Assembly: GCF_007747655.1 (NCBI RefSeq)
Contig: NZ_CP036274.1
Coordinates: forward strand, 4,030,001-4,094,000
From: Anatilimnocola aggregata
GTDB lineage: Bacteria > Planctomycetota > Planctomycetia > Pirellulales > Pirellulaceae
Length of the DNA stretch: 64,000 nt
Reading direction: 5' to 3'
Positions within the stretch are counted from its first letter, which is position 1. Each line of letters starts with the position of its first letter. Position numbers and translations under genes: made by a program. Shown here piece after piece: positions 1 through 64,000 of the stretch. The notes beneath the pieces are model-generated. The model did no database searches. It was not told the origin of the DNA and saw only the letters and a list, made by a program, of their open reading frames with translations.

Positions 1-627
1 GGCCTCCTCAGCCGAGACTTCAATCAGCTTGGGGACTGCCTGGCGAATCGCTTGCCGGCCGTAGTCGTCGAATGCTCCTGGAAACCAAATGGCTTCGCCG
101 GCAGCGAGCGGACAGCAACAGGTATCGAGGTGATAGTAGTGATTGTCGACTAGCTCCACGGGAATCACGTGGCTATCGACGAGCTTGCCCACGAGTTGCT
201 GGCTGTGAATGTCGCTGCGAATGCGATATCCGGCCAGCAGTGTGGCGCCGCAAAAGAGAGCGTCACCGGCACCTTCAAAGTACCGGCCATCCGGTAACTT
301 CTCGACTCGGAAACCATGCGAGCTGAGCCAGCGATCGCAGAGGGGCTCTTCGCCTTGTCGCTGTTCGTGGCGAAAGTGGGCGAGAATCGCGCGGTCGCGG
401 TAAATCATTGCTGCATTGGCGGTGAAGACCAAGTCAGGAAGTCCCGCCACGGGTTCCAGCAGCGAGATCGTCGCTCCAACTTGTTCGAGCAGCGCTTTCA
501 AGTCACGCCATTGCTGCTGGGCCAGTTCACGGTCTGCTTGCCGGCTGCGGCTCATCCACGGATTGATCTCGTATTCAATCCCGTAATGATCGGCTGGGCA
601 CATCAAGATGTGCGGCGCGTTGTTCAT
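1..627 (-). CDS. Amidinotransferase / dimethylarginine dimethylaminohydrolase-like protein (3' end outside window)
   Basis: Open from an ATG at 627 to the window edge, giving the first 209 residues with no stop. A GAGGG Shine-Dalgarno lies 8 bases upstream of the ATG. The protein carries motifs of the guanidino-group-modifying (pentein-fold) enzymes: PDLVFTAN (about residues 64-71), FEGAGDA (117-123) and HYYHLDT with the likely catalytic histidine (163-169). Family members hydrolyse or transfer the amidino group of arginine or methylated arginines through a Cys-His-acid site. The nucleophilic cysteine near the C-terminus lies beyond the window, so activity cannot be judged. It is divergent from the gene at 760. 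Exact substrate (dimethylarginine, arginine or other) is not resolved. Confidence 0.8.
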   Translation of the reverse strand, partial: MNNAPHILMCPADHYGIEYEINPWMSRSRQADRELAQQQWRDLKALLEQVGATISLLEPVAGLPDLVFTANAAMIYRDRAILAHFRHEQRQGEEPLCDRWLSSHGFRVEKLPDGRYFEGAGDALFCGATLLAGYRIRSDIHSQQLVGKLVDSHVIPVELVDNHYYHLDTCCCPLAAGEAIWFPGAFDDYGRQAIRQAVPKLIEVSAEEA

Positions 628-759
628 GGCTGACTCCCTCAGACAAACCGGTTCGCTAGCACGGCGGCAGCCAGCGGAAGTCCTGCATTCATTCGCCTTG
701 AGCAAATCAGGCGTTTGCTCTACGATTCGCTGCCCCCAAGGCCTATCCTGATTGTAACC

Positions 760-1254
760 ATGATCGACTACGAAATTTCCCGCTTTACCCGCCGCTGTGC
801 CGCGAGCGATCGCGAACTGCAGCCTGGCGAGACGTACTACTCGGTATTGCTGCCGAGCGGTTCGCAGGTATTGCGCCAGGATATTTCAGCTGCCCAGTGG
901 AAAGGTCCGCCAGAGAATGCGCTCGGCTGGTGGAAAGCAACAATGGCCGACACCACCGCGCGCAAACCGCAATGGGCACCGCACGATGTGATGCTCGACT
1001 TTTTCGAAGGGCTGGAGAGCGATCCCAGTCGCGAAGATTTGCGTTATGTGCTCGCCCTGCTATTGGTACGACGTCGCGTCTTGAGGCTGGAAGCGGAAGA
1101 AACCGACGCCTCCGGCCGGCAAATTCAAGTGCTCGATTGTCCCCGCAAGGAACTTCAATATCGCGTGGCCGTCGTGTTGCCAGAACCAGCTCGCGCGGCA
1201 GAGTTACAAGCCCAGCTGTCGCAGCTATTGCAACAGCCGGGCGCGGGAAGTTGA
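760..1254 (+). CDS. Hypothetical protein, 164 aa
   Basis: The ATG at 760 is preferred because upstream in-frame codons (to 715) give no sensible N-terminus. The protein is soluble, with no signal peptide or membrane segment. It opens with a region containing CAASDRELQPGETYYS, resembling a short zinc-ribbon-like or DUF N-terminus, though only one cysteine is obvious there. The middle is helical (about residues 85-115) and the C-terminus is rich in Ala, Gln and Leu. It precedes the lipoprotein gene at 1290 by 35 bases on the same strand, so the two are probably co-transcribed. I do not recognise a biochemical function. Confidence 0.7.
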   Translation: MIDYEISRFTRRCAASDRELQPGETYYSVLLPSGSQVLRQDISAAQWKGPPENALGWWKATMADTTARKPQWAPHDVMLDFFEGLESDPSREDLRYVLALLLVRRRVLRLEAEETDASGRQIQVLDCPRKELQYRVAVVLPEPARAAELQAQLSQLLQQPGAGS

Positions 1255-1289
1255 AACAAAGCCTGTTACTCGGCTGCAAGGATGCACCG

Positions 1290-2276
1290 TTGAAGCCTCA
1301 CACCTTTATCGTCTTGGCAATCGCCTGTTGTGGGCTTCTCTGCTCGTCGGGTTGTCGCTGGAAAGGTTGGTCGGGCTTCGTTTCGCCTTGGCAGCAACAA
1401 CAAGATGCGCCGCCGATTCTCTTCTCCTCGATTCCGCCCAAAGAAGAACTCATCGCCGCCCTCAATGCCAGCACCAATCGCGTCAATAGTCTGCAGTCAC
1501 AGGGAGCCAGCGTATCGCTGGCAGGCATTCCTTCCTTGCCGACCGAACTGGCTTTTGAACGCCCCAACAAACTTCGCTTCCGCGCTTCGTCATCGCTTCT
1601 CGGTCCGCTCGTCGACATGGGCTCGAACGAAGAGATGCTCTGGTTCTGGACATCGCAAAGCAATCCACCGAACGTCTTCTTCGCCCGGCACGATCGCCTG
1701 GCGGCAAGTTCGATTCGCCAGCAGTTGGCCATCGACCCGAATATGTTTATCGAAGCTCTTGGCTTCGTGCAGTTAAGTCCTGAGTTCGTCGTTGGTGAAC
1801 CGGTGTCTGCCGACAAGAACCGCCTGAAGCTCGTCGTTCGCCAGCCCACGCCTGCCGGCGACCTGACCAGGACCATGTTCATCAACGCGCAGCACGGCTA
1901 TCTGATGGAGCAGCAGATTGCTGATGCTGCTGGCCGACCGATGCTAAGTGCCAAGCTCTCCCAGCAGCGTTACTACAAGGTCGACAGCGTCACGCTGCCG
2001 CATCGAGTCGAACTGCAGATGCCCGGCGAGGGAATGCGCGTGCAACTCGATGTTCCTCGCTACCAGATCAATCAACCGTTTGGCGAAGCAGGGGCGACCT
2101 TCGCTTTTCCGCGCGAGCAACTCGGCCAGTATCAAATGGTCGATATCGCCGATCCAAACTTCGTGCCACCGGGACAATCGCCACCTGCCCAATATTCGTC
2201 CCCCGGTTATTCGCAGCCGGGAATTGGTCAAGTTCCAGCGGCGGATCGCTATCGCGGTGCCGGCAATGGGCGTTAG
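1290..2276 (+). CDS. Putative lipoprotein with LolA-like fold
   Basis: The likely start is a TTG at 1290, with AAGGATG about 8 bases upstream. No ATG lies near the signal sequence, and the open frame extends far upstream as a shadow of the previous gene. The N-terminus is a hydrophobic signal followed by a lipobox-like LLCSSGC at about residues 14-20, so the mature protein is probably lipidated. The body (about 65-290) shows alternating beta-strand segments and stretches such as ERPNKLRFRA and PHRVELQMPG that resemble outer-membrane lipoprotein-sorting (LolA/LolB-like) domains. The C-terminus is Pro/Gly/Gln-rich. Role in lipoprotein handling is an inference from fold resemblance only. Confidence 0.65.
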   Translation: MKPHTFIVLAIACCGLLCSSGCRWKGWSGFVSPWQQQQDAPPILFSSIPPKEELIAALNASTNRVNSLQSQGASVSLAGIPSLPTELAFERPNKLRFRASSSLLGPLVDMGSNEEMLWFWTSQSNPPNVFFARHDRLAASSIRQQLAIDPNMFIEALGFVQLSPEFVVGEPVSADKNRLKLVVRQPTPAGDLTRTMFINAQHGYLMEQQIADAAGRPMLSAKLSQQRYYKVDSVTLPHRVELQMPGEGMRVQLDVPRYQINQPFGEAGATFAFPREQLGQYQMVDIADPNFVPPGQSPPAQYSSPGYSQPGIGQVPAADRYRGAGNGR

Positions 2277-2344
2277 TCCTGGCCGGCGACGAGCTATACT
2301 AGAAGTGTCGGCACCACAGGGGCTCGGTTCGTCAGGACTCGGCA

Positions 2345-3511
2345 ATGTCCATTCATACCAAGGGTCGTTTCGCTATGCCCTTTCGCGGCTTTGTATTGCT
2401 CTGCGCCCTGCTGACTTGCTCGCTGGCCGGTGCCGTCGAGCAAGTCACCTTAAACCAGGCCGGCAAACAGCGAGTGCTTACGGGCAAGGTCATGGTCGAA
2501 GCTGAGGACGGCGGCCTGCTGCTTCTCACTCCCGACGGCAAACTCTGGCCCATTCCCAAGGAAGAAATCACCAACCGCCGTTCTGACGATAAGCTCTTTC
2601 AGCCCCAAGCGCGACCCGAGTTCACGAGGCAATTACTCGGTTCGTTGCCGGTCGGTTTCAAAATTCATCAGACCAAGCACTATTCGATTTGCTACAACAC
2701 TTCGCCTGGTTATGCCCAGTGGGTCGGTGCTCTGTACGAACGACTCTACTCGGCCTTTTATGCCTATTGGTCCCGCAAAGGGGCTGAGCTCAAAGAGCCC
2801 GAATTTCAACTTGCCGCAATCGTCTTCGATACCCGCGCGAACTACGAATTGTTTGCCCGTAACGAACTGGGCGACTCGACAAAGTCGATCATGGGCTACT
2901 ACAGCTTGCACACCAACCTCGTCACCATGTACGACCTCACCGGACTCGAAGACCTTCGTTTTGCCGGCGATCGCAACTCCGCCGCGCGAATCAGCCAGGT
3001 CTTGTCGCAGCCCAATGCCGAGCGAAACGTCGCGACCATCGTGCACGAAGCAACCCACCAGTTGGCCTTCAACAGCGGGCTTCAGCAGCGGTTCACCGAT
3101 ACGCCCTTCTGGGTCAGCGAAGGGCTTGCCGTGTTTTTCGAAACGCCCGATCTCGACAATAGCAAAGGCTGGCGCAACGTCGGTGCCGTCAATCGCTACA
3201 ACTTGATCAACTTCCGCAAGTACTTAAGAACCCGCCAACCCGGTTCTCTCGGTCAACTCCTGTCCGACGATAAGCGGTTTCGCGATCCGGCAACCATGGC
3301 AGACGCGTATGCCGAAGGCTGGGCACTCAACTACTTTCTTATTCGCACCCAAGGTGAGCAGTACACCAAGTACCTCAAGACGCTCGCCGATCAAACGCCG
3401 CTGGTGATGCAAGAGCCAGCCGTTCGCCAAGAGCAGTTTCTCAAGTTCTTTGGTGGCAACGTCGACGAACTCGAAAGCGACTTCCTCAAGTACATGCGCG
3501 GCGTGCAGTAA
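2345..3511 (+). CDS. DUF1570 family secreted gluzincin-like protein
   Basis: A protein of 388 residues with an N-terminal signal peptide (hydrophobic core about residues 13-30). If translation starts at the second ATG (2375), the signal begins at MPFRGF. The first ATG has AGGA 7 bases upstream. A HEATH motif at residues 234-238 and a downstream glutamate in WVSEGLA (about 259) form a zinc-metallopeptidase (gluzincin) signature typical of the DUF1570 family, which is abundant in planctomycetes. The protein is likely exported. Substrates of the family are unknown. The gene ends the short plus-strand run 760-3511, and a convergent intergenic region with a repeated element follows. Confidence 0.82.
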   Translation: MSIHTKGRFAMPFRGFVLLCALLTCSLAGAVEQVTLNQAGKQRVLTGKVMVEAEDGGLLLLTPDGKLWPIPKEEITNRRSDDKLFQPQARPEFTRQLLGSLPVGFKIHQTKHYSICYNTSPGYAQWVGALYERLYSAFYAYWSRKGAELKEPEFQLAAIVFDTRANYELFARNELGDSTKSIMGYYSLHTNLVTMYDLTGLEDLRFAGDRNSAARISQVLSQPNAERNVATIVHEATHQLAFNSGLQQRFTDTPFWVSEGLAVFFETPDLDNSKGWRNVGAVNRYNLINFRKYLRTRQPGSLGQLLSDDKRFRDPATMADAYAEGWALNYFLIRTQGEQYTKYLKTLADQTPLVMQEPAVRQEQFLKFFGGNVDELESDFLKYMRGVQ

Positions 3512-4152
3512 GTTCTCACGCGGCAGTGCCCAAAGTTTGCTGTAGAATCTGGATCCTGATTCTGTTTGCGCTAGGTGCTACCTTCGCAGCCAGTGCCGGT
3601 GCAGCGCTCCGGGGTTTAGTAGTTCAGTTTATCAACACCCCCCTTTTGCGTGCATCGCAGTTAAGCTCTTTTGCGACAACGAATTGCGGCCAACTTGGCA
3701 TCTCTGAAATCATCCTATTTGTTGATAAACGTCCGTCGCTCCGCTCGCATCGAGTAGCCATTCACATTGGCACCTCCTCAGGAAACCCGCAACGCGAGCG
3801 AGGAAAGCGAACGGGAGGCACGGAAGCAGATTTCTCTCGTGATTCGTTGGGATGGCGCAGGTTGCGAAATTGAATTCGGTAAATCGAATGATCTGGCAAC
3901 TACGACGGCACTTCACCGCGATCAGCACGCTGGCGTGAATGCTTGCCGCGGCGATTTGGAAATTCCCAGCAACGCCAAGAAACGGTTACTCGCAACGGCA
4001 CGCAGCCTTCCCGCCGCGCGGACACGATCTTGCTACCAGTTTGCCAAAAACAGCTACTCAAATTATATCAACTTAGTTAACAAATGTCAAGCAGATGAAG
4101 GCGATATCTTCGTGACGGCTCTAGCCAAGGTTGCTCGTGGCGAAACGTTGTT
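3512..4152. other. Convergent intergenic region, about 640 bases
   Basis: No supported gene. It holds the 104-bp element at 3627-3730 and, at about 3783-3808, a GC-rich stretch containing CCCGCAACGCGAGCGAGG that resembles a dispersed repeat common in planctomycete genomes. An open frame across 3526-3873 runs through the repeat and has no ribosome site or recognisable product. I treat it as chance. Confidence 0.6.
3627..3730. repeat. 104-bp structured element, copy 1
   Basis: The segment is bounded by an 11-base perfect inverted repeat, GTTTATCAACA at the left and TGTTGATAAAC at the right. It has a second copy of exactly the same length at 42134-42237. The first 30 bases are identical in both copies and the last 20 differ at one base. 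The central 54 bases are only about 60 percent identical without gaps. An internal stem (3660-3665 GTTAAG with 3694-3699 CTTGGC) is preserved in the other copy by different bases. It lies between convergent genes. It could be a non-autonomous mobile element, a small structured RNA or a 3'-end processing signal. Confidence 0.75.
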
Positions 4153-4431
4153 CTATCGCTCAATCAGCGGCGTCTTCTTCTGTGTGATTTCAGGACATTG
4201 AACCGCCATTTCGGCGTTTAACTGAACGAACTCCCGCTCGGCGTCAGGCACGTCATCCTCGGCAAAAATGGCATCGACGGGGCACTCCGACACGCACTGG
4301 TCACAACAAATGCAGATCTCCGGATCGATAAACAACATCTGCTCTCCTTCGCGAAACGAATCGACAGGGCAGACAACGACGCAATCGGTATATTTGCAAC
4401 CGAAGCACCGACTGGTAACCACGTGGGCCAT
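4153..4431 (-). CDS. Ferredoxin, 7Fe or 2[4Fe-4S] type
   Basis: A small acidic protein of 92 residues. The N-terminal cluster motif CFGCKYTDCVVVCPV (about residues 9-23) is typical of FdxA-like seven-iron ferredoxins, and a second motif, CICCDQCVSECPV, follows at about 38-50. FdxA-type proteins bind a [3Fe-4S] and a [4Fe-4S] cluster and act as soluble electron carriers in the cytoplasm. A GGAG ribosome site lies about 9 bases before the ATG at 4431. The gene is alone on its strand, divergent from the sigma factor at 4564. Its redox partner is not apparent here. Confidence 0.9.
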   Translation of the reverse strand: MAHVVTSRCFGCKYTDCVVVCPVDSFREGEQMLFIDPEICICCDQCVSECPVDAIFAEDDVPDAEREFVQLNAEMAVQCPEITQKKTPLIER

Positions 4432-4563
4432 GAGATAGTCTCCGAGGAGAGAGGATTTGCGGCTCGCAAAGTGACGCTATCTTGCTAATCCGGAAAACAG
4501 CCAGACAGCGGACAGGCAGAGGCGGCAATTATCAACAATTCTGAAAACCACCAATCGAACGCC

Positions 4564-5175
4564 ATGCCAGGTAGCCTCCCCTTCGAATCCGCTCACTTGC
4601 TCAAGCGATGCGAAGCTGGCGATTCCTCAGCGGAGCAAGCACTCTTCAAACGCTATGTTGCGCGATTGACGTTACTCGCGCGCTCTCGTCTTTCTCGGCG
4701 TTTAGCCAGTCGAGTCGATCCGGAAGATGTCGTTCTCTCGGCGTATCGCAGCTTTTTTGTGGCTGCGCGGCATCAGCACTTCGATTTACAGCGCAGCGGT
4801 GATCTGTGGCGGCTACTGGTGCAGATCACCCTAGCTAAGGTCTACGACCAGGCCGAGCGCCATCATGCTCAGCGCCGCGATGTTCGACGCGAAGTTCCCG
4901 CCGAAGACGGAACGACTGCTTCAGCCGGTTGGTTGCCTGCAATTGCTCGCGATCCTTCACCGGCGGAAGTCGCGCAGGCCATCGATGAACTCGAACGGTT
5001 GCTGGCCGCGCTGCCGGAGATTGGCGGTCAAATTCTGCAGCTGCGATTGCAAGGTTACCGCCAGGACGAGATCGCAGAGCAGGTTGGCTGCAGCGAACGA
5101 ACGGTACGTCGTTGGATGGAGCGCGCTGGCAGCTTGTTGAAATCTTCGGCTTCGTCAGCCGAGCATCCACAATGA
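4564..5175 (+). CDS. ECF-type RNA polymerase sigma factor
   Basis: A protein of 203 residues with a sigma-70 region 2 segment (about residues 15-80, including SRVDPEDVVLSAYRSFF) and a C-terminal region 4 helix-turn-helix (about 150-195, LRLQGYRQDEIAEQVGCSER). It fits the planctomycete ECF groups that are paired with Ser/Thr kinases. The stop codon overlaps the ATG of the kinase gene (ATGA at 5172-5175), which predicts translational coupling and joint function: the kinase probably senses a signal and phosphorylates or otherwise controls this sigma factor. No separate anti-sigma factor gene is seen nearby. Confidence 0.88.
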   Translation: MPGSLPFESAHLLKRCEAGDSSAEQALFKRYVARLTLLARSRLSRRLASRVDPEDVVLSAYRSFFVAARHQHFDLQRSGDLWRLLVQITLAKVYDQAERHHAQRRDVRREVPAEDGTTASAGWLPAIARDPSPAEVAQAIDELERLLAALPEIGGQILQLRLQGYRQDEIAEQVGCSERTVRRWMERAGSLLKSSASSAEHPQ

Positions 5176-6482
5176 CACAACAGGCCGACCAAATCATCGC
5201 GGCGCGCGAAGCGGAATTGCGATGCTCGCAGCCGATGTCACTCGTGACGTACTGGCAGCAGGACTCGACGTCACTGCATTTATCCGCAGCGGAGCAAACT
5301 GAACTCCTCTTCGAACTGTGCTTGTTAGAACTGGAATATAGTTGGCGAGCAAATTCGACCTCTTCCGTGGTGACTCGGATATCGGCGAGCGGTTTGGTAA
5401 AGGAATTTCCCGAACTCGCTGCGACGAAGTTCTTCATACCGCTAACCGCAGAAGAGTTTCGGGCGCGAGTCCGCTGGGGTGATCGTCCAACGATTCAAGC
5501 GTTTGCCGATCAGTTTTCACAGCATCGGCTGGCCATCCACGAGGCGGCTGCTGTCGTTAGCCAACAACTCACACGTGAATTCGGCCCCGACTTCTCAACT
5601 AACAAGGGCTTGCATTCGCCCGCAGTTGCACGGCAACCAATCCCCTTTGATCCACGCGCGCCCCTTTCCTCGGCCGACTATCTCGTCCAGCGATTCTTGG
5701 GCGCAGGATCGATCGGCCGCGTCTATATTGCCCAGCAACGGAGCTTGCAACGAACGGTGGCCCTTAAGTTCCTGCGGAAAGCCTATCTGCACAATTCGTT
5801 AGCAGTCGAACGGTTCCTGCAGGAAGCTCGCATCGCGGGGGGCCTACGGCATCCTGGTATTGTGTCGATTCATGGCTTGGGACGCACTCCGGCTGGCAGT
5901 TACTTCATAGCCATGGACTACATCCAAGGATTGCCGCTGCAGCCGATAACGCAGAGCAATCCGACCGGGTTTCGTGAGCTGCTATCTGCGATTGTGCAGG
6001 CCGCCGAAGCGATGGCGACTGCCCATGCGCAAGGTGTCATTCATTGCGATCTCAAGCCGGCCAATATCTTGCAAGATGGAAACGGCAGGACGGTGCTGAC
6101 GGACTTTGGGCTCGCTAGGGAGCTGTCGCAGGCGAACGAAGTTCTCGCGCTGGGCGAGGGTACACCGATTTGTATTGCGCCCGAGCAGGTCGACAACTGC
6201 TGGGGAAACATTGGTCCAGCGACCGATGTCTTTGGTCTCGCCGCCACACTTTACCTATTACTGACAGGGCACTCAGTGCATGACGGCAGTACGGCAGCTG
6301 AAGTCTTTGCAGATGCAGTCAGTGGTCGACAGATAGTAGCGCTTGATGACAACCAGGTTTCGTTCAGTTCTGATTTACGCAATGCGCTTTCTGAATGCTT
6401 AATCAAGTCGCCTGAGCGACGGCTGCAATCCATGAGCGAACTTGCTTCGAGACTACGATCAATTGTCCAAAGCCTGAGCTAA
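5172..6482 (+). CDS. Serine/threonine protein kinase coupled to ECF sigma factor
   Basis: The start is taken as the ATG in the ATGA overlap with the sigma gene, not the in-frame codon at 5112 inside it. The product has 436 residues. An N-terminal helical region (about 1-165) of unknown role is followed by a Hanks-type kinase domain: glycine loop LGAGSIGRVY (about 176-185), Lys199 in VALKFL, Glu218, catalytic loop HCDLKPANI (291-299), DFG (311-313) and an APEQ segment. The HRD arginine is replaced by Cys, so this is a non-RD kinase not expected to depend on activation-loop phosphorylation. There is no transmembrane segment, so it should be cytoplasmic. It probably regulates the adjacent sigma factor. 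Confidence 0.88.
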   Translation: MTQQADQIIAAREAELRCSQPMSLVTYWQQDSTSLHLSAAEQTELLFELCLLELEYSWRANSTSSVVTRISASGLVKEFPELAATKFFIPLTAEEFRARVRWGDRPTIQAFADQFSQHRLAIHEAAAVVSQQLTREFGPDFSTNKGLHSPAVARQPIPFDPRAPLSSADYLVQRFLGAGSIGRVYIAQQRSLQRTVALKFLRKAYLHNSLAVERFLQEARIAGGLRHPGIVSIHGLGRTPAGSYFIAMDYIQGLPLQPITQSNPTGFRELLSAIVQAAEAMATAHAQGVIHCDLKPANILQDGNGRTVLTDFGLARELSQANEVLALGEGTPICIAPEQVDNCWGNIGPATDVFGLAATLYLLLTGHSVHDGSTAAEVFADAVSGRQIVALDDNQVSFSSDLRNALSECLIKSPERRLQSMSELASRLRSIVQSLS

Positions 6483-6509
6483 GAGTTTGGCGCCACCCTT
6501 TGAGCTAAA

Positions 6510-6579
6510 GGCCGGAGATTCTCATCGCGGGCAAGCGAGTTAGTCGTAGCGATGCTTGCCCGGTCTGAAAACTCCGGCC
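6510..6579. terminator. Nested hairpin downstream of kinase gene
   Basis: GGCCGGAG (6510-6517) pairs with CTCCGGCC (6572-6579). Inside it GGGCAAGC (6529-6536) pairs with GCTTGCCC (6554-6561). The structure lies between the convergent genes ending at 6482 and 6618 and could act as a bidirectional terminator or a REP-like palindrome. There is no T-tract, so a classical rho-independent terminator is not certain. Confidence 0.55.
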
Positions 6580-6580
6580 C

Positions 6581-6597
6581 CTGAGGTGTCACCTCAG
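6581..6597. repeat. 17-base palindrome
   Basis: CTGAGGTG and CACCTCAG are perfect complements separated by one T. It abuts the nested hairpin at 6510-6579 and lies 20 bases from the end of the gene at 6618-6935. It is either part of the same terminator region or an operator-like dyad. Nothing in the sequence decides between these. Confidence 0.5.
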
Positions 6598-6617
6598 CCA
6601 TGTCGGCTAGCAGACGC

Positions 6618-6935
6618 TTAGTTGTAGCGGCCCAGCGACTTGTTACCGCCGTTCATCCACATGGGTTGGTTGCTGCGACGATACGACGAACCACGGTTGT
6701 AGTAGTTCGCCGGGGCAGCTGCGCCGGGTTGATAAGAGAAAGAGCGATAGCCTTGATTTTGGGCAACAGTTGCCGCGGGAGCCGACGTTGCAGCGGCTGC
6801 GGGAGAGGCAGCAGCCGGTGCAGCATAAACGGTGTTTCCACAGCAGCAGCGTCGACCGCCCGCTTGAGCATCGCTCATTGGGGCGAAGGCCAAAGCAGCA
6901 CAAGCGGCAAGTCCCAAGATCGAAAAAGTCTTCAT
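6618..6935 (-). CDS. Small secreted Ala/Tyr-rich protein, 105 aa
   Basis: The start MKTFSILGLA (ATG at 6935) gives a clean signal peptide ending near DAQAG. The longer frame adds a non-signal-like N-terminus. The mature part has GRRCCCGN, an Ala/Pro-rich linker, and a tail with YRSFSYQPG and repeated N-Y-R-S residues. Small exported proteins with a YRS[FY]SYxP segment are frequent in planctomycetes and are usually of unknown function. No enzyme motif is present. The gene is monocistronic, convergent with the kinase. Confidence 0.7.
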   Translation of the reverse strand: MKTFSILGLAACAALAFAPMSDAQAGGRRCCCGNTVYAAPAAASPAAAATSAPAATVAQNQGYRSFSYQPGAAAPANYYNRGSSYRRSNQPMWMNGGNKSLGRYN

Positions 6936-7179
6936 ACAGCACCTCACAAAACGGACCGTGATGCAAAACACATCAGGCTTTTTCCCGCTCGAACAGGCCG
7001 CAAGTGTCGAGCAGCCATCGGCAGGTCAAACCTCGATGCACGACTCTTATGAATCATGCGCGCAGGCTGCGAAAAGACAACAAGCGAGAGATTACAAAGA
7101 TGTCAACGAGTGCTGCGCAAGTTAACGAAGCAGCAAGAACGATTGCCGACGGGAAGAATTACTGCCTTCGTGCATGACG

Positions 7180-8043
7180 CTATTCCGTCACGCCTGTTTT
7201 CGACACACGACGATCGAGCGTCAGTCGCAAACCGTGATAACCACGACCGCCGTACCGATGCGCGAGCCATTCTTGCTCCAGTTCAGCTGTTCCGTCGAGG
7301 CCGTAGACATCGCGCAGTGCCCGATCGTGGCCATGATCGAGGGCCAGGCGAATGAAGGTGACAAACTTGGCCGGATCGTCCCGGCGAGCGAGAAATGCCG
7401 TCACCGATACGCTTTGGCCATAGAAGCCGGGCACGCGATGTGGCTGCGGATAGTGCTCGGCGGCGAATAACTCGCCCACACGGAAGCCGATTCGCCGCGC
7501 GACCGACGCCTCCAAATCGCGCTGATGCAACTGTTGCTTCTCGTGCGTATCGGCCAGCATCGCCGCACCTTCATCGGCCCAGCGTGGCGGTTGTCGACCC
7601 TTGAATAAGTCCGCAAAGATAACGTGAGTCATTTCGTGGGGCAGCGCGGTGAGGCCCAAATCATCGACACCGAGCAAATCAATCTGCCGCCGCGAAACTT
7701 GCTCGGCTTTGAATTCAATCCAGCTAGAGCCCCGGGTCTGTTCGCCGCCGCGGCCAACAGCACTCAAGTAGCTACTGCGGGTGCTATGCAAGATGACCTT
7801 GCAGCGAGGATTCCAATGGGGCGTCGGCTCTTGCAACCAATAGCTCTGCAGCTTGGCCCGCCACTGTTCGCAGAGCGCGGCAACCTGAGTTGCTTCCACG
7901 GTAGCCGAAGCACCGATCACTTCAAAATTGGCCGAAGTGGCGTGGTGTGCGGTCCCCGTAATCGTAGAGGGAACGGTCGTTGAAGCGGTGAGTGACGGGG
8001 TTCCATCAACGGCCAGAGCCAAGCACAAAATCAGAAAGTTCAC
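7180..8043 (-). CDS. Secreted metallopeptidase-like protein (peptidase MA-like)
   Basis: The proposed start is a GTG at 8043, giving VNFLILCLALAV as a signal-peptide core, with GGGA about 10 bases upstream. The open frame continues to a TTG at 8103, which would place the hydrophobic stretch about 20 residues inside. A HEMTH motif in LPHEMTHVIF and a downstream WADEGAA (possible third zinc ligand Glu) mark a gluzincin of the peptidase-MA/DUF1570-like group, as in the gene at 2345. The C-terminal half is helical and ends in a Lys/Arg-rich tail. The protein is likely exported. The substrate is unknown. Confidence 0.72.
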   Translation of the reverse strand: MNFLILCLALAVDGTPSLTASTTVPSTITGTAHHATSANFEVIGASATVEATQVAALCEQWRAKLQSYWLQEPTPHWNPRCKVILHSTRSSYLSAVGRGGEQTRGSSWIEFKAEQVSRRQIDLLGVDDLGLTALPHEMTHVIFADLFKGRQPPRWADEGAAMLADTHEKQQLHQRDLEASVARRIGFRVGELFAAEHYPQPHRVPGFYGQSVSVTAFLARRDDPAKFVTFIRLALDHGHDRALRDVYGLDGTAELEQEWLAHRYGGRGYHGLRLTLDRRVSKTGVTE

Positions 8044-8265
8044 GTCGCTGTTTCCCGCCAGCTGGAGTTGAAGACAACCCCTCGTAATCAAATGGCGGGC
8101 CAAGATTCATGAACGACGCTAGCAGCAACTGCGCGAAGCGAGCAAGACATTGCCGCGTTTGACGTTAGAGCAAACGGGCAAGGCGATTTGTAATCTTCGG
8201 CCTTAGAAGACGGCAAAAGAGATGCTAAGGCACTAAGCAAACCATGCCTGACGAAGCGGCAACGA

Positions 8266-9339
8266 CTAGCGCGGCGGCAATTCGTGGGCAATGTCGCTAG
8301 CGGAGGTGAACATCCGCACCATGCCGGGGCGCAGGCCGCGAAAGGCAGCTGCATAGCGGGCCGGATCATGTCGCGGGACCGAGAGCGAGCGAATGTAAAT
8401 CTGCTGCACTTGATCTGGAAAGTGCCGCGCGGCAGCGCCGTAGATTTCCGGATCGGCTTCGACGTTATCCCCAACGAGGATGAATCGTCGCTTGGGGAAC
8501 AGCTTCAGCAGCGAATGAATCACCACCGCCTTGCCCGACCGTCGCATCAGCAGCAGCTTGCGCAACAGATGATCGCGCAACCGGAACGCCCGCAAGTGAA
8601 ACGAACCGCCCGGAAAGCCCGAAGCTCCGAACAGGGCCTGCAAGTGTTGATACAACTGCCAAGGGCACGACGACACGTAGTGAAACGCCGCCCCCTGCGC
8701 TTCCCAGGCTTGAAACAGCTGAGCCATGCCGACAATCGGCTCGAACTCTTTCAGGAACGTGTTGGTGAGTAGTGTGCGGCGACAGATTACGTTCGAATGT
8801 TTGAGCGTATCATCGATGTCCGAAATCACCGACACCCCTTCGGGCTCGATCAAGTGAACCTGCCCGTGTAGTCCCAGGCCGTCTCCCTGTGCATTGCAAA
8901 CGTCGAGTGCTAGCTGCAACTGCGTGGGCGAAGCCGCCATCACCAGCGGCAGCAGGTGTTGTTCATCAAGCCGCAGCGTGCCGAGAAAATGACCGTTCTT
9001 GCGCGACCGTTTGGGGAGCACATAAATGTTCTCGCCCAGCTTGACCGCCATCTGTTTGCCGGCCTCATCCTTGGCCAAGAATCGCTGGACGCGATAGCGG
9101 AACAATTCCGACTGAAACGCATCGGCGGGTGCTTTTATCAAACGCTGCAACAGCTTGAGCAGAAAACGTTTGCCCAGCCCGATTGGCCCCTGCGAGAAGA
9201 CGTCGCCATGCACTTGCACGTGCCAGCCCCGCCCATCGGCACTGCGATAGCCGATGGTGGGAAACAGTACGACTTGTTCGTCGGCCTGCAGATTCGTCAG
9301 CGAGTCAGTTCGCCGTGGCAACACGCGTGATAGCACCAC
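8266..9339 (-). CDS. App1 family phosphatase (DUF2183, HAD-like)
   Basis: A product of 357 residues starting at a GTG (9339), with AGAGGA upstream. The N-terminal half (about 1-165) is a beta-rich domain. It is followed by a HAD-like catalytic signature, SDIDDTLK (about 173-180), in which the first Asp is the expected nucleophile, and later FILVGDNVEADPEIY with the acidic Mg-binding residues. This arrangement matches yeast App1-type phosphatidate phosphatases and their bacterial DUF2183 homologues, which dephosphorylate phosphatidic acid. The bacterial role is less certain and could involve another phosphomonoester. No signal peptide is seen. It stands alone on the minus strand. Confidence 0.85.
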   Translation of the reverse strand: MVLSRVLPRRTDSLTNLQADEQVVLFPTIGYRSADGRGWHVQVHGDVFSQGPIGLGKRFLLKLLQRLIKAPADAFQSELFRYRVQRFLAKDEAGKQMAVKLGENIYVLPKRSRKNGHFLGTLRLDEQHLLPLVMAASPTQLQLALDVCNAQGDGLGLHGQVHLIEPEGVSVISDIDDTLKHSNVICRRTLLTNTFLKEFEPIVGMAQLFQAWEAQGAAFHYVSSCPWQLYQHLQALFGASGFPGGSFHLRAFRLRDHLLRKLLLMRRSGKAVVIHSLLKLFPKRRFILVGDNVEADPEIYGAAARHFPDQVQQIYIRSLSVPRHDPARYAAAFRGLRPGMVRMFTSASDIAHELPPR

Positions 9340-9754
9340 TACATATCCGTCCTCTAAAACACCCTCCCTAGACTGCCTTGACTAGAACGCCACCGGCCAG
9401 CCATGTCAAGATTGGAGCGACTTCTCGCAACATCACTCTTCTTTATGCACTGCGCTCAGCGAATGCTGGCTCCGTCGGCCTGATTCCGCCGACTTTGAAA
9501 AACAGGCTTCGAATTGCAGTTCGGGGAGGGTGCTGCCGGCGCGAACGGTTAGCCGCATTGTGGAAAATGCCGTGGCTCGCTCCAGATTGCAATTCTTACC
9601 CAGTCGTTCCCGTGCGAATTGGTCCTGTCCGTTGGAGGTTTTTGGTCGCCCAAAATCGTGCGCCCGCGGTTGGTTGCAGCAGACGAGACGGGTATGATTA
9701 CTCCGATAACTAATTCTGATCCGCCGCACTCCTTCCGACCATCTATTTTTACCC
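9340..9754. other. Intergenic region, about 415 bases
   Basis: Divergent spacer between the App1-like gene and the methionine aminopeptidase gene. I see no RNA gene, repeat or convincing promoter. The 40 bases before 9755 are AT-richer (CATCTATTTTTACCC precedes the ATG) and lack a Shine-Dalgarno, so the aminopeptidase mRNA may have a short or weakly structured leader. Confidence 0.5.
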
Positions 9755-10573
9755 ATGCTTTATAACCGCAAGCGTCGCCTGAAACTCGACGAAGCCGAAC
9801 GCCAGGCGATGCGTCATGCCGGTCAATTCAACGCTCGGCTGATGGACGAAGTCCGCGCCTTCATCAAACCGGGGGTGACGACCGGTGCGATCGATACGCT
9901 GATCCACACTTACACGCTTGACCATGGCCACACGCCAGCCACGCTCGGCTATGCCGGCCAGCATGGGCCCTATCCCAAGAGCTGCTGCACAAGCGTGAAC
10001 GATGTCATTTGCCACGGTATCCCCGGCGAATATGCTCTGCGCGCGGGGGACATCGTCAATGTCGATATGACGACCATCGTCAACGGCTGGCACGGCGACT
10101 CTTCCGAGACTTTTCTCGTCGAGCCCGTCAGTGACCTCGCCCGCAAGGTCACGCAGTGTTCGTTCGATTGCCTCTGGGCCGCTATCGACGCCATCAAGCC
10201 CGGCTCGCGTGTCTCGGAGATCGGCGAAGCGATCGTTCGGAATGCTCGCCGCCACAGCTTTTCGGTGGTGCAGGAGTACGTGGGGCACGGCGTCGGTCGA
10301 CAGTTCCATCAGCCCCCCACAATTCCCCACGACCCGACCTCATCGCCCGAAGCTCGCCGCCAACGCCTCGAACCGGGCATCTGCTTCACCATCGAGCCGA
10401 TGATTAACACCGGCACGCGCGACACGCTCCTGAGCAAACGCGACGGCTGGACAGTGCGCACCAAAGACGGGGGCCTGAGCGCCCAGTTCGAGCACACCAT
10501 CCTCATGACCGAGTCTGGCCCCGAGCCCCTCACTGTTCCGCCCAACGGTCCCCACCGCGGACATAAGTTCTAG
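9755..10573 (+). CDS. map: Methionine aminopeptidase, type I
   Basis: A product of 272 residues that removes the N-terminal formyl-free methionine from nascent proteins in the cytoplasm. The pita-bread fold metal ligands are all visible: Asp104, Asp115, His178, Glu214 and Glu246, plus the substrate histidine in ICHGIP (about 86-91). It lacks the zinc-finger N-terminal extension of eukaryotic type Ia enzymes. The short basic N-terminus YNRKRRLKL is ordinary. The C-terminal tail after the last ligand ends in HRGHKF. The gene is monocistronic here, with a palindrome just after the stop. Map is normally encoded near secY or rpsB, so this may be a second isozyme. Confidence 0.93.
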   Translation: MLYNRKRRLKLDEAERQAMRHAGQFNARLMDEVRAFIKPGVTTGAIDTLIHTYTLDHGHTPATLGYAGQHGPYPKSCCTSVNDVICHGIPGEYALRAGDIVNVDMTTIVNGWHGDSSETFLVEPVSDLARKVTQCSFDCLWAAIDAIKPGSRVSEIGEAIVRNARRHSFSVVQEYVGHGVGRQFHQPPTIPHDPTSSPEARRQRLEPGICFTIEPMINTGTRDTLLSKRDGWTVRTKDGGLSAQFEHTILMTESGPEPLTVPPNGPHRGHKF

Positions 10574-10587
10574 TACTACCCACGTGC

Positions 10588-10606
10588 CACTGGCATTCTG
10601 CCAGTG
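10588..10606. repeat. REP-like palindrome after map
   Basis: CACTGGCA and TGCCAGTG are perfect 8-base arms around TTC. The sequence lies 15 bases after the map stop and may terminate transcription. CCACTGGC...GCCAGTG palindromes are a common dispersed repeat in planctomycetes (general knowledge, not searched here). Confidence 0.55.
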
Positions 10607-10834
10607 CTTGGATCGTGCCGCCGCACGTCGTTGCTTGGGTCTTGTCATCCAACTCTTTTGGATCGGGGGTTGAATAACCACCCAGCTGCGTGGGCAACGA
10701 GTTTGGCGCTCTTTTCGCGCGCAACAGGCAAGCGATTGTATTCAGACTCGCGTCCAGGTAACTTTGCACCCTTCCGCCTGCGTTGTTGCCCTCCCGAGTA
10801 GGCTACCTTCGTCCTTCCTTCTCAAGAGTTCACC

Positions 10835-12343
10835 ATGCGCATTGCCCTCGGTCAGATCTGGCAAGAGACCAACACTCTCAATCCATTAGCGACTACGCGA
10901 GAAAACTTCGAGACCTTCGGCGTGCTGCGTGGAGCAGACCTGCTCGAAAAGATGAGCCGGACGAACGAATTGGGGGGCATGATGCAAAGCATGCGCGTCT
11001 GGAGCGAACCGCCAGAGTTGATCGGGCTCGTGCGTTTGCCCGCCTGGCCCGCAGGCTTAATCACGGCTGCAACTTTTGACTGGCTGCAAGCTGAAGTGCT
11101 CAGCAGTTTGCGGGCAGCAGGGAAGGTCGATGCGGTCCTCCTCGCGCTGCATGGCTCGCTCGCGGGGCACGACCATCCCGATGTCGAAGGAGATCTGCTC
11201 GCCGCGGTGCGCGAACTGATTGGGCCAGATATTCCGCTGGTCGCCACGCTTGATCTGCACGCGTATGTCACGCCCAAGATGATCGCTGCTGCCGATGCAC
11301 TCGTGCTGTTTCACACCATCCCGCATGTCGACGTGGTCGAAACCGGCAATCGCGGCGCGGAAGTCTTGCGGCGCATCCTGTACGAAGGGGTCAGGCCAGT
11401 CGTCGCCTGGCAGGCAGTTCCTGCGGTGCTGCCCGCCGAAGTGGCCAACTCCGAAGAACCCGGCAATGTCGCCGCCATTCGCAAAGCTCGCTTGCAGCAC
11501 TGGGAAGCACAACCGGGAGTGCTGACGGCTGGTGTGGCGACGGTGCAACCTTGGATGGATGTACCTCATCTCGCTTCGGCAGTGGTGGTGGTGACGGATG
11601 GCGATATAACGCTCGCGCAGAACATCTGCAATGAGTTGGCCGGCGACTTGTGGCAAGCGCGGCAGCAATATCTGCCCCAGCTAACCGAGTTGGCCACAGC
11701 AGTGCAAATTGCGCACGAGAGCGACGGGCTGACGGTGCTCAGCGATAGCGCTGATGCCACCACTTCAGGTTCAATTGGCAACGGCACCGCGTTCCTGGCT
11801 GAAGTGTTCAAACACCAGTGGCCTCGCCCGGTCTGCCTGGCCATGTTCGCGCCGCACATTGTGGCTCAAGCGTTGGAAGTAGGGCTGGGGAACGAATGCG
11901 AGTTCACTTTTGGCACGGAGCCACCCACTGATTTTGTCGAGCACTTCACCGCGCGAATGAAGGTCGAGAAGTTCTTTCCCACAGCGTTTACCCTTTCCGG
12001 TCACTTGGGGAGTAACCTGGCCATCGATATGGGGCAGAGTGTGCGGCTGACCAGCGGCAATGTGAACCTCATTGTCACCAGTCGTAGCGGGCCGCATTTC
12101 GCGCCGGAATTATTTCGCGCGGCTGGAATCGAACCGTTCACGGCGCAGTTGCTCGTGGCGAAGAGCCCCTGCGGCTTTCGCGCTGCTTATAAAGCAGTCG
12201 CACAGCGGATTTTCAACGTTCGCTCGCCGGGCTGCGCCCCTGCGAATTTTTGGGAGTTTCCCTTCGCGAACATTCAGCGGCCCCTGTGGCCCTGGGACGA
12301 ATTCGATTGGCAGCCGAGCGCTTTGCTCAAGCCGGCCAAGTAG
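10835..12343 (+). CDS. M81 family metallopeptidase, MlrC-like
   Basis: A product of 502 residues starting MRIALGQIWQETNTLNP. The ETN segment, the DLHAYVTPKM region with a likely metal-binding Asp-x-His (about 147-149) and the later histidine in FHTIPHVD (about 163-170) match the MlrC family, named for the microcystin degradation protein. Family members are zinc enzymes. Most environmental homologues act on unknown amides or peptides, so microcystin should not be assumed. No signal peptide. The following NagB-like and TIM-barrel genes are on the same strand with gaps of 84 and 69 bases, suggesting a catabolic cluster. Confidence 0.85.
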   Translation: MRIALGQIWQETNTLNPLATTRENFETFGVLRGADLLEKMSRTNELGGMMQSMRVWSEPPELIGLVRLPAWPAGLITAATFDWLQAEVLSSLRAAGKVDAVLLALHGSLAGHDHPDVEGDLLAAVRELIGPDIPLVATLDLHAYVTPKMIAAADALVLFHTIPHVDVVETGNRGAEVLRRILYEGVRPVVAWQAVPAVLPAEVANSEEPGNVAAIRKARLQHWEAQPGVLTAGVATVQPWMDVPHLASAVVVVTDGDITLAQNICNELAGDLWQARQQYLPQLTELATAVQIAHESDGLTVLSDSADATTSGSIGNGTAFLAEVFKHQWPRPVCLAMFAPHIVAQALEVGLGNECEFTFGTEPPTDFVEHFTARMKVEKFFPTAFTLSGHLGSNLAIDMGQSVRLTSGNVNLIVTSRSGPHFAPELFRAAGIEPFTAQLLVAKSPCGFRAAYKAVAQRIFNVRSPGCAPANFWEFPFANIQRPLWPWDEFDWQPSALLKPAK

Positions 12344-12427
12344 CCCGGCGAATGTCACTCTCCGCCCCTTGCATCCGCGAGCGACGCGCACGATGCTGGT
12401 TGGCTCCCCACATCATGAGGTCAGGCG

Positions 12428-13171
12428 ATGAATGTCGAAATTTGTCCAAACAAAATTGAGCTAGGTCAACGAGCGGCAACTGCAGGTGCCGAGCAGATTC
12501 AAGTGGCGATTGCCGACCGGGGCGTGGCGCATGTCATTGTCGCCACCGGCGCGTCGCAATTTGAAATGTTGTCAGCCCTGGTACAGTCGCCGCAGATCGA
12601 CTGGTCGAAAGTGATCTTCTTTCACCTCGACGAATACGTGGGCATGCCGATCTCGCACGCCGCTTCGTTTCGCCGCTATCTGAAAGAACGGCTGGTCGAC
12701 ATCCTGCCCCGCGCGCCTAAGGCGTTTCACTATATCGATGCCGAGCGCGACCCGGCGGCCGAATGTCGCCGCTTGGGCGAGTTGATCAAACAGCACCCGA
12801 TTGATGTCGCCTTCATCGGCATCGGCGAAAACGCGCATCTGGCCTTCAACGATCCACCGGCCGATTTTGTTACTGAAGAGCCCTACCTTGTCGTTTCCCT
12901 CGACGAAGCTTGCCGCCGCCAGCAGTTTGGCGAAGGCTGGTTCCCCACGCTCGAAGACGTGCCCAAGGAGGCGATTTCGATGTCGATTCGCCAGATCCTG
13001 AAGTCCAACGTGATTGTCTGTAGCGTGCCCGACGAACGCAAAGCGGCTGCCGTGAAGGCGGCTATCGAAGGGAACATTTCGCCGCAAGTGCCCGCTTCGG
13101 TCTTGCAGCAACATCCGCGGGCGACAATCTATCTCGATCCACCGGCCGCTTCGCACCTGCTCAAAAAATAA
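12428..13171 (+). CDS. Glucosamine-6-phosphate deaminase-like protein (NagB family)
   Basis: A product of 247 residues with the NagB/SugarP_isomerase signature: substrate-binding [11 protein letters not shown] (about 38-48), [10 protein letters not shown] (about 59-68) with the catalytic Asp, and [15 protein letters not shown] (about 122-136), which includes the active-site H-x-A-F-N-D. The family converts glucosamine-6-phosphate to fructose-6-phosphate and ammonia, linking amino-sugar catabolism to glycolysis. AGGTCAGG precedes the ATG. It sits between the M81 protein and a TIM-barrel isomerase, consistent with a sugar-degradation cluster. Paralogues of NagB with other sugar substrates exist, so a gene symbol is not given. 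Confidence 0.85.
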
Positions 13172-13240
13172 TGCGGACTCTCCCGCACTGGTCTTCTCAC
13201 TCCGCATTCAAATATCTGATTTCCGCACTTTGAGGTTCTC

Positions 13241-14266
13241 ATGTCCGAACAAGTTTCCGAGCGTCCCACCGTCATCCTCTCCGGCTTTGGCGACGAAGCG
13301 GCCAATCAAAAGACGGCCGAACAACAGTTCGCTGCCTTCGCCGCCATCGGGTTGCAGTACTACTCGATTCGCTTCATCGACGCCGGCAATGGCATTAAGA
13401 ATGTGATGCAGTTGACGACCGCCGAGATTACGAAGATTCGTCACTTGGAAGATGAGTATGGGCTGAACGTCGCCACGCTCGGCTCACCGATCGGCAAGGT
13501 CAAACTCCTCGATCAAGAAGATGGCACCAAGAATCGCTTTGTCCCCTTCGACAAGTACTTGAACGAAGACGTGAAGAAGGCCTGTGAATTGGCGCACGCC
13601 TTCGAGACCAAGCTCATTCGCGGTTTTTCGTTTTATCATCCCAAGGGATCGAACCCGGCCGATCATCTGCCGCAGGCCATCGATCAACTGGGACAAATTG
13701 CCGAACTGTGCCATCGCAGCGATTTGACCTTCGGGCTGGAAGTCGAAGCCAATCTTGTCGGCCAAACCGGCGACCTGCTGGGAGAAATTCATCGCCAGGT
13801 CGATCATCCCGCCATGGTGCTGATCTTCGACGGTGCAAATATCTCGACCCAGGGCTTCAGCCCGACTGAGACCTTCGACCAGTACGAAAAGATGAAGAAG
13901 GGAATCGGCTGGATGCACATCAAGGACTATCGTCACCCGCAGCGGATGCAGCGGACGACGCATGTCGACGAAGAGGCGCTCAAGCACTTCGTCCCCGCGA
14001 ACCTGGGCGATAGTGCGCACGAAGCGATCCTGCGAGACTTCAAGGAACTGATTCCCGCCGTCGAAAAGAAGCTCACCAAGCGCGGCATCCCGGGGGTGAT
14101 TCTCGACCTGGAACCGCACCTCAAGGGTGGCGGCCAGTTCGGCGGCTTCAGCGGCCCGGATGGTCTCGGCGTCGCACTGCGGGGCCTGTGCAAAGTGCTC
14201 GACTATGTCGGCATCGATTACCACCTGCGCGACTTCGACGATGTCTGCAGTGCGCGCGGGTTTTAA
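13241..14266 (+). CDS. Sugar phosphate isomerase/epimerase, TIM barrel
   Basis: A product of 341 residues of the xylose-isomerase-like TIM-barrel family (AP endonuclease 2 superfamily). Visible landmarks are the first strand with GFGDEAA, FGLEVEANL (about 165-173) with a conserved Glu, FDGANIS (about 195-201) and GWMHIKDY (about 221-228) with a His-x-Lys-Asp metal-binding segment. Such enzymes act on keto-sugars or inositol-type compounds with a divalent metal. There is no signal peptide, in contrast to the related Tat-exported protein at 17212. TTGAGGTTC precedes the ATG. It probably works with the NagB-like and M81 genes upstream. Confidence 0.8.
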   Translation: MSEQVSERPTVILSGFGDEAANQKTAEQQFAAFAAIGLQYYSIRFIDAGNGIKNVMQLTTAEITKIRHLEDEYGLNVATLGSPIGKVKLLDQEDGTKNRFVPFDKYLNEDVKKACELAHAFETKLIRGFSFYHPKGSNPADHLPQAIDQLGQIAELCHRSDLTFGLEVEANLVGQTGDLLGEIHRQVDHPAMVLIFDGANISTQGFSPTETFDQYEKMKKGIGWMHIKDYRHPQRMQRTTHVDEEALKHFVPANLGDSAHEAILRDFKELIPAVEKKLTKRGIPGVILDLEPHLKGGGQFGGFSGPDGLGVALRGLCKVLDYVGIDYHLRDFDDVCSARGF

Positions 14267-14284
14267 GTCGATCGATTAGCGAAG

Positions 14285-15922
14285 TTACTTAGGTGCCTTC
14301 GCTGCTGCCTGACTTTCGGCGTTAAGTAAGTCAACGGGCACGGAGATGATTTTCCCCGTGTCCTTGCGTTTCAAGCGAACGACTCCCGCGCCCATGGAGA
14401 CAAACTGCGCTTCGACGGAAAACTTGCCGTCGGCGGTGGTCCAGGTGCGAAACTCGCGCTCGACCTTGGGGAGAGGAGTAGTCTTGGTGGCACCAGCATT
14501 CGTACTGCCAGTAACACGCGGGTCATTTTCGGTTGCAGCAACCGCAGCCGACTTATCCGGCTTTGGCAGGTGCGTTGAAACGTCGTAAATGGCAACTTGA
14601 TTGATCGCGAGATCGTTCGAGCCCGACTTGGCTGCCAGAGCCAGTTGTTGAAAGTCGGACGACAGGGCAATGTGCGGAATGGTGAACTCGCGATGCACGG
14701 TCGGAAATCCATCGAATAAGCCTACGATGGGAATCTTCGTGATGAGTTCCGGCTTGTCACCCACTTTTAGCGGCAAGCGATGGAGCTCGAGTTCGCCCAC
14801 CGCGGGCTTGCGTGTGATGGCAGCGACCTGGCCGTCGCATAGCAACCAGCCTCGGTCGAGTTCACCGCCGAACGAGTGCGTTGAGATTTCTTTCCCGTCC
14901 GGCACGCTCCACAGTTTCAGTTGGCCGTCGAGTCCGAGCGACCACAATCCCGCGGACGTGAACGCGAGTGAGTCGACTTGCGTTCCATGCGCTGCGACCG
15001 AAACTTCGTTCCCCTCGCTCCAGTCGGGCTTGATTGTCCAGAGGAACATGCGGCCGTCAGGTCGGGCACCAGCGGCGAACTTGTCATCGGCAGACCAGGC
15101 AACCGCGCTGGTACGCCAACTCTTAACATCCGGGGGTGGAGGATCGTTGTTCGCAAAACCAGCTGATTTTCCGCCTGTTGAGTTCAGTTCGGGAGAAAGA
15201 GCAGCAACGTTGCCGGCGACTCCACCCAGGACGAGCCACTTTTTACTCGTCGTCAGGCCACCCGTGGGGTGAAGATCGACCCCAATGCCGTCGTATCCCA
15301 GGTCCTTGCCCGTTTTGACATCGACCAGCCGATTAACAATCTTTTCAATGCAATAGATGGTTCCTGGCTTGGGTCCCGCGGTCAGAAATTGCGTGGGACC
15401 GCGCATCCCTTTCAGATCGATCGGCAGCTTTTCGCCAGTCGCGGCATCGAACACCCAGCAGTCGTTGTCTTTGGGAGAGACGACGAGATGTTTGCCATCG
15501 CTGGTGAAGGCTAAGGAGCGAATCAATTCGCTCCGCCATTCCAAGACCTTGCGAGGCTTGGGAGAACCTGCGGGTGCGGCATCCGCTGCGGCAACTCCAC
15601 CCTGCGGTGCGACTGCGGGGGGCTCATTGGTCGCAGGGCGGTTTACAGGCGGACGGTCATTGGACGGTTGCCCAACGGGTTGCTGCTGATCGTTGTTAGC
15701 GGGCGGAACATAATCTTTCGGCGGCAACCAGAGACGAGTTCCATCTCTGTAGATAAATACCATGCCTCCTTTTGGAGGGCGTTCAATGCTGGCGGGCTTT
15801 TCGCGCGGCAAGTCATCGCGCCCGACGATGCGATCTTCGGCAATAAGAGGCGCCGTCAATACGAACAGCATCACTGCCAAGACGATGGACGAACGCAATC
15901 TCAAGTGCGCAGCAGCGGGCAT
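14285..15922 (-). CDS. WD40-repeat protein with C-terminal SHD1 domain, secreted
   Basis: The start is at ATG 15922, with GAGGTG 7 bases upstream and a signal peptide (RSSIVLAVMLFVLTAPL). The longer open frame to 16354 overlaps the cupin gene and is rejected. The product has 545 residues. After a short domain with PKGGMVFIYRDGTRLWLPP and a Pro/Asn/Ala-rich linker (about 70-115) comes a beta-propeller with WD40-like blades (for example SLAFTSAGLWSLGLDGQLKLW). The C-terminal 60 residues (EFRTWTTADGKFSVEAQFVS onward, ending in VPVDLLNAESQ) match an SLA1 homology domain 1, common in planctomycete secreted proteins. Probably a periplasmic or surface scaffold. Confidence 0.82.
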   Translation of the reverse strand: MPAAAHLRLRSSIVLAVMLFVLTAPLIAEDRIVGRDDLPREKPASIERPPKGGMVFIYRDGTRLWLPPKDYVPPANNDQQQPVGQPSNDRPPVNRPATNEPPAVAPQGGVAAADAAPAGSPKPRKVLEWRSELIRSLAFTSDGKHLVVSPKDNDCWVFDAATGEKLPIDLKGMRGPTQFLTAGPKPGTIYCIEKIVNRLVDVKTGKDLGYDGIGVDLHPTGGLTTSKKWLVLGGVAGNVAALSPELNSTGGKSAGFANNDPPPPDVKSWRTSAVAWSADDKFAAGARPDGRMFLWTIKPDWSEGNEVSVAAHGTQVDSLAFTSAGLWSLGLDGQLKLWSVPDGKEISTHSFGGELDRGWLLCDGQVAAITRKPAVGELELHRLPLKVGDKPELITKIPIVGLFDGFPTVHREFTIPHIALSSDFQQLALAAKSGSNDLAINQVAIYDVSTHLPKPDKSAAVAATENDPRVTGSTNAGATKTTPLPKVEREFRTWTTADGKFSVEAQFVSMGAGVVRLKRKDTGKIISVPVDLLNAESQAAAKAPK

Positions 15923-16053
15923 GAGTACACCTCGCAATAGAATTTCGTAGTCAGCCAGGCTCAGCTTTCGATGATCGCTGAAAAGCAGACAATTTTCCAG
16001 CAGTTGGCGGCCAGTTGGGGGGGCAAACGCCGTGGTACGAATTTTCCCCAAGG

Positions 16054-16383
16054 TTACCGATAGTCTTCGCGAATCGGATTGAAGACATCGATGGCAACCG
16101 CAGGCGAGTCGCCAGCGACGCAGCCATGCACCACGCCGCCGGGAATGCGCCACATTTCTCCCGCTTGAATGGTCCGTTTTTCGTCGCCGATGGTGAAGGT
16201 CAACTCGCCGCTGATGAGCATGCCCATCTGTTCGTGCGGGTGCTGATGGGGCAATACTTCGGAGCGAGGTTCGAGTTCCACGATAGAAATCATGGTCTTT
16301 TCCCCCGCACACGTGTTGATGTATACGCCGGGAAAAATCTGATGCCGCGAGCACTCAGACTTGGTGACGAAATACTTGCTCAT
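16054..16383 (-). CDS. Cupin domain protein
   Basis: A single-domain protein of 109 residues. Cupin motif 1 is seen as PHQHPHEQMGMLISGELTF, carrying two histidines and a glutamate-equivalent region, and motif 2 as PGGVVHGCV with the third histidine. The fold binds a metal. The reaction could be an isomerisation, dioxygenation or small-molecule sensing. Upstream on the same strand is another cupin (16414-16785), 30 bases away, so the pair is probably co-transcribed with the CoA-binding and TIM-barrel genes as a minus-strand operon (18168 to 16054). Confidence 0.82.
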   Translation of the reverse strand: MSKYFVTKSECSRHQIFPGVYINTCAGEKTMISIVELEPRSEVLPHQHPHEQMGMLISGELTFTIGDEKRTIQAGEMWRIPGGVVHGCVAGDSPAVAIDVFNPIREDYR

Positions 16384-16413
16384 AGAGGGTCCGTGCGAGA
16401 GAGGTAATCGTTT

Positions 16414-16785
16414 CTAAGGCATCGCGTCGAGGAGCACGGTGTCTTCGTGCTCATAAGCGGGCGCACAGCAGCAGAGAAAGAGAAGACTCTTCGTACCGCT
16501 GTTGGTGATTTGGTGCGGAGCGCCAGGAGGAATCGCAATCGCGTCTCCGGGACCAACTTGTCGGCGCTCATTCCCCACTCGCATTTCGCCCTGTCCGTGC
16601 AGGATGTAATAAATCTCCTCCGAGCGCGGGTGATAGTGAGGCTGCGTGGTTTGGCCGGGTGCTACGCGAGCTTCGGCCAGACTTTGATTCCGAATGGCCG
16701 AATTGCGATGGGCTAGCAGTTCGCGAATCTCCGAACCGTCTTTCGTGGTGAAGGCAGGAGCATCGGCAATATTGAGAACGTCCAT
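16414..16785 (-). CDS. Cupin domain protein
   Basis: A product of 123 residues with a textbook cupin: motif 1 PHYHPRSEEIYYILHGQGEM (about 48-67; His, His, Glu metal ligands) and motif 2 GDAIAIPPGAPHQI (about 80-93; last His). The N-terminus (FTTKDGSEIRELL) is typical of cupins in sugar or mannose-6-phosphate-isomerase-like subfamilies. GAGG lies upstream of the ATG. It belongs to the minus-strand group running from 18168 to 16054. The substrate is unknown. Confidence 0.85.
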   Translation of the reverse strand: MDVLNIADAPAFTTKDGSEIRELLAHRNSAIRNQSLAEARVAPGQTTQPHYHPRSEEIYYILHGQGEMRVGNERRQVGPGDAIAIPPGAPHQITNSGTKSLLFLCCCAPAYEHEDTVLLDAMP

Positions 16786-16797
16786 GTGCCAGCCTCG

Positions 16798-17172
16798 TTA
16801 GGGAAGTTCGCGGGGCGACATTCCCACGTCGACAATGCTGCAGGCTTGAATCACGTTCAGTCCCAGACGTTCGGCTTCGGCAATCAGTTCATCGCTCTCG
16901 GTGCCGGGGTTCAGCCAAAGCTCTTCGCATCCGCGGGCAGCGATTTCGGGCAGCACTTTAATGCCGACTGCCGGTGGCAAATAAACGCTCACGCGGTTCA
17001 GCGTGCCGGCGGGAGTCTCGGCTAGCGAGGGGTAAGCCTTCACGCCTTCCACTTCATCGGCCTTGGGATTGATGGGATACACGGTGTATCCCTTGGCAGC
17101 GTGGGCACGCACGGACTTGTTGCCGAATTTACTGCGATCGGTACTGGCACCGAGGATGGCGACGGTGGGCAT
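16798..17172 (-). CDS. CoA-binding protein (YccU-like Rossmann fold)
   Basis: A product of 124 residues starting MPTVAILGASTDRSKFGNKS. This is the nucleotide-binding loop of the CoA_binding family (small stand-alone Rossmann proteins related to the N-terminus of succinyl-CoA synthetase alpha). Further landmarks are KGYTVYPINP and LWLNPGTESDEL. These proteins bind CoA thioesters but have no established reaction. The start is supported by AAGGA 9 bases upstream. It lies 12 bases upstream of the cupin at 16785 and 39 bases downstream of the Tat TIM-barrel gene. Confidence 0.88.
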   Translation of the reverse strand: MPTVAILGASTDRSKFGNKSVRAHAAKGYTVYPINPKADEVEGVKAYPSLAETPAGTLNRVSVYLPPAVGIKVLPEIAARGCEELWLNPGTESDELIAEAERLGLNVIQACSIVDVGMSPRELP

Positions 17173-17211
17173 GCTGCTAGTCCTTGCTAAAGTTTTGAAT
17201 CAATGGATGGA

Positions 17212-18168
17212 TCAGGCGCACTTCGCGACGGCAGCTTTCATTTTTTCGAGGCCGGTCTTCGCGACGACGAGCGCGTCTTGCTTCCAGTACTCAGGGTTGA
17301 ATAGTTCCAGCGACAACGTGCCGGTGAAGCCGTTAGCAAAGAGTGTTTTCAGAATCGAAGTGAGGGGCGCGACACCATCCCCCGGAAAGACCCGGTCTTT
17401 GTCCGCGATGGTTGCCCGCGGGGGATCGGCCGGATAATCATTCATGTGAAAGCAATGAATCGCGTTGCCCGCGACCAATGACAAACCGTGGAATTCACTG
17501 CCACCCTTATGCAGGTGATAGACATCGGGCAGGATGCAAGCCGCTGCGTTCTTGCTCTCCACAGCGACCAGCATGGTCTCGCCCAATTTGCTCAGCGTGG
17601 TTGAGAAGCCCCAGACTTCGATTTGCGGAATCACTTCCATCGAAACGCCCAGGTCGAGCAACTGGCTGTAGCGCTCGGCTGCTTTAAAGAGGTTGAGATC
17701 GGTCTGCTTCGTTGCACCGGCAGGCGGGGCGGCGATGTGCGTGCCGCCAAGCGACTTGATTAGCGCCATATCGGCCTTGGCGACTTCCAGGCCTTTCGCG
17801 CGCTGCTCGTCGTTATCGACGATCCACTCGGCAAAACCGATGGCGCTATCGACCTTCAGACCATGATCGGCAATTCGCTTGGCCAGATCTTTGATGCTGC
17901 CGCCGTTCATTTCGTACGCTCGGATTTCCCTGATCCAGGGCTCAATCGAATCGTAGCCAGCTTTGGCGGCCAGATCGACTTGCTCGGGCACGCTGAGGTT
18001 TTGCCCGCGCACGGTGCTCATATTCAAGCAGTAGCGCAGCGACTTCGGCACTTTTGGTGCATCGGCAATCGCAGCCACCGGAGCGATAACACTGCTGGTG
18101 GCCGCACCAGCGGCAACGCAGCCCATCGTTTGCAGCCAGGCTCGCCGGGGTAATTCGAAGGAAGTCAT
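17212..18168 (-). CDS. Tat-exported sugar phosphate isomerase/epimerase-like protein
   Basis: A product of 318 residues. The N-terminus, PRRAWLQTMG followed by a hydrophobic Ala-rich stretch to about residue 35, is a twin-arginine signal, so the folded protein is exported. The body is a xylose-isomerase-like TIM barrel with GYDSIEPWI, VIPQIEVWGF, LPDVYHLHKGGS and CFHMNDYP, containing the expected Glu, Asp and His metal ligands. Planctomycetes carry many such exported TIM-barrel enzymes, thought to process sugars, but the substrate is unknown. It is the first gene of the minus-strand group with the CoA-binding protein and two cupins. Confidence 0.83.
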   Translation of the reverse strand: MTSFELPRRAWLQTMGCVAAGAATSSVIAPVAAIADAPKVPKSLRYCLNMSTVRGQNLSVPEQVDLAAKAGYDSIEPWIREIRAYEMNGGSIKDLAKRIADHGLKVDSAIGFAEWIVDNDEQRAKGLEVAKADMALIKSLGGTHIAAPPAGATKQTDLNLFKAAERYSQLLDLGVSMEVIPQIEVWGFSTTLSKLGETMLVAVESKNAAACILPDVYHLHKGGSEFHGLSLVAGNAIHCFHMNDYPADPPRATIADKDRVFPGDGVAPLTSILKTLFANGFTGTLSLELFNPEYWKQDALVVAKTGLEKMKAAVAKCA

Positions 18169-18477
18169 GGGAGTTGCTCACGAGAGGAATGGTCGGGTTC
18201 GCTATTCTGGGCAAGGTCTGCGGGCATTGCAATCGGCTGCGATCCGCGCCAGCAGCGCCAGCGACAACTCTGGTAAAATTCGCAGGTTCGGAAAGATCAG
18301 CGCTTTCGCCAATTCAGGCGAACATTTGCCGGCTCGCTGCGCCGATGAACAAAGTACGTCCGCTTGCGAATTTGGCTTGCGCCTGGTTTGCCGCGACGCC
18401 CACCTGATAGTCTCCCACCTCAACCGCGGCAATTCCTGTTGCTGCTGGCTCTGATTCCCCCCGCGGAGGATCGCATC
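18169..18477. promoter_or_regulatory. Divergent intergenic region
   Basis: A spacer of 309 bases between the divergent genes starting at 18168 (minus) and 18478 (plus). It must hold both promoters, but I cannot assign a convincing -35/-10 pair. GCGGAGGATCGC just before 18478 supplies a strong Shine-Dalgarno. No repeat or RNA gene is seen. Confidence 0.4.
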
Positions 18478-18942
18478 ATGCGCGCACATTTGACGTTCGC
18501 CGTCGCCCTGGTTGCGACGGTTGTTCTTTCGATTGGATCCGCGACAGCCCAAGACGGCTGTCAAACTTGCGGTGGCGGTTCGGGCCACTGCGGCGACGCG
18601 CACGGTTGCCGGTTGCATCACCACCACAGACACCTGGAAGGTATGGACCGATTCTTTAATTGCGGCTGCAACGGTAGCTACAACTACCCCGTGCCGCCGC
18701 TGTACACCTACCATTGGCCAGGGATGTACAAGGCCGTGCGGATGACGGACTATCACAGTGCCTGGCGTTTTCCGGCGATCAAGCCGTTCACCGAAGAGGT
18801 GGTGCCAGCTGAAACGATGACGAGCGAAGGAACGCCCAGCGACATCCAGTCGATCTCGGCGGAGTTTCCAGTTCGCTCGTCCGAGCGACGTGTGGGCGAA
18901 CCAGAATCGCTTAGCAGCAAGTTAAGCCGCAGCTTTCAGTAA
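18478..18942 (+). CDS. Small secreted Cys/His-rich protein, 154 aa
   Basis: The ATG at 18478 follows GGAGGA and gives a clean signal peptide ending near SATAQD. The mature N-terminus is dense in Cys, Gly and His (CQTCGGGSGHCG and a HHHHRH cluster at about residues 47-52), suggesting metal binding or disulfides. A middle segment PVPPLYTYHWPGMY followed by SAWRFP recurs in small planctomycete secreted proteins of unknown role. The C-terminus is Ser/Glu-rich. No enzymatic motif. The gene ends in a convergent terminator hairpin at 18958-18992. Confidence 0.72.
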   Translation: MRAHLTFAVALVATVVLSIGSATAQDGCQTCGGGSGHCGDAHGCRLHHHHRHLEGMDRFFNCGCNGSYNYPVPPLYTYHWPGMYKAVRMTDYHSAWRFPAIKPFTEEVVPAETMTSEGTPSDIQSISAEFPVRSSERRVGEPESLSSKLSRSFQ

Positions 18943-18957
18943 GCTGTCGCAACATTC

Positions 18958-18992
18958 GAGGGTGTCATGAGTCAATTGCCGCTGACACCCTC
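18958..18992. terminator. Bidirectional hairpin terminator
   Basis: GAGGGTGTCA (18958-18967) and TGACACCCTC (18983-18992) are perfect 10-base arms around a 15-base loop, located between convergent stops at 18942 and 19000. The outer bases ATTC and GAAT extend the stem past a small bulge. It is likely the shared terminator for both flanking genes. Confidence 0.65.
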
Positions 18993-18997
18993 CGGAA

Positions 18998-19708
18998 TTA
19001 CTTTGCTTTTTCACGCCGTTCGAGCGCGGCACTAATGCTATCGGCCACTTGTTTGGCCAGATGCTCGTTCCCCAGTTTATTGAAGTGTACCTTGTCGGCC
19101 GTTTGCCATTCTTGGGCATTCGGCAGCACCAGCGAGTGCAGATCGTTCACGGCAACGTCGTTCGATTTCATCAGCTCGGCAGCGACAGTATTCAGCTTGG
19201 TGAGATCTTCGTAGCGACTTCCCTTGTAGCGCATGATGGGGGTCGTATTGGCAAAAACAATGGTCGCCTTCGTGGCCTGCATCTTTTTGAGGATGGCGGC
19301 GAGATTCTCGCGGTACTGCTCCGGCGTATGACGCAGACGCAGGCCTGTCTTGCCCGTTTCGTCGCGAACGAGCGCGCCGGTTGCATCCAGCATATGCGTG
19401 TCCCAAATGCCAAAGTTAAAATGGATGACGTCCCACTTTTCCTGCCCCAGCCAGGCATCGATCTTTTTTACGCCGTTGGCTGAGTGCTGGCAGTTTTCTT
19501 TGGGGCGACGAACGTCAGCTCGCTCCTTTAGCAGTGCCTTCACCGGCTCGGTGTAACCGAGCGAGATGGAGTCGCCAATGATCAGCACTTTCGGCAGCGC
19601 TGGCGCTTGGGCCGAGGTGATTGCCGGTCGACTCCACAGGCCAACGAGCGCAATGGTCAATGAGCAAAGAAAGGTGGGTAGGTGACCGCGTGAACGGGAG
19701 AGGGGCAT
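18998..19708 (-). CDS. Secreted SGNH/GDSL hydrolase
   Basis: A product of 236 residues with a signal peptide (about 1-34). The catalytic serine lies in IIGDSISLGY (about 43-52; block I GDS). Block III is present as FNFGIWDTH (N-x-G-x-x-D in place of GxND), and the C-terminal catalytic Asp-x-x-His is seen in TADKVHFNKLG. SGNH hydrolases deacetylate or de-esterify carbohydrates, lipids or peptidoglycan. Export suggests a cell-envelope or polysaccharide substrate. AGGA precedes the ATG. It is followed upstream on the same strand by a membrane protein gene at 19726, 17 bases away. Confidence 0.83.
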   Translation of the reverse strand: MPLSRSRGHLPTFLCSLTIALVGLWSRPAITSAQAPALPKVLIIGDSISLGYTEPVKALLKERADVRRPKENCQHSANGVKKIDAWLGQEKWDVIHFNFGIWDTHMLDATGALVRDETGKTGLRLRHTPEQYRENLAAILKKMQATKATIVFANTTPIMRYKGSRYEDLTKLNTVAAELMKSNDVAVNDLHSLVLPNAQEWQTADKVHFNKLGNEHLAKQVADSISAALERREKAK

Positions 19709-19725
19709 GGAGTGAGTCCTGGGTG

Positions 19726-20430
19726 TTACTTCTTCGTAGGTTTATCTTCTTCAGTTATTTTGGCAGACTCGGCGGGCTGCTTTTTCTCGTCAGCTTTTGG
19801 CTCGGCAGACTTACCTGGTTTCGGAGCAGCCTTTTTAATCACGCTGCTCACAACTTTGCCCACCGCAGCAGTGGTCTTGTCAACATCGGTGGCACTTTGG
19901 GTCAGCTCCAGCACATCGGGAATGGTGGTGTATTCGCCCGCGAGCGCCAGGTCGGTTACACCTTTCCAAATGGGCGCAGCCAGTTTGGGATTGTCCTTCG
20001 TCCAGGCGAGCCAGGCGAGTTCGGAGTTAGCGTCCTTGGCTTCCAGATAGCGCACCAAGATTTCGGGGTCACCGGTTCGCAGGCCGAGCACGCCTCGCCC
20101 AGAAGTAATTGAATGCCAAGTCTTCTTGTTTGCCGCCGGTACGCTCACCAACTTGCTTGTGGCCAGGTGACCAGCCAGATCGTTGGTGATCGGCGAATAT
20201 TCGATGCCGCGCACCTGCAGCCTGATTAGTGGGATTTCCAAAAAGAAGTATGACCGGCGCTCCAACGATTCGGCACAAATCTCGGTGCCATACACGGAGC
20301 CGAACATCCAGACGACCACGGTGGCAGTCAGCCCGAGCGCGAACAGCCCCAGGGTACCCAACAGGATTTTCATCCAGATGGGGGTTGGCTTCCCCTTGCG
20401 GACGGTCTTCGGTGCGGAACCAGTGGCCAT
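19726..20430 (-). CDS. Single-span membrane protein, unknown function
   Basis: A product of 234 residues with one transmembrane helix near the N-terminus (about 19-43, ILLGTLGLFALGLTATVVVW) after a basic cytoplasmic tail, so the bulk probably faces the periplasm. The C-terminal 45 residues are Lys/Pro/Glu/Ala-rich low complexity. No catalytic motif is seen. The stop is 17 bases before the SGNH hydrolase start, suggesting co-transcription. The start MATGSAPK is the only reasonable ATG, with a divergent metK promoter region upstream. Confidence 0.68.
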   Translation of the reverse strand: MATGSAPKTVRKGKPTPIWMKILLGTLGLFALGLTATVVVWMFGSVYGTEICAESLERRSYFFLEIPLIRLQVRGIEYSPITNDLAGHLATSKLVSVPAANKKTWHSITSGRGVLGLRTGDPEILVRYLEAKDANSELAWLAWTKDNPKLAAPIWKGVTDLALAGEYTTIPDVLELTQSATDVDKTTAAVGKVVSSVIKKAAPKPGKSAEPKADEKKQPAESAKITEEDKPTKK

Positions 20431-20567
20431 AGATCACATGCGAGGGGGCAGAAAATGCCGCAACGACCGGCACCGGCCTGCGGACCTGCTCATTCTTTGC
20501 CAAATCGGGGGAAGAATCAACGGCTGGAAACCGGCCGCGTATTCTCTGCCTGCACTTTGGTTAGCCG

Positions 20568-20597
20568 TTGTGAAACATTGCCGGCAGGGTCTATAAT
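20568..20597 (+). promoter_or_regulatory. Candidate sigma-70 promoter of metK
   Basis: A -35-like TTGTGA at 20568-20573 and a perfect -10 TATAAT at 20592-20597 are separated by 18 bases. Transcription would start near 20604 and give a leader of about 94 bases before the GTG start of metK at 20698. It is the best consensus promoter seen in the window. Confidence 0.6.
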
Positions 20598-20629
20598 CAC
20601 CGAACTTACGGGCCAACCTTGTGGACCTG

Positions 20630-20666
20630 CTGATTCCTTGTGAATCAGGGGCGAGGTCAGTGCCCC
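20630..20666 (+). promoter_or_regulatory. Tandem hairpins in the metK leader
   Basis: CTGATTC (20630-20636) pairs with GAATCAG (20642-20648) around CTTGT. Immediately after, GGGGC (20648-20652) pairs with GCCCC (20662-20666). The two stems share base 20648, so they stack or compete. The leader lies between the promoter at 20568-20597 and the metK ribosome site. It might be an S-adenosylmethionine-responsive or other regulatory leader, but it does not obviously match a known SAM riboswitch class. Confidence 0.45.
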
Positions 20667-20697
20667 CTCTACGCCGGTATCGTCAGGAGCGCAAGCA

Positions 20698-21861
20698 GTG
20701 GCATCGGGCAAATATTTTTTCACGAGCGAATCTGTCAGCATGGGCCATCCGGATAAGTTGGCCGACCAAATTTCGGACGGCATTCTGGATGCTATCTTCG
20801 CCCAGGATCCGGCCAGCCGCGTTGCTTGCGAAACCCTGGTCACCACCGATTTCTGCTGCCTCGCTGGCGAGATCACGACCAAGGCCAAGGTCGATTTCGA
20901 ACAAGTGGCCCGCAAGGTCATTCGCGAAGTCGGTTACACCGACGACAAGATCGGCTTCAGTGCCGATACCTGCAAGGTTCACGTCGCCCTGCACAGCCAA
21001 AGCCCCGATATCGCCATGGGCGTTGATCGCGACGGCGCTGGCGACCAAGGCCTGATGTTCGGCTATGCCTGCAACGACACGCCCGAACTGATGCCGCTGC
21101 CGATCGCCCTGTCGCACCGCATCATCAACCGCCTGACCGAAGCCCGCTTCAAGAAGGAAGTGAATTGGCTTCGTCCGGACAGCAAGAGCCAAGTAACCGT
21201 TGAATTCGACGGCGACAAGGCCGTTCGCATCGACGCCGTCGTGGTCTCGACGCAGCACACGCCCGAAGTCAGCAATGCGGAAATCGAAAAGTTCGTGAAG
21301 GAACAAGTAATCCTTCCAGAACTCCCCGCCGAACTGAACCAAGGCGATATCAAGTTCTACATCAACCCGACCGGCCGTTTTGAAGTTGGTGGCCCGCACG
21401 GTGACTGCGGTCTGACCGGTCGCAAGATCATCGTCGACACCTACGGCGGATGGGGTCGCCACGGTGGTGGTGCGTTCAGCGGTAAGGATCCAACCAAGGT
21501 CGATCGTTCGGCTGCTTACATGGCCCGTTACGTGGCCAAGAACATCGTCGCTGCCGGCCTGGCCGACCGCTGCGAAGTTCAACTGGCTTACGCCATCGGC
21601 GTCGCAGACCCGGTCAGCGTGCATGTCGATACGCAAGGTACGGGCCGCGTTGACGACGAGAAGATTTGCAAGCTCATCCGCAAGTTCTTCCCGCTCACGC
21701 CCAAGGGCATCATCGCCCACCTCGACCTCCGCCGCCCGATCTATCAAAAGACGGCCGCCGGTGGTCACTTCGGCCGCGACGAAGCCAGCTTCAGCTGGGA
21801 AAAGACCGACATGGCCGACAAGTTGGCCGAAGCCGCTGGCGTTGCCGTAGCTGCCCGGTAG
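20698..21861 (+). CDS. metK: S-adenosylmethionine synthetase
   Basis: A product of 387 residues starting at a GTG, with CAGGAG 8 bases upstream. It makes S-adenosylmethionine from methionine and ATP in the cytoplasm. Signatures are [17 protein letters not shown] (about 11-27; ATP-binding His17), [31 protein letters not shown] and [19 protein letters not shown] (the phosphate-binding loop). All expected Lys, Asp and His residues are present, and length is normal for the family. The codon choice (GACCGC, AAGGTC) is strongly biased relative to neighbours, as expected for a highly expressed gene. It is monocistronic with its own promoter, leader and terminator. Confidence 0.97.
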
Positions 21862-21866
21862 AGCAA

Positions 21867-21898
21867 GGGGCTAGGAACTAGAGATTAGGGCCTAGGGA
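21867..21898 (+). repeat. Low-complexity CTAGGAACTAG repeat, copy 1
   Basis: GGGCTAGGAACTAGAGATT and following bases form a purine-rich degenerate repeat. Related stretches occur at 59470-59500 in the same orientation and at 60297-60322 inverted. All three lie just outside genes. Origin unknown. Confidence 0.5.
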
Positions 21899-21913
21899 AA
21901 TACAGAAAACGCG

Positions 21914-21944
21914 AAAGGGCAGAGAGTAATCTCTGCCCTTTTTC
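21914..21944 (+). terminator. Rho-independent terminator of metK
   Basis: AAAGGGCAGAGA (21914-21925) and TCTCTGCCCTTT (21930-21941) form a perfect 12-base stem with a GTAA loop, followed by more T residues. It lies 50 bases after the metK stop. This is the clearest classical terminator in the window. Confidence 0.88.
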
Positions 21945-21950
21945 ATGTAG

Positions 21951-21968
21951 TGTGGGCTTTAGCCCACA
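21951..21968. repeat. TGTGGGCT palindrome
   Basis: TGTGGGCT and AGCCCACA form perfect 8-base arms around TT, directly after the metK terminator. GTGGGCTTTAGCCCAC-type palindromes recur in planctomycete intergenic DNA (general knowledge). The rest of the spacer to 22238 shows nothing I can interpret. Confidence 0.5.
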
Positions 21969-22238
21969 TCGGCGTGTGTATGCAACTGGTGGCCTTTTGG
22001 GTCACGAACTGTTTTACGAGACTGATGAACGCCACATCGGCACGCTACGTCGAGCATTGTCTAGCGTTCTATTCACGAGTTGATCTCGCGATTCGGACGG
22101 AGTCTGTAAGCTTCCATTTGTGGTCTTCCCGTGCGGCCTCAATTTCTCGGTAGACATTGCCCAGCGGGACGTCCAAAATGGCATCTTCCGCCGGTGTATC
22201 TCGCCCCTCTCTCCGTCCGTCATTTTCCAGGCACTTGA

Positions 22239-25200
22239 ATGCTTTACCTTCTGCCTCGATTTGTAGCAGCGGTTGTTCTAGTAAACCTCATGGGGCTGCA
22301 GTTGCCTGCTGAGGATTGGCCGCAGTGGCGCTATGATGCGCAGCGGAGCGCCGCTACTCCGCACGAATTGCCAGCGAAATTGACATTGGCTTGGTCGCGC
22401 GACCTGCCGGTGCTCCGTCCGGCCTGGCCAGATCAAGTGAAGATGCAATTGGACGCGGCGTATGAGCCGATTGTCGTCGGCCAACGTTTCATTGTGGGCT
22501 CTTCTTTTGATGACAGCCTGACTGCTTACGACACGCGGACGGGCGCGGAAGTTTGGCGATTCTTCGCAGATGCTCCGATTCGGTTCGCACCGCTGGCGTG
22601 GCAGGACAAAGTCTATTTTGCCGCCGACGATGGCTACCTCTATTGCTTGACTGCCGAAAATGGCGATTTGCAATGGCGCTTTCGCGGCGGCCCGTCCGAT
22701 CGCAAGGTGCTGGGCAATGAGCGACTCATATCGACGTGGCCCGCACGCGGTGCGCCAGTCTTGGCCGACGGCAAGATTTATTTCGCGGCCGGTATCTGGC
22801 CCTTCATGGGAATCTTCGTCCATGCAGTGGACGCCACTAACGGTACTGCCGTTTGGACCGCCGACGGCGATGGCTCGATGTACATCAAGCAGCCCCACAA
22901 TACCGACTCGTTTGCCGGCGTCGCGCCGCAAGGCCCGCTGGTGGCGATTGGCAACCAGTTGCTCATTCCCGGTGGCCGATCGGTTCCCGCCTGCTACAAC
23001 CGGACGACGGGAGAGTTTCAATACTATCAGTTGGGCGAGAACGGCAAACGCGGAGGTGGCTCGATGGTCGCCGCCGTCGATCAACTGCTGCTGAATGGCG
23101 GCGCAGCTTTCGACCTGAAGACGGAGAAGTATCTTGGCGCGATCAGCGAGCCATTCGCCTTCGCCGCTGGACAACTGTTTGAATCAGCAGGTTCGAGCCT
23201 CAAGGTTCACGACGTTAGCAGTTCGAAAGTAGAAATGGTCGATACGGTTGATCGCAAGGGAGTCAAGGCGAAGACCGCGAAATGGACCATGCGTAAGGCC
23301 TCTGAAGTCGACTCGCCCAGGTTCACCGCCATGATCAAAGCCGGCTCGCGGCTTTATGGTGGCGGCGAAGGTCAGGTAATTGCCTGCTCTTTACCGCGCG
23401 CGGACGAAGAAGAGGTAGCGATCGTCTGGCAAGCAGAAGTCAAGGGAACGATCGCTGGCTTAATAGCTGCTGACGATCGGCTATTTTTCGTTACGCGTGA
23501 GGGGCAAATTGCCTGTTTTGCTGAGCCAACGAGTGAAGGTGCGCCTACTCGTCATTTTGCTCTCGAATCGCAGCGGTCAGTGAGTGATGCGGAAGCAGAA
23601 TCCAAGGCTGCAGAACTGCTCAAATCGGCGGAAACTACCGAAGGTTACGCGCTAGCCTGGGGAGTTGGTTCCGGCGAACTCATCAAGGAAGTCGTGCGGC
23701 AGAGTTCATTACGCGTGATTGTCCTGGAAGCTGATGTGGCCAAGGCCCACAAGTTCCGGCAAGAACTGCGCTCGCTTGGTGTTCCCGGCGATCGCCTTTC
23801 CGTCATCGTTGCGGATCCACGTGACGCTTCCCTCCCACCTTACTTCGCCAGTTTGGTCGTCGCCGAATCTTTGCCGCAATTCACCAAAGAAGAACAAGCT
23901 GCGTTTGTTGAAAAGACTTTCAACGTGCTCCGGCCATACGGTGGCATCGCGTCTTTGTCCATGTCGGCAGCCGAACAGACGGCTTGCGAGAATTTGGTCA
24001 AGGAAGCGCAACTCCCCGGTGCCGAAGTGGAAGTTGTCAGCGATTGGCTCCGTATCACGCGCGCCGGTGCGCTGCCTGAGAGTGCCAACTGGACGCACGA
24101 ACATGCCGACGCGGCGAACTCACGCGTCTCGAAAGACAAGCGAGTGAAGGCCCCCCTCGGTCTACTCTGGTTTGGCGGTTCCACGAACGACGGAATTCTG
24201 CCACGGCACGGACATGGTCCGCAGCCGCAGGTGGTCGACGGACGCCTGTTCATTGAGGGTGTCGATATGCTCCGGGCAATGGACATTTACACGGGGCGCA
24301 TTCTCTGGAATGCATCGCTGCCAGGGATTGGAGCATTGTACAACAACACAGCTCATCAACCTGGCGCGAATGCCAGCGGTACCAACTACATTGCCACGCC
24401 TGAAGGCGTTTATGTGGCCTATCGCGATGCTTGCCTGAAGCTTGATCCGGCTACAGGCAAGACAATCGACAAGTTTCAATTGCCACTCTCGCCCAAGACC
24501 AAGCGCGCTCCCCTATGGGGCTATCTGAATGTGTACGAGGATTATCTGATTGGGGGCGCTGATCCGGTTTACGATCCGAGTCTCGTAAAGAAGCCGGAGA
24601 CCGCGAGCAAAACGACAAGCAAGGATTCCGACACGGTCAGTCGTTCTGCCAAAGACAACGACAACTACTCAGCCAGCAACCGCCTCGTGGTTATGAATCG
24701 GAAGACGGGCAAAGAGCTCTGGAGTGTGGAAGCTCGGAGTGGCTTTCGGCACAACGGCATCTGTATTGGTGGTGGCAGGCTGTACTGCATCGACCGCCTG
24801 TCCGGTCCACAGGTCAATAAACTCAAACGACGCGGGGAGAATCCACCGCATGCACCGAGAATTATCGTCCTCGATCTGCAAACCGGCACCGAATTGTGGA
24901 CCTCTGAAAATGATGTGTTCGGCACCTGGCTTAGCTATTCGACCGAACACGATATGCTCGTCGAAGCGGGGCGGACGGCCAGCGATACGCTGAGTGACGA
25001 GCCGAAAGGAATGCGAGTTTATCGCGGCAAAAGTGGCCAAACTGTCTGGACGAATAAGTCGTACAGTGGTCCTGCCATGATCCATCACGAAACTATCTTA
25101 ATGGCCGGCAAAGCCTGCAGCTTGCTGACCGGGGATATGAAAATGCGCGAGCATCCCTTGAGTGGTGAATCGGTGGAATGGACCTGGTCGCGCAACTACG

Positions 25201-25988
25201 GCTGCAATACGCCAATGGCTTCAGAGAACTTGCTCACCTTTCGTTCGGGAGCTGCCGGCTATTTCGACTTATGTAACGATAGCGGCACGGGAAACTTTGG
25301 TGGCTTTCGGTCCAGCTGCACCAATAACCTGGTGGTGGCGGGAGGAATTCTGACAGCCCCCGACTACACCCGCACCTGCGTCTGCAGTTATCAGAATCAA
25401 ACTTCCATTGCTCTCGTTCCGGTCGATGATGCAGAAGTTTGGACGTCGTTTGGCTCACAGACACCGAAACAGCCTGTGCGGCGTGTGGGCATCAATTTCG
25501 GTGCGCCAGGTGATCGCAAAGCAGAGGATGGCACGCTATGGCTGGAATATCCCAGCATTGGCGGATCATCGCCGGCGCTCGATATTTCGATCAAGCCTGC
25601 CAAGGTGGAGTGGTACCGGCGGCATAGTTCGCAAATTGAAGGCCAGGGACTGAACTGGGTGGTCGCTTCCGGTGTTGAAGGGTTGACCTCGGTGAAAGTG
25701 AAGCTGGGAACATCGGCCAAGAGTCCACGGATTTACACCGTGCGGCTCCACTTTGCCGAACTGAACGAAGTACTACCGGGCGAGCGCGCCTTCAGTGTGA
25801 GTATGCAAGGGAAAGAAGCGATTGCTTCGGTCGACGTTGTGCGCGATGCTGAAGGTAAGAATCGGTCGGTGGTGAAAGAAGTGAAAGGCGTGCGAGTTGG
25901 TGACGATTTGCTCATCGAGTTGACTCCCCATTCGGCGTCGAAGTGGCCAACTCTGCTCAGCGGGATTGAGATTCAGGCGGAAGACTAA
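22239..25988 (+). CDS. Giant secreted PQQ-type beta-propeller protein with central methyltransferase-like fold and C-terminal malectin-like domain
   Basis: A product of 1249 residues with a signal peptide (about 1-24). Residues about 25-440 form a quinoprotein-like propeller (blades such as AYDTRTGAEVWRFFADAP and FAADDGYLYCLTAENG). About 445-610 looks like a Rossmann methyltransferase, with a motif-I-like LAWGVGSGEL and strands IVLEAD and RLSVIVADPRDASLPPYF. A second propeller follows from about 617 (EHADAANSR) to 1075. The last 170 residues, from INFGAPGD to GIEIQAED, resemble a malectin/carbohydrate-binding domain. The whole is probably exported. Whether the central domain binds SAM outside the cytoplasm is unknown. 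A paralogue without the malectin-like end is at 27193-30201. Confidence 0.85.
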   Translation: MLYLLPRFVAAVVLVNLMGLQLPAEDWPQWRYDAQRSAATPHELPAKLTLAWSRDLPVLRPAWPDQVKMQLDAAYEPIVVGQRFIVGSSFDDSLTAYDTRTGAEVWRFFADAPIRFAPLAWQDKVYFAADDGYLYCLTAENGDLQWRFRGGPSDRKVLGNERLISTWPARGAPVLADGKIYFAAGIWPFMGIFVHAVDATNGTAVWTADGDGSMYIKQPHNTDSFAGVAPQGPLVAIGNQLLIPGGRSVPACYNRTTGEFQYYQLGENGKRGGGSMVAAVDQLLLNGGAAFDLKTEKYLGAISEPFAFAAGQLFESAGSSLKVHDVSSSKVEMVDTVDRKGVKAKTAKWTMRKASEVDSPRFTAMIKAGSRLYGGGEGQVIACSLPRADEEEVAIVWQAEVKGTIAGLIAADDRLFFVTREGQIACFAEPTSEGAPTRHFALESQRSVSDAEAESKAAELLKSAETTEGYALAWGVGSGELIKEVVRQSSLRVIVLEADVAKAHKFRQELRSLGVPGDRLSVIVADPRDASLPPYFASLVVAESLPQFTKEEQAAFVEKTFNVLRPYGGIASLSMSAAEQTACENLVKEAQLPGAEVEVVSDWLRITRAGALPESANWTHEHADAANSRVSKDKRVKAPLGLLWFGGSTNDGILPRHGHGPQPQVVDGRLFIEGVDMLRAMDIYTGRILWNASLPGIGALYNNTAHQPGANASGTNYIATPEGVYVAYRDACLKLDPATGKTIDKFQLPLSPKTKRAPLWGYLNVYEDYLIGGADPVYDPSLVKKPETASKTTSKDSDTVSRSAKDNDNYSASNRLVVMNRKTGKELWSVEARSGFRHNGICIGGGRLYCIDRLSGPQVNKLKRRGENPPHAPRIIVLDLQTGTELWTSENDVFGTWLSYSTEHDMLVEAGRTASDTLSDEPKGMRVYRGKSGQTVWTNKSYSGPAMIHHETILMAGKACSLLTGDMKMREHPLSGESVEWTWSRNYGCNTPMASENLLTFRSGAAGYFDLCNDSGTGNFGGFRSSCTNNLVVAGGILTAPDYTRTCVCSYQNQTSIALVPVDDAEVWTSFGSQTPKQPVRRVGINFGAPGDRKAEDGTLWLEYPSIGGSSPALDISIKPAKVEWYRRHSSQIEGQGLNWVVASGVEGLTSVKVKLGTSAKSPRIYTVRLHFAELNEVLPGERAFSVSMQGKEAIASVDVVRDAEGKNRSVVKEVKGVRVGDDLLIELTPHSASKWPTLLSGIEIQAED

Positions 25989-25992
25989 ACCA

Positions 25993-27171
25993 ATGACAAC
26001 ATATTTCCGCAATTGGCTGCGGTGTTCGCAGTACTTGAAAGTGGCCGCGCTGGCAGCGTTTGGTCTGCTAACGATGGTCGCCCTTGCTCAGGCTTGTAAC
26101 GTGCCTGTGTTTCGCTTCGCGCTGGAGCGGTGGCGGGCCGATGCGTATCGTGTGACCGTTTTTCATGAGGGGGCACTTTCGCCGGCTGACAAAGCGCTCA
26201 TCGTCAAACTGGAAGAGCAGCAGGAGAAATCGCTGGCCAATGTGACGGTGCGAACATTGGATGTTGCCGAATTGGATGAGCCTGCCGATCGCGATTTGCT
26301 TAAATCGCTGCCTGCAGCAAAGTTTCCTCAGATTGTCATGCAATATCCGGCGGCCTTGAAGATTGATGTGCCGGTTTGGTCGCAGCCGCTCGATTCCACC
26401 GCTGTCACGCGGTTGCTGGATTCGCCACTGCGTAAAGACCTGCTCAATCGACTCGTAGACGGCGAAACTGCCGTCTGGTTGCTACTCGAAAGTGGCAATG
26501 CTGAGAAAGATGAGCAAGCTGCGACGCTCCTGCAGCAGCAGTTGGCAAAGCTTGGCAAAGAGCTGCAGTTGCCCGAACTCACGGATCTGCCCGATGACAA
26601 CCTGGTGGCCAAGACTCCGCTGAAGTTGTCATTTTCGATGCTCCGCGTGCCGCGTAGCGAGTCAGAATCGCCACTAGTGCAGATGCTGCTCCGCAGTGAG
26701 TCAGACTTGCTCGAGCGATCCGACCCCATGATCTTCCCGGTCTTTGGCCGCGGCCGCGCACTCTTGCCTCTCATTGGGGCCGGCATCACCGCTGATAACA
26801 TCAAGGGTTCCGCCACGTTCCTCGTGGGTGCCTGCTCTTGCGAGGTGAAGGATCTGAATCCGGGCTTCGACCTGCTGTTGACCGCCGACTGGGATCAGTT
26901 GCTATCCAAGGATGGCACGCCACTGCCGATTGTTTCCACTCGTCAAATTGCAGACGGGCCGCCAGAGTTCGTGCCGATTCCGACAGGCAACAAAGCGGCT
27001 GTTGACATTGGCCAGTCAGAAGTCGCGGCAATTGCCAGCGATCATCACATCGAGCCAGCGACCACCCCTCGCGGTAACAGCGCCATCTATACGATCATTG
27101 CCATCTTTGGAGCGCTGGTCACGTGGATTGTGCTGGTGAATTTCAATCGGAAAAAGCCTGCGGCTGGCTAG
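25993..27171 (+). CDS. Membrane-anchored secreted protein of unknown function
   Basis: The ATG at 25993 lies 4 bases after the propeller stop, so the genes form one operon. The product has 392 residues with an N-terminal signal/anchor (LKVAALAAFGLLTMVALAQA, about 15-34) and a C-terminal transmembrane helix (about 360-383) followed by NRKKPAAG, so the body is in the periplasm, held at one end. The mature N-terminus CNVPVFRFALERWRADAYRV resembles a planctomycete family I know only by sequence. The internal CSCE suggests a disulfide or metal site. It likely works with the flanking propeller proteins. Confidence 0.72.
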   Translation: MTTYFRNWLRCSQYLKVAALAAFGLLTMVALAQACNVPVFRFALERWRADAYRVTVFHEGALSPADKALIVKLEEQQEKSLANVTVRTLDVAELDEPADRDLLKSLPAAKFPQIVMQYPAALKIDVPVWSQPLDSTAVTRLLDSPLRKDLLNRLVDGETAVWLLLESGNAEKDEQAATLLQQQLAKLGKELQLPELTDLPDDNLVAKTPLKLSFSMLRVPRSESESPLVQMLLRSESDLLERSDPMIFPVFGRGRALLPLIGAGITADNIKGSATFLVGACSCEVKDLNPGFDLLLTADWDQLLSKDGTPLPIVSTRQIADGPPEFVPIPTGNKAAVDIGQSEVAAIASDHHIEPATTPRGNSAIYTIIAIFGALVTWIVLVNFNRKKPAAG

Positions 27172-27192
27172 CGTCAACTCTGAACTTAGCCA

Positions 27193-30100
27193 TCACTCTT
27201 CGTGTGTTCCTGAAAGCGCCATCCACGAGCGATTCTGGTAGCTGCATTGGCAACCGGCCGATGCATCGGGCACTAATACCAGCCCGCCGACGGGCAAAGC
27301 GTTGATCCAGCAACCCGGCCGAATGCCGCCGTAGTTTTCGACACCTGAGCCACGTGACAGGTCCAAGTAACCGAGGGTCGCCGAGCGGAAGAGGAGCATG
27401 TGTTTGGAACCGGCGAGTTGCCCGCACCCATACGATCGGTTCAGAGCAAAGCCTTGTTCCTTGCCGGTCAGCAAGTCCCACGCTTCGCCCTGTGTGTAAA
27501 TGATGCGGTCGTTAATCAAAGGTCGAGTCACGTATTTCGCATCCTTCTTCCACATTTCCTGGCCAGTGCTCGCGCGAATTACTGCCAGCTTGCCGCCGAT
27601 TTCCGAGGGAAGTTTGAAACGCGTCGATTGATAGCCCATCACTAGCGCGTCGTGTTGTGGACTAAGAGCAAGCATCGTTCCAAAGGCATCGCGTTCGCCT
27701 TTCCAGACGATTTCGCCGGTGCTGGAATCGAGCGCAACCAGACGTCCTAGCGGCTGCTTCAACGCTGTTACAGCGGGTAGCTTGGCCGACTTGTCGGCGG
27801 GGTTCCAGCGGTCTTCGTTGGCGATTGCCCGATCAATCAGAAACACGCGACCATTGCCGATGGCGATGGCGTTGTGCCGGATCGACTCTTCTGCGTCATA
27901 GCGCCAGCGGAGCTCGCCGGTTTTGGCATCCAGGGCAAAGAAAGTCGCCGACTCGCCCCATAACTCGCTGACGTCCGCAGCTTTCCAAGCGAAGCGTGCG
28001 ACGTGCTTGGGGTTAGCCAGTGAGCCGAACAGAAGTTTGCCATCGCAGGCAATGTACCCCCACGAACCAGGTTTGCCATCGCGTTGAGCCGGCGGTTTGA
28101 ACTCGCCGAGCTTCTTCCCGGTCACAGCGTCGAGCCGATAGCACTGCAATTTGTCGTGAACGAACACGCTGCCCGCGGCAACGCAGAAATTGCTGCCGGT
28201 GACCGAAGTTCCTGAAAGATGGTCCGCGTTGTAGGCAGCTTGAATGTTCGGCAGCGGGAATTCCCACAAGTTGCGACCGTTATAGGCATCGACCGCGCGG
28301 AGCGCTCCCATTCCTTCCACGAACATGCGGCCATCTTGAAATAGCGGCGCGTGGCCGCGGCCATGTCGCTGAGGCATCTCCAAGTCGACATCGCGGAACC
28401 AGAGTGCCTTCAAATCACCTTTGACGATTTCATCGGTCGAACAACTGCTGTTACCCAGATCGGAGTATTGATGCGTCCAACTGCCGGCTTTGGCCAGCGC
28501 GGGACGCGTCGCAACTTCCATCGCGCCAAGTTTGCCAGTACACAACATTCCACCCGCAGGTCGAACTTCTCGGGGAAGTTTCTCCAGCGAAGTTCCTAAT
28601 GAACCGGAGTTCAGCGATGCAGAAGAGACGACTAAGTCGGCAAAGTACTTGCCATAGCGAGCCGTCTCGGCATTGCCTAGATGAACCGTAATTCGCGAGC
28701 CGTAAAGGCCATGCGCCGCCAGCTTTGTTCGCAGAGCATTTACTTCTGACTCAGCGGAAGTGAGAGCATAGATTTGCAACTGTGTGCGCTGCGCCAGCGC
28801 GATTGCAAGATCTGCGTTGCCGCAATCCAAATCGAGGCAGAAGCCATCTTTCACGCCCGTCCGTTTGATGATCTCGTCCGCAGCATCGCCGGCCAATTGA
28901 GCGGCAATTGGCTTGCTCTTGGCGGGCGCGATCTTGGCGGGAGGAGATGTTACGGTGTCCGCAAAGCAATAAACGGTTCCTCGATCGGTACTCACGTAAA
29001 GGCAACCATTCGCGGCGGCCAGACCGTAGGGAACTCCATCGACTTCGGCCGACCAAAGTATGGCCTGCGACTTCGCATCAATGGCCGTAACAGAAGTGCC
29101 ACCACCTGCGACGATCACATTGCCGGCAACAATCAGCGACGCGCTGCCGTCGACATCAGCTACCGACCATTGAACTTCATGATCGAGCGACTTGGTCGGA
29201 ACGCCTTTGCGATCGGGCGCAGTTTTTTCGACGAGTTTGACAAGTCGCACATCTTTCTTGGTGCCAAAGACCGTTCCAGCTGGCGTGGCTGCGACCATTC
29301 CCAGGCCCAGCTTGGCTACGAGCGCACCGGTGGCATTCTGAAACGCTGTACCTCCGTTGTAGAACCTCGAGCCGGCCACAACAGTCTGCGTGCCACCGAT
29401 GTGCCCGTTCGCTTGCAAGTGATAATAAAGAAAGCTGCCACTGCGGCGGGCAAATCCGGCGGGTACCGCGCGACCTGTGGGAACGATCAACTCGTCGTTC
29501 GTGGCGACCAGATAGCCTTGGGCCGACACGCCGCTGTTAGCCATCGCACCTCCGTGGGGCTGAGGCATATAGATCTTGCCCGCCTCATCATTGTGCCACA
29601 ACACTTTGCCTGTCTCGGCATCGATGGCATACAAGAAAATTCCTTCGGACTGCCAGATGCCCGCCGCGTAATAAACGATGTTGTCGCGAACTACCGGGCC
29701 CCCGCGGGCCGGCCAGCGCGAGACCATCCGCCCATTGCCGAGAATCAAATCGTCGGACGGTCCACCACGCCATTTCTGCAGCAGAGTGCCGTCGACGATC
29801 GATAGGCAATACAGGTGGCCGTCGTCGCTCACTACAAACGCCCGGTCGCGCCAAATGGCGGGAGCAAAGCGGACTGGCGCATCGGTGAAGAATGTCCAGC
29901 GCCGTTGGCCAGTTTTGGCATCCAGCGCAATCACCTGGCAGTCGGTCGAACTCCCGAAGAGGGCAACACCACCGGAGACCACCACGTCGCTGGCACGATC
30001 GAACAACATTCGATCATCGCGCGGCCAGGCAGGTGTCGGTGAATGTTTCGGTTGATAAGTCCACGCGAGCGAGAGCTTGGCTGGCAGTGACTCGGCGGTG

Positions 30101-30201
30101 TAACCGCTGCGCTCGGCATCGCCACGGTACGTTGTCCAATCAGCGCCCTGGATCGGTGCCGTACAGGTCAACAATAGAAGCAGCCAGGCAGATTTGGTCA
30201 T
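27193..30201 (-). CDS. Giant secreted PQQ-type beta-propeller protein with central methyltransferase-like fold
   Basis: A product of 1002 residues with a signal peptide (LLLLLTCTAPIQGA) and GAGGAAG before the ATG. It is a clear paralogue of 22239-25988 with the same order: propeller 1 (about 17-425), a Rossmann methyltransferase-like segment (about 430-590; motif-I-like FCLDLDCGNADLAIALAQ), and propeller 2 (about 595-1000). It lacks the malectin-like C-terminus. It is convergent with the 392-aa gene (21-base gap) and sits downstream of the MoeB-like gene on the same strand with a 36-base gap, so it may be read through from the molybdate/tungstate operon. Confidence 0.85.
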   Translation of the reverse strand: MTKSAWLLLLLTCTAPIQGADWTTYRGDAERSGYTAESLPAKLSLAWTYQPKHSPTPAWPRDDRMLFDRASDVVVSGGVALFGSSTDCQVIALDAKTGQRRWTFFTDAPVRFAPAIWRDRAFVVSDDGHLYCLSIVDGTLLQKWRGGPSDDLILGNGRMVSRWPARGGPVVRDNIVYYAAGIWQSEGIFLYAIDAETGKVLWHNDEAGKIYMPQPHGGAMANSGVSAQGYLVATNDELIVPTGRAVPAGFARRSGSFLYYHLQANGHIGGTQTVVAGSRFYNGGTAFQNATGALVAKLGLGMVAATPAGTVFGTKKDVRLVKLVEKTAPDRKGVPTKSLDHEVQWSVADVDGSASLIVAGNVIVAGGGTSVTAIDAKSQAILWSAEVDGVPYGLAAANGCLYVSTDRGTVYCFADTVTSPPAKIAPAKSKPIAAQLAGDAADEIIKRTGVKDGFCLDLDCGNADLAIALAQRTQLQIYALTSAESEVNALRTKLAAHGLYGSRITVHLGNAETARYGKYFADLVVSSASLNSGSLGTSLEKLPREVRPAGGMLCTGKLGAMEVATRPALAKAGSWTHQYSDLGNSSCSTDEIVKGDLKALWFRDVDLEMPQRHGRGHAPLFQDGRMFVEGMGALRAVDAYNGRNLWEFPLPNIQAAYNADHLSGTSVTGSNFCVAAGSVFVHDKLQCYRLDAVTGKKLGEFKPPAQRDGKPGSWGYIACDGKLLFGSLANPKHVARFAWKAADVSELWGESATFFALDAKTGELRWRYDAEESIRHNAIAIGNGRVFLIDRAIANEDRWNPADKSAKLPAVTALKQPLGRLVALDSSTGEIVWKGERDAFGTMLALSPQHDALVMGYQSTRFKLPSEIGGKLAVIRASTGQEMWKKDAKYVTRPLINDRIIYTQGEAWDLLTGKEQGFALNRSYGCGQLAGSKHMLLFRSATLGYLDLSRGSGVENYGGIRPGCWINALPVGGLVLVPDASAGCQCSYQNRSWMALSGTHEE

Positions 30202-30237
30202 TAGTTCTTCCTCGCACCGCTCGGTTGGGGAAAGGCA

Positions 30238-30996
30238 TCAAGCGAACAAACCGCCGCATGTGGGGCAGGAAGGACGTCGCATGATTGGGATCGTCTGAAA
30301 GCTCATATCGCGCAAGTCGAAAGTCAGGAGTCGCCCGGCCAGCGGCTCGCCCAGTTTGGCGATGAGTTTGATGGCTTCCATGGCTGCCATCGACCCCACT
30401 GCGGACGAAACGGCGCTAAACACGGGGAACTCGCGTTTCCAGTTGACTGGTGGTTCGGGATAAATGCAAGTCATGCAGGGAGTACGCCCAGGAATGATGG
30501 TCGTCAGGCGTCCTTCGAGTTCGTACATAGCGCAGTCCACTAATGGTTTATGCTGACGAACCGCTTCGCGATTCATCAAGAGCCGCTCGTTGAAGAGCGG
30601 GGCGGCACTTACGACTACATCACAACGACCAATCAGCTCCGCCGCGTTCTCTTCGCTGATGTTCGCTGCGACGGTTTCGATTTCGACATGGGGATTCAGT
30701 TCTCGCAGACGCCGGCTCGCCGACTCTACACGCGGCTTGCCTAGCCAGTCCGTCGTCATCAACAGCTGGCGATTCAGATCGTTGAGACGCAGTTCGCCGC
30801 CGTGAGCCAGGACTAAACGACCGACTCCAGCAGCTGCTAATTGCAAGGCGGCTGTGCCACCGACGCCGCCAATCCGTGATACGAGCACGGTGGCGTCTTT
30901 CAAACGGCGTTGCCCCTCTTCGCCAAAATCGGGCACCCAGAGTTGCCACTCGTAGCGTTTTCGCTCGTCGGGAGATAGTTCGGGCAAGTTTGACAT
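30238..30996 (-). CDS. E1-like MoeB/HesA family adenylyltransferase
   Basis: A product of 252 residues. It should activate the C-terminal Gly-Gly of a small sulfur carrier with ATP. It keeps the nucleotide-binding RIGGVGGTAALQL (about 41-53), the NRQLL arginine finger segment (about 73-77), and two CxxC zinc pairs (CMTC at about 175-178 and CPTC near the C-terminus). Two features are unusual: the Asp of the canonical D-x-D-x-V strand is replaced (LAHGGELRLNDLN), and the TDN-type loop is SAAPLFNERLL without Asp. A related subfamily with CPPRFEERYLLN accompanies molybdenum/tungsten enzyme genes. It is 11 bases downstream of the MoaD-like gene at 31008. Confidence 0.82.
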   Translation of the reverse strand: MSNLPELSPDERKRYEWQLWVPDFGEEGQRRLKDATVLVSRIGGVGGTAALQLAAAGVGRLVLAHGGELRLNDLNRQLLMTTDWLGKPRVESASRRLRELNPHVEIETVAANISEENAAELIGRCDVVVSAAPLFNERLLMNREAVRQHKPLVDCAMYELEGRLTTIIPGRTPCMTCIYPEPPVNWKREFPVFSAVSSAVGSMAAMEAIKLIAKLGEPLAGRLLTFDLRDMSFQTIPIMRRPSCPTCGGLFA

Positions 30997-31007
30997 GGTG
31001 CGAGTGC

Positions 31008-31289
31008 TTATCCGCCGGCAATCGGTGGTAGGAGTAGCACAACGTCGCCGTCACACAGTTGCACGGAGGAAGCATCCCGCGCGGAGACCGCCGACTCATT
31101 CACCACTACCAGCAAGCTGGCGTGTGCCTGGCCTGCATCGCTGAGTAAATGAGGCCGACCGGAATCGTGCCGGTTGGCCAGATGAATGAGCAACGCGGAT
31201 AGTGGGCTGCCATCGGGCAGGTCGATGACTTCTTCAGCCCGCTTAATGGCGCTGCGAAGTTGCGCGGTGTATTTCACTCGCAGTTTCAT
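31008..31289 (-). CDS. MoaD/ThiS family sulfur carrier protein
   Basis: A product of 93 residues ending in PPIAGG. The C-terminal Gly-Gly is the hallmark that becomes adenylated and then thiocarboxylated. The beta-grasp fold is seen in MKLRVKYTAQLRSAI and VVVNESAV. It is the presumed substrate of the MoeB-like protein encoded next. The ATG overlaps the stop of the ABC ATPase gene (31286-31289), which points to one operon. In this context it probably supplies sulfur to molybdopterin or to a tungsten cofactor, but a general sulfur-carrier role is possible. Confidence 0.88.
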   Translation of the reverse strand: MKLRVKYTAQLRSAIKRAEEVIDLPDGSPLSALLIHLANRHDSGRPHLLSDAGQAHASLLVVVNESAVSARDASSVQLCDGDVVLLLPPIAGG

Positions 31290-31978
31290 CGGTTCAAAGT
31301 TCCAACCGGTTCAGGAGTCAAATTGTCCAAATCCGCTAGTGGTCGTTCTTGCAGGTGGCCACTATCGAGCACAAACAGTTTATCAGCTACTTGCCGCGCT
31401 TCCGCCCGGCTGTGGGTGACGTGCAATGTTGTGAGGCCAATCTCTGTATGAATGGACCGCAGCAGCGCGCAGAGCCGGTCGCGAGTCTTTTCGTCAAGCG
31501 CATTGAACGGTTCATCCATCAGCAGCACCCTCGGCTCGAATGAGATTGCGCGGCCAATGGCTACACGCTGAGCTTCGCCACCGCTTAAATGCTGCACGCT
31601 GCGGTCGAGCAGCGGTTCGATGCCAAGTAAGCCGGCGAGCTTAGTGACCCGCTCGCGAATCGCAGCGCGCGACCAGCGTCTCAGTTGCAAAGCAAACTCT
31701 AAGTGGCCGCGGACCGAGATGGTAGGAAATAAGGCTAGATCTTGCGGGACATAGCCCACGCCGCGATCGGCGGGCTTCCAGTGAGTAACGTCGTGATCAT
31801 CCAGCAACACTCGGCCCGCAGCGACTGGCTTTAAGCCGCAGATAACTTCCAACAGCGACGTTTTCCCTCTGCCTGTGCCGCCCATCAATACACCGTAACA
31901 CCCCTGGGGAACAACTAGATTCACGTTTTGGAGTGTGAATGTTCCGGCCCGCAACGCAAGATTCGCGAGTTCGATCAT
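31286..31978 (-). CDS. ABC transporter ATPase, molybdate/tungstate type
   Basis: A product of 230 residues with Walker A (GGTGRGKTS, about 33-41), Q-loop YVPQDLALFP, signature LSGGEAQR (about 130-137), Walker B VLLMDEP (about 151-157) and H-loop (HVTH). It lacks the C-terminal TOBE domain of classical ModC, so regulation by that domain is absent. The stop overlaps the MoaD-like start, and its ATG overlaps the permease stop (31975-31978). It should energise uptake by the permease and the tandem binding protein encoded upstream. Confidence 0.88.
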   Translation of the reverse strand: MIELANLALRAGTFTLQNVNLVVPQGCYGVLMGGTGRGKTSLLEVICGLKPVAAGRVLLDDHDVTHWKPADRGVGYVPQDLALFPTISVRGHLEFALQLRRWSRAAIRERVTKLAGLLGIEPLLDRSVQHLSGGEAQRVAIGRAISFEPRVLLMDEPFNALDEKTRDRLCALLRSIHTEIGLTTLHVTHSRAEARQVADKLFVLDSGHLQERPLADLDNLTPEPVGTLNR

Positions 31979-32844
31979 CGAACCACCTTTGTGCCGAGCA
32001 GGCGGACGATGCCGAGCACGATCATCGCAGCCATGACCATCAACAGTGACACCGCGACCGCGGCTTCCAATTGGCCGACGCTTAGTTCGAGAAAAACGGT
32101 AGTGGAGAGGACTTCAGTTCGCATACGCGTCGCCCCGGCAAAAACCAATATCGGTCCGAATTCGCCTAACGAGCGGGCCCAAGCAATTGTCAACGCCGCA
32201 ATCACCCCGCGCCACGCTTGGGGCAATGTCACCAAAAAGAAAGCCTGGCTGCGGCGACAGCCCAGGGTCAAGGCCACTTGCTCGGCGCGGGTATCGATCT
32301 GATCGAAGGTCACGCGCATCGTTTGCACGGCGAAGGCGCAGGCGACTGCAAACTGAGCCAACACAACGGCCGGTTCGGCGTAGGTAATGCGGAATCCTAG
32401 CCAGCGCTGCGCTTCGCGTTCCAGATTGCTGCCACCAAACGGGAGATGGAACAGAATCAACAAACTAAGTCCAATCACCAGCGGCGGCAGCACGACCGGA
32501 ATATCGATGATCGTATCGATCAACCAGCGACCGCGAAAAGTGAAACGCGAGAGGATATAGCCCAGCGGCGTGGCAACCCAAACCGACAGTAGTGCAGAGA
32601 TGGAACAACTGATGAGTGTCAGTCGCACGGCGTGTTGAATTTCTGGTTTGGCAAGTGCTGCCGCAAAGTGCTTGGGCGAAGTGTAAGCCAGGTCGGCCAC
32701 GAGTAGAGCAACAATGAGCAGCACGTAACTGCCGCCGAGTCCGCCAATCACAGCGAAGAACGGCCAATCGGAGCCGGCCCGATGTGCCTGTTGACGCGCG
32801 TCGGGGGGCGATGATACAGCAGCCGCAGCTGGCAACTCACTCAT
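31975..32844 (-). CDS. ABC transporter permease, molybdate/tungstate type
   Basis: The start is the ATG at 32844 (MSELPAAAAV), inside the last codons of the binding-protein gene (8-base overlap). The frame can be read further to 33021 but would overlap that gene heavily. The product has 289 residues with about six transmembrane helices (from about 30 to 280) and an EAA-like loop with ALTLGCRRSQAFFLVTLPQA, which docks the ATPase. It matches ModB/CysT-type permeases that carry oxyanions. The length fits ModB-like proteins. Confidence 0.88.
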   Translation of the reverse strand: MSELPAAAAVSSPPDARQQAHRAGSDWPFFAVIGGLGGSYVLLIVALLVADLAYTSPKHFAAALAKPEIQHAVRLTLISCSISALLSVWVATPLGYILSRFTFRGRWLIDTIIDIPVVLPPLVIGLSLLILFHLPFGGSNLEREAQRWLGFRITYAEPAVVLAQFAVACAFAVQTMRVTFDQIDTRAEQVALTLGCRRSQAFFLVTLPQAWRGVIAALTIAWARSLGEFGPILVFAGATRMRTEVLSTTVFLELSVGQLEAAVAVSLLMVMAAMIVLGIVRLLGTKVVR

Positions 32845-34390
32845 GCGCGGGAGCCTCTGCCGCGAGCCACAGAAAACCCTCTTGGGCAAAGCGATCTTGC
32901 GAGGCTTTGGCCCGAATGGCTTGCAGCAAACGCTCGGCGAGTTGCTTGTGGGGTGTATCTTTGGCGATGCCAAACGGTTGGCGAGCAATTGAGCAGGGAA
33001 TTCCCTTGATGCGAATTGCATCGAGCTGATCCACTGAGCCAGCGGCGTTGCTTAGGTAAGCGACCGCTGCATCCAGCGAGCCGCTACGCATCTGGTTGAC
33101 GAGCATATCGCCAGTCGGCGTTTGCACGACGACATTCTTCATCACCTGCTCGCGCACCCCCCCTTCATCAAACGTGCGCTGCGTGAGCCAACCCATGGCA
33201 CATTGCTTTTCGTGACCGATGCCAACTCGCAGCCCGTCTTTCGAGAGATCCTTCAGCGAACTGATTCCCGCGGGGTTGCCCTTTTTTACGAGAATGACGA
33301 GTTCGTTTTGCGATATGTCTTGTGGCTCGGGGAATATGCTCTTCACCTGGTTCATGAACTCGACATCGCAGGCAAAGTAGGCATCGGGTACCTGCCCTGC
33401 CTTCATCTGAGCGACGAGAATCCCGCAGCCGTTGTAGACTCGGGTCACACGGGCCCCCTCACGCTCTTCGAACTCGGCAATTGTTTGCTCGATTGCGGGG
33501 CGAAGCATTGAGCCCGAATAAAGCGTCACCTCGGGTACTTCAGCCCACGCATCTCCCGCCGCCGGTTGAAAGCCAAACTTCTGATAATGCAGCAGTCCTT
33601 TGTCGCTGGCCGCCGCGTAACGAGCGAAATGCCGGGCCTGCTTCGCGTTCGAGCTGGCGTTGAGCACTCCGATTGCGACATTCGCTTGAACTGGAGCGAG
33701 TTCGGGGAGCGTGACGGCAGTGAGCGAATCGTAATCGTGCAAGACAGCATCAAAGACGATGCCCGCATCGACTGCGCCGGTCTTCACGTCGTTGGCCACT
33801 TCGTTCACTGTGGTTTTGTAGACCGTGGTTCGGTCGTGCAATGCGTCCCACAGGCCGCGACTGCTAAGCGACTTGTGCACCATCTTGCCAATCGCCGAAG
33901 CTTCGATGCTGGCCTGAGCGATTCGAACCTCGGGTTTAAGCAAGTCTTCCCACTTACTAATCTTGAGCGGGTTTCCTTTCGCAACGGCCACCACCGCTTG
34001 CATTTTGCCCAGTGGGTACTCAGCAGCGATCAACTTTCGCTCCTGCGCGGTAACCAGAAAGCTGTCGTCAGCAGGCAGGTACAGGTCGCCGGTACCGGTC
34101 ACGGCAAGCGATGCGAGCAAAGTTTGCGAAGGGCCGTACTGGATTTCAAGCGGGACTTTGTAATCGCGTTCATAGTCGTGGCGAATGGCTTCGAGCACAC
34201 TCTTGTTACTTGCGGCACAGTAGACGACCAGAGGTTGCCCACTCTGGCCCTCCGCAGGTTTGCCAGCGGGCTGTTTTGGCGGCAGCAGATTGAACACGAG
34301 CAGGACGAGTACAACAGCCGACGCCAAGATGATGGCGAGCGTCCAGTTGATAGAGCCACGCCGCGAACCGAACTTGTTCTGGGCAATCAT
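32837..34390 (-). CDS. Tandem ModA-like substrate-binding protein of oxyanion ABC transporter
   Basis: The start is the ATG at 34390. It gives a basic N-terminus, then one hydrophobic segment (about 17-35, LAIILASAVVLVLLVFNLL), which anchors or exports the protein. Two periplasmic-binding domains follow in one chain: about 53-280 (VVYCAASNKSV, LYLPADDSF) and about 287-515 (TLYSGSMLRPAIEQ, DAYFACDVEFM). A normal ModA has one such domain, so the 517-residue length is double. Ligand is inferred as molybdate or tungstate from the linked MoaD/MoeB genes and the ModBC-like transporter. It is the first gene of the operon. Confidence 0.82.
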   Translation of the reverse strand: MIAQNKFGSRRGSINWTLAIILASAVVLVLLVFNLLPPKQPAGKPAEGQSGQPLVVYCAASNKSVLEAIRHDYERDYKVPLEIQYGPSQTLLASLAVTGTGDLYLPADDSFLVTAQERKLIAAEYPLGKMQAVVAVAKGNPLKISKWEDLLKPEVRIAQASIEASAIGKMVHKSLSSRGLWDALHDRTTVYKTTVNEVANDVKTGAVDAGIVFDAVLHDYDSLTAVTLPELAPVQANVAIGVLNASSNAKQARHFARYAAASDKGLLHYQKFGFQPAAGDAWAEVPEVTLYSGSMLRPAIEQTIAEFEEREGARVTRVYNGCGILVAQMKAGQVPDAYFACDVEFMNQVKSIFPEPQDISQNELVILVKKGNPAGISSLKDLSKDGLRVGIGHEKQCAMGWLTQRTFDEGGVREQVMKNVVVQTPTGDMLVNQMRSGSLDAAVAYLSNAAGSVDQLDAIRIKGIPCSIARQPFGIAKDTPHKQLAERLLQAIRAKASQDRFAQEGFLWLAAEAPAHE

Positions 34391-34639
34391 GGTGGGAATT
34401 GATGGGCAGCGGGTCTGGGGACGGGAGAGTAAATTGCAACGACTAGTATGGCTGACAACGCGAGCGAAGTCATCCCGCATCCACCCGACAAAGTGATCGG
34501 CTCGGCTACCCGAAAAACAAACGAGAATTCGTTCCGCAAGATGCGTCGCGCATTGCTAAGATGGCAACCAGTTTGCTCGGCAAGGTAATTTCGGACCTGC
34601 TGGGCACTGTGGAGCTGACTCTCACTCACGGATCACAAT

Positions 34640-36919
34640 ATGCTTAAGCATCCCTGCCAGGGCTGGAGCTGGTTGTTTTTGTTGGGGCTCACGTCGTCGT
34701 TGTTGGCGGCCGATACTCCACCGGCTGCGCCCGTGCCCGCAGTTGTCATGCCGCCAGCAGCGCCGCTGCAGGTCTACCAGCGCACTACTTTGCCGGTGAG
34801 TCATCCCTATCAGAAAGCCCTGCGCGACTATCTGAGCACGCTAGTGGCGAAGGACTTCGAGCACGGCGTAACCGAGAAATTCGGCACCCCTCCATTCGAC
34901 GGCGACATCGAGCAGCAGTATCGGCACCATTTACTCAGCCTAATGGGTCAACCGTTGATCGGCACCAAGCGCGGAGCCCCTGCGGTGAATGCTCCGGCTC
35001 GGCTTTTTACACTCTCAGAGATCGAAACTCCGGCGGGGGTAATGCGGCCGCCACTGTTTCCCGAGCCGGTGGCATTTCTAGTTCGCTGGAATTATGCCGG
35101 CAATCCCTACTATCAATCGCGCGCGATGAAGCTGCGGGCGTTTGTCTTCTTGTCGATTCAAATGACCATGCTGGACGATCAAATCGAACATGCTCCGGAG
35201 GTTAACGGTGCCTCGCGGCCCGATTGGATTTCTCCAACGCTAATCATGCTCGCTTATTCGTTTCCAGCAGTCCGCGATGTGCTGCCAGAACCGGTTCAAG
35301 AGGCCTATCGCGTCGGACTCCGAAAGCTGGCCCAGCGAGTGCTCGATTGGGGGCCGCTGGGAGAAGAGCCAAATCTTGAAGTCTGCTCACCACTGGCCTT
35401 GTGGTATGTCAGCGAGACCCTGAAAGATCCGGCGTTCAGCAAAGCCACTGAGGCCTACGCCCGACGATTCTTCACCGATCCCCAGTTCGTTCATCCGGCA
35501 GGTTACTTTGTGGACCGCGGTGGAATTGACCTGGGCTATGCGGGACAGACTAACTTTTTTGCTACCTGGCTGGCGCTCGCGTCCAAGTGGCCATTTGCGA
35601 TTGATTTTGTCGAGCGGAGCCACCGTTTGCGCGCGCATGTCATTTTGCCCGAGCCAGATGGCAAGACGCAGGTTGGCCCCAGCCATTTTCAAACGCGTTA
35701 CAGTGCAGATGCCTCGCGCGATCAATGGGAATGGGGATCGTATCGCAATGCGGCCGCAGCGCTAGTCACCGATGAGGCGGTGCATCTCACCAAGTTGCCC
35801 GCCCCCGCCGAAATGGCAGGCGCGGCACAGCGAAGAGCGTCGGTCTTTCAGGCTCAGATCAATGAGAATGCTTACAAGCCGATGGGAGCGGGGATGCTTC
35901 GCAACGATGAGATCACTTCGCATCCGTGGCAATTTCGCATGTTTCAGTCGTACAACTTTCCCGCGATGGTGAACTACGGCTTCGATCACTATCCCGTTGG
36001 TGCCTATGCCCACCGCGCGGAACTAGAACAGAAAAACTCACCGCTACTGAAGTCACCATTCCTCCGCGATGAGACTTTTGTCCGCGATTTCGGTCAGGCA
36101 TTCACCGTCGCCAGGCTCAAGCCCTATGCGGCCATCGTTCACTCGGGGGCAGTAGCCGAGCCGCAACTTGCCGCGGGGCGAACAATGTTTCCCGGGTTCT
36201 ATGGTTTTGGTGGCGGTCAACTCTCTGCGTTCTGGACGCCAGCTACGGGCTCGGTGTTGCTTGGTCGTCGCGGCGGACTGACTCGCGAGAAATCATTCGA
36301 CAACCTCGAAGAGTGGCGACAATGGCCAATTCATGCGGTTTCCGGAGTGCGTGCCAATGGCAAGATCTTCACATCGGCTCGCATTCTTAAGCCCGATGTC
36401 ACCAGCAACGTGCAGCCCGATCGCGGCGTGGTCCGAGTTTCAGGGCAGATCCCTCGCGGTCTCGATGGCCAGCCCAAGGCACTCGATGGACGTGTCGATT
36501 ACGCCCGCACGTTCACGATCGAGCCGGATGCCCTGACCGTCGAAACAACGATTAAAACCAGCCAGCAAGATACGTTTGTCGAGATGGTAGAAACGCTGCC
36601 GGTCTTTTTGCGCGATGCGCAATCGCAAGCCAGTGTGCAGCCGACGACGATCGAATTTCGCCAAGAGGGGAAATGGGAACCAGCTAGTGCCAGTTGGAGT
36701 AACAAAGTTACGGCAGTCCGACTCTCGCGCTTTACCGGTGCGGTGGTCGTAGAGTTTGATCGCGCCCGCAGATTGAAGTTATCGCCGCAGGACTGGAACG
36801 ACACCTACTTAAGCCGCGCCGCGTGCCGCAACGTCCTGATTGATCTGATCGAGAACAACGACCAGCCGACGGTGCTGGCGAATGCTTCGGTTCGCTATCG
36901 AATTCAGCCGGAGAACTGA
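34640..36919 (+). CDS. Secreted protein resembling alpha/alpha-toroid polysaccharide lyases
   Basis: A product of 759 residues with an N-terminal signal (WSWLFLLGLTSSLLAA). The first half (about 45-420) is rich in helices with Trp/Tyr/His patches (LGYAGQTNFFATWLALASKW, WEWGSYRNAAAAL) like alpha/alpha-toroid domains. The second half (about 430-755) is predicted beta-strand, with TFTIEPDALTVETTIK and similar stretches. This toroid plus beta-sandwich layout is seen in heparinase II/III-like and PL8/PL12-type lyases, but no family motif is diagnostic, so this remains a structural guess. It overlaps the convergent DTW gene by 16 bases at its 3' end. Confidence 0.6.
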   Translation: MLKHPCQGWSWLFLLGLTSSLLAADTPPAAPVPAVVMPPAAPLQVYQRTTLPVSHPYQKALRDYLSTLVAKDFEHGVTEKFGTPPFDGDIEQQYRHHLLSLMGQPLIGTKRGAPAVNAPARLFTLSEIETPAGVMRPPLFPEPVAFLVRWNYAGNPYYQSRAMKLRAFVFLSIQMTMLDDQIEHAPEVNGASRPDWISPTLIMLAYSFPAVRDVLPEPVQEAYRVGLRKLAQRVLDWGPLGEEPNLEVCSPLALWYVSETLKDPAFSKATEAYARRFFTDPQFVHPAGYFVDRGGIDLGYAGQTNFFATWLALASKWPFAIDFVERSHRLRAHVILPEPDGKTQVGPSHFQTRYSADASRDQWEWGSYRNAAAALVTDEAVHLTKLPAPAEMAGAAQRRASVFQAQINENAYKPMGAGMLRNDEITSHPWQFRMFQSYNFPAMVNYGFDHYPVGAYAHRAELEQKNSPLLKSPFLRDETFVRDFGQAFTVARLKPYAAIVHSGAVAEPQLAAGRTMFPGFYGFGGGQLSAFWTPATGSVLLGRRGGLTREKSFDNLEEWRQWPIHAVSGVRANGKIFTSARILKPDVTSNVQPDRGVVRVSGQIPRGLDGQPKALDGRVDYARTFTIEPDALTVETTIKTSQQDTFVEMVETLPVFLRDAQSQASVQPTTIEFRQEGKWEPASASWSNKVTAVRLSRFTGAVVVEFDRARRLKLSPQDWNDTYLSRAACRNVLIDLIENNDQPTVLANASVRYRIQPEN

Positions 36920-37521
36920 CCCTTCGGCACATAGCACCGGCCAGCCCGAAACAGTTGCTGCTCTACCATCCGATCGAACGCTTGCAGGAGTTGCTCCAAG
37001 CCCGACGTTTGCGGCTCCAGGACCCGTAACGCGGCCACGGTCGCTTCAACCGTCGAGAGATACTCGTTACTCGGTTCGAGACGAATGCGATAGCGGCTAG
37101 GGGCGCTGGGCGCGAGTTGGTACCGCGGCAAGCTTTGAAGTGCGGGTATGTCTCGCATCAGTGTTTTTGCGTGATGCCAGGTTCCGTCGAGGATCACTAG
37201 CTGTTCGGGACGCTCGGCGAAATCACTTGTCAACAACTGGGCGTCTGGGCCGGGATACAACAGAACAGCACCCGGCTTGAGCTTTAGACGGTTCGCCAGT
37301 TGCCGGGGGCGATCGATCAGCAGGGCCGAGTTACGTAGTGCCTGCCGCACAATGCGGGCGGTGTTGAACGGATGAAATCGCTCCTGTCGATGCTGCAGAA
37401 TCAGGACTTCGGTCGTGTTGTCAATCGTGGGAATGGCGGCGCAGAAGCAATCGTAAACTGGCCGGAAGCAACCGTAGCAGCGGTCGCGCAGTTGAAGGTG
37501 GAGTGTTGGACCTGGCGACAT
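36904..37521 (-). CDS. DTW domain tRNA-uridine aminocarboxypropyltransferase
   Basis: A product of 205 residues. DTW-domain proteins (TapT/TuaA) transfer the aminocarboxypropyl group of SAM to uridine in tRNA. The N-terminus has CYGCFRPVYDCFC (about 15-27), a cysteine-rich zinc-like module. The DTW signature appears as LDGTWHHAKTL (about 111-121; D-G-T-W in place of D-x-T-W). The substrate loop SAPSRYRIRLEPSNEYLSTVEA is typical. It overlaps the 3' end of the preceding convergent gene by 16 bases. It has no functional link to its neighbours, but a tRNA array lies 1.6 kb away. Confidence 0.88.
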   Translation of the reverse strand: MSPGPTLHLQLRDRCYGCFRPVYDCFCAAIPTIDNTTEVLILQHRQERFHPFNTARIVRQALRNSALLIDRPRQLANRLKLKPGAVLLYPGPDAQLLTSDFAERPEQLVILDGTWHHAKTLMRDIPALQSLPRYQLAPSAPSRYRIRLEPSNEYLSTVEATVAALRVLEPQTSGLEQLLQAFDRMVEQQLFRAGRCYVPKGQFSG

Positions 37522-37694
37522 TCAATTTGACTGGTGCGAGCGTTAGTGACGAAGCATCAACGGTTCGTGATCTTGGTAAGCCAAGTCTACCATTTCTGCT
37601 TTCCCTGCTACACCGATCGTAGCCGAACTCCGCTAAAATTGTTGCCAATCCATGATCGATTCTATGAATCATTCCTAGTGAAGGACGTCTGCCC

Positions 37695-39131
37695 ATGTCC
37701 CCATTGTCAATGACTAACTTGCTGTTGTCTCTCGTTGTCGGCGTGTCGATATTTAGCGCCGCGGCGCAGGCTCAGGTCTCGGCAGATGAGGCCAGGCAGA
37801 TCGCTGTCGATGCCTACATCTATGGTTACTCGCTGATTACCACGGAAGTGACGCGCGTGCAGATGACCAATGTCGACAAGGTCGAAGGCGGGCTGCGCGG
37901 TCCGATGAATCAGTTCATCAATGTGAAGCGGTATCCGCCGGGTGATTACCGTGGTGTATCTGCCCCCAATGCAGATACGCTGTACTCAGTCGCGTGGCTC
38001 GATGTCGGCGCGGAACCGATGGTCTTCTCGCACGCAGATATGGGAGATCGTTATTTTCTGTTTCCGATGTACAGCCTCTGGATGCCAGTGATCGAGAGTC
38101 CCGGCAAGCGAGACGGTACAGGCAAGGCAACCAACTATCTTGTCACTGGCCCGGGTTGGAGCGGCGACGTTCCGGCGGGCATGCAGCAGGTCAAATCGCC
38201 TACTCGCTACATGCTCATTCTCGGCCGTACTTACGCCGACGGAACTGAAGCGGACTATAAGGCCGTCAATGCGTTGCAAGCGCAATACAAGATTGTCCCT
38301 CTCAGTGCCTACGGCAAGCCTTTCACGTACAAGGCTCCTCCGGTCGACCCAAATCCGGGCTTCAGCATGACCGATAAGCCCCAAGCCGTGATTGATGCCA
38401 TGGATACGGCCGCTTACTTCAACATGCTGGCCCGGCTGATGGGTTCGTCTGCGCCGCCTGCTGCTGAAGACGCTCCCATCGTTGCCAAAATGGCCAAAAT
38501 TGGCCTCGTCCCAGGCAAAGCATTTGATATCTCTAAATTGGATTCAGCTGCCCAGGCTGCGCTCAAGGATGTCCCCAAGGTTGCTTCGGAAAAGATCTTT
38601 GCCCAAAAGGCCTTATCGGGCTACAAGCAAAATGGCTGGCTCATCCCCTCTGCTGCGGGCGCTTACGGCACCGACTATTTGCAACGGGCCTTGATTGCTG
38701 CTTTTGGTTGGCCAGCGAATCTCCCAGAAGATGCCGTCTATCCATATACGACCGTCGACAGCGAAGCCAATACGCTTTCCGGCGCCAATAAGTATGCCCT
38801 CACATTCGCCAAAGGCCAGACGCCCCCGGTGAACGGATTCTGGTCGATCACGATGTATTTCGACGACGGTGGCTGGTGGTTCGTGCCGAACGACCTGAAC
38901 AAGTTCACCGTCAGCATGCGCGACAATCCGAAGTTCAATGCAGACGGATCTTTGACGCTCTACTTCCAGCACGAATCGCCCGGTAAGGAGAAGGAAGCCA
39001 ACTGGCTCCCCGCGCCGAAGGGTGACTTCATCCTGATGATGCGCATGTATTGGCCAAAGACTGGTTCACCATCCATTTTGCCTTCGGGTAAAGGAACCTG
39101 GCGGCCACCCGTCGTTACGCAAGTGAAGTAG
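37695..39131 (+). CDS. DUF1254/DUF1214 family secreted protein
   Basis: A product of 478 residues with a signal peptide (about 1-27) and AAGGA before the ATG. The first half matches DUF1254 (AVDAYIYGYSLITTEVTR, NADTLYSVAWLDV) and the C-terminal part DUF1214 (NGFWSITMYFDDGGWWFVPN, then DGSLTLYFQHESPG). Both domains are widespread in secreted proteins of unknown function in soil and aquatic bacteria. No catalytic residues are established. It is single, with the tRNA array beginning 25 bases after its stop on the other strand. Confidence 0.82.
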   Translation: MSPLSMTNLLLSLVVGVSIFSAAAQAQVSADEARQIAVDAYIYGYSLITTEVTRVQMTNVDKVEGGLRGPMNQFINVKRYPPGDYRGVSAPNADTLYSVAWLDVGAEPMVFSHADMGDRYFLFPMYSLWMPVIESPGKRDGTGKATNYLVTGPGWSGDVPAGMQQVKSPTRYMLILGRTYADGTEADYKAVNALQAQYKIVPLSAYGKPFTYKAPPVDPNPGFSMTDKPQAVIDAMDTAAYFNMLARLMGSSAPPAAEDAPIVAKMAKIGLVPGKAFDISKLDSAAQAALKDVPKVASEKIFAQKALSGYKQNGWLIPSAAGAYGTDYLQRALIAAFGWPANLPEDAVYPYTTVDSEANTLSGANKYALTFAKGQTPPVNGFWSITMYFDDGGWWFVPNDLNKFTVSMRDNPKFNADGSLTLYFQHESPGKEKEANWLPAPKGDFILMMRMYWPKTGSPSILPSGKGTWRPPVVTQVK

Positions 39132-39156
39132 GACAGCAACGCACGTAGTAATTGAA

Positions 39157-39228
39157 AGGCGCAGGTGGGAGTCGAACCCACTTGATGTTGCTCTGCAGGC
39201 AACCGCCTGGCCGTCCAGCCCCCGCGCC
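39157..39228 (-). tRNA. tRNA-Cys (GCA), atypical
   Basis: Acceptor stem GGCGCGG with CTGCGCC (one G-U), anticodon stem GTTGC/GCAAC around loop CTGCAGA, anticodon GCA, T arm with GTTCGAC. CCA is not encoded. Position 8 is G rather than U and the D loop is very short (about 4-6 bases). It is the last gene of the seven-tRNA array in the direction of transcription. Confidence 0.72.
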
Positions 39229-39259
39229 ATGTTTGTGCATTCGTTTGCCACGAAGCAAG

Positions 39260-39333
39260 TGCCCTCGCTGGGAATTGAACCCAAGTCTTCGACCTTCGCA
39301 GGGTCGCGTGCTGATCCGGTACACTTCGAGGAC
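39260..39333 (-). tRNA. tRNA-Arg (GCG), atypical
   Basis: Acceptor GTCCTCG with CGAGGGC, D stem GTGT/GCAC, anticodon stem CGACC/GGTCG around CTGCGAA, anticodon GCG (reads CGC, and CGU by wobble), T arm TTGGG/CCCAG. Position 8 is A in place of U. Bacteria normally read CGN with ACG, so a GCG arginine tRNA is unusual. CCA is not encoded. Confidence 0.72.
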
Positions 39334-39380
39334 AAATCAATTTGTTTCTAGCATTCGATGATCTACTTCGTTCTCCCCAG

Positions 39381-39464
39381 CGGAAGGCATGGGATTTGAA
39401 CCCACAAAACTGACGTCGCGCGGTTTAGCAAACCGGCCCAGCGAACCGTATCTGGCTACCTTCC
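39381..39464 (-). tRNA. tRNA-Ser (GCT), atypical position 8
   Basis: An 84-base class II tRNA: acceptor GGAAGGT with GCCTTCC, discriminator G, D stem CCAG/CTGG, loop TTGCTAA with anticodon GCT, long variable region, T arm GTGGG/CCCAT. Position 8 is A. The outermost anticodon-stem pair is C-C. CCA is not encoded. Confidence 0.78.
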
Positions 39465-39469
39465 TTCAG

Positions 39470-39541
39470 TGGACCTCATGGGAGTCGAACCCATCACACC
39501 GATCTTGCAAGGATCAGTCGCCGCCAACGGCATGGAAGCCC
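39470..39541 (-). tRNA. tRNA-Ala (TGC), atypical
   Basis: Acceptor GGGCTTC with GAGGTCC (two G-U), anticodon loop CTTGCAA with anticodon TGC, T arm GATGGG region with TTCGACT. Position 8 is C and the anticodon stem can extend to seven pairs (ACTGATC/GATCGGT), shifting the usual spacing from the D arm. CCA is not encoded. The identity is from the anticodon only, and the usual alanine G3-U70 determinant is present as G3-T70. Confidence 0.62.
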
Positions 39542-39551
39542 ATTCATCAAG

Positions 39552-39625
39552 TGACCGAGGTGGGAGTCGAACCCACAGGCACGAGGCTCTCGACCTCGCC
39601 GCTGAACCTGTTTGCGTACCCGGCC
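39552..39625 (-). tRNA. tRNA-like gene with GAG anticodon and C33
   Basis: Acceptor GGCCGGG with CTCGGTC, U8 and A9 present, short D stem CGC/GCG, anticodon stem CGAGG/CCTCG, T arm GTGGG/CCCAC. The loop is TCGAGAG, placing GAG at 34-36 and C at the normally invariant U33. GAG would be leucine, but the variable region is only five bases, not the long arm of tRNA-Leu. It may be a degenerate or repurposed tRNA. Confidence 0.58.
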
Positions 39626-39675
39626 AGTTTGTTTCAATGATGGGGCGATCTCTGAACTCCTAACCAATTCCCAAG

Positions 39676-39760
39676 CGGAAGCCGTGAGACTCGAACTCAC
39701 AAGCGGACCAAGCCGCCACCTGTTTTCAAGACAGGCTCCTCATCCGGCCGGATGACTTCC
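39676..39760 (-). tRNA. tRNA-Ser (TGA)
   Basis: An 85-base class II tRNA: acceptor GGAAGTC with GGCTTCC, discriminator G, anticodon stem CCTGT/ACAGG around CTTGAAA, anticodon TGA, long variable arm with stem GCGG/CCGC, T arm GTGAG/CTCAC. The D region is irregular (CATCCGGCCGGATG can fold on itself) and position 8 is A. CCA is not encoded. Confidence 0.8.
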
Positions 39761-39782
39761 GTAGGCGAATAATCAAGGCAAG

Positions 39783-39857
39783 TTCCGGGAGTTGGAATCG
39801 AACCAACGAGCTCCTGGTTCAGAGCCAGGCGTCACTACCAACAGCAACTACCCCGGA
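39783..39857 (-). tRNA. tRNA-Gln (CTG)
   Basis: Acceptor TCCGGGG with TCCCGGA including the U1-A72 pair expected for tRNA-Gln, U8 and A9 present, D stem GTTG/TGAC, anticodon stem CCTGG/CCAGG around CTCTGAA, anticodon CTG, T arm GTTGG/CCAAC. This is the most regular tRNA of the array and the first to be transcribed. CCA is not encoded. Confidence 0.85.
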
Positions 39858-40243
39858 ATGAATGGGCCGTTCGGCAAACGCAACTCTATTCACGTTGCCC
39901 AAAACGTTCGGAAATAGGCACCCGCCGCAAGGTTGCAGCTGCCCATGCAAAGTTCTTACAAGCGGCAAAGAAGCTGACTGCACGAACAGGCGGAACGGCT
40001 GGCGGCCGCGCGTGAACTGAGTCGCTGGAGAGTGACGGTGAGCATGGTAACGAACATGACGATCAACCTTCGTAGACAGGGATCTGCTTCACATACAGAG
40101 AAAGACGGCCTGCCTGCCAATTGGTTCGCGAGATATTTTTCGCGTCTTCAGTTAGATGCATGTGAACGGGCAAATATTCCCCGCTGCTTACGAGAAAGTG
40201 GCTAAAATCGGAACGACTCAAATCCCTCCCGGAGTTTCCTCGC
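39858..40243. other. Intergenic region upstream of the tRNA array
   Basis: A spacer of 386 bases, divergent between the tRNA array and the hydrolase at 40244. It should hold both promoters, but none is convincing. No further tRNA, repeat or gene is seen. GGAG before 40244 is the hydrolase ribosome site. Confidence 0.45.
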
Positions 40244-41065
40244 ATGCCGAAATCGTTGTTTGCTTTGACCACTTTAGTTTTTGCGTCGTTCGCTGGCCTC
40301 GCGTTGGCCGCTGATCCGGCGCCGGTGAAAAAACTGATCCTGCCCGGTGAATCGTTTCTTGTCGCGGGACGGCCGGCGTTTATTCTGTTGCCTCCGGAAG
40401 AGAAGCGAGCGAAGCCACAGCCGTGGATCATGTATGCGCCGACGTTGCCTCCCTACCCCGATGCTGCCGAAAAGTGGATGCACGAGCAGTTCACCGGCGC
40501 AGGTGTGGCGGTCGCGGGGATCGATGTCGGCGAGGCCTACGGCAGTCCCAAGGGGAGCGAGCAATTCACAGACTTGTACGATGAACTGACGAAGAACCGG
40601 GGCTATGCCCCTAAGGCTTGTGTGCTCGGCCGCAGCCGAGGCGGATTGCTTGTCACCAGTTGGGCCACCGATAATCCGGACAAGGTCTCCGGGCTGGCGG
40701 GCATTTATCCGGTGTTCGACTTCCGAACGTATCCCGGCTTAGCAAAAGCGGCCGGTGCGTATGGTTTGACAGCTGCCGAGTTGGAGGCACAAGCCAAACA
40801 GCTGAATCCGATTGAGCGCGTGGGCAAACTGGCGCACGCGAAAGTTCCCGCGTTTCTGATTCATGGCGATCAAGATAAAGTTGTGCCGCTGAAAGAGAAC
40901 TCGGCCGAGTTTGACGCCAGGTACAAAGCGGCGGGCGCGGAAGACAAGGTGACCCTTGTCATTGCTCCGGGACAGGGTCACAACTATTGGGAAGGCTTCT
41001 TCAAGTGCCAGGAACTGGTTGATTTCGCAATTGCTCAAGCGAAAGCAGGGGCTGCGACCAAATAG
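40244..41065 (+). CDS. Secreted alpha/beta hydrolase
   Basis: A product of 273 residues with a signal peptide (about 1-22). The nucleophile elbow is GRSRGG (about 129-134, Ser131). The acid is in FLIHGDQDKVVP and the catalytic His in GQGHNYWEG near the C-terminus. It is homologous to the second domain of the fused hydrolase at 42463-44106 (GLSRGG; similar spacing of HGDxD and GHxx segments). Substrate unknown. Exported esterases of this type often act on acetylated or feruloylated glycans. Confidence 0.82.
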   Translation: MPKSLFALTTLVFASFAGLALAADPAPVKKLILPGESFLVAGRPAFILLPPEEKRAKPQPWIMYAPTLPPYPDAAEKWMHEQFTGAGVAVAGIDVGEAYGSPKGSEQFTDLYDELTKNRGYAPKACVLGRSRGGLLVTSWATDNPDKVSGLAGIYPVFDFRTYPGLAKAAGAYGLTAAELEAQAKQLNPIERVGKLAHAKVPAFLIHGDQDKVVPLKENSAEFDARYKAAGAEDKVTLVIAPGQGHNYWEGFFKCQELVDFAIAQAKAGAATK

Positions 41066-41071
41066 GATGAC

Positions 41072-41551
41072 CTACCGCATCCAGGCCTGAATGATCTCGG
41101 AAAGTTCCTCTTCGTCGAGTCGTTCGTGGGCCAGCAGATTGTCGACCACAGCGGCGAGCGCCGCCCAATGATCGTCGCGGCTAAGGAGGCGGTGGAGTTG
41201 AATCGAAACCTGCTCCAGATACTTCATTCGCTTTGCTTCATCGGCAATCAAAACCGCCGCTGACCGCCAGGCTGCTTGCCAATCGGCCGACCATTCGGCC
41301 ACAAAAGCGGGATGAAACGGATCGCCACTGTGAATCATCTCGGCGACAGGTCCGCCAAGCGCGACCTGAATTTCTTTCTCGGCCAGTTCGCGCGGCGAGT
41401 AACGACTTCGCTGCCACAGCACCTGGGTATCGCCATACCGCTCGGGTCCTTCGTCGCGGTCGGGTTCAATGGTCACCGAGCGAACGCGCGCTCCCACGTA
41501 GTAGGCGACAAAAACATGCCCGGCTTCGTGATAGGCGACAATTTCCGACAC
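41072..41551 (-). CDS. M41-like zinc peptidase domain protein
   Basis: A product of 159 residues starting at a GTG (41551), with GAGGG upstream. HEAGH (about 8-12) is the zinc-binding site of FtsH-type M41 peptidases, with a distal acid candidate in the helical half. FtsH carries this domain fused to an AAA+ ATPase. Here the peptidase part stands alone, without a membrane or ATPase segment, so it may work with a separate ATPase or be an independent metallopeptidase. It is convergent with the hydrolase at 40244 (6-base gap). Confidence 0.78.
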   Translation of the reverse strand: MSEIVAYHEAGHVFVAYYVGARVRSVTIEPDRDEGPERYGDTQVLWQRSRYSPRELAEKEIQVALGGPVAEMIHSGDPFHPAFVAEWSADWQAAWRSAAVLIADEAKRMKYLEQVSIQLHRLLSRDDHWAALAAVVDNLLAHERLDEEELSEIIQAWMR

Positions 41552-41663
41552 TCCATTTCCCTCGCATTCAACAAAACAATTCGCGGCAAGCGGGCATTCT
41601 ACGAAAAATAGGAGTCGCTAAAATCAGGGCTTTGCCAGGCAGGCCGTGAGCGAGGATTCGTCG

Positions 41664-42098
41664 ATGTCGAAAAAGAAGCACCGGGAGAATGCCGTGACTA
41701 CTGAAGAATCAACGTCGAGCGAGTCAGCGGGTGCCGCGTCAGCGGCCGCTGCTGATTCAACCGCGGTCATCGCTAGCTCCGAGGCCGCGACCCCGTTGCT
41801 CGCGGAGGTGCAGTCCTTCTTGAGCAAGCGCGATGAACTGGCCCGCAAACTGGCCGACGAAATCACCGCGACCGAAGCGAAGCTGGCTGAATTGAAGCGA
41901 ACGGCTGCCTCGCTCTTTCCGGAAAACAACAACGCGGCGACGTTGGTGACCAAAGACAAGAAGCTGAAAAAGCTGCCGAAAGCCAAGCCGTTGCCGAGCA
42001 AGGCAGAAGTCGCGACAGCGACCGAAACGACAGCAGCCAACGAAGATTCAAGTCCCGTCATCCCGCCGCCTGCCGACGACTCGACAACGGTGGACTAA
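41664..42098 (+). CDS. Low-complexity coiled-coil protein, 144 aa
   Basis: The ATG at 41664 follows GAGG. The GTG at 41646 is an alternative start. The Ser/Ala/Thr/Glu-rich N-terminus (about 1-45) is followed by one predicted coiled coil (about 48-85, AEVQSFLSKRDELARKLADE) and then a Lys-rich and Pro/Ser-rich tail. No signal, membrane or enzymatic motif. Function unknown; a cytoplasmic structural or adaptor protein is possible. The 104-bp element copy 2 starts 36 bases after its stop. Confidence 0.62.
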   Translation: MSKKKHRENAVTTEESTSSESAGAASAAAADSTAVIASSEAATPLLAEVQSFLSKRDELARKLADEITATEAKLAELKRTAASLFPENNNAATLVTKDKKLKKLPKAKPLPSKAEVATATETTAANEDSSPVIPPPADDSTTVD

Positions 42099-42462
42099 AA
42101 GCCTGCCAGTGCGAATTGGCAGAGCGCCGGGAGGTTTATCAACACCCCCCTTTTGCGTGCATCACCGGCAAGTCATGCTGCCGCAACGTTTTGCGTTCAG
42201 TTTGCCAACTCCGAAAACATCCTATTTGTTGATTAACTCAGCGGCATATCCGGTCGCCCTTGGTAACTTTCCACGAATGGCTGGAAAATGACTCCTCGCA
42301 TCAGCACGAAATCGTCCCGCAGTGCATGCGCAGTTCTTCCACCAAGTTGCCAAAACGGTCGGCAGTATTATTGTCATATATTGAGGAGTTGTCAAGTACA
42401 TGGTGATATAGTCTGGAGAAATATCTCGGCGGTTTGGGGTTTGACTGCCGGGGGCCTGAGTA
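42099..42462. other. Convergent intergenic region, about 360 bases
   Basis: It contains the second 104-bp element (42134-42237). The remainder (42238-42462) is locally AT-richer (for example TATTGTCATATATTGAGG near 42370) but shows no gene, terminator or RNA signature I can support. Confidence 0.55.
42134..42237. repeat. 104-bp structured element, copy 2
   Basis: Same length and orientation as 3627-3730. The terminal inverted repeat GTTTATCAACA with TGTTGATTAAC has one mismatch. The first 30 bases equal those of copy 1. The central stem is GGCAAG (42167-42172) with TTTGCC (42201-42206), replacing GTTAAG/CTTGGC of copy 1 by different pairs. An inner CGCAA/TTGCG hairpin around CGTT is better formed here than in copy 1. 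It is again located between convergent genes. Confidence 0.75.
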
Positions 42463-44106
42463 CTAATTGCCTGCGGAACCATGCTTGGCGATGAACTCGA
42501 CAATGGGCGTCGAGTCTTCCAGTCCGTGCGGATGATGCCCAACCCCCGGTTTGGCGATCAGTGTGATGTCGCCCCCCAGCTTCTGATATCGCTCGGCGAT
42601 CAGGCCGGTGTTTTCGTCCCACGGCACGACATCGTCGGCGTCACCATAAACGTGCAGTAGCGGGACTTTGGCCTTGGCCAAAGGTGGGAGGTTGTCGACC
42701 GGATTCTTGTCGTAGGCAATCGCGGCGGCATTGTCCTTGAAGCCCCACTGTTGCAGCACCAGTTTCCAGTCGCCGGCGCTCCCTTTCCCCTTCCACTCGC
42801 CCCCAAGAGCTTTGCCCCCCGGCCAACTCTTGAAGTCGCAAACGGGCGCGTCTCCATAGATGCAGGCCACTTTTTCGGGGTTAGCTGCCCCCCAGTTGTA
42901 GCAATAGAGCCCGCCGCGACTGAGCCCGACGAGCGATACCTTCGGTGCGAAGCCATATTTGCTGGTCAGCTCGGCATAGCAGTGATTCCAATGCTCCACT
43001 GCCGCCGGTGAGCCCAGCATGTTTGGCACACTCAGATAGACAATGTGAAAACCGCGTTTGAGTAGCGCGATATCCGGCGCTGGTTTGTGGCCGAAGAATT
43101 CGCCATGCCACACCCAAGGCTTGCCAGTTGCCGGTTGAGCGGGCGCGACGACGAGTACATTCTTGCCCGCGACTTCGAAGTCGTAACGAGCGAAGCCATT
43201 CCACACGCTCTGCTTGCCCGGAAATGGAGCCGCCGAGGAATCGGCTTTGCTTGCCGCTGCTGGGAGATGTTTGTTCAGCCAGTTAACCAGTTGCGTGCGA
43301 TAGTCGCTGCCGAGCTTGTCCCAGCCACCCATGCCATGAATGCCACCTTCGATGGTGATCAGGTCGCAGCGGTTGCCCAAGGCCTTCATCTGCGTTTGAA
43401 AGCGAGTCGATTGTTCGTACGGCACCTGCTCGTCCTTGGTGCCGTGAATGAGTAAGAACGGCGGCAATTTACCGGGCAACTTGGTGGTCACCGATGCTTC
43501 GCGCAGCTTCTGCCACGCGTTGTCGTTGAGTTCCGTCAAATCGAGGAGTGCGGTCATGGAGGGGCCGAGCGCGTTGCGGTGCTTGACCTGAAATTCCAGG
43601 TCGTGCGGCGCGTAGATTGGCACCACCGCGGCGAGTCCCAACTTGTCTGGCTCGTTGCGGGCACCCACCCACGACACCAGATGTCCGCCGGCCGATTCGC
43701 CGATGAGGGCGATGCGATTCGGGTCAACCTTGTACTCTTTCGCATGTTCGCGCACCCAGCGAATGGCGGTGGTCACATCGTCGGCGCATGCGGGCCAGCG
43801 ATGAGCAGGAGCCAAGCGATAGTCGATGGTGAACCAGGTGAAGCCTGCCTTCGAAAGGGGCTCGAACAGCGGCGTAATGTAGTGCTGCTTGGTCCCCCGC
43901 ATGAACCCGCCCCCATGCACCAGAATGCATGTGGGAAATGGACCTTCGCCCGCGGGAACGAAGGCATCGAGCTTGAGGCTGACATCGCCGACCTTGGCGA
44001 ATTCGATGTCCTTCTGCAGTGGAGGCAATTCGTCCGCAGCGCTGAGAAAGTTCGCTTGCCAACTGCAGAGCAAGAGCAACGCGAGGAGCGAGATCGAGCG
44101 AGTCAT
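42463..44106 (-). CDS. Fused double alpha/beta hydrolase, secreted
   Basis: A product of 547 residues with a signal peptide (about 1-23). Domain 1 (about 30-290) is a BD-FAE/carboxylesterase-type hydrolase with oxyanion HGGG (64-67), nucleophile GESAGGHL (about 136-143) and an acid/His pair in HGTKDEQVP and GGIHGM. Domain 2 (about 300-545) has nucleophile GLSRGG and an acid/His pair in YGDADDVVP and PGVGHHPHG, and resembles the stand-alone hydrolase at 40244. Two complete catalytic triads in one chain suggest sequential or synergistic de-esterification of a polymer. It has no close operon partner. Confidence 0.82.
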   Translation of the reverse strand: MTRSISLLALLLLCSWQANFLSAADELPPLQKDIEFAKVGDVSLKLDAFVPAGEGPFPTCILVHGGGFMRGTKQHYITPLFEPLSKAGFTWFTIDYRLAPAHRWPACADDVTTAIRWVREHAKEYKVDPNRIALIGESAGGHLVSWVGARNEPDKLGLAAVVPIYAPHDLEFQVKHRNALGPSMTALLDLTELNDNAWQKLREASVTTKLPGKLPPFLLIHGTKDEQVPYEQSTRFQTQMKALGNRCDLITIEGGIHGMGGWDKLGSDYRTQLVNWLNKHLPAAASKADSSAAPFPGKQSVWNGFARYDFEVAGKNVLVVAPAQPATGKPWVWHGEFFGHKPAPDIALLKRGFHIVYLSVPNMLGSPAAVEHWNHCYAELTSKYGFAPKVSLVGLSRGGLYCYNWGAANPEKVACIYGDAPVCDFKSWPGGKALGGEWKGKGSAGDWKLVLQQWGFKDNAAAIAYDKNPVDNLPPLAKAKVPLLHVYGDADDVVPWDENTGLIAERYQKLGGDITLIAKPGVGHHPHGLEDSTPIVEFIAKHGSAGN

Positions 44107-44225
44107 GTTCAGTTCCTAGTATGTGTGGAGTCCGCTGTGCGGACCGTGATCCGGCTTGACTCTTGAACAGTGTCGGTTCGCTGGCTGAGGTGTCTACGGT
44201 CCGAACTGCGGGCCCTACAGCATCG

Positions 44226-45497
44226 CTACTTCAGCGCTTTAATGGCGAAGTTGTGCTTCACGGGTTGAACCGCCTCGTAGATGGCCGCCTGAGCTGCGGC
44301 GATCTTCTCCATCCGCTTCGCGAGTTCCGCTGCCTTGGGCGCGGCGGCAACTTCGGCGAGCCAATCAGGAGCGTTGAACATGACCACGCTGCGAAAACGC
44401 TGATGAACCAGCTGATTCTTGGCGTTCATGGCGTCAAGCACTATTTTGCCCTGGGCGTGGATTGGCCCTTGTGTGACGTTGCCCAGGTTCACTCCGGCGG
44501 CCAATTCGTCAGCTGTGAATTGCGCGACCTCCTCGCCATCGATGGCGACTGCATAGTTGCCCGCAGCCAGGCCGGTGACCTTCAGTCCGTACCAGTTCAG
44601 ATCCTTCAGGTTGTTCATGTAGGGAAGGAGCGACACCCAGTCTTTTTGAATCGGCAGAGGGAGCGCGTCGTCGAGCCGAGTGAATTCGACGGCCTGCGGA
44701 TCACCAGAGACTCCGGTCACCGTACATGCTTTGCCTGTTGCTTTGCCGGAGGTCACGTCGATGGTGGCATCGCTGACCAGTGCTGGGGCATGCAGACCGG
44801 TGAGAATGGCGTGAGCCATGAAGAGGCCGCCATTCGATGAAGTGTGAAAACCGTCACCAAAGGGGCGCACGGCATCGGCCTTATCGGCTTCCATCTTCTC
44901 GAGCGCGGCGCGAGTGGTGGCGTACTGATCGACGAAGGGGAAGCCGAACTTCTCAGCGCTGCTGGCCAGTGGAGCATAGAACTCCTTTTGCGTTTCTAGG
45001 TACAACTTGAAGCGCTCTTGTAGGCGGCGATCGACGGCATTGGGCGAGACCAGGGCCACACGAATGCCAGCATTCTTCGCGGCTTCGAGCATCGACTCGG
45101 TATTCTTCACGTAGCGGGCGTTACTGTCTTTGTTGAACGCACCGTAGCCACCGTCGTTCATGCCAAAGTTGATCGTCACGGCAGTTGGCTTTTCATCGAG
45201 CACGTGGGTCTTGAAGCGTCCGGCACCGCCACCCGCAGTGTCGCCACTGATACCGGCATTCAGAAACTGCAACCGCCACTTGGGAAAGCGCGTCGTCAGG
45301 TAAAGTTCGATGTCGGTCGAGTATTGGTATTGCTCGGTGATGCTATCGCCGATGAACAGGACGCGATCGCCGTCCTGAAAGAAGAAGCCTTCGGCGGCAG
45401 TGGCAGTAGATGGTGAAGCGGAGAATATCGCGGCGGCAGCAATCACCGCGCGGATTGCCAGTTTGTGCCAGGGTGAAAGCGAAGCAAAGCAGGACAT
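44226..45497 (-). CDS. Secreted SGNH/GDSL hydrolase family lipase/esterase
   Basis: A product of 423 residues with a signal peptide (about 1-35). Block I GDSIT (50-54) gives the nucleophilic Ser, block III is GMND (about 111-114), and the catalytic Asp/His is in GDGFHTSSNGG. The C-terminal half (about 230-420) is a further domain with a helical end. In planctomycetes such enzymes accompany carbohydrate-degrading loci and probably remove acyl groups from sugars. It follows the fused hydrolase upstream on the same strand with a 119-base gap. Confidence 0.83.
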   Translation of the reverse strand: MSCFASLSPWHKLAIRAVIAAAAIFSASPSTATAAEGFFFQDGDRVLFIGDSITEQYQYSTDIELYLTTRFPKWRLQFLNAGISGDTAGGGAGRFKTHVLDEKPTAVTINFGMNDGGYGAFNKDSNARYVKNTESMLEAAKNAGIRVALVSPNAVDRRLQERFKLYLETQKEFYAPLASSAEKFGFPFVDQYATTRAALEKMEADKADAVRPFGDGFHTSSNGGLFMAHAILTGLHAPALVSDATIDVTSGKATGKACTVTGVSGDPQAVEFTRLDDALPLPIQKDWVSLLPYMNNLKDLNWYGLKVTGLAAGNYAVAIDGEEVAQFTADELAAGVNLGNVTQGPIHAQGKIVLDAMNAKNQLVHQRFRSVVMFNAPDWLAEVAAAPKAAELAKRMEKIAAAQAAIYEAVQPVKHNFAIKALK

Positions 45498-45583
45498 GGT
45501 GGGCCTTTTGAGGAGAGGGACAAATCGCAGTTGATTCCGCTGCGATTGTAACTCCCCGCCAAGGCCGTGCCATCAAGCCGTGA

Positions 45584-45985
45584 TCAGCTCTTCTTATAGA
45601 CTGCCGTGGGCTCGACCAGTTTGGTGGCGACGACGCGCACACCGACGGAGTCGACCTGGCGAAAGAAGCAACTGCGGTAACCTTCGTGGCAGGCCGCGCC
45701 GACCTGGTCGACCTTGAGGAGGATGGTATCGGCATCACAATCGATAAAGATGGCCCGCACCGTTTGGCGGTGACCACTCTCTTCACCCTTTCGCCAGTAT
45801 TTGCCTCGGCTGCGGCTCCAATAGGTCGCCTGGCCGGTCTGCAGCGTTTCTTCAAAGGCGGGCTGGTTCATCCAGGCCATCATCAGTACTTCGCCGGTTT
45901 CCGCATCCTGGGCAATGGCCGGGAGCAAGCCACCTTCGCCGCGCGAGAAATCGGGACCGGTCACTGGAGTTGAGAAATCAGTCAT
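45584..45985 (-). CDS. hisI: Phosphoribosyl-AMP cyclohydrolase
   Basis: A product of 133 residues that catalyses the third step of histidine biosynthesis, opening the purine ring of PR-AMP in the cytoplasm. Signatures are [19 protein letters not shown] (about 33-51), [19 protein letters not shown] and the zinc/metal-binding DCDAD and [10 protein letters not shown]. It is a single-function HisI without the HisE domain. AGACCCTC precedes the ATG. The other his genes are not in the window. The neighbouring TfoX-N gene is 8 bases away on the same strand. Confidence 0.94.
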
Positions 45986-45993
45986 GAGGGTCT

Positions 45994-46407
45994 TTAGCGG
46001 CTAGGAGTTTTGCGGGTGGTCTTCTTTTGAATCTTGTTTTGACTCTTGGCCGGTTTCGATATTACCGACTTCTTCGGTTTCTTGGCCGCCATGGCGACCG
46101 CAATGGCCTTGGCAGCCCAGGCGGCCAGTAACGCCTGCTTTTCGATGACTTCGAGCGGCACTTCGTAGTACTGCATCACCAGGCGGTCGTCGCCAAAGGG
46201 ATGGAACGGTCCCATGCCGGCTGCGACAAAGTCGGCACGATTGGAATCGTCCACTTTCAGGTAGAGTCGATCTTCGGCCAGCAGGGCGAAGAACCAATCG
46301 CCGGCATAGATTCCCACGCCGCCGAACATACTCCGGTCGCGCAGCCCGCGCACGCTGGGCTGCAGTTGATCGCGCACCCACTGACGAAATGTAAGACTGA
46401 CCGGCAT
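45994..46407 (-). CDS. TfoX N-terminal domain protein
   Basis: The start is the ATG at 46407 ([11 protein letters not shown]), with AGGG upstream. The longer frame to 46539 is poorly supported. The product has 137 residues. The TfoX_N fold is marked by [19 protein letters not shown] and [13 protein letters not shown]. In Enterobacteria the TfoX N-domain belongs to a competence regulator, but stand-alone versions occur widely with unknown function. The C-terminal 30 residues are a Lys/Ser-rich basic tail, which may bind nucleic acid. It overlaps no neighbour and may share a transcript with hisI. Confidence 0.78.
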
Positions 46408-46664
46408 GCGAAACGAGCCCTGCACCACGAAGAACGAACGTAGCAGCTTATTGTGAACCATTGGTACGAAGCTCACAACCGACGCTATGCGAAAGCAACG
46501 GAGCAACCTCATTGCGCGGCGCGCGGCTTGCCGATGCAATCAATCGCTTCGGCAGCGAGTACCTCTGCTCGCCATGTGTCTGATGGCGGCCCCTTGAGGG
46601 CCGAACGTTCTTCAGCCTGGCTGGCAGCTTGTGCCTGGGCAACTCTCAGCTTGTGAGGCCCCCC

Positions 46665-47381
46665 TTGAGTATAAACGCGAGTAAAGACGCGACGAAGAAC
46701 GCGAGTAGTACCCTCAGTTTGATTATGCCGGTTCGCGATTGCGAAGCCACGCTCGGCCGGCAGGTGGCTCGGTGGTTGGAAATCATCCCCGAACTGACGC
46801 AGCGGTTTGAACTGCTGATTGTCGATGACGGCTCGGCCGATCATACGTTCGAAATTGCCGAGGATCTGTCGCGGCAGTATCCGCAAGTGCGAGCCCTGCG
46901 GAATACGGTCGCCCGCGGCACTCAGCAAGCGGTGCGAACGGGCATGGAACAGGCCCGTGGCGAAATCGTCTTCGTGCAAGACGAACAGGCCAATATCAGC
47001 AGCAACGATCTTCGCCGGCTGTGGGAAATGCGACAGAACCAGCAATTGGTCATGGCGCGCACTCCCTCTCGTGTGCAGAACTTGAGTAACGAGTTGCTCG
47101 ATCGGCTTAGCCAATGGGGCGAAGCCCTCAAGGTGCAAGCCAACCAAACGAACGAAGTGGCTTCAATCCACATGATTCGGCGCGGCGCGATCGACGAACT
47201 GCGTGCAGGTCAGATCGAGCCCGAGATGACACTCGGCAAGATACCGCCCGTGCCCGTTGCCACCGTGAATGATCCCGCAACCACCATTCACTCGCGCGCC
47301 GACAATGTGCACCAAGCTGGCGCGCCCAAGCGCATGGGGAGCTTTCTCAGTCACCTGCGCGAATTAGCGCTGGGCGAGTGA
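46665..47381 (+). CDS. Degenerate-looking GT2 glycosyltransferase family protein
   Basis: The start is uncertain: TTG 46665 after GTGAGG is proposed, with TTG 46629 and GTG 46653 as alternatives. The product has about 238 residues. A GT-A fold is recognisable in LSLIMPVRDCEATLGRQV, LLIVDDGSADHTFEIAEDL and GTQQAVRTGMEQARGEIVF. The metal-binding DxD that should follow is D-E-Q in FVQDEQANIS, so catalysis is doubtful. The chain is short and lacks an obvious C-terminal acceptor domain. It faces the canonical GT2 gene at 47405 convergently. Possibly an evolved paralogue of it with a regulatory role. Confidence 0.68.
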   Translation: MSINASKDATKNASSTLSLIMPVRDCEATLGRQVARWLEIIPELTQRFELLIVDDGSADHTFEIAEDLSRQYPQVRALRNTVARGTQQAVRTGMEQARGEIVFVQDEQANISSNDLRRLWEMRQNQQLVMARTPSRVQNLSNELLDRLSQWGEALKVQANQTNEVASIHMIRRGAIDELRAGQIEPEMTLGKIPPVPVATVNDPATTIHSRADNVHQAGAPKRMGSFLSHLRELALGE

Positions 47382-47404
47382 GAACTGGCCAATGGCCGCG
47401 GGAA

Positions 47405-48148
47405 CTAATCTCGCAGGCCATAGCGGAAGATGCACCATAAGGCGTTAAAGAGATCTTTAACGCCAATCTTTTTCCCCTCGGCATACGAGCGGGCGTTGTA
47501 GCTGATGGGAACTTCGATGACGCGAAACTTGCGGCGGCCAAGTTTCGCGGTCACTTCGGGTTCGAAGCCAAAGCGATTCTGCTGGATCTCGAACTTCGTC
47601 AGCACTTCGCGCTTGAAGGCCTTGTAGCAGGTCTCCATGTCGGTCAACTTCAGGCCGGTCGTCACGTTCGAGGCGAACGTCAGGGCCCAGTTGCCAAAGC
47701 GGTGAATGAGCGACTTGTCGTGCGGCTTCTCGTGCAAAAAGCGCGAGCCGTAGACCACGTCTGCTTCGCCGGCCAGAATCGGCTTGAGTAATGGCAGAAT
47801 ATCGCGCGGGTCGTATTCCAGGTCGGCATCTTGCACGATGACGATATCGCCGGTGGCGCGCTGAATGCCAGTGCGCAGGGCCGCTCCCTTTCCTTCGTTC
47901 TGCGACTTGAAGACGACGATCAAGTCGCCGGCAGCTTCGAGTTCGCGCAGAATCTCGCGGGTCTGATCTTTGCTGCAATCGTCGACGACGATGATTTCGA
48001 GCGGCACCGGGAGGGCGGCTACGCGGCTGAGGATTTCGCGAATCGTCCGTTCTTCGTTATACGCGGGGATCACTACCGACAGCTTGAAACCGGCGGGGAG
48101 CGCGTAGTCGAGTTGAGGGACTTCGTAGTTTGCGGGCTTGGGGAGCAT
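47405..48148 (-). CDS. GT2 family glycosyltransferase, dolichol-phosphate mannosyltransferase-like
   Basis: The start is taken at ATG 48148 ([10 protein letters not shown]) on family length. The open frame extends to 48346. The product has 247 residues. Canonical GT2 motifs are all present: [34 protein letters not shown] and the metal-binding [11 protein letters not shown], plus VYGSRF and MLTD-like [20 protein letters not shown]1-like bacterial enzymes transfer a sugar from a nucleotide donor to a polyprenyl phosphate at the inner face of the membrane. The adjacent polytopic protein (48380-50218) may use that product. Confidence 0.88.
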
Positions 48149-48379
48149 AGCGATCAATCGGTTGCAAGAGGGGCCCCGATTGTCGCGGCTCGGGCTCGAT
48201 TCGTCCACGCCACTTCCCAACGGCGGATTGCGGCCGAAATCATGGGGGGCAACGGCTGGAATCGTGTTACAGACTTCGGTGGCGGCAAGTTCGTTCATTT
48301 CAAGTTCGCTTTTCGCAGGGACTGTTTGTTTGGTCGGGGGCCGCACGGTGGATTTTCAGCAAGGTTATGCAATCGATCG

Positions 48380-50218
48380 TTAATGACTGGCCGCAGCGGC
48401 GATGTTCAACCCCGCGGAGTCCACAATCTTCGTGGGAAAATAGGCGGGCATTGCGGGCCAGGCGACGTAACCGGTCTGCGGCTGGCTGCCGATCACGCGA
48501 TTGGACTCCGGCACATAATCAGGGTTAGCTGGATCGTCGAACCGACTACGGCGGCCCCAAAGCTGGGCTAGTTCGTCTTGATAAAGGAGGCACCAGGTTG
48601 CTTGCTGGTTGAGCATCACATCGCAACCCGGTTGTTGCGAACGGGCGAGGAGCACCAGGTCGGGCCGATGATTTCGCAGGGCTTTTTCTGGGTCGAAGGG
48701 CCCGCTGTTGGGATCGCGGTAACGATCGGTGGGAGGCTGTTTCCCCAGGATGAAATCGAAATGCTCGTCGAGCATGGCCTGGGAATAGCTTGTCCGGCAA
48801 CGACCGTCGACATGCACCAAGAGCCCATCGGGGCGAGCATCATTGGGGCCAAAGGTTGCCAGGGCATACTGCGCCCAGTTGAACGTGACGATCATCTTGC
48901 CGGAGAGTTTTTCGCGCGCGATGAACTCAGCTGCTGCCAGCGGGAAGTTTTCGCGTTCGACTTTTAATTCGTGCAAGCGGCTGGCCAGTTTGCCGCCGGT
49001 AATGAGGCATGCGACGAACATCAGCCCGGCGAGAATGGGAGCCAGGCGAGGTGATAATCCGCTGGCGAGTGAAGTTTCGCTCGACGAAGCGCCCAGGCGT
49101 TCGAAGATCGATTGCCAATGCCGCGGCAGCCAAAAGCCGCACGCGATGGCAAAGAACGCGATATGCCGCAAGTGCGACATGGATTGCCAGCATAAGAGCG
49201 CGAGAATCACTTGTTGCGTAAAGTCGTGCCGCTTCTTGCTGAAGAGCAACGCCCCCACCCAAGCTGCGAGCAGAATCACGAACGGCAATGTTTCCAGGCT
49301 GAAGAAGTCGGGGGCTCGCCATTCGACGATTTCGGGCCGAGGAACCTTGAGGTCGTCGTACAGCCAGGTGAGGAACTCAGTTCCATAAGGATTGATGAGT
49401 GTAGAAACAGCAGCAGCAACGATCATCAGCCCAAAGCGGAGCAGCAATCCCCACGCTGCGAAGCCGCGATGAGCCACGACTTCGACGCCGCGGAGGCCGA
49501 GATACGCAATGAACACACACAACCCGGCCAAAAAGCCGCCGTGCGAGTTTGTCCAAACAACCATCAGGGGCACGATCAGCCACAGGGCTTTCAAGTGAGC
49601 CCGCGAATAGGGAATCTCTTGTGGTTCGTTGCCGTCGCTTGATTGCGAGATCCAACTCAAGCAACCGGCCAGACCAAACCGCGCAAGCAGGTTGCGGAGC
49701 CAGGGGCCATTCAGGCGGTTATCTCCCTCCCAGCCTTGGAAGGCCCAACCGAGCAGCGCGATCTGGAGCGCAAAGCAGGTGTACGAAGCGAGTTGCGGTC
49801 GCAAACTCCAGTGATTGCCTAGCGTCACGGCGACGAGCAGCGCAGTTCCACTTACGGTGATCAGGCTGGCCCCTTGTTTCCAGGCAGCCCGCATGATCAG
49901 CCCGATGACGAGCCAACCGAGCAATGCTTTGACGATGAGCAGGCCGCGGCCACCCAAGGTGTCGTTGATGGCAAAGAGTGCGAACTCGGCCACGAGCTCG
50001 TGATTCACCCAACGATAGCCCTCGGCGATGTACGAATAGGTGGTGGTCGCCGGCAAGCCATTGCGCCAGCAATCGCGGCCATATTGAATATGACCCCACA
50101 GGTCGGGATCAGCCACATTCAGCGACAGCGAGCATCCGCACGCGAGCAACACGGCCAGCAGCAGGCCGCGGTCGATCCAAGCAGCCAGATTTTGCGGCGT
50201 GTGACTCGCAGCAAGCAT
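48380..50218 (-). CDS. Polytopic membrane protein, possible GT-C-type glycosyltransferase
   Basis: A product of 612 residues with about nine to eleven predicted transmembrane segments between about residues 15 and 420 and a soluble C-terminal domain (about 430-612). An acidic loop after the first helix (NVADPDLWGHIQYGRDCW) contains the DxD-like acidic pair that GT-C enzymes place there, but there is no firm family signature. It lies directly upstream of the DPM1-like GT2 gene on the same strand (231-base gap), consistent with use of a polyprenyl-phosphate sugar. Glycosyl transfer is an inference. Confidence 0.66.
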   Translation of the reverse strand: MLAASHTPQNLAAWIDRGLLLAVLLACGCSLSLNVADPDLWGHIQYGRDCWRNGLPATTTYSYIAEGYRWVNHELVAEFALFAINDTLGGRGLLIVKALLGWLVIGLIMRAAWKQGASLITVSGTALLVAVTLGNHWSLRPQLASYTCFALQIALLGWAFQGWEGDNRLNGPWLRNLLARFGLAGCLSWISQSSDGNEPQEIPYSRAHLKALWLIVPLMVVWTNSHGGFLAGLCVFIAYLGLRGVEVVAHRGFAAWGLLLRFGLMIVAAAVSTLINPYGTEFLTWLYDDLKVPRPEIVEWRAPDFFSLETLPFVILLAAWVGALLFSKKRHDFTQQVILALLCWQSMSHLRHIAFFAIACGFWLPRHWQSIFERLGASSSETSLASGLSPRLAPILAGLMFVACLITGGKLASRLHELKVERENFPLAAAEFIAREKLSGKMIVTFNWAQYALATFGPNDARPDGLLVHVDGRCRTSYSQAMLDEHFDFILGKQPPTDRYRDPNSGPFDPEKALRNHRPDLVLLARSQQPGCDVMLNQQATWCLLYQDELAQLWGRRSRFDDPANPDYVPESNRVIGSQPQTGYVAWPAMPAYFPTKIVDSAGLNIAAAASH

Positions 50219-50476
50219 GGTCCTGTCCTTAACTCAACGATTCAATGACATCCAACGAAGCCCGCTGGCAATTCGTACCGAGCGGCAGTTAGCCCGGCAA
50301 ATATAGAACGCTCGTCGCGGCCGTTATCGTTTGGCTGGCATCTGCACACGTCCCAAGCAGCCGCAAGATCGTCCGCGCGTTCCGGTCCTACCGCTTGGAG
50401 CGATTCTGCCGGGCCGTTAGAGTTGAGCTACGAAAGCACAGCGATCACACGTCCGACGAATGAATAGGAAGTTTCC

Positions 50477-51481
50477 ATGCAGCGGGAAGTGAACATCGAT
50501 GGAATTCACTTGCACCTTAGCCATCCGCACGAGGCGCGGGGCGAATGGATTGGCCAGCGCGAGATCTTGCAGCAGCTAATGGCCTGCTGGCTGGTAGTCG
50601 ACGAGCGCGATTTGCCGCTGACGCCGCGCCTGGTCGGGCCGCCGGGCATCGGCAAGACGGCACTCGGCATGGCCGGGGCCAAATTGCGTAACCAGGACTT
50701 GTACATTTATCAATGCACGTCCGATACGCGCCCCGAAGATTTGCTCGTCACACCTGTCCTGGCCGAGAGTGGCAAGATTGCCTATCACGCCTCGCCGCTA
50801 GTGACAGCCGCAATTCAAGGAGGCATCTGCATTTTGGACGAAGGGAACCGGATGAACGAAAAGTCGTGGGCGAGCCTCGCTCCGCTGTTCGATCAGCGAC
50901 GCTATGTCGAATCGATTGTGGCCGGCATTACAATCACCGCCCATCCCGACTTCCGCTGCTGCGTGACGATGAATCAGGACGAATCGACGTTCGAGATTCC
51001 CGATTACATCATGAGCCGATTGCAGCCCACGCTGACTCTGGGCTTTCCCGAGCGTCAGGATGAATTGGCGATTTTGCAGTATCACCTTCCCTTCGCCGCA
51101 GCCGAAATGCTGGCCCTGACCGTCGACTTTTTGCAGCGGGCCCACGCGCTCAAGCTCGACTACAGCCCCCGCGATGGAATCAACATGCTGCGTTATGCCA
51201 TGAAGCGACTCGCGCAGGATTCGAAACATCCGCTATCGAAGGATGCTGCCTGGCGCGAAGCACTCGCCAAGTGCCTGGGAGACGATGCGCTCGATTTGAA
51301 CTCGGTCGCACAGCGTAAGTCGCGTTCGTTGGGCGAAGCCAATGTTCCGCTGGGGCTCGGCGACTTCTTCTTTGCTGCCGATGATCCGCTCCATCCGGAT
51401 CGAGCCAGTGAGGATGAGGATGAAGACGACTTCGACGATGATTTTGATGACTCGGATGACGACGAAGAAGATGACCGGTAA
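50477..51481 (+). CDS. MoxR-like AAA+ ATPase
   Basis: A product of 334 residues. AAA+ motifs are Walker [11 protein letters not shown] (about 54-63), Walker [10 protein letters not shown] (about 118-126) with Asp-Glu, and a sensor-1-like [12 protein letters not shown] (about 163-174). It fits the MoxR/AAA_5 branch, whose members act as chaperone-like remodelling ATPases, usually with VWA-domain or other partner proteins. The C-terminal 30 residues (about 305-334) are a nearly pure Asp/Glu tail, which probably binds a basic partner. AGGAAG precedes the ATG. The next gene (51638) is the likely partner. Confidence 0.85.
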
Positions 51482-51489
51482 CTTCCTAT

Positions 51490-51630
51490 GTAGCCCGACG
51501 CGTTCGCCAGGGGATGGTTCGTGATCGTGTTCACTATTCATTTGCCGAGCCAAGCGAATCAAAGCCAATCTGCAATGGATTGCAGGCCAACCTGCCTCCA
51601 TAAACTCCCCTCGCTAACGCGTCGGGCTAC
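51490..51630. repeat. 141-bp palindromic REPIN-like element between AAA+ gene and its partner
   Basis: The arms are GTAGCCCGACGCGTTCGCCA and five more bases at 51490-51514, and its complement at 51606-51630, agreeing at 23 of 25 positions. The loop holds a second hairpin, CTGCAA/TTGCAG around TGGA. Arms with GTAGCCCGACGCGTTAGCGAGG are a familiar dispersed repeat in planctomycetes. The right arm ends 7 bases before the ATG of the next gene, which has no other ribosome site. It could attenuate the downstream gene or be an inserted mobile repeat. Confidence 0.72.
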
Positions 51631-51637
51631 GTAACGC

Positions 51638-53497
51638 ATGACCAACGCACTTCATCTCAGCGACCGAATCACGCTCGTCCCCGTGTTGCACGGCAGTGGC
51701 GACTTTGCGATTGCCGTGCGCCGGCTGATGCTCGAGCAGTCGTTCGATTGCCTGGCAGTGCCGTTGCCGCCGTCGTTTCAGCCCGCGGTTGAGCAAGCAA
51801 TCGGCCAGTTGCCAACACCGACGGCGGTGCTGCAGAAGGAACAAAGCGATTTCTTTTCGGCCGAGCGAAATACGCCGGGCGAACATTCCCGCTGCAGTTA
51901 TGTTCCCATCGATCCTTGCCAGGCGGTGATCGCCGCGCTTCGGTCGGCGATTGCCGAGCACCTGCCGCGGGCCTTTATCGACCTGGAAACGAATCGCTTC
52001 GAACCCCCCACGGCCATACTTCCCGATGCTTATGCTTTGAAAAAAGTAAGCATCGAGCAATTCGCCGCGGCAACCTTGCCGAGTACTCGTCCGCCGCAGA
52101 GTGAGCAGCACCATGCGCGGATCATCCACATGGCTGCGCAGTTGCGAACGCTCGAACTGAAGCGGCAGCGAATTCTAGCCATCTGCTCGCTGACCGATTG
52201 GCCGTGGCTGCGCAATGCCTATCGCGAGAAAACGAAGCTCGTTGCTGAAGACGATGCCGTTTCGGATCCTGAGACCTATGCCATCGATCCCGCGACGCTC
52301 ATTTTCTTACTTGGCGAACTCCCGTTCATCACGCAGTTGTACGAACGGGCGCGCGCGGAGCTCGAAGATGACGAGAATCTTTCCATCGACGGCATAAAGG
52401 AATTGCTGCTCGTTGCGCGGGATCGCTACCGCGCCGATTTCAAGCGGCGAGCCCGCAAGATTACGCCCCATTTGCTGAAGCAGTGCTTGAAGTACCTGCG
52501 TAATTTGTCGCTGGTCGACGGACGGCTGACTCCCGACTTGTACAACCTGATTGTCGCCACGCAACAAACTTGCGGCGATGCCTTTGCGGTGCATGTGGCC
52601 GAAACAGCTCGCGACTATGAACTGGCGAAGTACACCCCGTTCGAAACAATCAAGTGCGGCATCAGCCAGGCGCGTTTGCCGGACAAAGAGATTGTGGAGC
52701 TCGATAATCGCCTGCCCGGCCATCCCATTGTCTGGCGCACGCTGCAACTCACGCGGAAGCCAAAGAAGCCTGAAAAAGAAGAATGGCTGATGCGCTGGAA
52801 TCCCTATTCGCAGTGCAGTTGGCCGCCGGAAGATCAACAGATTGAAACGTTCCGTGCGCACTTGTTCGACCGCGCGAAGGCGGTGATGGGTGCCGATTTA
52901 GCGCGGACGGAGCCGTTTACGACGAGCATTATGGATGGCGTCGACATCCGCGATACGCTGCGGCATTGGTACGAGGAAAAGATCTACGTCAAGATTCTGC
53001 CGCCGAGCCGCGGTCGGCTCGACTGCGTGGTGATGCTCTTCGATGCGCCGGCCGATCCGCGTGACTATCCTTGGCGGGCAACCTGGTTTGCCGAACATCA
53101 AGAGGAATCGACACTCGCCTTCTTTGCCAGTGACTTCAGCCAAGAAATGGTCGGCCCCGGCATCGGCTTGTCGACCTACGGCGGCGCGATGTTCCTGTTT
53201 CCGCCGATTCACATTCCCGATATCTGGACCAACCGTGAGCTCGACTTCACTTCAACGCTGGAGGAGCGACTGCTGGCGGCGGCTTGCCTGCATAGCAGTT
53301 GTCCGCAGATCGCGCTGCTCAGCGCATCGCCACCAGGCGCTGGTTGGCGCAGACTGGCGCAGCGGTTTGGGAAGAAGTTCGTTCACCTCCCACTCAATCA
53401 ATTCAGCGACGCGACGATTCAGCAACTGCGGATGGTACACGTGCTTAATGGCAAGCAAGTTCGCAGCTATGCCGAGCACTTCATTCGCAAAGCTTAG
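51638..53497 (+). CDS. AAA+-associated protein of unknown function, 619 aa
   Basis: A soluble product of 619 residues. The N-terminus (TLVPVLHGSGDFAIAVRRLM, then LAVPLPPSF) resembles the beta-alpha start of EreA/ChaN-like or DUF5682-type domains seen next to MoxR ATPases. The rest is helical (about 150-320), then a mixed region with GPGIGLSTYGGAMFLFPPIH (about 505-524). No VWA motif or known catalytic triad is found. It follows the AAA+ gene after 156 bases containing the palindromic repeat. Probably a partner or target of the ATPase. Confidence 0.7.
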   Translation: MTNALHLSDRITLVPVLHGSGDFAIAVRRLMLEQSFDCLAVPLPPSFQPAVEQAIGQLPTPTAVLQKEQSDFFSAERNTPGEHSRCSYVPIDPCQAVIAALRSAIAEHLPRAFIDLETNRFEPPTAILPDAYALKKVSIEQFAAATLPSTRPPQSEQHHARIIHMAAQLRTLELKRQRILAICSLTDWPWLRNAYREKTKLVAEDDAVSDPETYAIDPATLIFLLGELPFITQLYERARAELEDDENLSIDGIKELLLVARDRYRADFKRRARKITPHLLKQCLKYLRNLSLVDGRLTPDLYNLIVATQQTCGDAFAVHVAETARDYELAKYTPFETIKCGISQARLPDKEIVELDNRLPGHPIVWRTLQLTRKPKKPEKEEWLMRWNPYSQCSWPPEDQQIETFRAHLFDRAKAVMGADLARTEPFTTSIMDGVDIRDTLRHWYEEKIYVKILPPSRGRLDCVVMLFDAPADPRDYPWRATWFAEHQEESTLAFFASDFSQEMVGPGIGLSTYGGAMFLFPPIHIPDIWTNRELDFTSTLEERLLAAACLHSSCPQIALLSASPPGAGWRRLAQRFGKKFVHLPLNQFSDATIQQLRMVHVLNGKQVRSYAEHFIRKA

Positions 53498-53702
53498 CAT
53501 CTAGCGTTTAATAGCTTCTCGATTTGAAAGGCACTGGGTGCCTGGGGTTTGCCGCCTGGAACCCGTTTCGCCTGTGTTCTGCAGGTTGGGTAGAGCCCAC
53601 GCATCGACCGCGGCATACCCCAGAAACGCAAGATCAACGAACTGCAGAACACAGCCACCCAACGAAACCTTCCGGGAAGTTATTAAACGCAAGATGCTTA
53701 GC
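53492..53702. repeat. Fold-back element in a convergent intergenic region
   Basis: The 27-base ends (53492-53518 and 53676-53702) are complementary at 24 of 27 positions. Inside, CTGTGTTCTGCAG (53572-53584) and CTGCAGAACACAG (53642-53654) form a perfect 13-base pair of arms. Between lies GGTTGGGTAGAGCCCACGCA, a stretch resembling a common planctomycete repeat. The left end contains the stop codon of the 619-aa gene. No gene is embedded. Confidence 0.65.
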
Positions 53703-53707
53703 ACGTT

Positions 53708-55123
53708 CTACTTTGGCGGCGGCGCTTGCCAATAAGTGTGCCGCGGCAGCGCAGTGCTGGGAACCTGCACCCACGACAATTCGTCGATGGTCACTGTTGT
53801 TGTGCCGTACCGCTGGCGATAGGGTGCCACGAAGCCAATCGCTTGAATCCCATCACATTTCAGCGGCGATTGAGATTGAAACAGGTTTGCGCAATCACCC
53901 TGACCATAGGCGCAGATGAAGTCGTCGCCAGGCAACACCAGCGAGGTCCATGCTCCCTTGGGTAAGGAGCGGCGAGTGTGATAGAAGGCATAACTTTCCC
54001 CCTTGGTCTGCTGCTGTCCCAAGTAATAGGTGAATGCCAAGGGGGAACTGCGCCACAATTCGGGTGGCTGGAACCTTTGCCAAGGAAAGCGGGCGCTGTT
54101 CCCGGGCAGAGTGACATACACCAGAAAGTCCAGTGCTACCTCGCTCTCTAACCTGTCGTGGTCAAGCTTAAGCGTTAGTTGAAGTGCGTTTGCTTCTTTG
54201 TTGCCGGGGGCATGGATACCCGTGAAGCAGGTCTCTTCGGTACCACGCTGCTGCGAGCGGAGTGAATGCAGGCCAGTATGTCCGACGGCAAGGCGATCCA
54301 ATTTCGGAGGTAGCCAATCTGGTCGCACGGCATAGGCTGGCTTGGTGAAGTCGATCGGATCTTGAAAAAACGTGAAGGCTTGCTGAAGGTCGGTTTCTTT
54401 CTCGAAATCGACAATGGTCGCAACAGGGCGTACCTGGTCGGGAGTGAAAGTCGGAAACGGTTGACCTTCGCCTTTGGTCAACAGTTCGATCTGGTCGATG
54501 AGCAACTCACCGGCCGAGGGCTTGTCGACGTAAAGGTACAGCGGCTCTTGAATCCAGCGGGTGTAATAGATGACCGGGGATTTCTCGCCGAACCGCGCGC
54601 GGCGAAAGTTTCGCCGCAGGTTGTGGTGCAAAGAAAACTCGATGGTCTGCCACTCGTCGCCATCAGCTTTGGAGACTTCGCGCGTGGTGGTCGCGACATC
54701 GCTATGGCCGAAATAAACCGTGGGACTACCGACGGCCAGAGTGAACTTTCCGCGCAGAACTTTCACACGCAGGCGGAGCGCATCAGCTGCGGGTGGCAGG
54801 TAGTCGGGGCCAATGGTCAAAGCTCGATATTCGTCGCGATTGCCCCAGGGAAAATCGGCCCCTATCGTCAGTTTGCATGCCTGCTCTTCTGCAGCCAACA
54901 ATACGATTTCGACCTGACTGTAGTTCGCCGCGTTGGCCTGCGTCGTGGCATTCCACGTGTGATGTTTGAGTGGTTGCAGCGGACCCGGTTGGTCGCGGTC
55001 GAAGTCTCGCAGTACGCTCAGGACCCGCGATGGTTCGGCAGAAAAGGCGACTCCGTTTGTGGCACTAGCGACGAGCAACAAGAGGACCGAGCGCCAAGCG
55101 GCAGAGGCAAAAGCTGAAGGCAT
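53708..55123 (-). CDS. Secreted protein of unknown function, 471 aa
   Basis: The start at ATG 55123 gives a signal peptide (SVLLLLVASATNGVAFSA). An alternative start at 55204 has the better ribosome site (AGGGATG) but a weaker signal. The mature protein is predicted to be mostly beta-strand with Trp/Tyr-rich patches (about 75-200 and 300-460), reminiscent of jelly-roll carbohydrate-binding or lyase domains, but no family motif is clear. It is convergent with the 619-aa gene through the fold-back element. Role unknown; a cell-surface glycan protein is a guess. Confidence 0.62.
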   Translation of the reverse strand: MPSAFASAAWRSVLLLLVASATNGVAFSAEPSRVLSVLRDFDRDQPGPLQPLKHHTWNATTQANAANYSQVEIVLLAAEEQACKLTIGADFPWGNRDEYRALTIGPDYLPPAADALRLRVKVLRGKFTLAVGSPTVYFGHSDVATTTREVSKADGDEWQTIEFSLHHNLRRNFRRARFGEKSPVIYYTRWIQEPLYLYVDKPSAGELLIDQIELLTKGEGQPFPTFTPDQVRPVATIVDFEKETDLQQAFTFFQDPIDFTKPAYAVRPDWLPPKLDRLAVGHTGLHSLRSQQRGTEETCFTGIHAPGNKEANALQLTLKLDHDRLESEVALDFLVYVTLPGNSARFPWQRFQPPELWRSSPLAFTYYLGQQQTKGESYAFYHTRRSLPKGAWTSLVLPGDDFICAYGQGDCANLFQSQSPLKCDGIQAIGFVAPYRQRYGTTTVTIDELSWVQVPSTALPRHTYWQAPPPK

Positions 55124-55383
55124 GAGAGGTTGATAGATGTGCGAGGTGACAGGGGTTAAGCATTCATCGCCGGAGAAGATCGCGACGAATCGGAGCAAAC
55201 TCATTTCAGCATCCCTCAACTGGGATAACAAGTTGCCGCTGCCCACGAAGTGCGAAACCGCCGGCAATTTGTCGCGGCAAGCCATAGTTGCGCGGTGAGG
55301 GGCCAGTTAAGATAAATCGGCTGAGTTAAACTTCTGCTCAGTCGAAGCTAATCCCGGATCGTCGTCCCTCTTCTTCTCGTTCT

Positions 55384-56382
55384 ATGCCTATCAAAGTTGC
55401 CTGTGCGTGCGGTGCTGCGTTTGCGGCGAAAGATGAGTTGGCTGGCCGCACGGTTGCCTGTCCTAAGTGCAAACAGCCGCTAAAAATTCAGGCACCGCAA
55501 GCTGCGCCGGCACCCATTCATTCCAATGCTGGCTTGTTCGACGACATCGGCTTGAAGGCACGCGATTCGAACATCCCCCGCTGCCCGGGCTGCGGAGCGG
55601 ATATGCCTCCGAATGCGGTTCTCTGTGTCAAGTGTGGCTACAACGTCAAGCTTGGCAAGCGGATGCAGACGATCAGCATGTCGGGTGATGCGCCAGCTGC
55701 AGTCGCAGGCGGAGGTCACGGCGCGCACGCCGACGCCACTGCCCAGATCATGGCCAAAGCGGCCAAAGATGCAGAAGACGACGTGCAAGTCGAGATATCG
55801 AAGGGAATGGAAGGGCTGCCACTGCCTGTCTTGCTGGTCGGTCTGGGGGCTTGCATCCTGTTCGCGATCGTCATGTCGCTGATTCCCCAGGCCGTAGCGT
55901 TGTTTGGTACTGGGTATCTACTGCTCACCGTCGCCGGTTTCTTGGGGCTCTTTTGTTGGATTCGAGTCATCGCGGCGAGCGCGACGATTAATCCACTGCT
56001 GGCCGTCGGTGTGTTTTTTGGTGAACTCATACTGTCAATCATTCTCACCGGCCTGTCGTTTCTCCTGAACTATGCGATGGAGAGCGTGATCTTTGGGAGC
56101 TACGTTACCTGCGCAGCTGGATCGGTTTCGCTGGTGGTGGCCATGATGAACTCCGATAAGTGCGGTAGTGTCATTCCGATGATCTGGGGCACGATGGGGC
56201 TGCGGTTCGTTGGTTTGACGCTGATCTTGATCGCCTTGTTGATTGGTGCGGCTGCCGAGAAAGAAGGGGATGCGCGTCCTCAGCAGCAGCGGAGTTCGCC
56301 AACAGAGTTGGCCTGGCAAGTCTGGCCAATTCCGCTCGTGCGCAGTGAACGTTCGTTTGGATCGGTCGCTGCAATCTCGTAG
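55384..56382 (+). CDS. Zinc-ribbon membrane protein
   Basis: A product of 332 residues. Two zinc-ribbon-like modules stand at the N-terminus: C7/C9 with C26/C29 (CPKC) and C67/C70 with C81/C84 (CPGCGADM and CVKC). Each is a four-cysteine site, the first a CxC/CxxC. After a Gly/His/Ala linker, five transmembrane helices fill about 140-295, so the ribbons are cytoplasmic and the protein is inner-membrane. The C-terminal 40 residues are polar. Such architectures are frequent in planctomycetes and poorly studied. No operon partner is clear. Confidence 0.7.
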   Translation: MPIKVACACGAAFAAKDELAGRTVACPKCKQPLKIQAPQAAPAPIHSNAGLFDDIGLKARDSNIPRCPGCGADMPPNAVLCVKCGYNVKLGKRMQTISMSGDAPAAVAGGGHGAHADATAQIMAKAAKDAEDDVQVEISKGMEGLPLPVLLVGLGACILFAIVMSLIPQAVALFGTGYLLLTVAGFLGLFCWIRVIAASATINPLLAVGVFFGELILSIILTGLSFLLNYAMESVIFGSYVTCAAGSVSLVVAMMNSDKCGSVIPMIWGTMGLRFVGLTLILIALLIGAAAEKEGDARPQQQRSSPTELAWQVWPIPLVRSERSFGSVAAIS

Positions 56383-56432
56383 AATCTGCTGCCGCGTTTG
56401 GTCTTCCGTTTCCCTACTCCGAAAGTCGACCC

Positions 56433-57185
56433 ATGTCCACTCACCTGATTGTGCGTGTTGCTGCCGCAATTCTGCTGACCGTCGTCCTCGTCAGTGGCTG
56501 GTCCGGTGCAACTGCCGACGAGCCGAAGGCGGGCGAACAGGTGAAGCAACAGTTCACCACCAAGGATGCCGATGGAAACGAGACGACGCTTCATTACTGG
56601 CTTTATTTGCCGGCCAAGCACGACGGCAAAACGAAGCTGCCGCTGCTGATGTTCTTGCACGGCTCGGGCGAGCGAGGGGACGACTTGGAAGTGGTTAAGA
56701 AGCACGGCCCACCCAAGATTTGCACCACGGAGAAAGATTGGGCTTACATTACCGTTTCGCCTCAATGCCCCAAAGACAAGCGTTGGGATGCCACCACCCT
56801 GGCCAAACTGGTCGACCACGTGGCTGCCCAGCAGCAGGCGGACGAGAAGCGGCTGTACATCACCGGCCTGAGCATGGGTGGCTCGGGAAGCTGGGCCTTA
56901 GCGACGAATTATCCCGATAAGTTTGCTGCGGCGGTCCCCATGTGCGGGCGCGGCGATGCCGCACTCGCGGAAAAACTTATCAAACTGCCGATCTGGGTTT
57001 TTCACGGCGCGAAAGACGTGGGCTCGCCGGTGGCCTTGAGTGAGACAATGGTCGAGGCAATCAAAAAAGCGGGGGGCGAGAAGGTCAAGCTCACGATCGA
57101 CCCCGATGCCGGCCACGACTGCTGGACAACGGCTTACGGTAAGCCCGAGTTGTATCAGTGGTTGCTGGAACAAAAGCGGCCGTAG
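56433..57185 (+). CDS. Secreted phospholipase/carboxylesterase family esterase
   Basis: A product of 250 residues with a signal peptide (about 1-28). The family signature GSGERGDDLEVVKKHGPPK (about 78-94) is typical of planctomycete carboxylesterases of the dienelactone-hydrolase/phospholipase fold. The nucleophile is in GLSMGGSGSW (about 145-154), the acid in VFHGAKDVGSPV and the His in DAGHDCW. The whole triad is intact. Substrates may be polysaccharide ester groups or lipids. The gene is 50 bases after the zinc-ribbon gene and on the same strand, but there is no functional link. Confidence 0.85.
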   Translation: MSTHLIVRVAAAILLTVVLVSGWSGATADEPKAGEQVKQQFTTKDADGNETTLHYWLYLPAKHDGKTKLPLLMFLHGSGERGDDLEVVKKHGPPKICTTEKDWAYITVSPQCPKDKRWDATTLAKLVDHVAAQQQADEKRLYITGLSMGGSGSWALATNYPDKFAAAVPMCGRGDAALAEKLIKLPIWVFHGAKDVGSPVALSETMVEAIKKAGGEKVKLTIDPDAGHDCWTTAYGKPELYQWLLEQKRP

Positions 57186-57382
57186 TGATCGGCCGTTGGA
57201 TTTGCCCAGCTGGCTCCGCGACTTGCCAGCATCAACGCGAATGCATTCAAGGGAAGAGGGGGTGCGTGCCGATTACTCTTTGTTAACCGCCCTGTTTGAT
57301 CCTTCCACTGAGCCCGCAGCACGTTTTGTTCGGCAGTTTTTGATTGCCGTGGTTTGTTATCTCTTTTGTTCGAGTGGAACGG

Positions 57383-57655
57383 ATGCCTGCTTTATATCCC
57401 CCGTCGGTTAGTCTTCCTGGCGCGTCGCTGGCCGCTAATTCCGGCACCGCGATTTCCCTGCTGGCCGCGACCGGCCCCGGCAACATGGCCCCGCACTTTC
57501 GCGTGCAAACGCGCGAAGCCGCCAGTCAGCAGCCCTGGAAACTGGTCGCGAGCTTTAGCGATCTATCGCTGGCGCAAATCTGCCTGGAACGACTCCGCCG
57601 CAGCGGTGCCCCGGCTCGCTTGATTGCCTATCGCCGGGTGCCAACAGCGGCCTAG
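57383..57655 (+). CDS. Small protein of unknown function, 90 aa
   Basis: The ATG at 57383 has a weak ribosome site. A shorter start at 57485 (MAPHFRVQTRE) would remove a Ser/Ala-rich leader. The C-terminal 45 residues, with WKLVASFSDLSLAQICLERL then a Gly/Ala turn and LIAYRRV, resemble DUF2007-like ferredoxin-fold regulators. I call it a real small gene because the coding pattern fits, but confidence is low. Confidence 0.5.
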   Translation: MPALYPPSVSLPGASLAANSGTAISLLAATGPGNMAPHFRVQTREAASQQPWKLVASFSDLSLAQICLERLRRSGAPARLIAYRRVPTAA

Positions 57656-57695
57656 TTGAGCGATCATTCCGATCGGTAACGATGGGGGAGTTCGT

Positions 57696-58241
57696 TTACT
57701 TCGTCAGTTGAATCGCGGGTTGGCCATCAGCCTGCGCAGCTGCCGCGGGAACGTTGCCCGGCCGGTACTTTTCTTTGAGCGTCTTCGTCGAGAACTTCAG
57801 CCAACCGCCGATGAAGACCAGGATCAGGGCGAGCACCAGGTTGATGTTCATGAACATCGCCGCATTGGCTTGCACCTTCTTGGCCAGGTCGGTCTTCCCC
57901 ATCAACAGCGCGGCGATCACGAAAATCGGCAAAGCCAGCACCAGTTTAATCCCGCCGAGCATGCTGTAGCTTCCGCCCCCATGTAAAGCGATGTCGTACC
58001 GCGAAGCGAGTCCCAAATTGGCAATGCCGCTGATGAGTAGCATGCCCGAGGCGATGCCCACGACTTTCGCCCAGCGCGAACGCACACCGGTGTGGACGGC
58101 AGCTCGTTCTGCTTCGCTCAGTCCTTTGACGGTGGGGAACAGAGCGAACCGCATGAAAATGGTGCCACCCATGAGGGCGATCGCGCCCAAGATGTGCAGG
58201 TAGCGAAGGCCGAGGTTCACGAAAAAGAGCGAGTCGTCCAT
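57696..58241 (-). CDS. Integral membrane protein, CopD-like
   Basis: A product of 181 residues with four transmembrane helices (about 10-30, 60-80, 95-115, 130-150). The pattern LRYLHILGAIALMGGTIF is like the first helix of CopD/DUF4149 proteins, where a conserved His in helix 1 binds copper or heme; here H16 is present. The Pro/Ala/Gln-rich C-terminal tail is cytoplasmic or periplasmic. No copper-resistance genes are near. Function is inferred at fold level only. Confidence 0.7.
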   Translation of the reverse strand: MDDSLFFVNLGLRYLHILGAIALMGGTIFMRFALFPTVKGLSEAERAAVHTGVRSRWAKVVGIASGMLLISGIANLGLASRYDIALHGGGSYSMLGGIKLVLALPIFVIAALLMGKTDLAKKVQANAAMFMNINLVLALILVFIGGWLKFSTKTLKEKYRPGNVPAAAAQADGQPAIQLTK

Positions 58242-58859
58242 AGGGTTGATTCAATGCAAAATAGGGCCGGGAAAGTGACTTGCTCAGCGTAGGCGCTCGC
58301 CTGCGGATTGTCCACCCAGAGCCCACGACTACCGTGGCGCCCAGCTTGCTTGGGCAATCACAGATTCCCGCGAACCGCTGGGCCAACTCATCAACAGGGT
58401 GAAGATCGTGCGCGCACGGCGGAAGGGGGTGTTCAATTAAGGAACTCTTATTTGGACAGTAGCATGCGTAACTCTCGGGTTTCCGCGAGATTGGTGTTCA
58501 ATTAAGGGGGTGCAAGTTGAACGTTTAGGATGAAAAAACGAATGGTCAAATCGCACGGCGAAGTGCTGCGACCGTGTCACTCGTGGGCAGCAGTGGCCGG
58601 AGGGAGTTCGAGCGGGAACCGTATGACCGCACGGGGCAATCTACAGGGCGATCTTGAATTAGCCGGCAGGCATTGTCCGAACCCGCAAGCAAGTTCCGCC
58701 CTCTTGTGATATAACTAAGGAGATCGGTAAGGCTTCCGCAGCGGGCTTAGGTTCGGGTTTCACGCCCAGGCCTGGCTAACAAACCGCGTGCTGCCGAGGG
58801 ATGGCAACACGCCGGCGAATAGCCGACTGGTCGTGTTTCTTCCCAGCGGAGGTGCATGT
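58242..58859. other. Intergenic region upstream of HNH endonuclease gene, about 620 bases
   Basis: No supported ORF. It contains two direct copies of GGTGTTCAATTAAGG (58428-58442 and 58493-58507) separated by 50 bases, and a hairpin with arms GCGTG/CACGC and TGCC/GGCA at 58786-58812, 47 bases before the ATG at 58860. It could be a leader or hold an unannotated RNA. GGAGGT lies 7 bases before the HNH start. Confidence 0.5.
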
Positions 58860-59456
58860 ATGTCGACGGCAGTTCTCCAGCGACCGACGCTGGTACTCAA
58901 TCGCAACTGGCAGCCGGTGCGGGTTTCGACCGTGTCGCGTTCCCTCGTGTTGCTCTGGAATGGAACGGCGCGGGTTGTCGATCCGCACGATTTCCAGCAA
59001 TACGACTGGGATGACTGGACGCGGCAAAAGCCGCGCGACGGCGAGCCTTTCATCCAGGCAGTTCATTCGCGAATGCGAGTGCCCGAGGTGCTGTCGCTGG
59101 CAGAGTACGACCGCTTGCCGCAAATGGACGTGGCTTTCAGCCGCCGTAACCTGTTCAAGCGCGATCACTACCAGTGCCAATACTGCGGCATTCAGCCCGG
59201 CGGGGACGATCTGACGATCGACCACGTTACGCCACGTTCGCGCGGCGGTCTAAGCACTTGGGAGAATTGCGTCCTCGCGTGCGTGGAGTGCAATAAGCGG
59301 AAGGCGAACCACTCGTACCAGGAAGTCGGCATGCGTTTGAAGAAGCTGCCGATTCGCCCCAAGTGGAAACCGCTCTACGCAATCTCCAGCGTACCAATCG
59401 CCAGTTGGAGCAAGTTCATCAGCGAAGCCTACTGGAACGTTGAACTTGAACCGTAG
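58860..59456 (+). CDS. HNH endonuclease
   Basis: The ATG at 58860 follows GGAGGT. The frame opens further upstream, at 58788, without a ribosome site. The product has 198 residues. The HNH signature is complete: zinc pair CQYCG (Cys 106/109), catalytic DHVTPRSRGG (Asp121-His122), Asn136 and the second zinc pair CVECNKRK (141/144). Stand-alone HNH_5-type nucleases like this are frequent in planctomycetes. No phage, intron or restriction genes accompany it, so it is probably a DNA repair or orphan nuclease. The N-terminal 80 residues form a helical domain of unknown role. Confidence 0.88.
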   Translation: MSTAVLQRPTLVLNRNWQPVRVSTVSRSLVLLWNGTARVVDPHDFQQYDWDDWTRQKPRDGEPFIQAVHSRMRVPEVLSLAEYDRLPQMDVAFSRRNLFKRDHYQCQYCGIQPGGDDLTIDHVTPRSRGGLSTWENCVLACVECNKRKANHSYQEVGMRLKKLPIRPKWKPLYAISSVPIASWSKFISEAYWNVELEP

Positions 59457-59469
59457 TGAGTGGGACTGC

Positions 59470-59500
59470 GGGCTAGGAACTGGGAGCTAGGGATTTAGGG
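59470..59500 (+). repeat. Low-complexity CTAGGAACTGGG repeat, copy 2
   Basis: GGGCTAGGAACTGGGAGC and following bases resemble the repeat at 21867-21898. They lie just after the HNH stop, in direct orientation. A third, inverted copy is at 60297-60322. Confidence 0.5.
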
Positions 59501-59533
59501 CGAACGAGTCTGATCTCTAGCTTCTTTTGTTTT

Positions 59534-60211
59534 ATGCCGACTGATGCAATGCCGAAAACGCGAACCTTCATCAGCCGCTTTCGGTTTTCACTGAGAGCGT
59601 TCGTTGTGGTCCTGACGCTATTCTCGTTGACAATCGGCTACATCGCCGAACGCTGGCGACGCGTTTCAGCATCCGTCCGTAATATGAAACGCGCACGTGC
59701 CGGAATCCTCTACCGTAATGAGGCCGGGATCGGTTTACTCCATGGCGCGGACTTCGATACGGCGGTAGCGGAAAGTCGGCGATGGCACTTTCTCAGGAAC
59801 TTTACCGACTTTCCCACCGTACTTCGGATCGATAGCGATTGTACGGCTCGGCAGCTAACGGAAATCTTGGAGGAAGGTGCGACGATTGGCACAATTCAAG
59901 AAGTGAGTGTCTGGTGCGACAGTTTTTCAGACTCTCATGCAAAAATATTATGCCGTTATCCTCATCTGCGCAACGTTAGCGCCCATTCCGAGACCCTTAC
60001 ATCGGAGGGCGCGAGGTGCTTACTCACTCACCGCCGTCTAAGGTCTCTCGATCTGATGGGCTGCGTGCGAGTTACCGACTCGATCATTAGCTCGGATTCA
60101 GAAGCAGTCCTTTCACCCTCGATCGCACAACTTGAATTACAGAACACGTTAGTTTCGCAGCCAGTTCAGGATCGGTTGCAAGCTATGGTAACAGCCAACA
60201 ACTCACGTTAG
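59534..60211 (+). CDS. Membrane-anchored protein of unknown function, 225 aa
   Basis: A product of 225 residues with one N-terminal transmembrane helix (about 20-42, RAFVVVLTLFSLTIGYIA) after a basic FRFSLRAF segment, a pattern typical of many planctomycete membrane-anchored proteins. The rest (about 50-225) has leucine-rich-repeat-like spacing, with LRNVSAHSETLTSEGARCLL, RLRSLDLMGC and AQLELQNTLV. It may bind proteins. No enzymatic motif. It lies between the HNH and cydA genes without an obvious operon. Confidence 0.66.
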   Translation: MPTDAMPKTRTFISRFRFSLRAFVVVLTLFSLTIGYIAERWRRVSASVRNMKRARAGILYRNEAGIGLLHGADFDTAVAESRRWHFLRNFTDFPTVLRIDSDCTARQLTEILEEGATIGTIQEVSVWCDSFSDSHAKILCRYPHLRNVSAHSETLTSEGARCLLTHRRLRSLDLMGCVRVTDSIISSDSEAVLSPSIAQLELQNTLVSQPVQDRLQAMVTANNSR

Positions 60212-60296
60212 CGATTGACGTCGTTCGCAATGGTTGAACGCTCAGGTACAATCTTCATTTGACTGCTGTCCTCCGACTCCTGACCTCTGAATTCGT

Positions 60297-60322
60297 CCCC
60301 CTAGTTCCTAGTCCCCAGCCCC
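60297..60322 (-). repeat. Low-complexity CTAGGAACTAGG repeat, copy 3 (inverted)
   Basis: On the minus strand it reads GGGGCTGGGGACTAGGAACT and further, matching the repeats at 21867-21898 and 59470-59500. It lies 23 bases before cydA. It may simply be low-complexity drift. Confidence 0.45.
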
Positions 60323-60344
60323 TTCCTGCCCCCAGACCTCACAC

Positions 60345-61664
60345 ATGAGCCCCCTCACCGCGGCCCGCTGGCAAATGACCGTTTCGCTGGCGTTTCACAT
60401 GGTCTATGCAGCGATCGGGATTGGCCTGCCGTTGCTGCTGGTGATGGTCGAAGGGATGTACCTGCGCACCGGGCAGGAGCACTACAAAAAACTGGCCATG
60501 AAATGGGCCAAGGTGATGGGACTGCTGTTCGCCGTGGGCGCTGTCTCCGGCACTGCCCTGGCATTGGAGTTGGGCCTGCTCTGGCCAAAGTACAAAGAAC
60601 TGCTTGGAGCGGTCGTCGGGCATATCTTTGGGCTCGAAGGGTATGCGTTCTTTCTCGAAGCGATTTTTATCGGCATCTATCTCTACGGCTGGAACAAGGT
60701 CAAGCCGCTGGCGCATTGGCTGTGCGGCGTGGTAATCGCGACAACGGGGATGCTGTCGGGGATCTTCGTCCTCGGTGTGAACGCCTGGATGCAGCAGCCC
60801 GTGGGCTTCACGCTCGATGAGGCCGGCGTGGTGACGACCACCGATCCGATCGCCATTTTCAAGCAGCCGTTGTGGTTCTACATGGCCTGGCACAGCACCT
60901 TGGCCTGCTACCTGGCGGTCGCCTTTGCCGTGGCCGGTTGGTATGCCTACTTGAGTTTGAAAGGCCGCCGCGATGCCTACACCCGCGCGGGTTTAATCGC
61001 CGCGATGGTTCTCGGCGGAGTCTGTGCATTTCTGCAGCCTCTGAGTGGTGACCTGCTCGCGAAGTATGTATTCAAAACGCAGCCGGTCAAGTTTGCAGCG
61101 ATGGAAGGGCAATTCAAAACCGAACGACGCGCGCCATTGAGAATCGGTGGTTGGCCCGATGAAGAAGCGCAGGAAACGAAATACGCGATTGAGATTCCCG
61201 GTGGCTTGAGCATGATTGCAACCGGCGATCCGAATGCCGAAGTCCCCGGTCTCGATCAAGCGCCGCGCGAGAATTGGCCGAACGTGGAACTAACGCACGC
61301 GGCTTTCCAGATTATGGTCGGTTCGGGCACCGCGCTGATGTTGGTGACACTCTGGTTCTGGATTGCCTACTGGCGTTATCGCGAGCAGGTGTTCACACAT
61401 CGCTGGTTGATGTTCGCGTTGTGCGTGACTGCGCCGCTGGGGTTTCTTGGCCTCGAATCGGGCTGGATTGTCACCGAAGTTGGCCGGCAACCTTGGATCA
61501 TTCAAGGAGTGATGAAAACCAAAGATGCCGTGACCACGGCCGACGGAGTGTTCGGCATGTTCATCGCGTTTACGCTGCTGTATGCCCTGCTCGGAGTGAC
61601 GGTCATCGTGCTGCTGCGTAAGTTGACGCACACCACTCACGAAACGGAGCCTGCCGCGAAATGA
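60345..61664 (+). CDS. cydA: Cytochrome bd ubiquinol oxidase subunit I
   Basis: A product of 439 residues with about nine transmembrane helices. Cytochrome bd reduces oxygen with quinol electrons at low oxygen tension. Heme-binding His18 in SLAFHMV and other conserved residues are visible, as is the GRQPW sequence after the Q-loop region. The Q-loop is short (from about 255 to 305, with many charged residues), so this is a cyanide-insensitive-oxidase-type CydA rather than the long-loop E. coli form. cydB overlaps its last codons (ATGA at 61661-61664). Confidence 0.93.
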   Translation: MSPLTAARWQMTVSLAFHMVYAAIGIGLPLLLVMVEGMYLRTGQEHYKKLAMKWAKVMGLLFAVGAVSGTALALELGLLWPKYKELLGAVVGHIFGLEGYAFFLEAIFIGIYLYGWNKVKPLAHWLCGVVIATTGMLSGIFVLGVNAWMQQPVGFTLDEAGVVTTTDPIAIFKQPLWFYMAWHSTLACYLAVAFAVAGWYAYLSLKGRRDAYTRAGLIAAMVLGGVCAFLQPLSGDLLAKYVFKTQPVKFAAMEGQFKTERRAPLRIGGWPDEEAQETKYAIEIPGGLSMIATGDPNAEVPGLDQAPRENWPNVELTHAAFQIMVGSGTALMLVTLWFWIAYWRYREQVFTHRWLMFALCVTAPLGFLGLESGWIVTEVGRQPWIIQGVMKTKDAVTTADGVFGMFIAFTLLYALLGVTVIVLLRKLTHTTHETEPAAK

Positions 61665-62668
61665 TCAACACCGAGTTGCTCATTAACCTGTCGGCCGCGG
61701 CTGCCCTGTTCGGCATGATGGCCTATGGCATCCTAGGTGGAGCCGATTTCGGCGGCGGCGTATGGGATTTGTTCGCTGCTGGCCCGCGGCGAAAAGAACA
61801 ACGCCTGGCGATTCAAAAGGCGATGGGCCCGGTTTGGGAAGCGAACCACGTTTGGCTCATTTTCGTGGTGGTCGTGCTGTTCACTTGTTTTCCGCGGGCC
61901 TATTCAAAACTGGCCATCGCGCTGTTTGTGCCGTTTCATTTAGCGCTAGTGGGAATCATGCTCCGCGGCGCGTCGTTCGTATTTCGGTCGTATCAAAGTC
62001 AAACGACAGCCGAGTCGGCAGGCACCAGCGTCTGGGGTGTGGTGTTCGGCATCGCTTCGATTATCTCGCCCATCCTGCTCGGCGCTGCGTTCGGTGTGGT
62101 GACCGAAGGACTTATTCGTGTATAAGACGGCAAGGTAGTACTTGAGCACGCGCTGTTTTGGTTAACTCCCTATGCTTTGTTGAACGGCCTCCTTGCCCTA
62201 GCGACTTGCGCGTATTTAGCAGCCGTTTATTTGACTAACGAGACCAAGGGAGACCTGCGCGAAGACTTCCGCCAGCGGGCAATTATCGCGGGGACTTTGG
62301 TCGCCATACTCGCCGGCATTGTGATGGCCTTCGCCTGGTACGAAGCTCATTGGTTCTTTGAACGCTTGCTCAGTCCGCGCTCGTTGCCAGTGGTGCTCGC
62401 TGGACTCGCATGCTTCGCCGCGTCAGCCTGGGCCGTATTCACGCGGCGCTACATCTGGAGCCGCGTCTTCGCAGCAGCTGAGATTTGCCTGCTGATTCTG
62501 GGCTGGGGACTCGCCCAGCATCCGTATCTGGTTTATCCCGATCTGACTTTCGCTGGTACCGCAGCGCCCGCCACGACCTTACAGTTTCTGGTTCTCTCAC
62601 TCCCCGTCGGCGCGTTATTGCTGGCGCCGTCGCTTTACTATCTCTATCGCGTTTTCAAGTCAGAATGA
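61661..62668 (+). pseudogene. cydB: cydB interrupted by an in-frame TAA
   Basis: The ATG at 61661 overlaps cydA. The first 154 residues are a good CydB N-terminus (AYGILGGADFGGGVWDLFA, GPVWEANHVWLIFVVVVLF). TAA at 62123-62125 then stops the frame, but the same frame continues without shift from 62126 to 62668 as the CydB C-terminal half (ALFWLTPYALLNGLLAL and several more helices). The stop falls in the loop after residue 154 (GLIRV, stop, DGKVVLEH), where intact CydB has a similar V-D-G-V segment. Possible explanations are a sequencing error, a recent nonsense mutation, readthrough, or expression as two polypeptides, the second possibly starting at TTG 62177. Confidence 0.85.
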
Positions 62669-62672
62669 CCTG

Positions 62673-63434
62673 TCAGGCTGCGCGTGTTAGATCGTGCAGT
62701 GTTCCAGGGGGTGGGCTGGTGTCGAATGCGGTGTCCGCAGTGCGGGCGGCAGGACGTTTGCCTGTTTTCAGCCACTCGCTCAGAAGCAGTTGAGCGCGCT
62801 CATTGGCCGAAGTCATGTTCTGCTGCAGTTGCTGGGTAGAACTCATCAACTCCTCCGAGTTCGCCTCGGCCGGCACAAGTAGTCCTGGCCACAAGCAGAC
62901 TACCGCGCGAGTTCCGGGCCAGGCCAGGGCCATGCGGTCCCAACTGTTGAACCGAGTTGCACAGGTGTAGGCCGTTCCCATGGCAACGATTGGCATGCCA
63001 GTGCGTGAGGCGATGTACGTTGTTCCTTCTTTGACTACCCGCCGTGGGCCCTTAGGACCGTCGGGGGTAATCCCCACGTTGGTCCCTTCCACGGTTCGCA
63101 TCATTTCTCGTAGGGCCCGGGCACCGCCACGACCAGAGGAGCCGCGAATGGCACCGTAGCCGAGATTCGTGACGATGTTGGTGCCAAAGTCGCCGTCGGA
63201 CGAACTGCTGATCATCACGTGGATGTTGCAGTCATTAAAGCCGCAGCCGTTTACAAATAGATCTTCGTGCCAGGTGGCGTAGATAGCGCCCGAGCGCGTG
63301 ACGCGAGGATCTTGGGCCGGGTTGGCTACATCGTGGTGCACTCGTAAGGATGAGTACCACAGCCGAAAGCCCCAAGCCAGGGGCAAAGCAAAGCGGTTGA
63401 GAAGATGAGGTTTCGACGATCGGTTGCGAGCCAT
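62673..63434 (-). CDS. DUF374 family lysophospholipid acyltransferase-like protein
   Basis: A product of 253 residues. The DUF374 acyltransferase signature is clear: YATWHEDLFV (active His in WHED), MISSSSDG, RGSSGRGGARALREMM and GITPDGPKGPRRVVKEG. This H-x4-D-type fold transfers acyl chains, probably to a lysophospholipid or lipid A-like acceptor, at the inner membrane. The N-terminus has one short hydrophobic stretch. The Pro/Ala/Thr-rich C-terminal 40 residues are unstructured. It is convergent with cydB (4-base gap). The divergent promoter region at 63435-63720 contains the perfect hairpin at 63649-63681. Confidence 0.87.
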   Translation of the reverse strand: MARNRSSKPHLLNRFALPLAWGFRLWYSSLRVHHDVANPAQDPRVTRSGAIYATWHEDLFVNGCGFNDCNIHVMISSSSDGDFGTNIVTNLGYGAIRGSSGRGGARALREMMRTVEGTNVGITPDGPKGPRRVVKEGTTYIASRTGMPIVAMGTAYTCATRFNSWDRMALAWPGTRAVVCLWPGLLVPAEANSEELMSSTQQLQQNMTSANERAQLLLSEWLKTGKRPAARTADTAFDTSPPPGTLHDLTRAA

Positions 63435-63648
63435 CCGTGACCTTATTCTGGCAGGTGTAATAGCTGCTCTGTTGTAGGTTCTGACACGTGTATGGTAGCG
63501 GAATCGCCACCGCCGCGCAGGGCGACTCTCGCCTCCACCCCGATAGCCGACGACTTATTAGTTTTCGGCCGAAAGTATCAAAATCGCCAGCTCGATGTGC
63601 CAATCTCTGAAACATTGTGGCGGCAATCGCCATCTGATATTATGAAAT

Positions 63649-63681
63649 GACGTAATTGCTTCCGTCGGAAGCAATTACGTC
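63649..63681. promoter_or_regulatory. Perfect 15-bp hairpin near the PSCyt1 gene
   Basis: GACGTAATTGCTTCC (63649-63663) and GGAAGCAATTACGTC (63667-63681) are perfect complements around GTC, 39 bases before the ATG at 63721. There is no T-tract, so an operator or mRNA leader structure is as likely as a terminator. Confidence 0.7.
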
Positions 63682-63720
63682 CCGCCGCAGAACGTTCTTC
63701 CCGCCCTTTGGTCAAAATTC

Positions 63721-64000
63721 ATGCGCAGCTACTTCAACGCGCTTGCCAGCATCACTATCGCCACGATTTTCTCGTGCACTGTCGTTGTCGCCGCTGATAG
63801 CACTTCCCCTGCGAAGGCGACCTCAGCAGCCTCGCTCGATTTCCAGAACGAGATCCAGCCTGTCTTGTCTCGTCACGGCTGCAATTCGGGGGGCTGCCAC
63901 GGCAAAGCCAGCGGGCAGAATGGGTTCAAGCTATCGCTGTTTGGCTTCGACGACCGCTTCGACTACGAGGCCATCGTCCGGCATGCTCGTGGGCGACGAA
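63721..64000 (+). CDS. PSCyt1/DUF1549-type cytochrome protein (3' end outside window)
   Basis: The ATG at 63721 opens a frame to the window end, giving 93 residues. A signal peptide (SITIATIFSCTVVVAA) is followed by a linker and CNSGGCHGKASGQNGFKLSL, the CxxxCH heme-binding module of the planctomycete-specific cytochrome families (PSCyt1, DUF1549/DUF1553). Such large exported multi-domain proteins are among the most common in planctomycetes and are proposed to take part in extracellular redox or polysaccharide processing. The rest of the gene lies beyond the window. Confidence 0.87.
   Translation, partial: MRSYFNALASITIATIFSCTVVVAADSTSPAKATSAASLDFQNEIQPVLSRHGCNSGGCHGKASGQNGFKLSLFGFDDRFDYEAIVRHARGRR

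Follow-up and report, generated by a model that had tools for sequence, protein, structure and literature searches.

Introduction

Multicopy small RNA families of bacteria consist of intergenic noncoding genes, each standing alone and driven by sigma70. The REPINs (REP doublets) of Pseudomonas, extragenic sequences with inverted conserved ends, a less conserved spacer and a predicted hairpin, are tied to RAYT transposases (PMC3116915). The Correia repeat enclosed elements of Neisseria number about 100 or more copies and are connected with sigma70 promoters and RNA hairpins (PMC2649163), and GTAG- and CGTC-tagged REPs are reported for Planctomycetes (PMC3733652).

We analysed a stretch of 64,000 nucleotides (the window, positions 4,030,001-4,094,000) of the Anatilimnocola aggregata genome, a single contig of 9,007,740 bp (9.0 Mb). 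An earlier note on this DNA had described two intergenic elements with complementary ends. On the sequence evidence, what looked like an ordinary repeat is a constrained family of units that carry promoters, and the evidence favours a large family of untranslated RNA genes over two leftover pieces of jumping DNA.

The family resembles REPINs in being dispersed and extragenic, with two inverted conserved ends, a less conserved spacer and a predicted hairpin. However, the ends of a REPIN are one 16-mer, a single REP sequence present twice in inverted orientation, whereas here only arms of 11 bp are common to the two ends and the adjoining tags differ; the promoter and leader module found outside the arms has no counterpart in the available portion of PMC3116915. 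Correia elements are likewise short, dispersed and intergenic, with inverted repeats and a conserved core, but their promoters lie at the element ends, consist partly of host sequence and are aimed at neighbouring genes (PMC2649163), whereas the present units carry a complete promoter aimed into the core. The tagged REPs also occur in many copies, and copies of the present family with swapped module order (see below) often have TTACGTC or GACGTAA nearby; however, the tagged REPs are palindromes of 20-40 bp (PMC3733652), whereas the main class here has 104 bp plus a promoter, and either heptamer lies within -200 to +100 of only 3/55 main copies. Compared with multicopy small RNA families, a copy number of about 55 and a freely variable leader would be unusual. 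A literature search, limited to open-access sources, returned no report of such a planctomycete family.

Results

Both elements are present, copy 1 at 3627-3730 and copy 2 at 42134-42237 of the window, each 104 bp long and each with the minus strand as predicted transcript strand. Their similarity is as the earlier note had it: 82/104 positions are identical, with 30/30 in the first bases, 19/20 in the last and 33/54 (61%) in the centre, and there are no indels. The terminal 11-mer GTTTATCAACA, allowing up to one mismatch, occurs four times in the window, always within the two elements (0.35 expected; four matches were reached in 0/100 shuffles). In copy 1, the Y module (arm GTTTATCAACA plus tag AATAGGATGATTTC) occupies 3706-3730 and the X module (tag CGCAAAAGGGGGG plus arm TGTTGATAAAC) 3627-3650; in copy 2, the Y module, with the arm variant GTTAATCAACA, is at 42213-42237 and the X module at 42134-42157, all on the minus strand.

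A covariance model made from 36 copies (R1) found 56 places in the genome, 55 of which are full-length cores of the 104-bp type, the remaining short one being a swapped-order copy; blastn with copy 1 as query found 40 places, and a pattern of the exact ends 41 copies (none with the reversed pattern as control). The outcome that the earlier note would have taken as refuting, that only two copies exist, is excluded by the R1 search. The 55 cores are spread round the chromosome in both orientations. The fixed length that had been claimed holds for 45/55 cores, which have exactly 104 bp; it does not hold for the other ten, which have 102-106 bp, five of them differing in the length of a C-run. Three cores (L056-L058) score only 50-74 bits with R1, against 90-129 for the other 52; despite this, their length is kept, their arms are nearly intact and a promoter-like site lies upstream.

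The elements as they had been bounded are incomplete: a further conserved stretch of about 200 bp, with a promoter in it, lies beyond one end. When the flanks were aligned, this conservation was seen in 25 of the first 36 copies; in the remaining 11 a different sequence is inserted at the conserved flank. Read on the opposite strand, the flank presents a TTGACA-N17-TATAAT-like promoter followed by GGCAACCTGGTGG, and the 104-bp core is only the 3' part of a longer conserved unit, a putative transcription unit. In copy 1 the promoter is full consensus (-35 box TTGACA at 4085-4090, -10 box TATAAT at 4062-4067, 17-bp spacer); transcription would start near 4055, and the conserved leader motif GGCAAACTGGTAGC lies at 4032-4045, all on the minus strand. 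Copy 2 has, also on the minus strand, TTGACA at 42390-42395, AATAAT at 42367-42372 with the same 17-bp spacing, a predicted start near 42360 and the leader motif GGCAACTTGGTGG at 42339-42351.

A model of this promoter and leader module (R3), made from 50 of the promoter-bearing units, found 55 genomic sites. As in a small RNA gene family, a promoter of its own stands at the conserved position of nearly every core: an R3 site lies on the expected strand and side of 54/55, separated from the core by 67-1382 bp. L057, the only core lacking one, has TTGACA-18-AATAAA by hexamer scan. That scan (score up to 2.6, within 330 bp) found a promoter on the transcript strand of 49/55 cores against 1/55 on the other strand; the spacing is 17 bp in 48 of these 49 and TTGACA is exact in 44. 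Long gaps between promoter and core contain other repeats, such as the tandem array of L002 (G000:C1 near 8,461,700-8,463,000), where core and promoter module are about 1.38 kb apart and, of the sequence read between them, at least the first 200 bp consist of a 9-base tandem repeat, CAAGACAGT. A second repeat, containing TTAACCGGGCCGCTTGCGGCCGTTGAACTGG, was seen in or beside the units L031, L019, L021, L026 and L028; it looks like an inserted hairpin repeat and in L031 sits inside the leader. Repeats of the type CCCGACGCGTCAGCGAGG occur at 3,800-3,860 of the window and in the flanks of L003, L010, L020 and L029, and sit in the leaders of copies with long gaps between promoter and core.

None of the 55 cores overlaps a gene called by a crude codon-based caller, whereas a core would lie entirely between genes at 13.4% of the start positions in 464 kb. 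Genes were called on both sides of 49 cores; 19 of these lie in convergent gaps, an enrichment (13.8% of such space, p 1.3e-5), 7 in divergent gaps (33.5%, p 0.002) and 23 in tandem gaps. Three cores end 0-17 bp from the end of a convergent gene, which suggests that the unit stops at or just after the core. The 120 proteins encoded beside 104-bp and swapped units share no function among the 25 commonest of 167 Pfam families, the commonest family accounting for 4/120, and no transposase is among these 25. Families found among the neighbours include DUF1501, DUF1552, DUF1553 and DUF1570, which are typical of planctomycetes.

Mean pairwise differences, taken over 50 promoter modules and 45 cores, are 0.032 in the -35 box, 0.299 in the -10 box and 0.194 in the leader motif; 0.057 and 0.066 in the two arms, 0.080 in the X tag and 0.139 in the Y tag; 0.332 in the centre, 0.440 in the promoter spacer and 0.499 in the leader beyond its motif; and 0.524 upstream of the -35 box, 0.612 in the first 10 bases of the 3' flank and 0.72-0.74 further out. 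Six reciprocal nearest pairs give the same picture, with 46/330 centre sites changed against 2/210 in arms and X tag (Fisher p 1.1e-8). The two measures agree with the earlier claim that constraint keeps ends and length while the centre drifts. Since a burst of dead repeats would erode promoter and ends as fast as the spacer, their preservation argues for constraint. Moreover, nearest neighbours differ by a mean of 0.203 in the centre (45 copies); with nearest relatives 20% apart the terminal branches must be long, and, in contrast to decaying MITEs, the copies seem to have stayed under constraint during a long residence. This pattern could also be mimicked by the birth and death of mobile lineages.

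The core is very unlikely to encode protein. Stops occur in all six frames over 31 copies, and the codon-position entropies on the G strand are 0.68, 0.69 and 0.77; one frame of the other strand has a synonymous excess (100 against 68.3 expected, with 14 stops), which we count against a noncoding reading. That the cores are what is left of a coding sequence that has decayed, for instance the beginning of a mobile gene, can be set aside as very improbable: the Y tag has AGG followed by ATG, and a similar frame can be read in several copies, but many copies have in-frame stops, that strand shows no third-position excess and lengths change by 1-2 bases.

The earlier suggestion of selection on structure survives in part. 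Complementarity of the arms holds in every copy, but inside the core no covarying pair was found: RNAalifold recovered nine arm pairs, none covarying, and a helix scan of 45 copies found no covarying helix in the centre. A conserved fold of the full unit was rejected, as RNAalifold on 24 copies gave little pairing beyond the arms on either strand. The fold z of the core is -1.35 on the transcript strand against -2.28 on the other, and that of the whole transcript -0.96 (40 copies). No terminator was identified for the unit, and an Rfam search of six loci at E up to 1 returned one tRNA and otherwise matches far below gathering scores.

A search for the X module CGCAAAAGGGGGG-TGTTGATAAAC with up to three mismatches, which would miss more diverged ends, gave 57 hits in the genome, 47 in 104-bp cores and ten in units of swapped order, in which X comes first and Y (GTTTATCAACA-AATAGGATGATTT) follows about 72 bp later (eight of the ten by pattern, two by eye). 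X and Y remain complementary in the swapped-order copies, and L158 has a compensated change from G-C to A-T. No conserved promoter was found at the ten swapped copies in a 500-bp scan; one of them, B10, carries a leader-like motif. Only one R3 site lacks a 104-bp core; it lies at 8,406,246 and belongs to a hybrid, L191, which reads promoter (TTGACT-N17-TACAAT), leader motif, X, six bases, Y arm, centre-like stretch and second Y, and in which a compensated double change at arm pair 5 pairs X with the first Y arm. Counting L191, 5/11 swapped units have 11-13 of the 13 bases after X able to pair with an arm copy 6-7 bases on, against 6-10/13 in the other six, these being figures without a shuffle control. 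We read the swap as one base-paired motif whose strands are connected the other way round; circularly permuted orders are seen for true RNA structural motifs. In the swapped copies L151-L159, GACGTAA or TTACGTC mostly lies at most about 60 bp from the X module, in either orientation, and often recurs beyond Y.

Conservation in relatives, which the earlier note had proposed as a check, was not established by blastn, R1, the exact-end pattern, R2 or R3. Blastn matched 0/39 other genomes; R1, run on 59 other genomes, matched 0/58 apart from G030, with two weak hits; and the exact-end pattern occurred in 0/198 other genomes of the taxonomic family. The model R2, seeded with 22 sequences from the genome itself and two from G030, gave weak matches in 68/295 other genomes at E up to 0.01. 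We take these relatives as unproven because, at a 400-Mb search space, nhmmer with the genome's own sequences alone placed the best G030 copy at E ~1.5 and one stretch of G044 at 0.018, and because a 25-base pattern derived from the R2 hits had two matches in a collection of genome contigs, against about four expected by a rough estimate. R3 had one match outside the genome, L111 in the same-genus genome G001 (1/39, E 4.4e-4); by eye an inverted repeat lies downstream of it, and by blastn the unit has a single match in G001 and none in the A. aggregata genome. In G030, from another family of the same order, a 95-bp inverted-repeat family numbers at least 16 copies; its centre is similar, and the sequence of its 11-bp inverted ends is different. 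The G030 loci L036, L037 and L090-L103 are a multicopy palindromic repeat with several GGGAATCTATT sites, and at L037 and L100 an ORF that by eye resembles an IS110-type transposase ends just upstream. The exact X-module pattern was absent from collections of genome contigs, where A. aggregata itself may be left out, and of viral contigs, and the unit of L007 had no match in plasmids or phages. In G001, the genes next to the position of copy 1 differ, so that synteny says nothing about this copy.

Discussion

Copy number, promoter coupling, pattern of constraint, intergenic siting and lack of coding are all established from the sequence, and the best reading of them, which we hold with moderate confidence, is that of sigma70-driven noncoding RNAs that form a lineage-specific family and have a stem-closed 3' domain. 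A sigma70-type promoter (TTGACA-N17-TATAAT-like) would fire toward the core. The RNA would start with the conserved promoter-proximal motif GGCAACCTGGTGG, cross a leader variable in length and sequence (67 to 1382 bp) and end in or just after the 104-nt core, in which pairing of the arms GUUUAUCAACA and UGUUGAUAAAC would form a stem and place AAUAGGAUGAUUU and CGCAAAAGGGGGG, both conserved and single-stranded, next to each other, as a surface that a host protein or RNA may bind in trans. The roughly 55 genes would have been born in the lineage by duplication, each copy having since been kept individually. Transcription, the stem in vivo and the partner in trans are inferences. In favour of RNA speak: (i), the coupling to a promoter; (ii), its one-sided orientation; (iii), the pairing kept at arm pair 1, where 6/6 departures preserve the pair (four wobbles and two double changes); and (iv), the compensated changes of L158 and L191. 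Against the RNA reading stand the uncompensated arm changes described below, the weaker fold on the transcript strand, the lack of covariation and of a terminator, the swapped copies without promoter and the lack of a supporting relative.

We also suggest, tentatively, that these genes constitute a novel class of noncoding RNA, in which at least 55 individually conserved sigma70-driven paralogues present AAUAGGAUGAUUU opposite CGCAAAAGGGGGG on a UGUUGAU/AUCAACA stem, exist in circularly permuted form too and change their arms wholesale between species, with L111 in G001 and the 95-bp family of G030 as candidate relatives. Such wholesale change would let relatives escape sequence searches. Provided that the units are transcribed, this bacterium would have about 55 paralogous noncoding RNA genes that neither annotation nor Rfam detects, a family of unusual size, and short intergenic repeats of this sort could be constrained genes rather than parasites. 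The promoter, the leader and the swapped-order copies provide direct, testable handles.

It is possible, if rather unlikely, that the X and Y modules are instead DNA sites for protein binding, each made of GTTWWTCAACA and either of two tags, that form inverted pairs with constant separation and are occupied jointly by a single host protein, the promoter feeding transcription into the complex, for example at a roadblock terminator or a chromosome-organising site. At arm pairs 4-5, 26 cells over the 55 copies break the pair, against one or two departures that keep it, and 27/30 single-arm departures are uncompensated A/T swaps, a pattern that looks more like a DNA site. GTTWWTCAACA occurs six times in 464 kb (0.37 expected), and since every one of these matches belongs to a 104-bp or a swapped unit, the sites occur in pairs; furthermore, the inner spacings of the main and swapped classes, 82 and about 72 bp, differ by about one helical turn. 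Paired sites leave unexplained why a promoter lies on one side and one strand of 54/55 cores, and the complementary arm found 6-7 bp away in several swapped copies and in L191 rather argues that spacing is not the feature that is kept. We know of no protein that binds these sites. DnaA as the binder, with the sites serving for DnaA titration, is unsupported, six box forms having no match in stretches of 12.0, 8.0 and 7.7 kb around the two best DnaA hits.

More doubtful still is a selfish repeat, MITE or REPIN-like, that is non-autonomous and depends for its movement on an enzyme recognising the arms; its ends would seem constrained since only competent lineages spread. Dispersal, intergenic siting, restriction to one lineage, inverted ends and a size of about 100 bp would all fit, as would the lack of an element downstream of the probable G001 orthologue of the left gene of copy 2. 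However, recently moved copies were not found: the long terminal branches speak against recent movement, and the one very close pair, L011/L019 (3/55 centre changes), has its right flank in common. In a MITE the terminal inverted repeats bound the unit, whereas 54/55 units here extend past the arms to a promoter and a leader motif, so the arms are not the boundary. More than one matching flank base, as a target site duplication directly at the 104-bp ends would leave, occurs in 0/36 copies. A transposase sharing the ends, which the earlier note had named as evidence for a plain MITE, was not seen: all X-module hits lie in 104-bp or swapped units and none ends a gene-sized element.

Two minor observations concern other genes. 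Seventeen further matches to the DnaA family model in G000:C1 have an identical score and are presumably IstB-type ATPases of one multicopy IS element. The only Rfam matches of the window are three tRNA genes on the minus strand at 39157-39854, one of them low-scoring.
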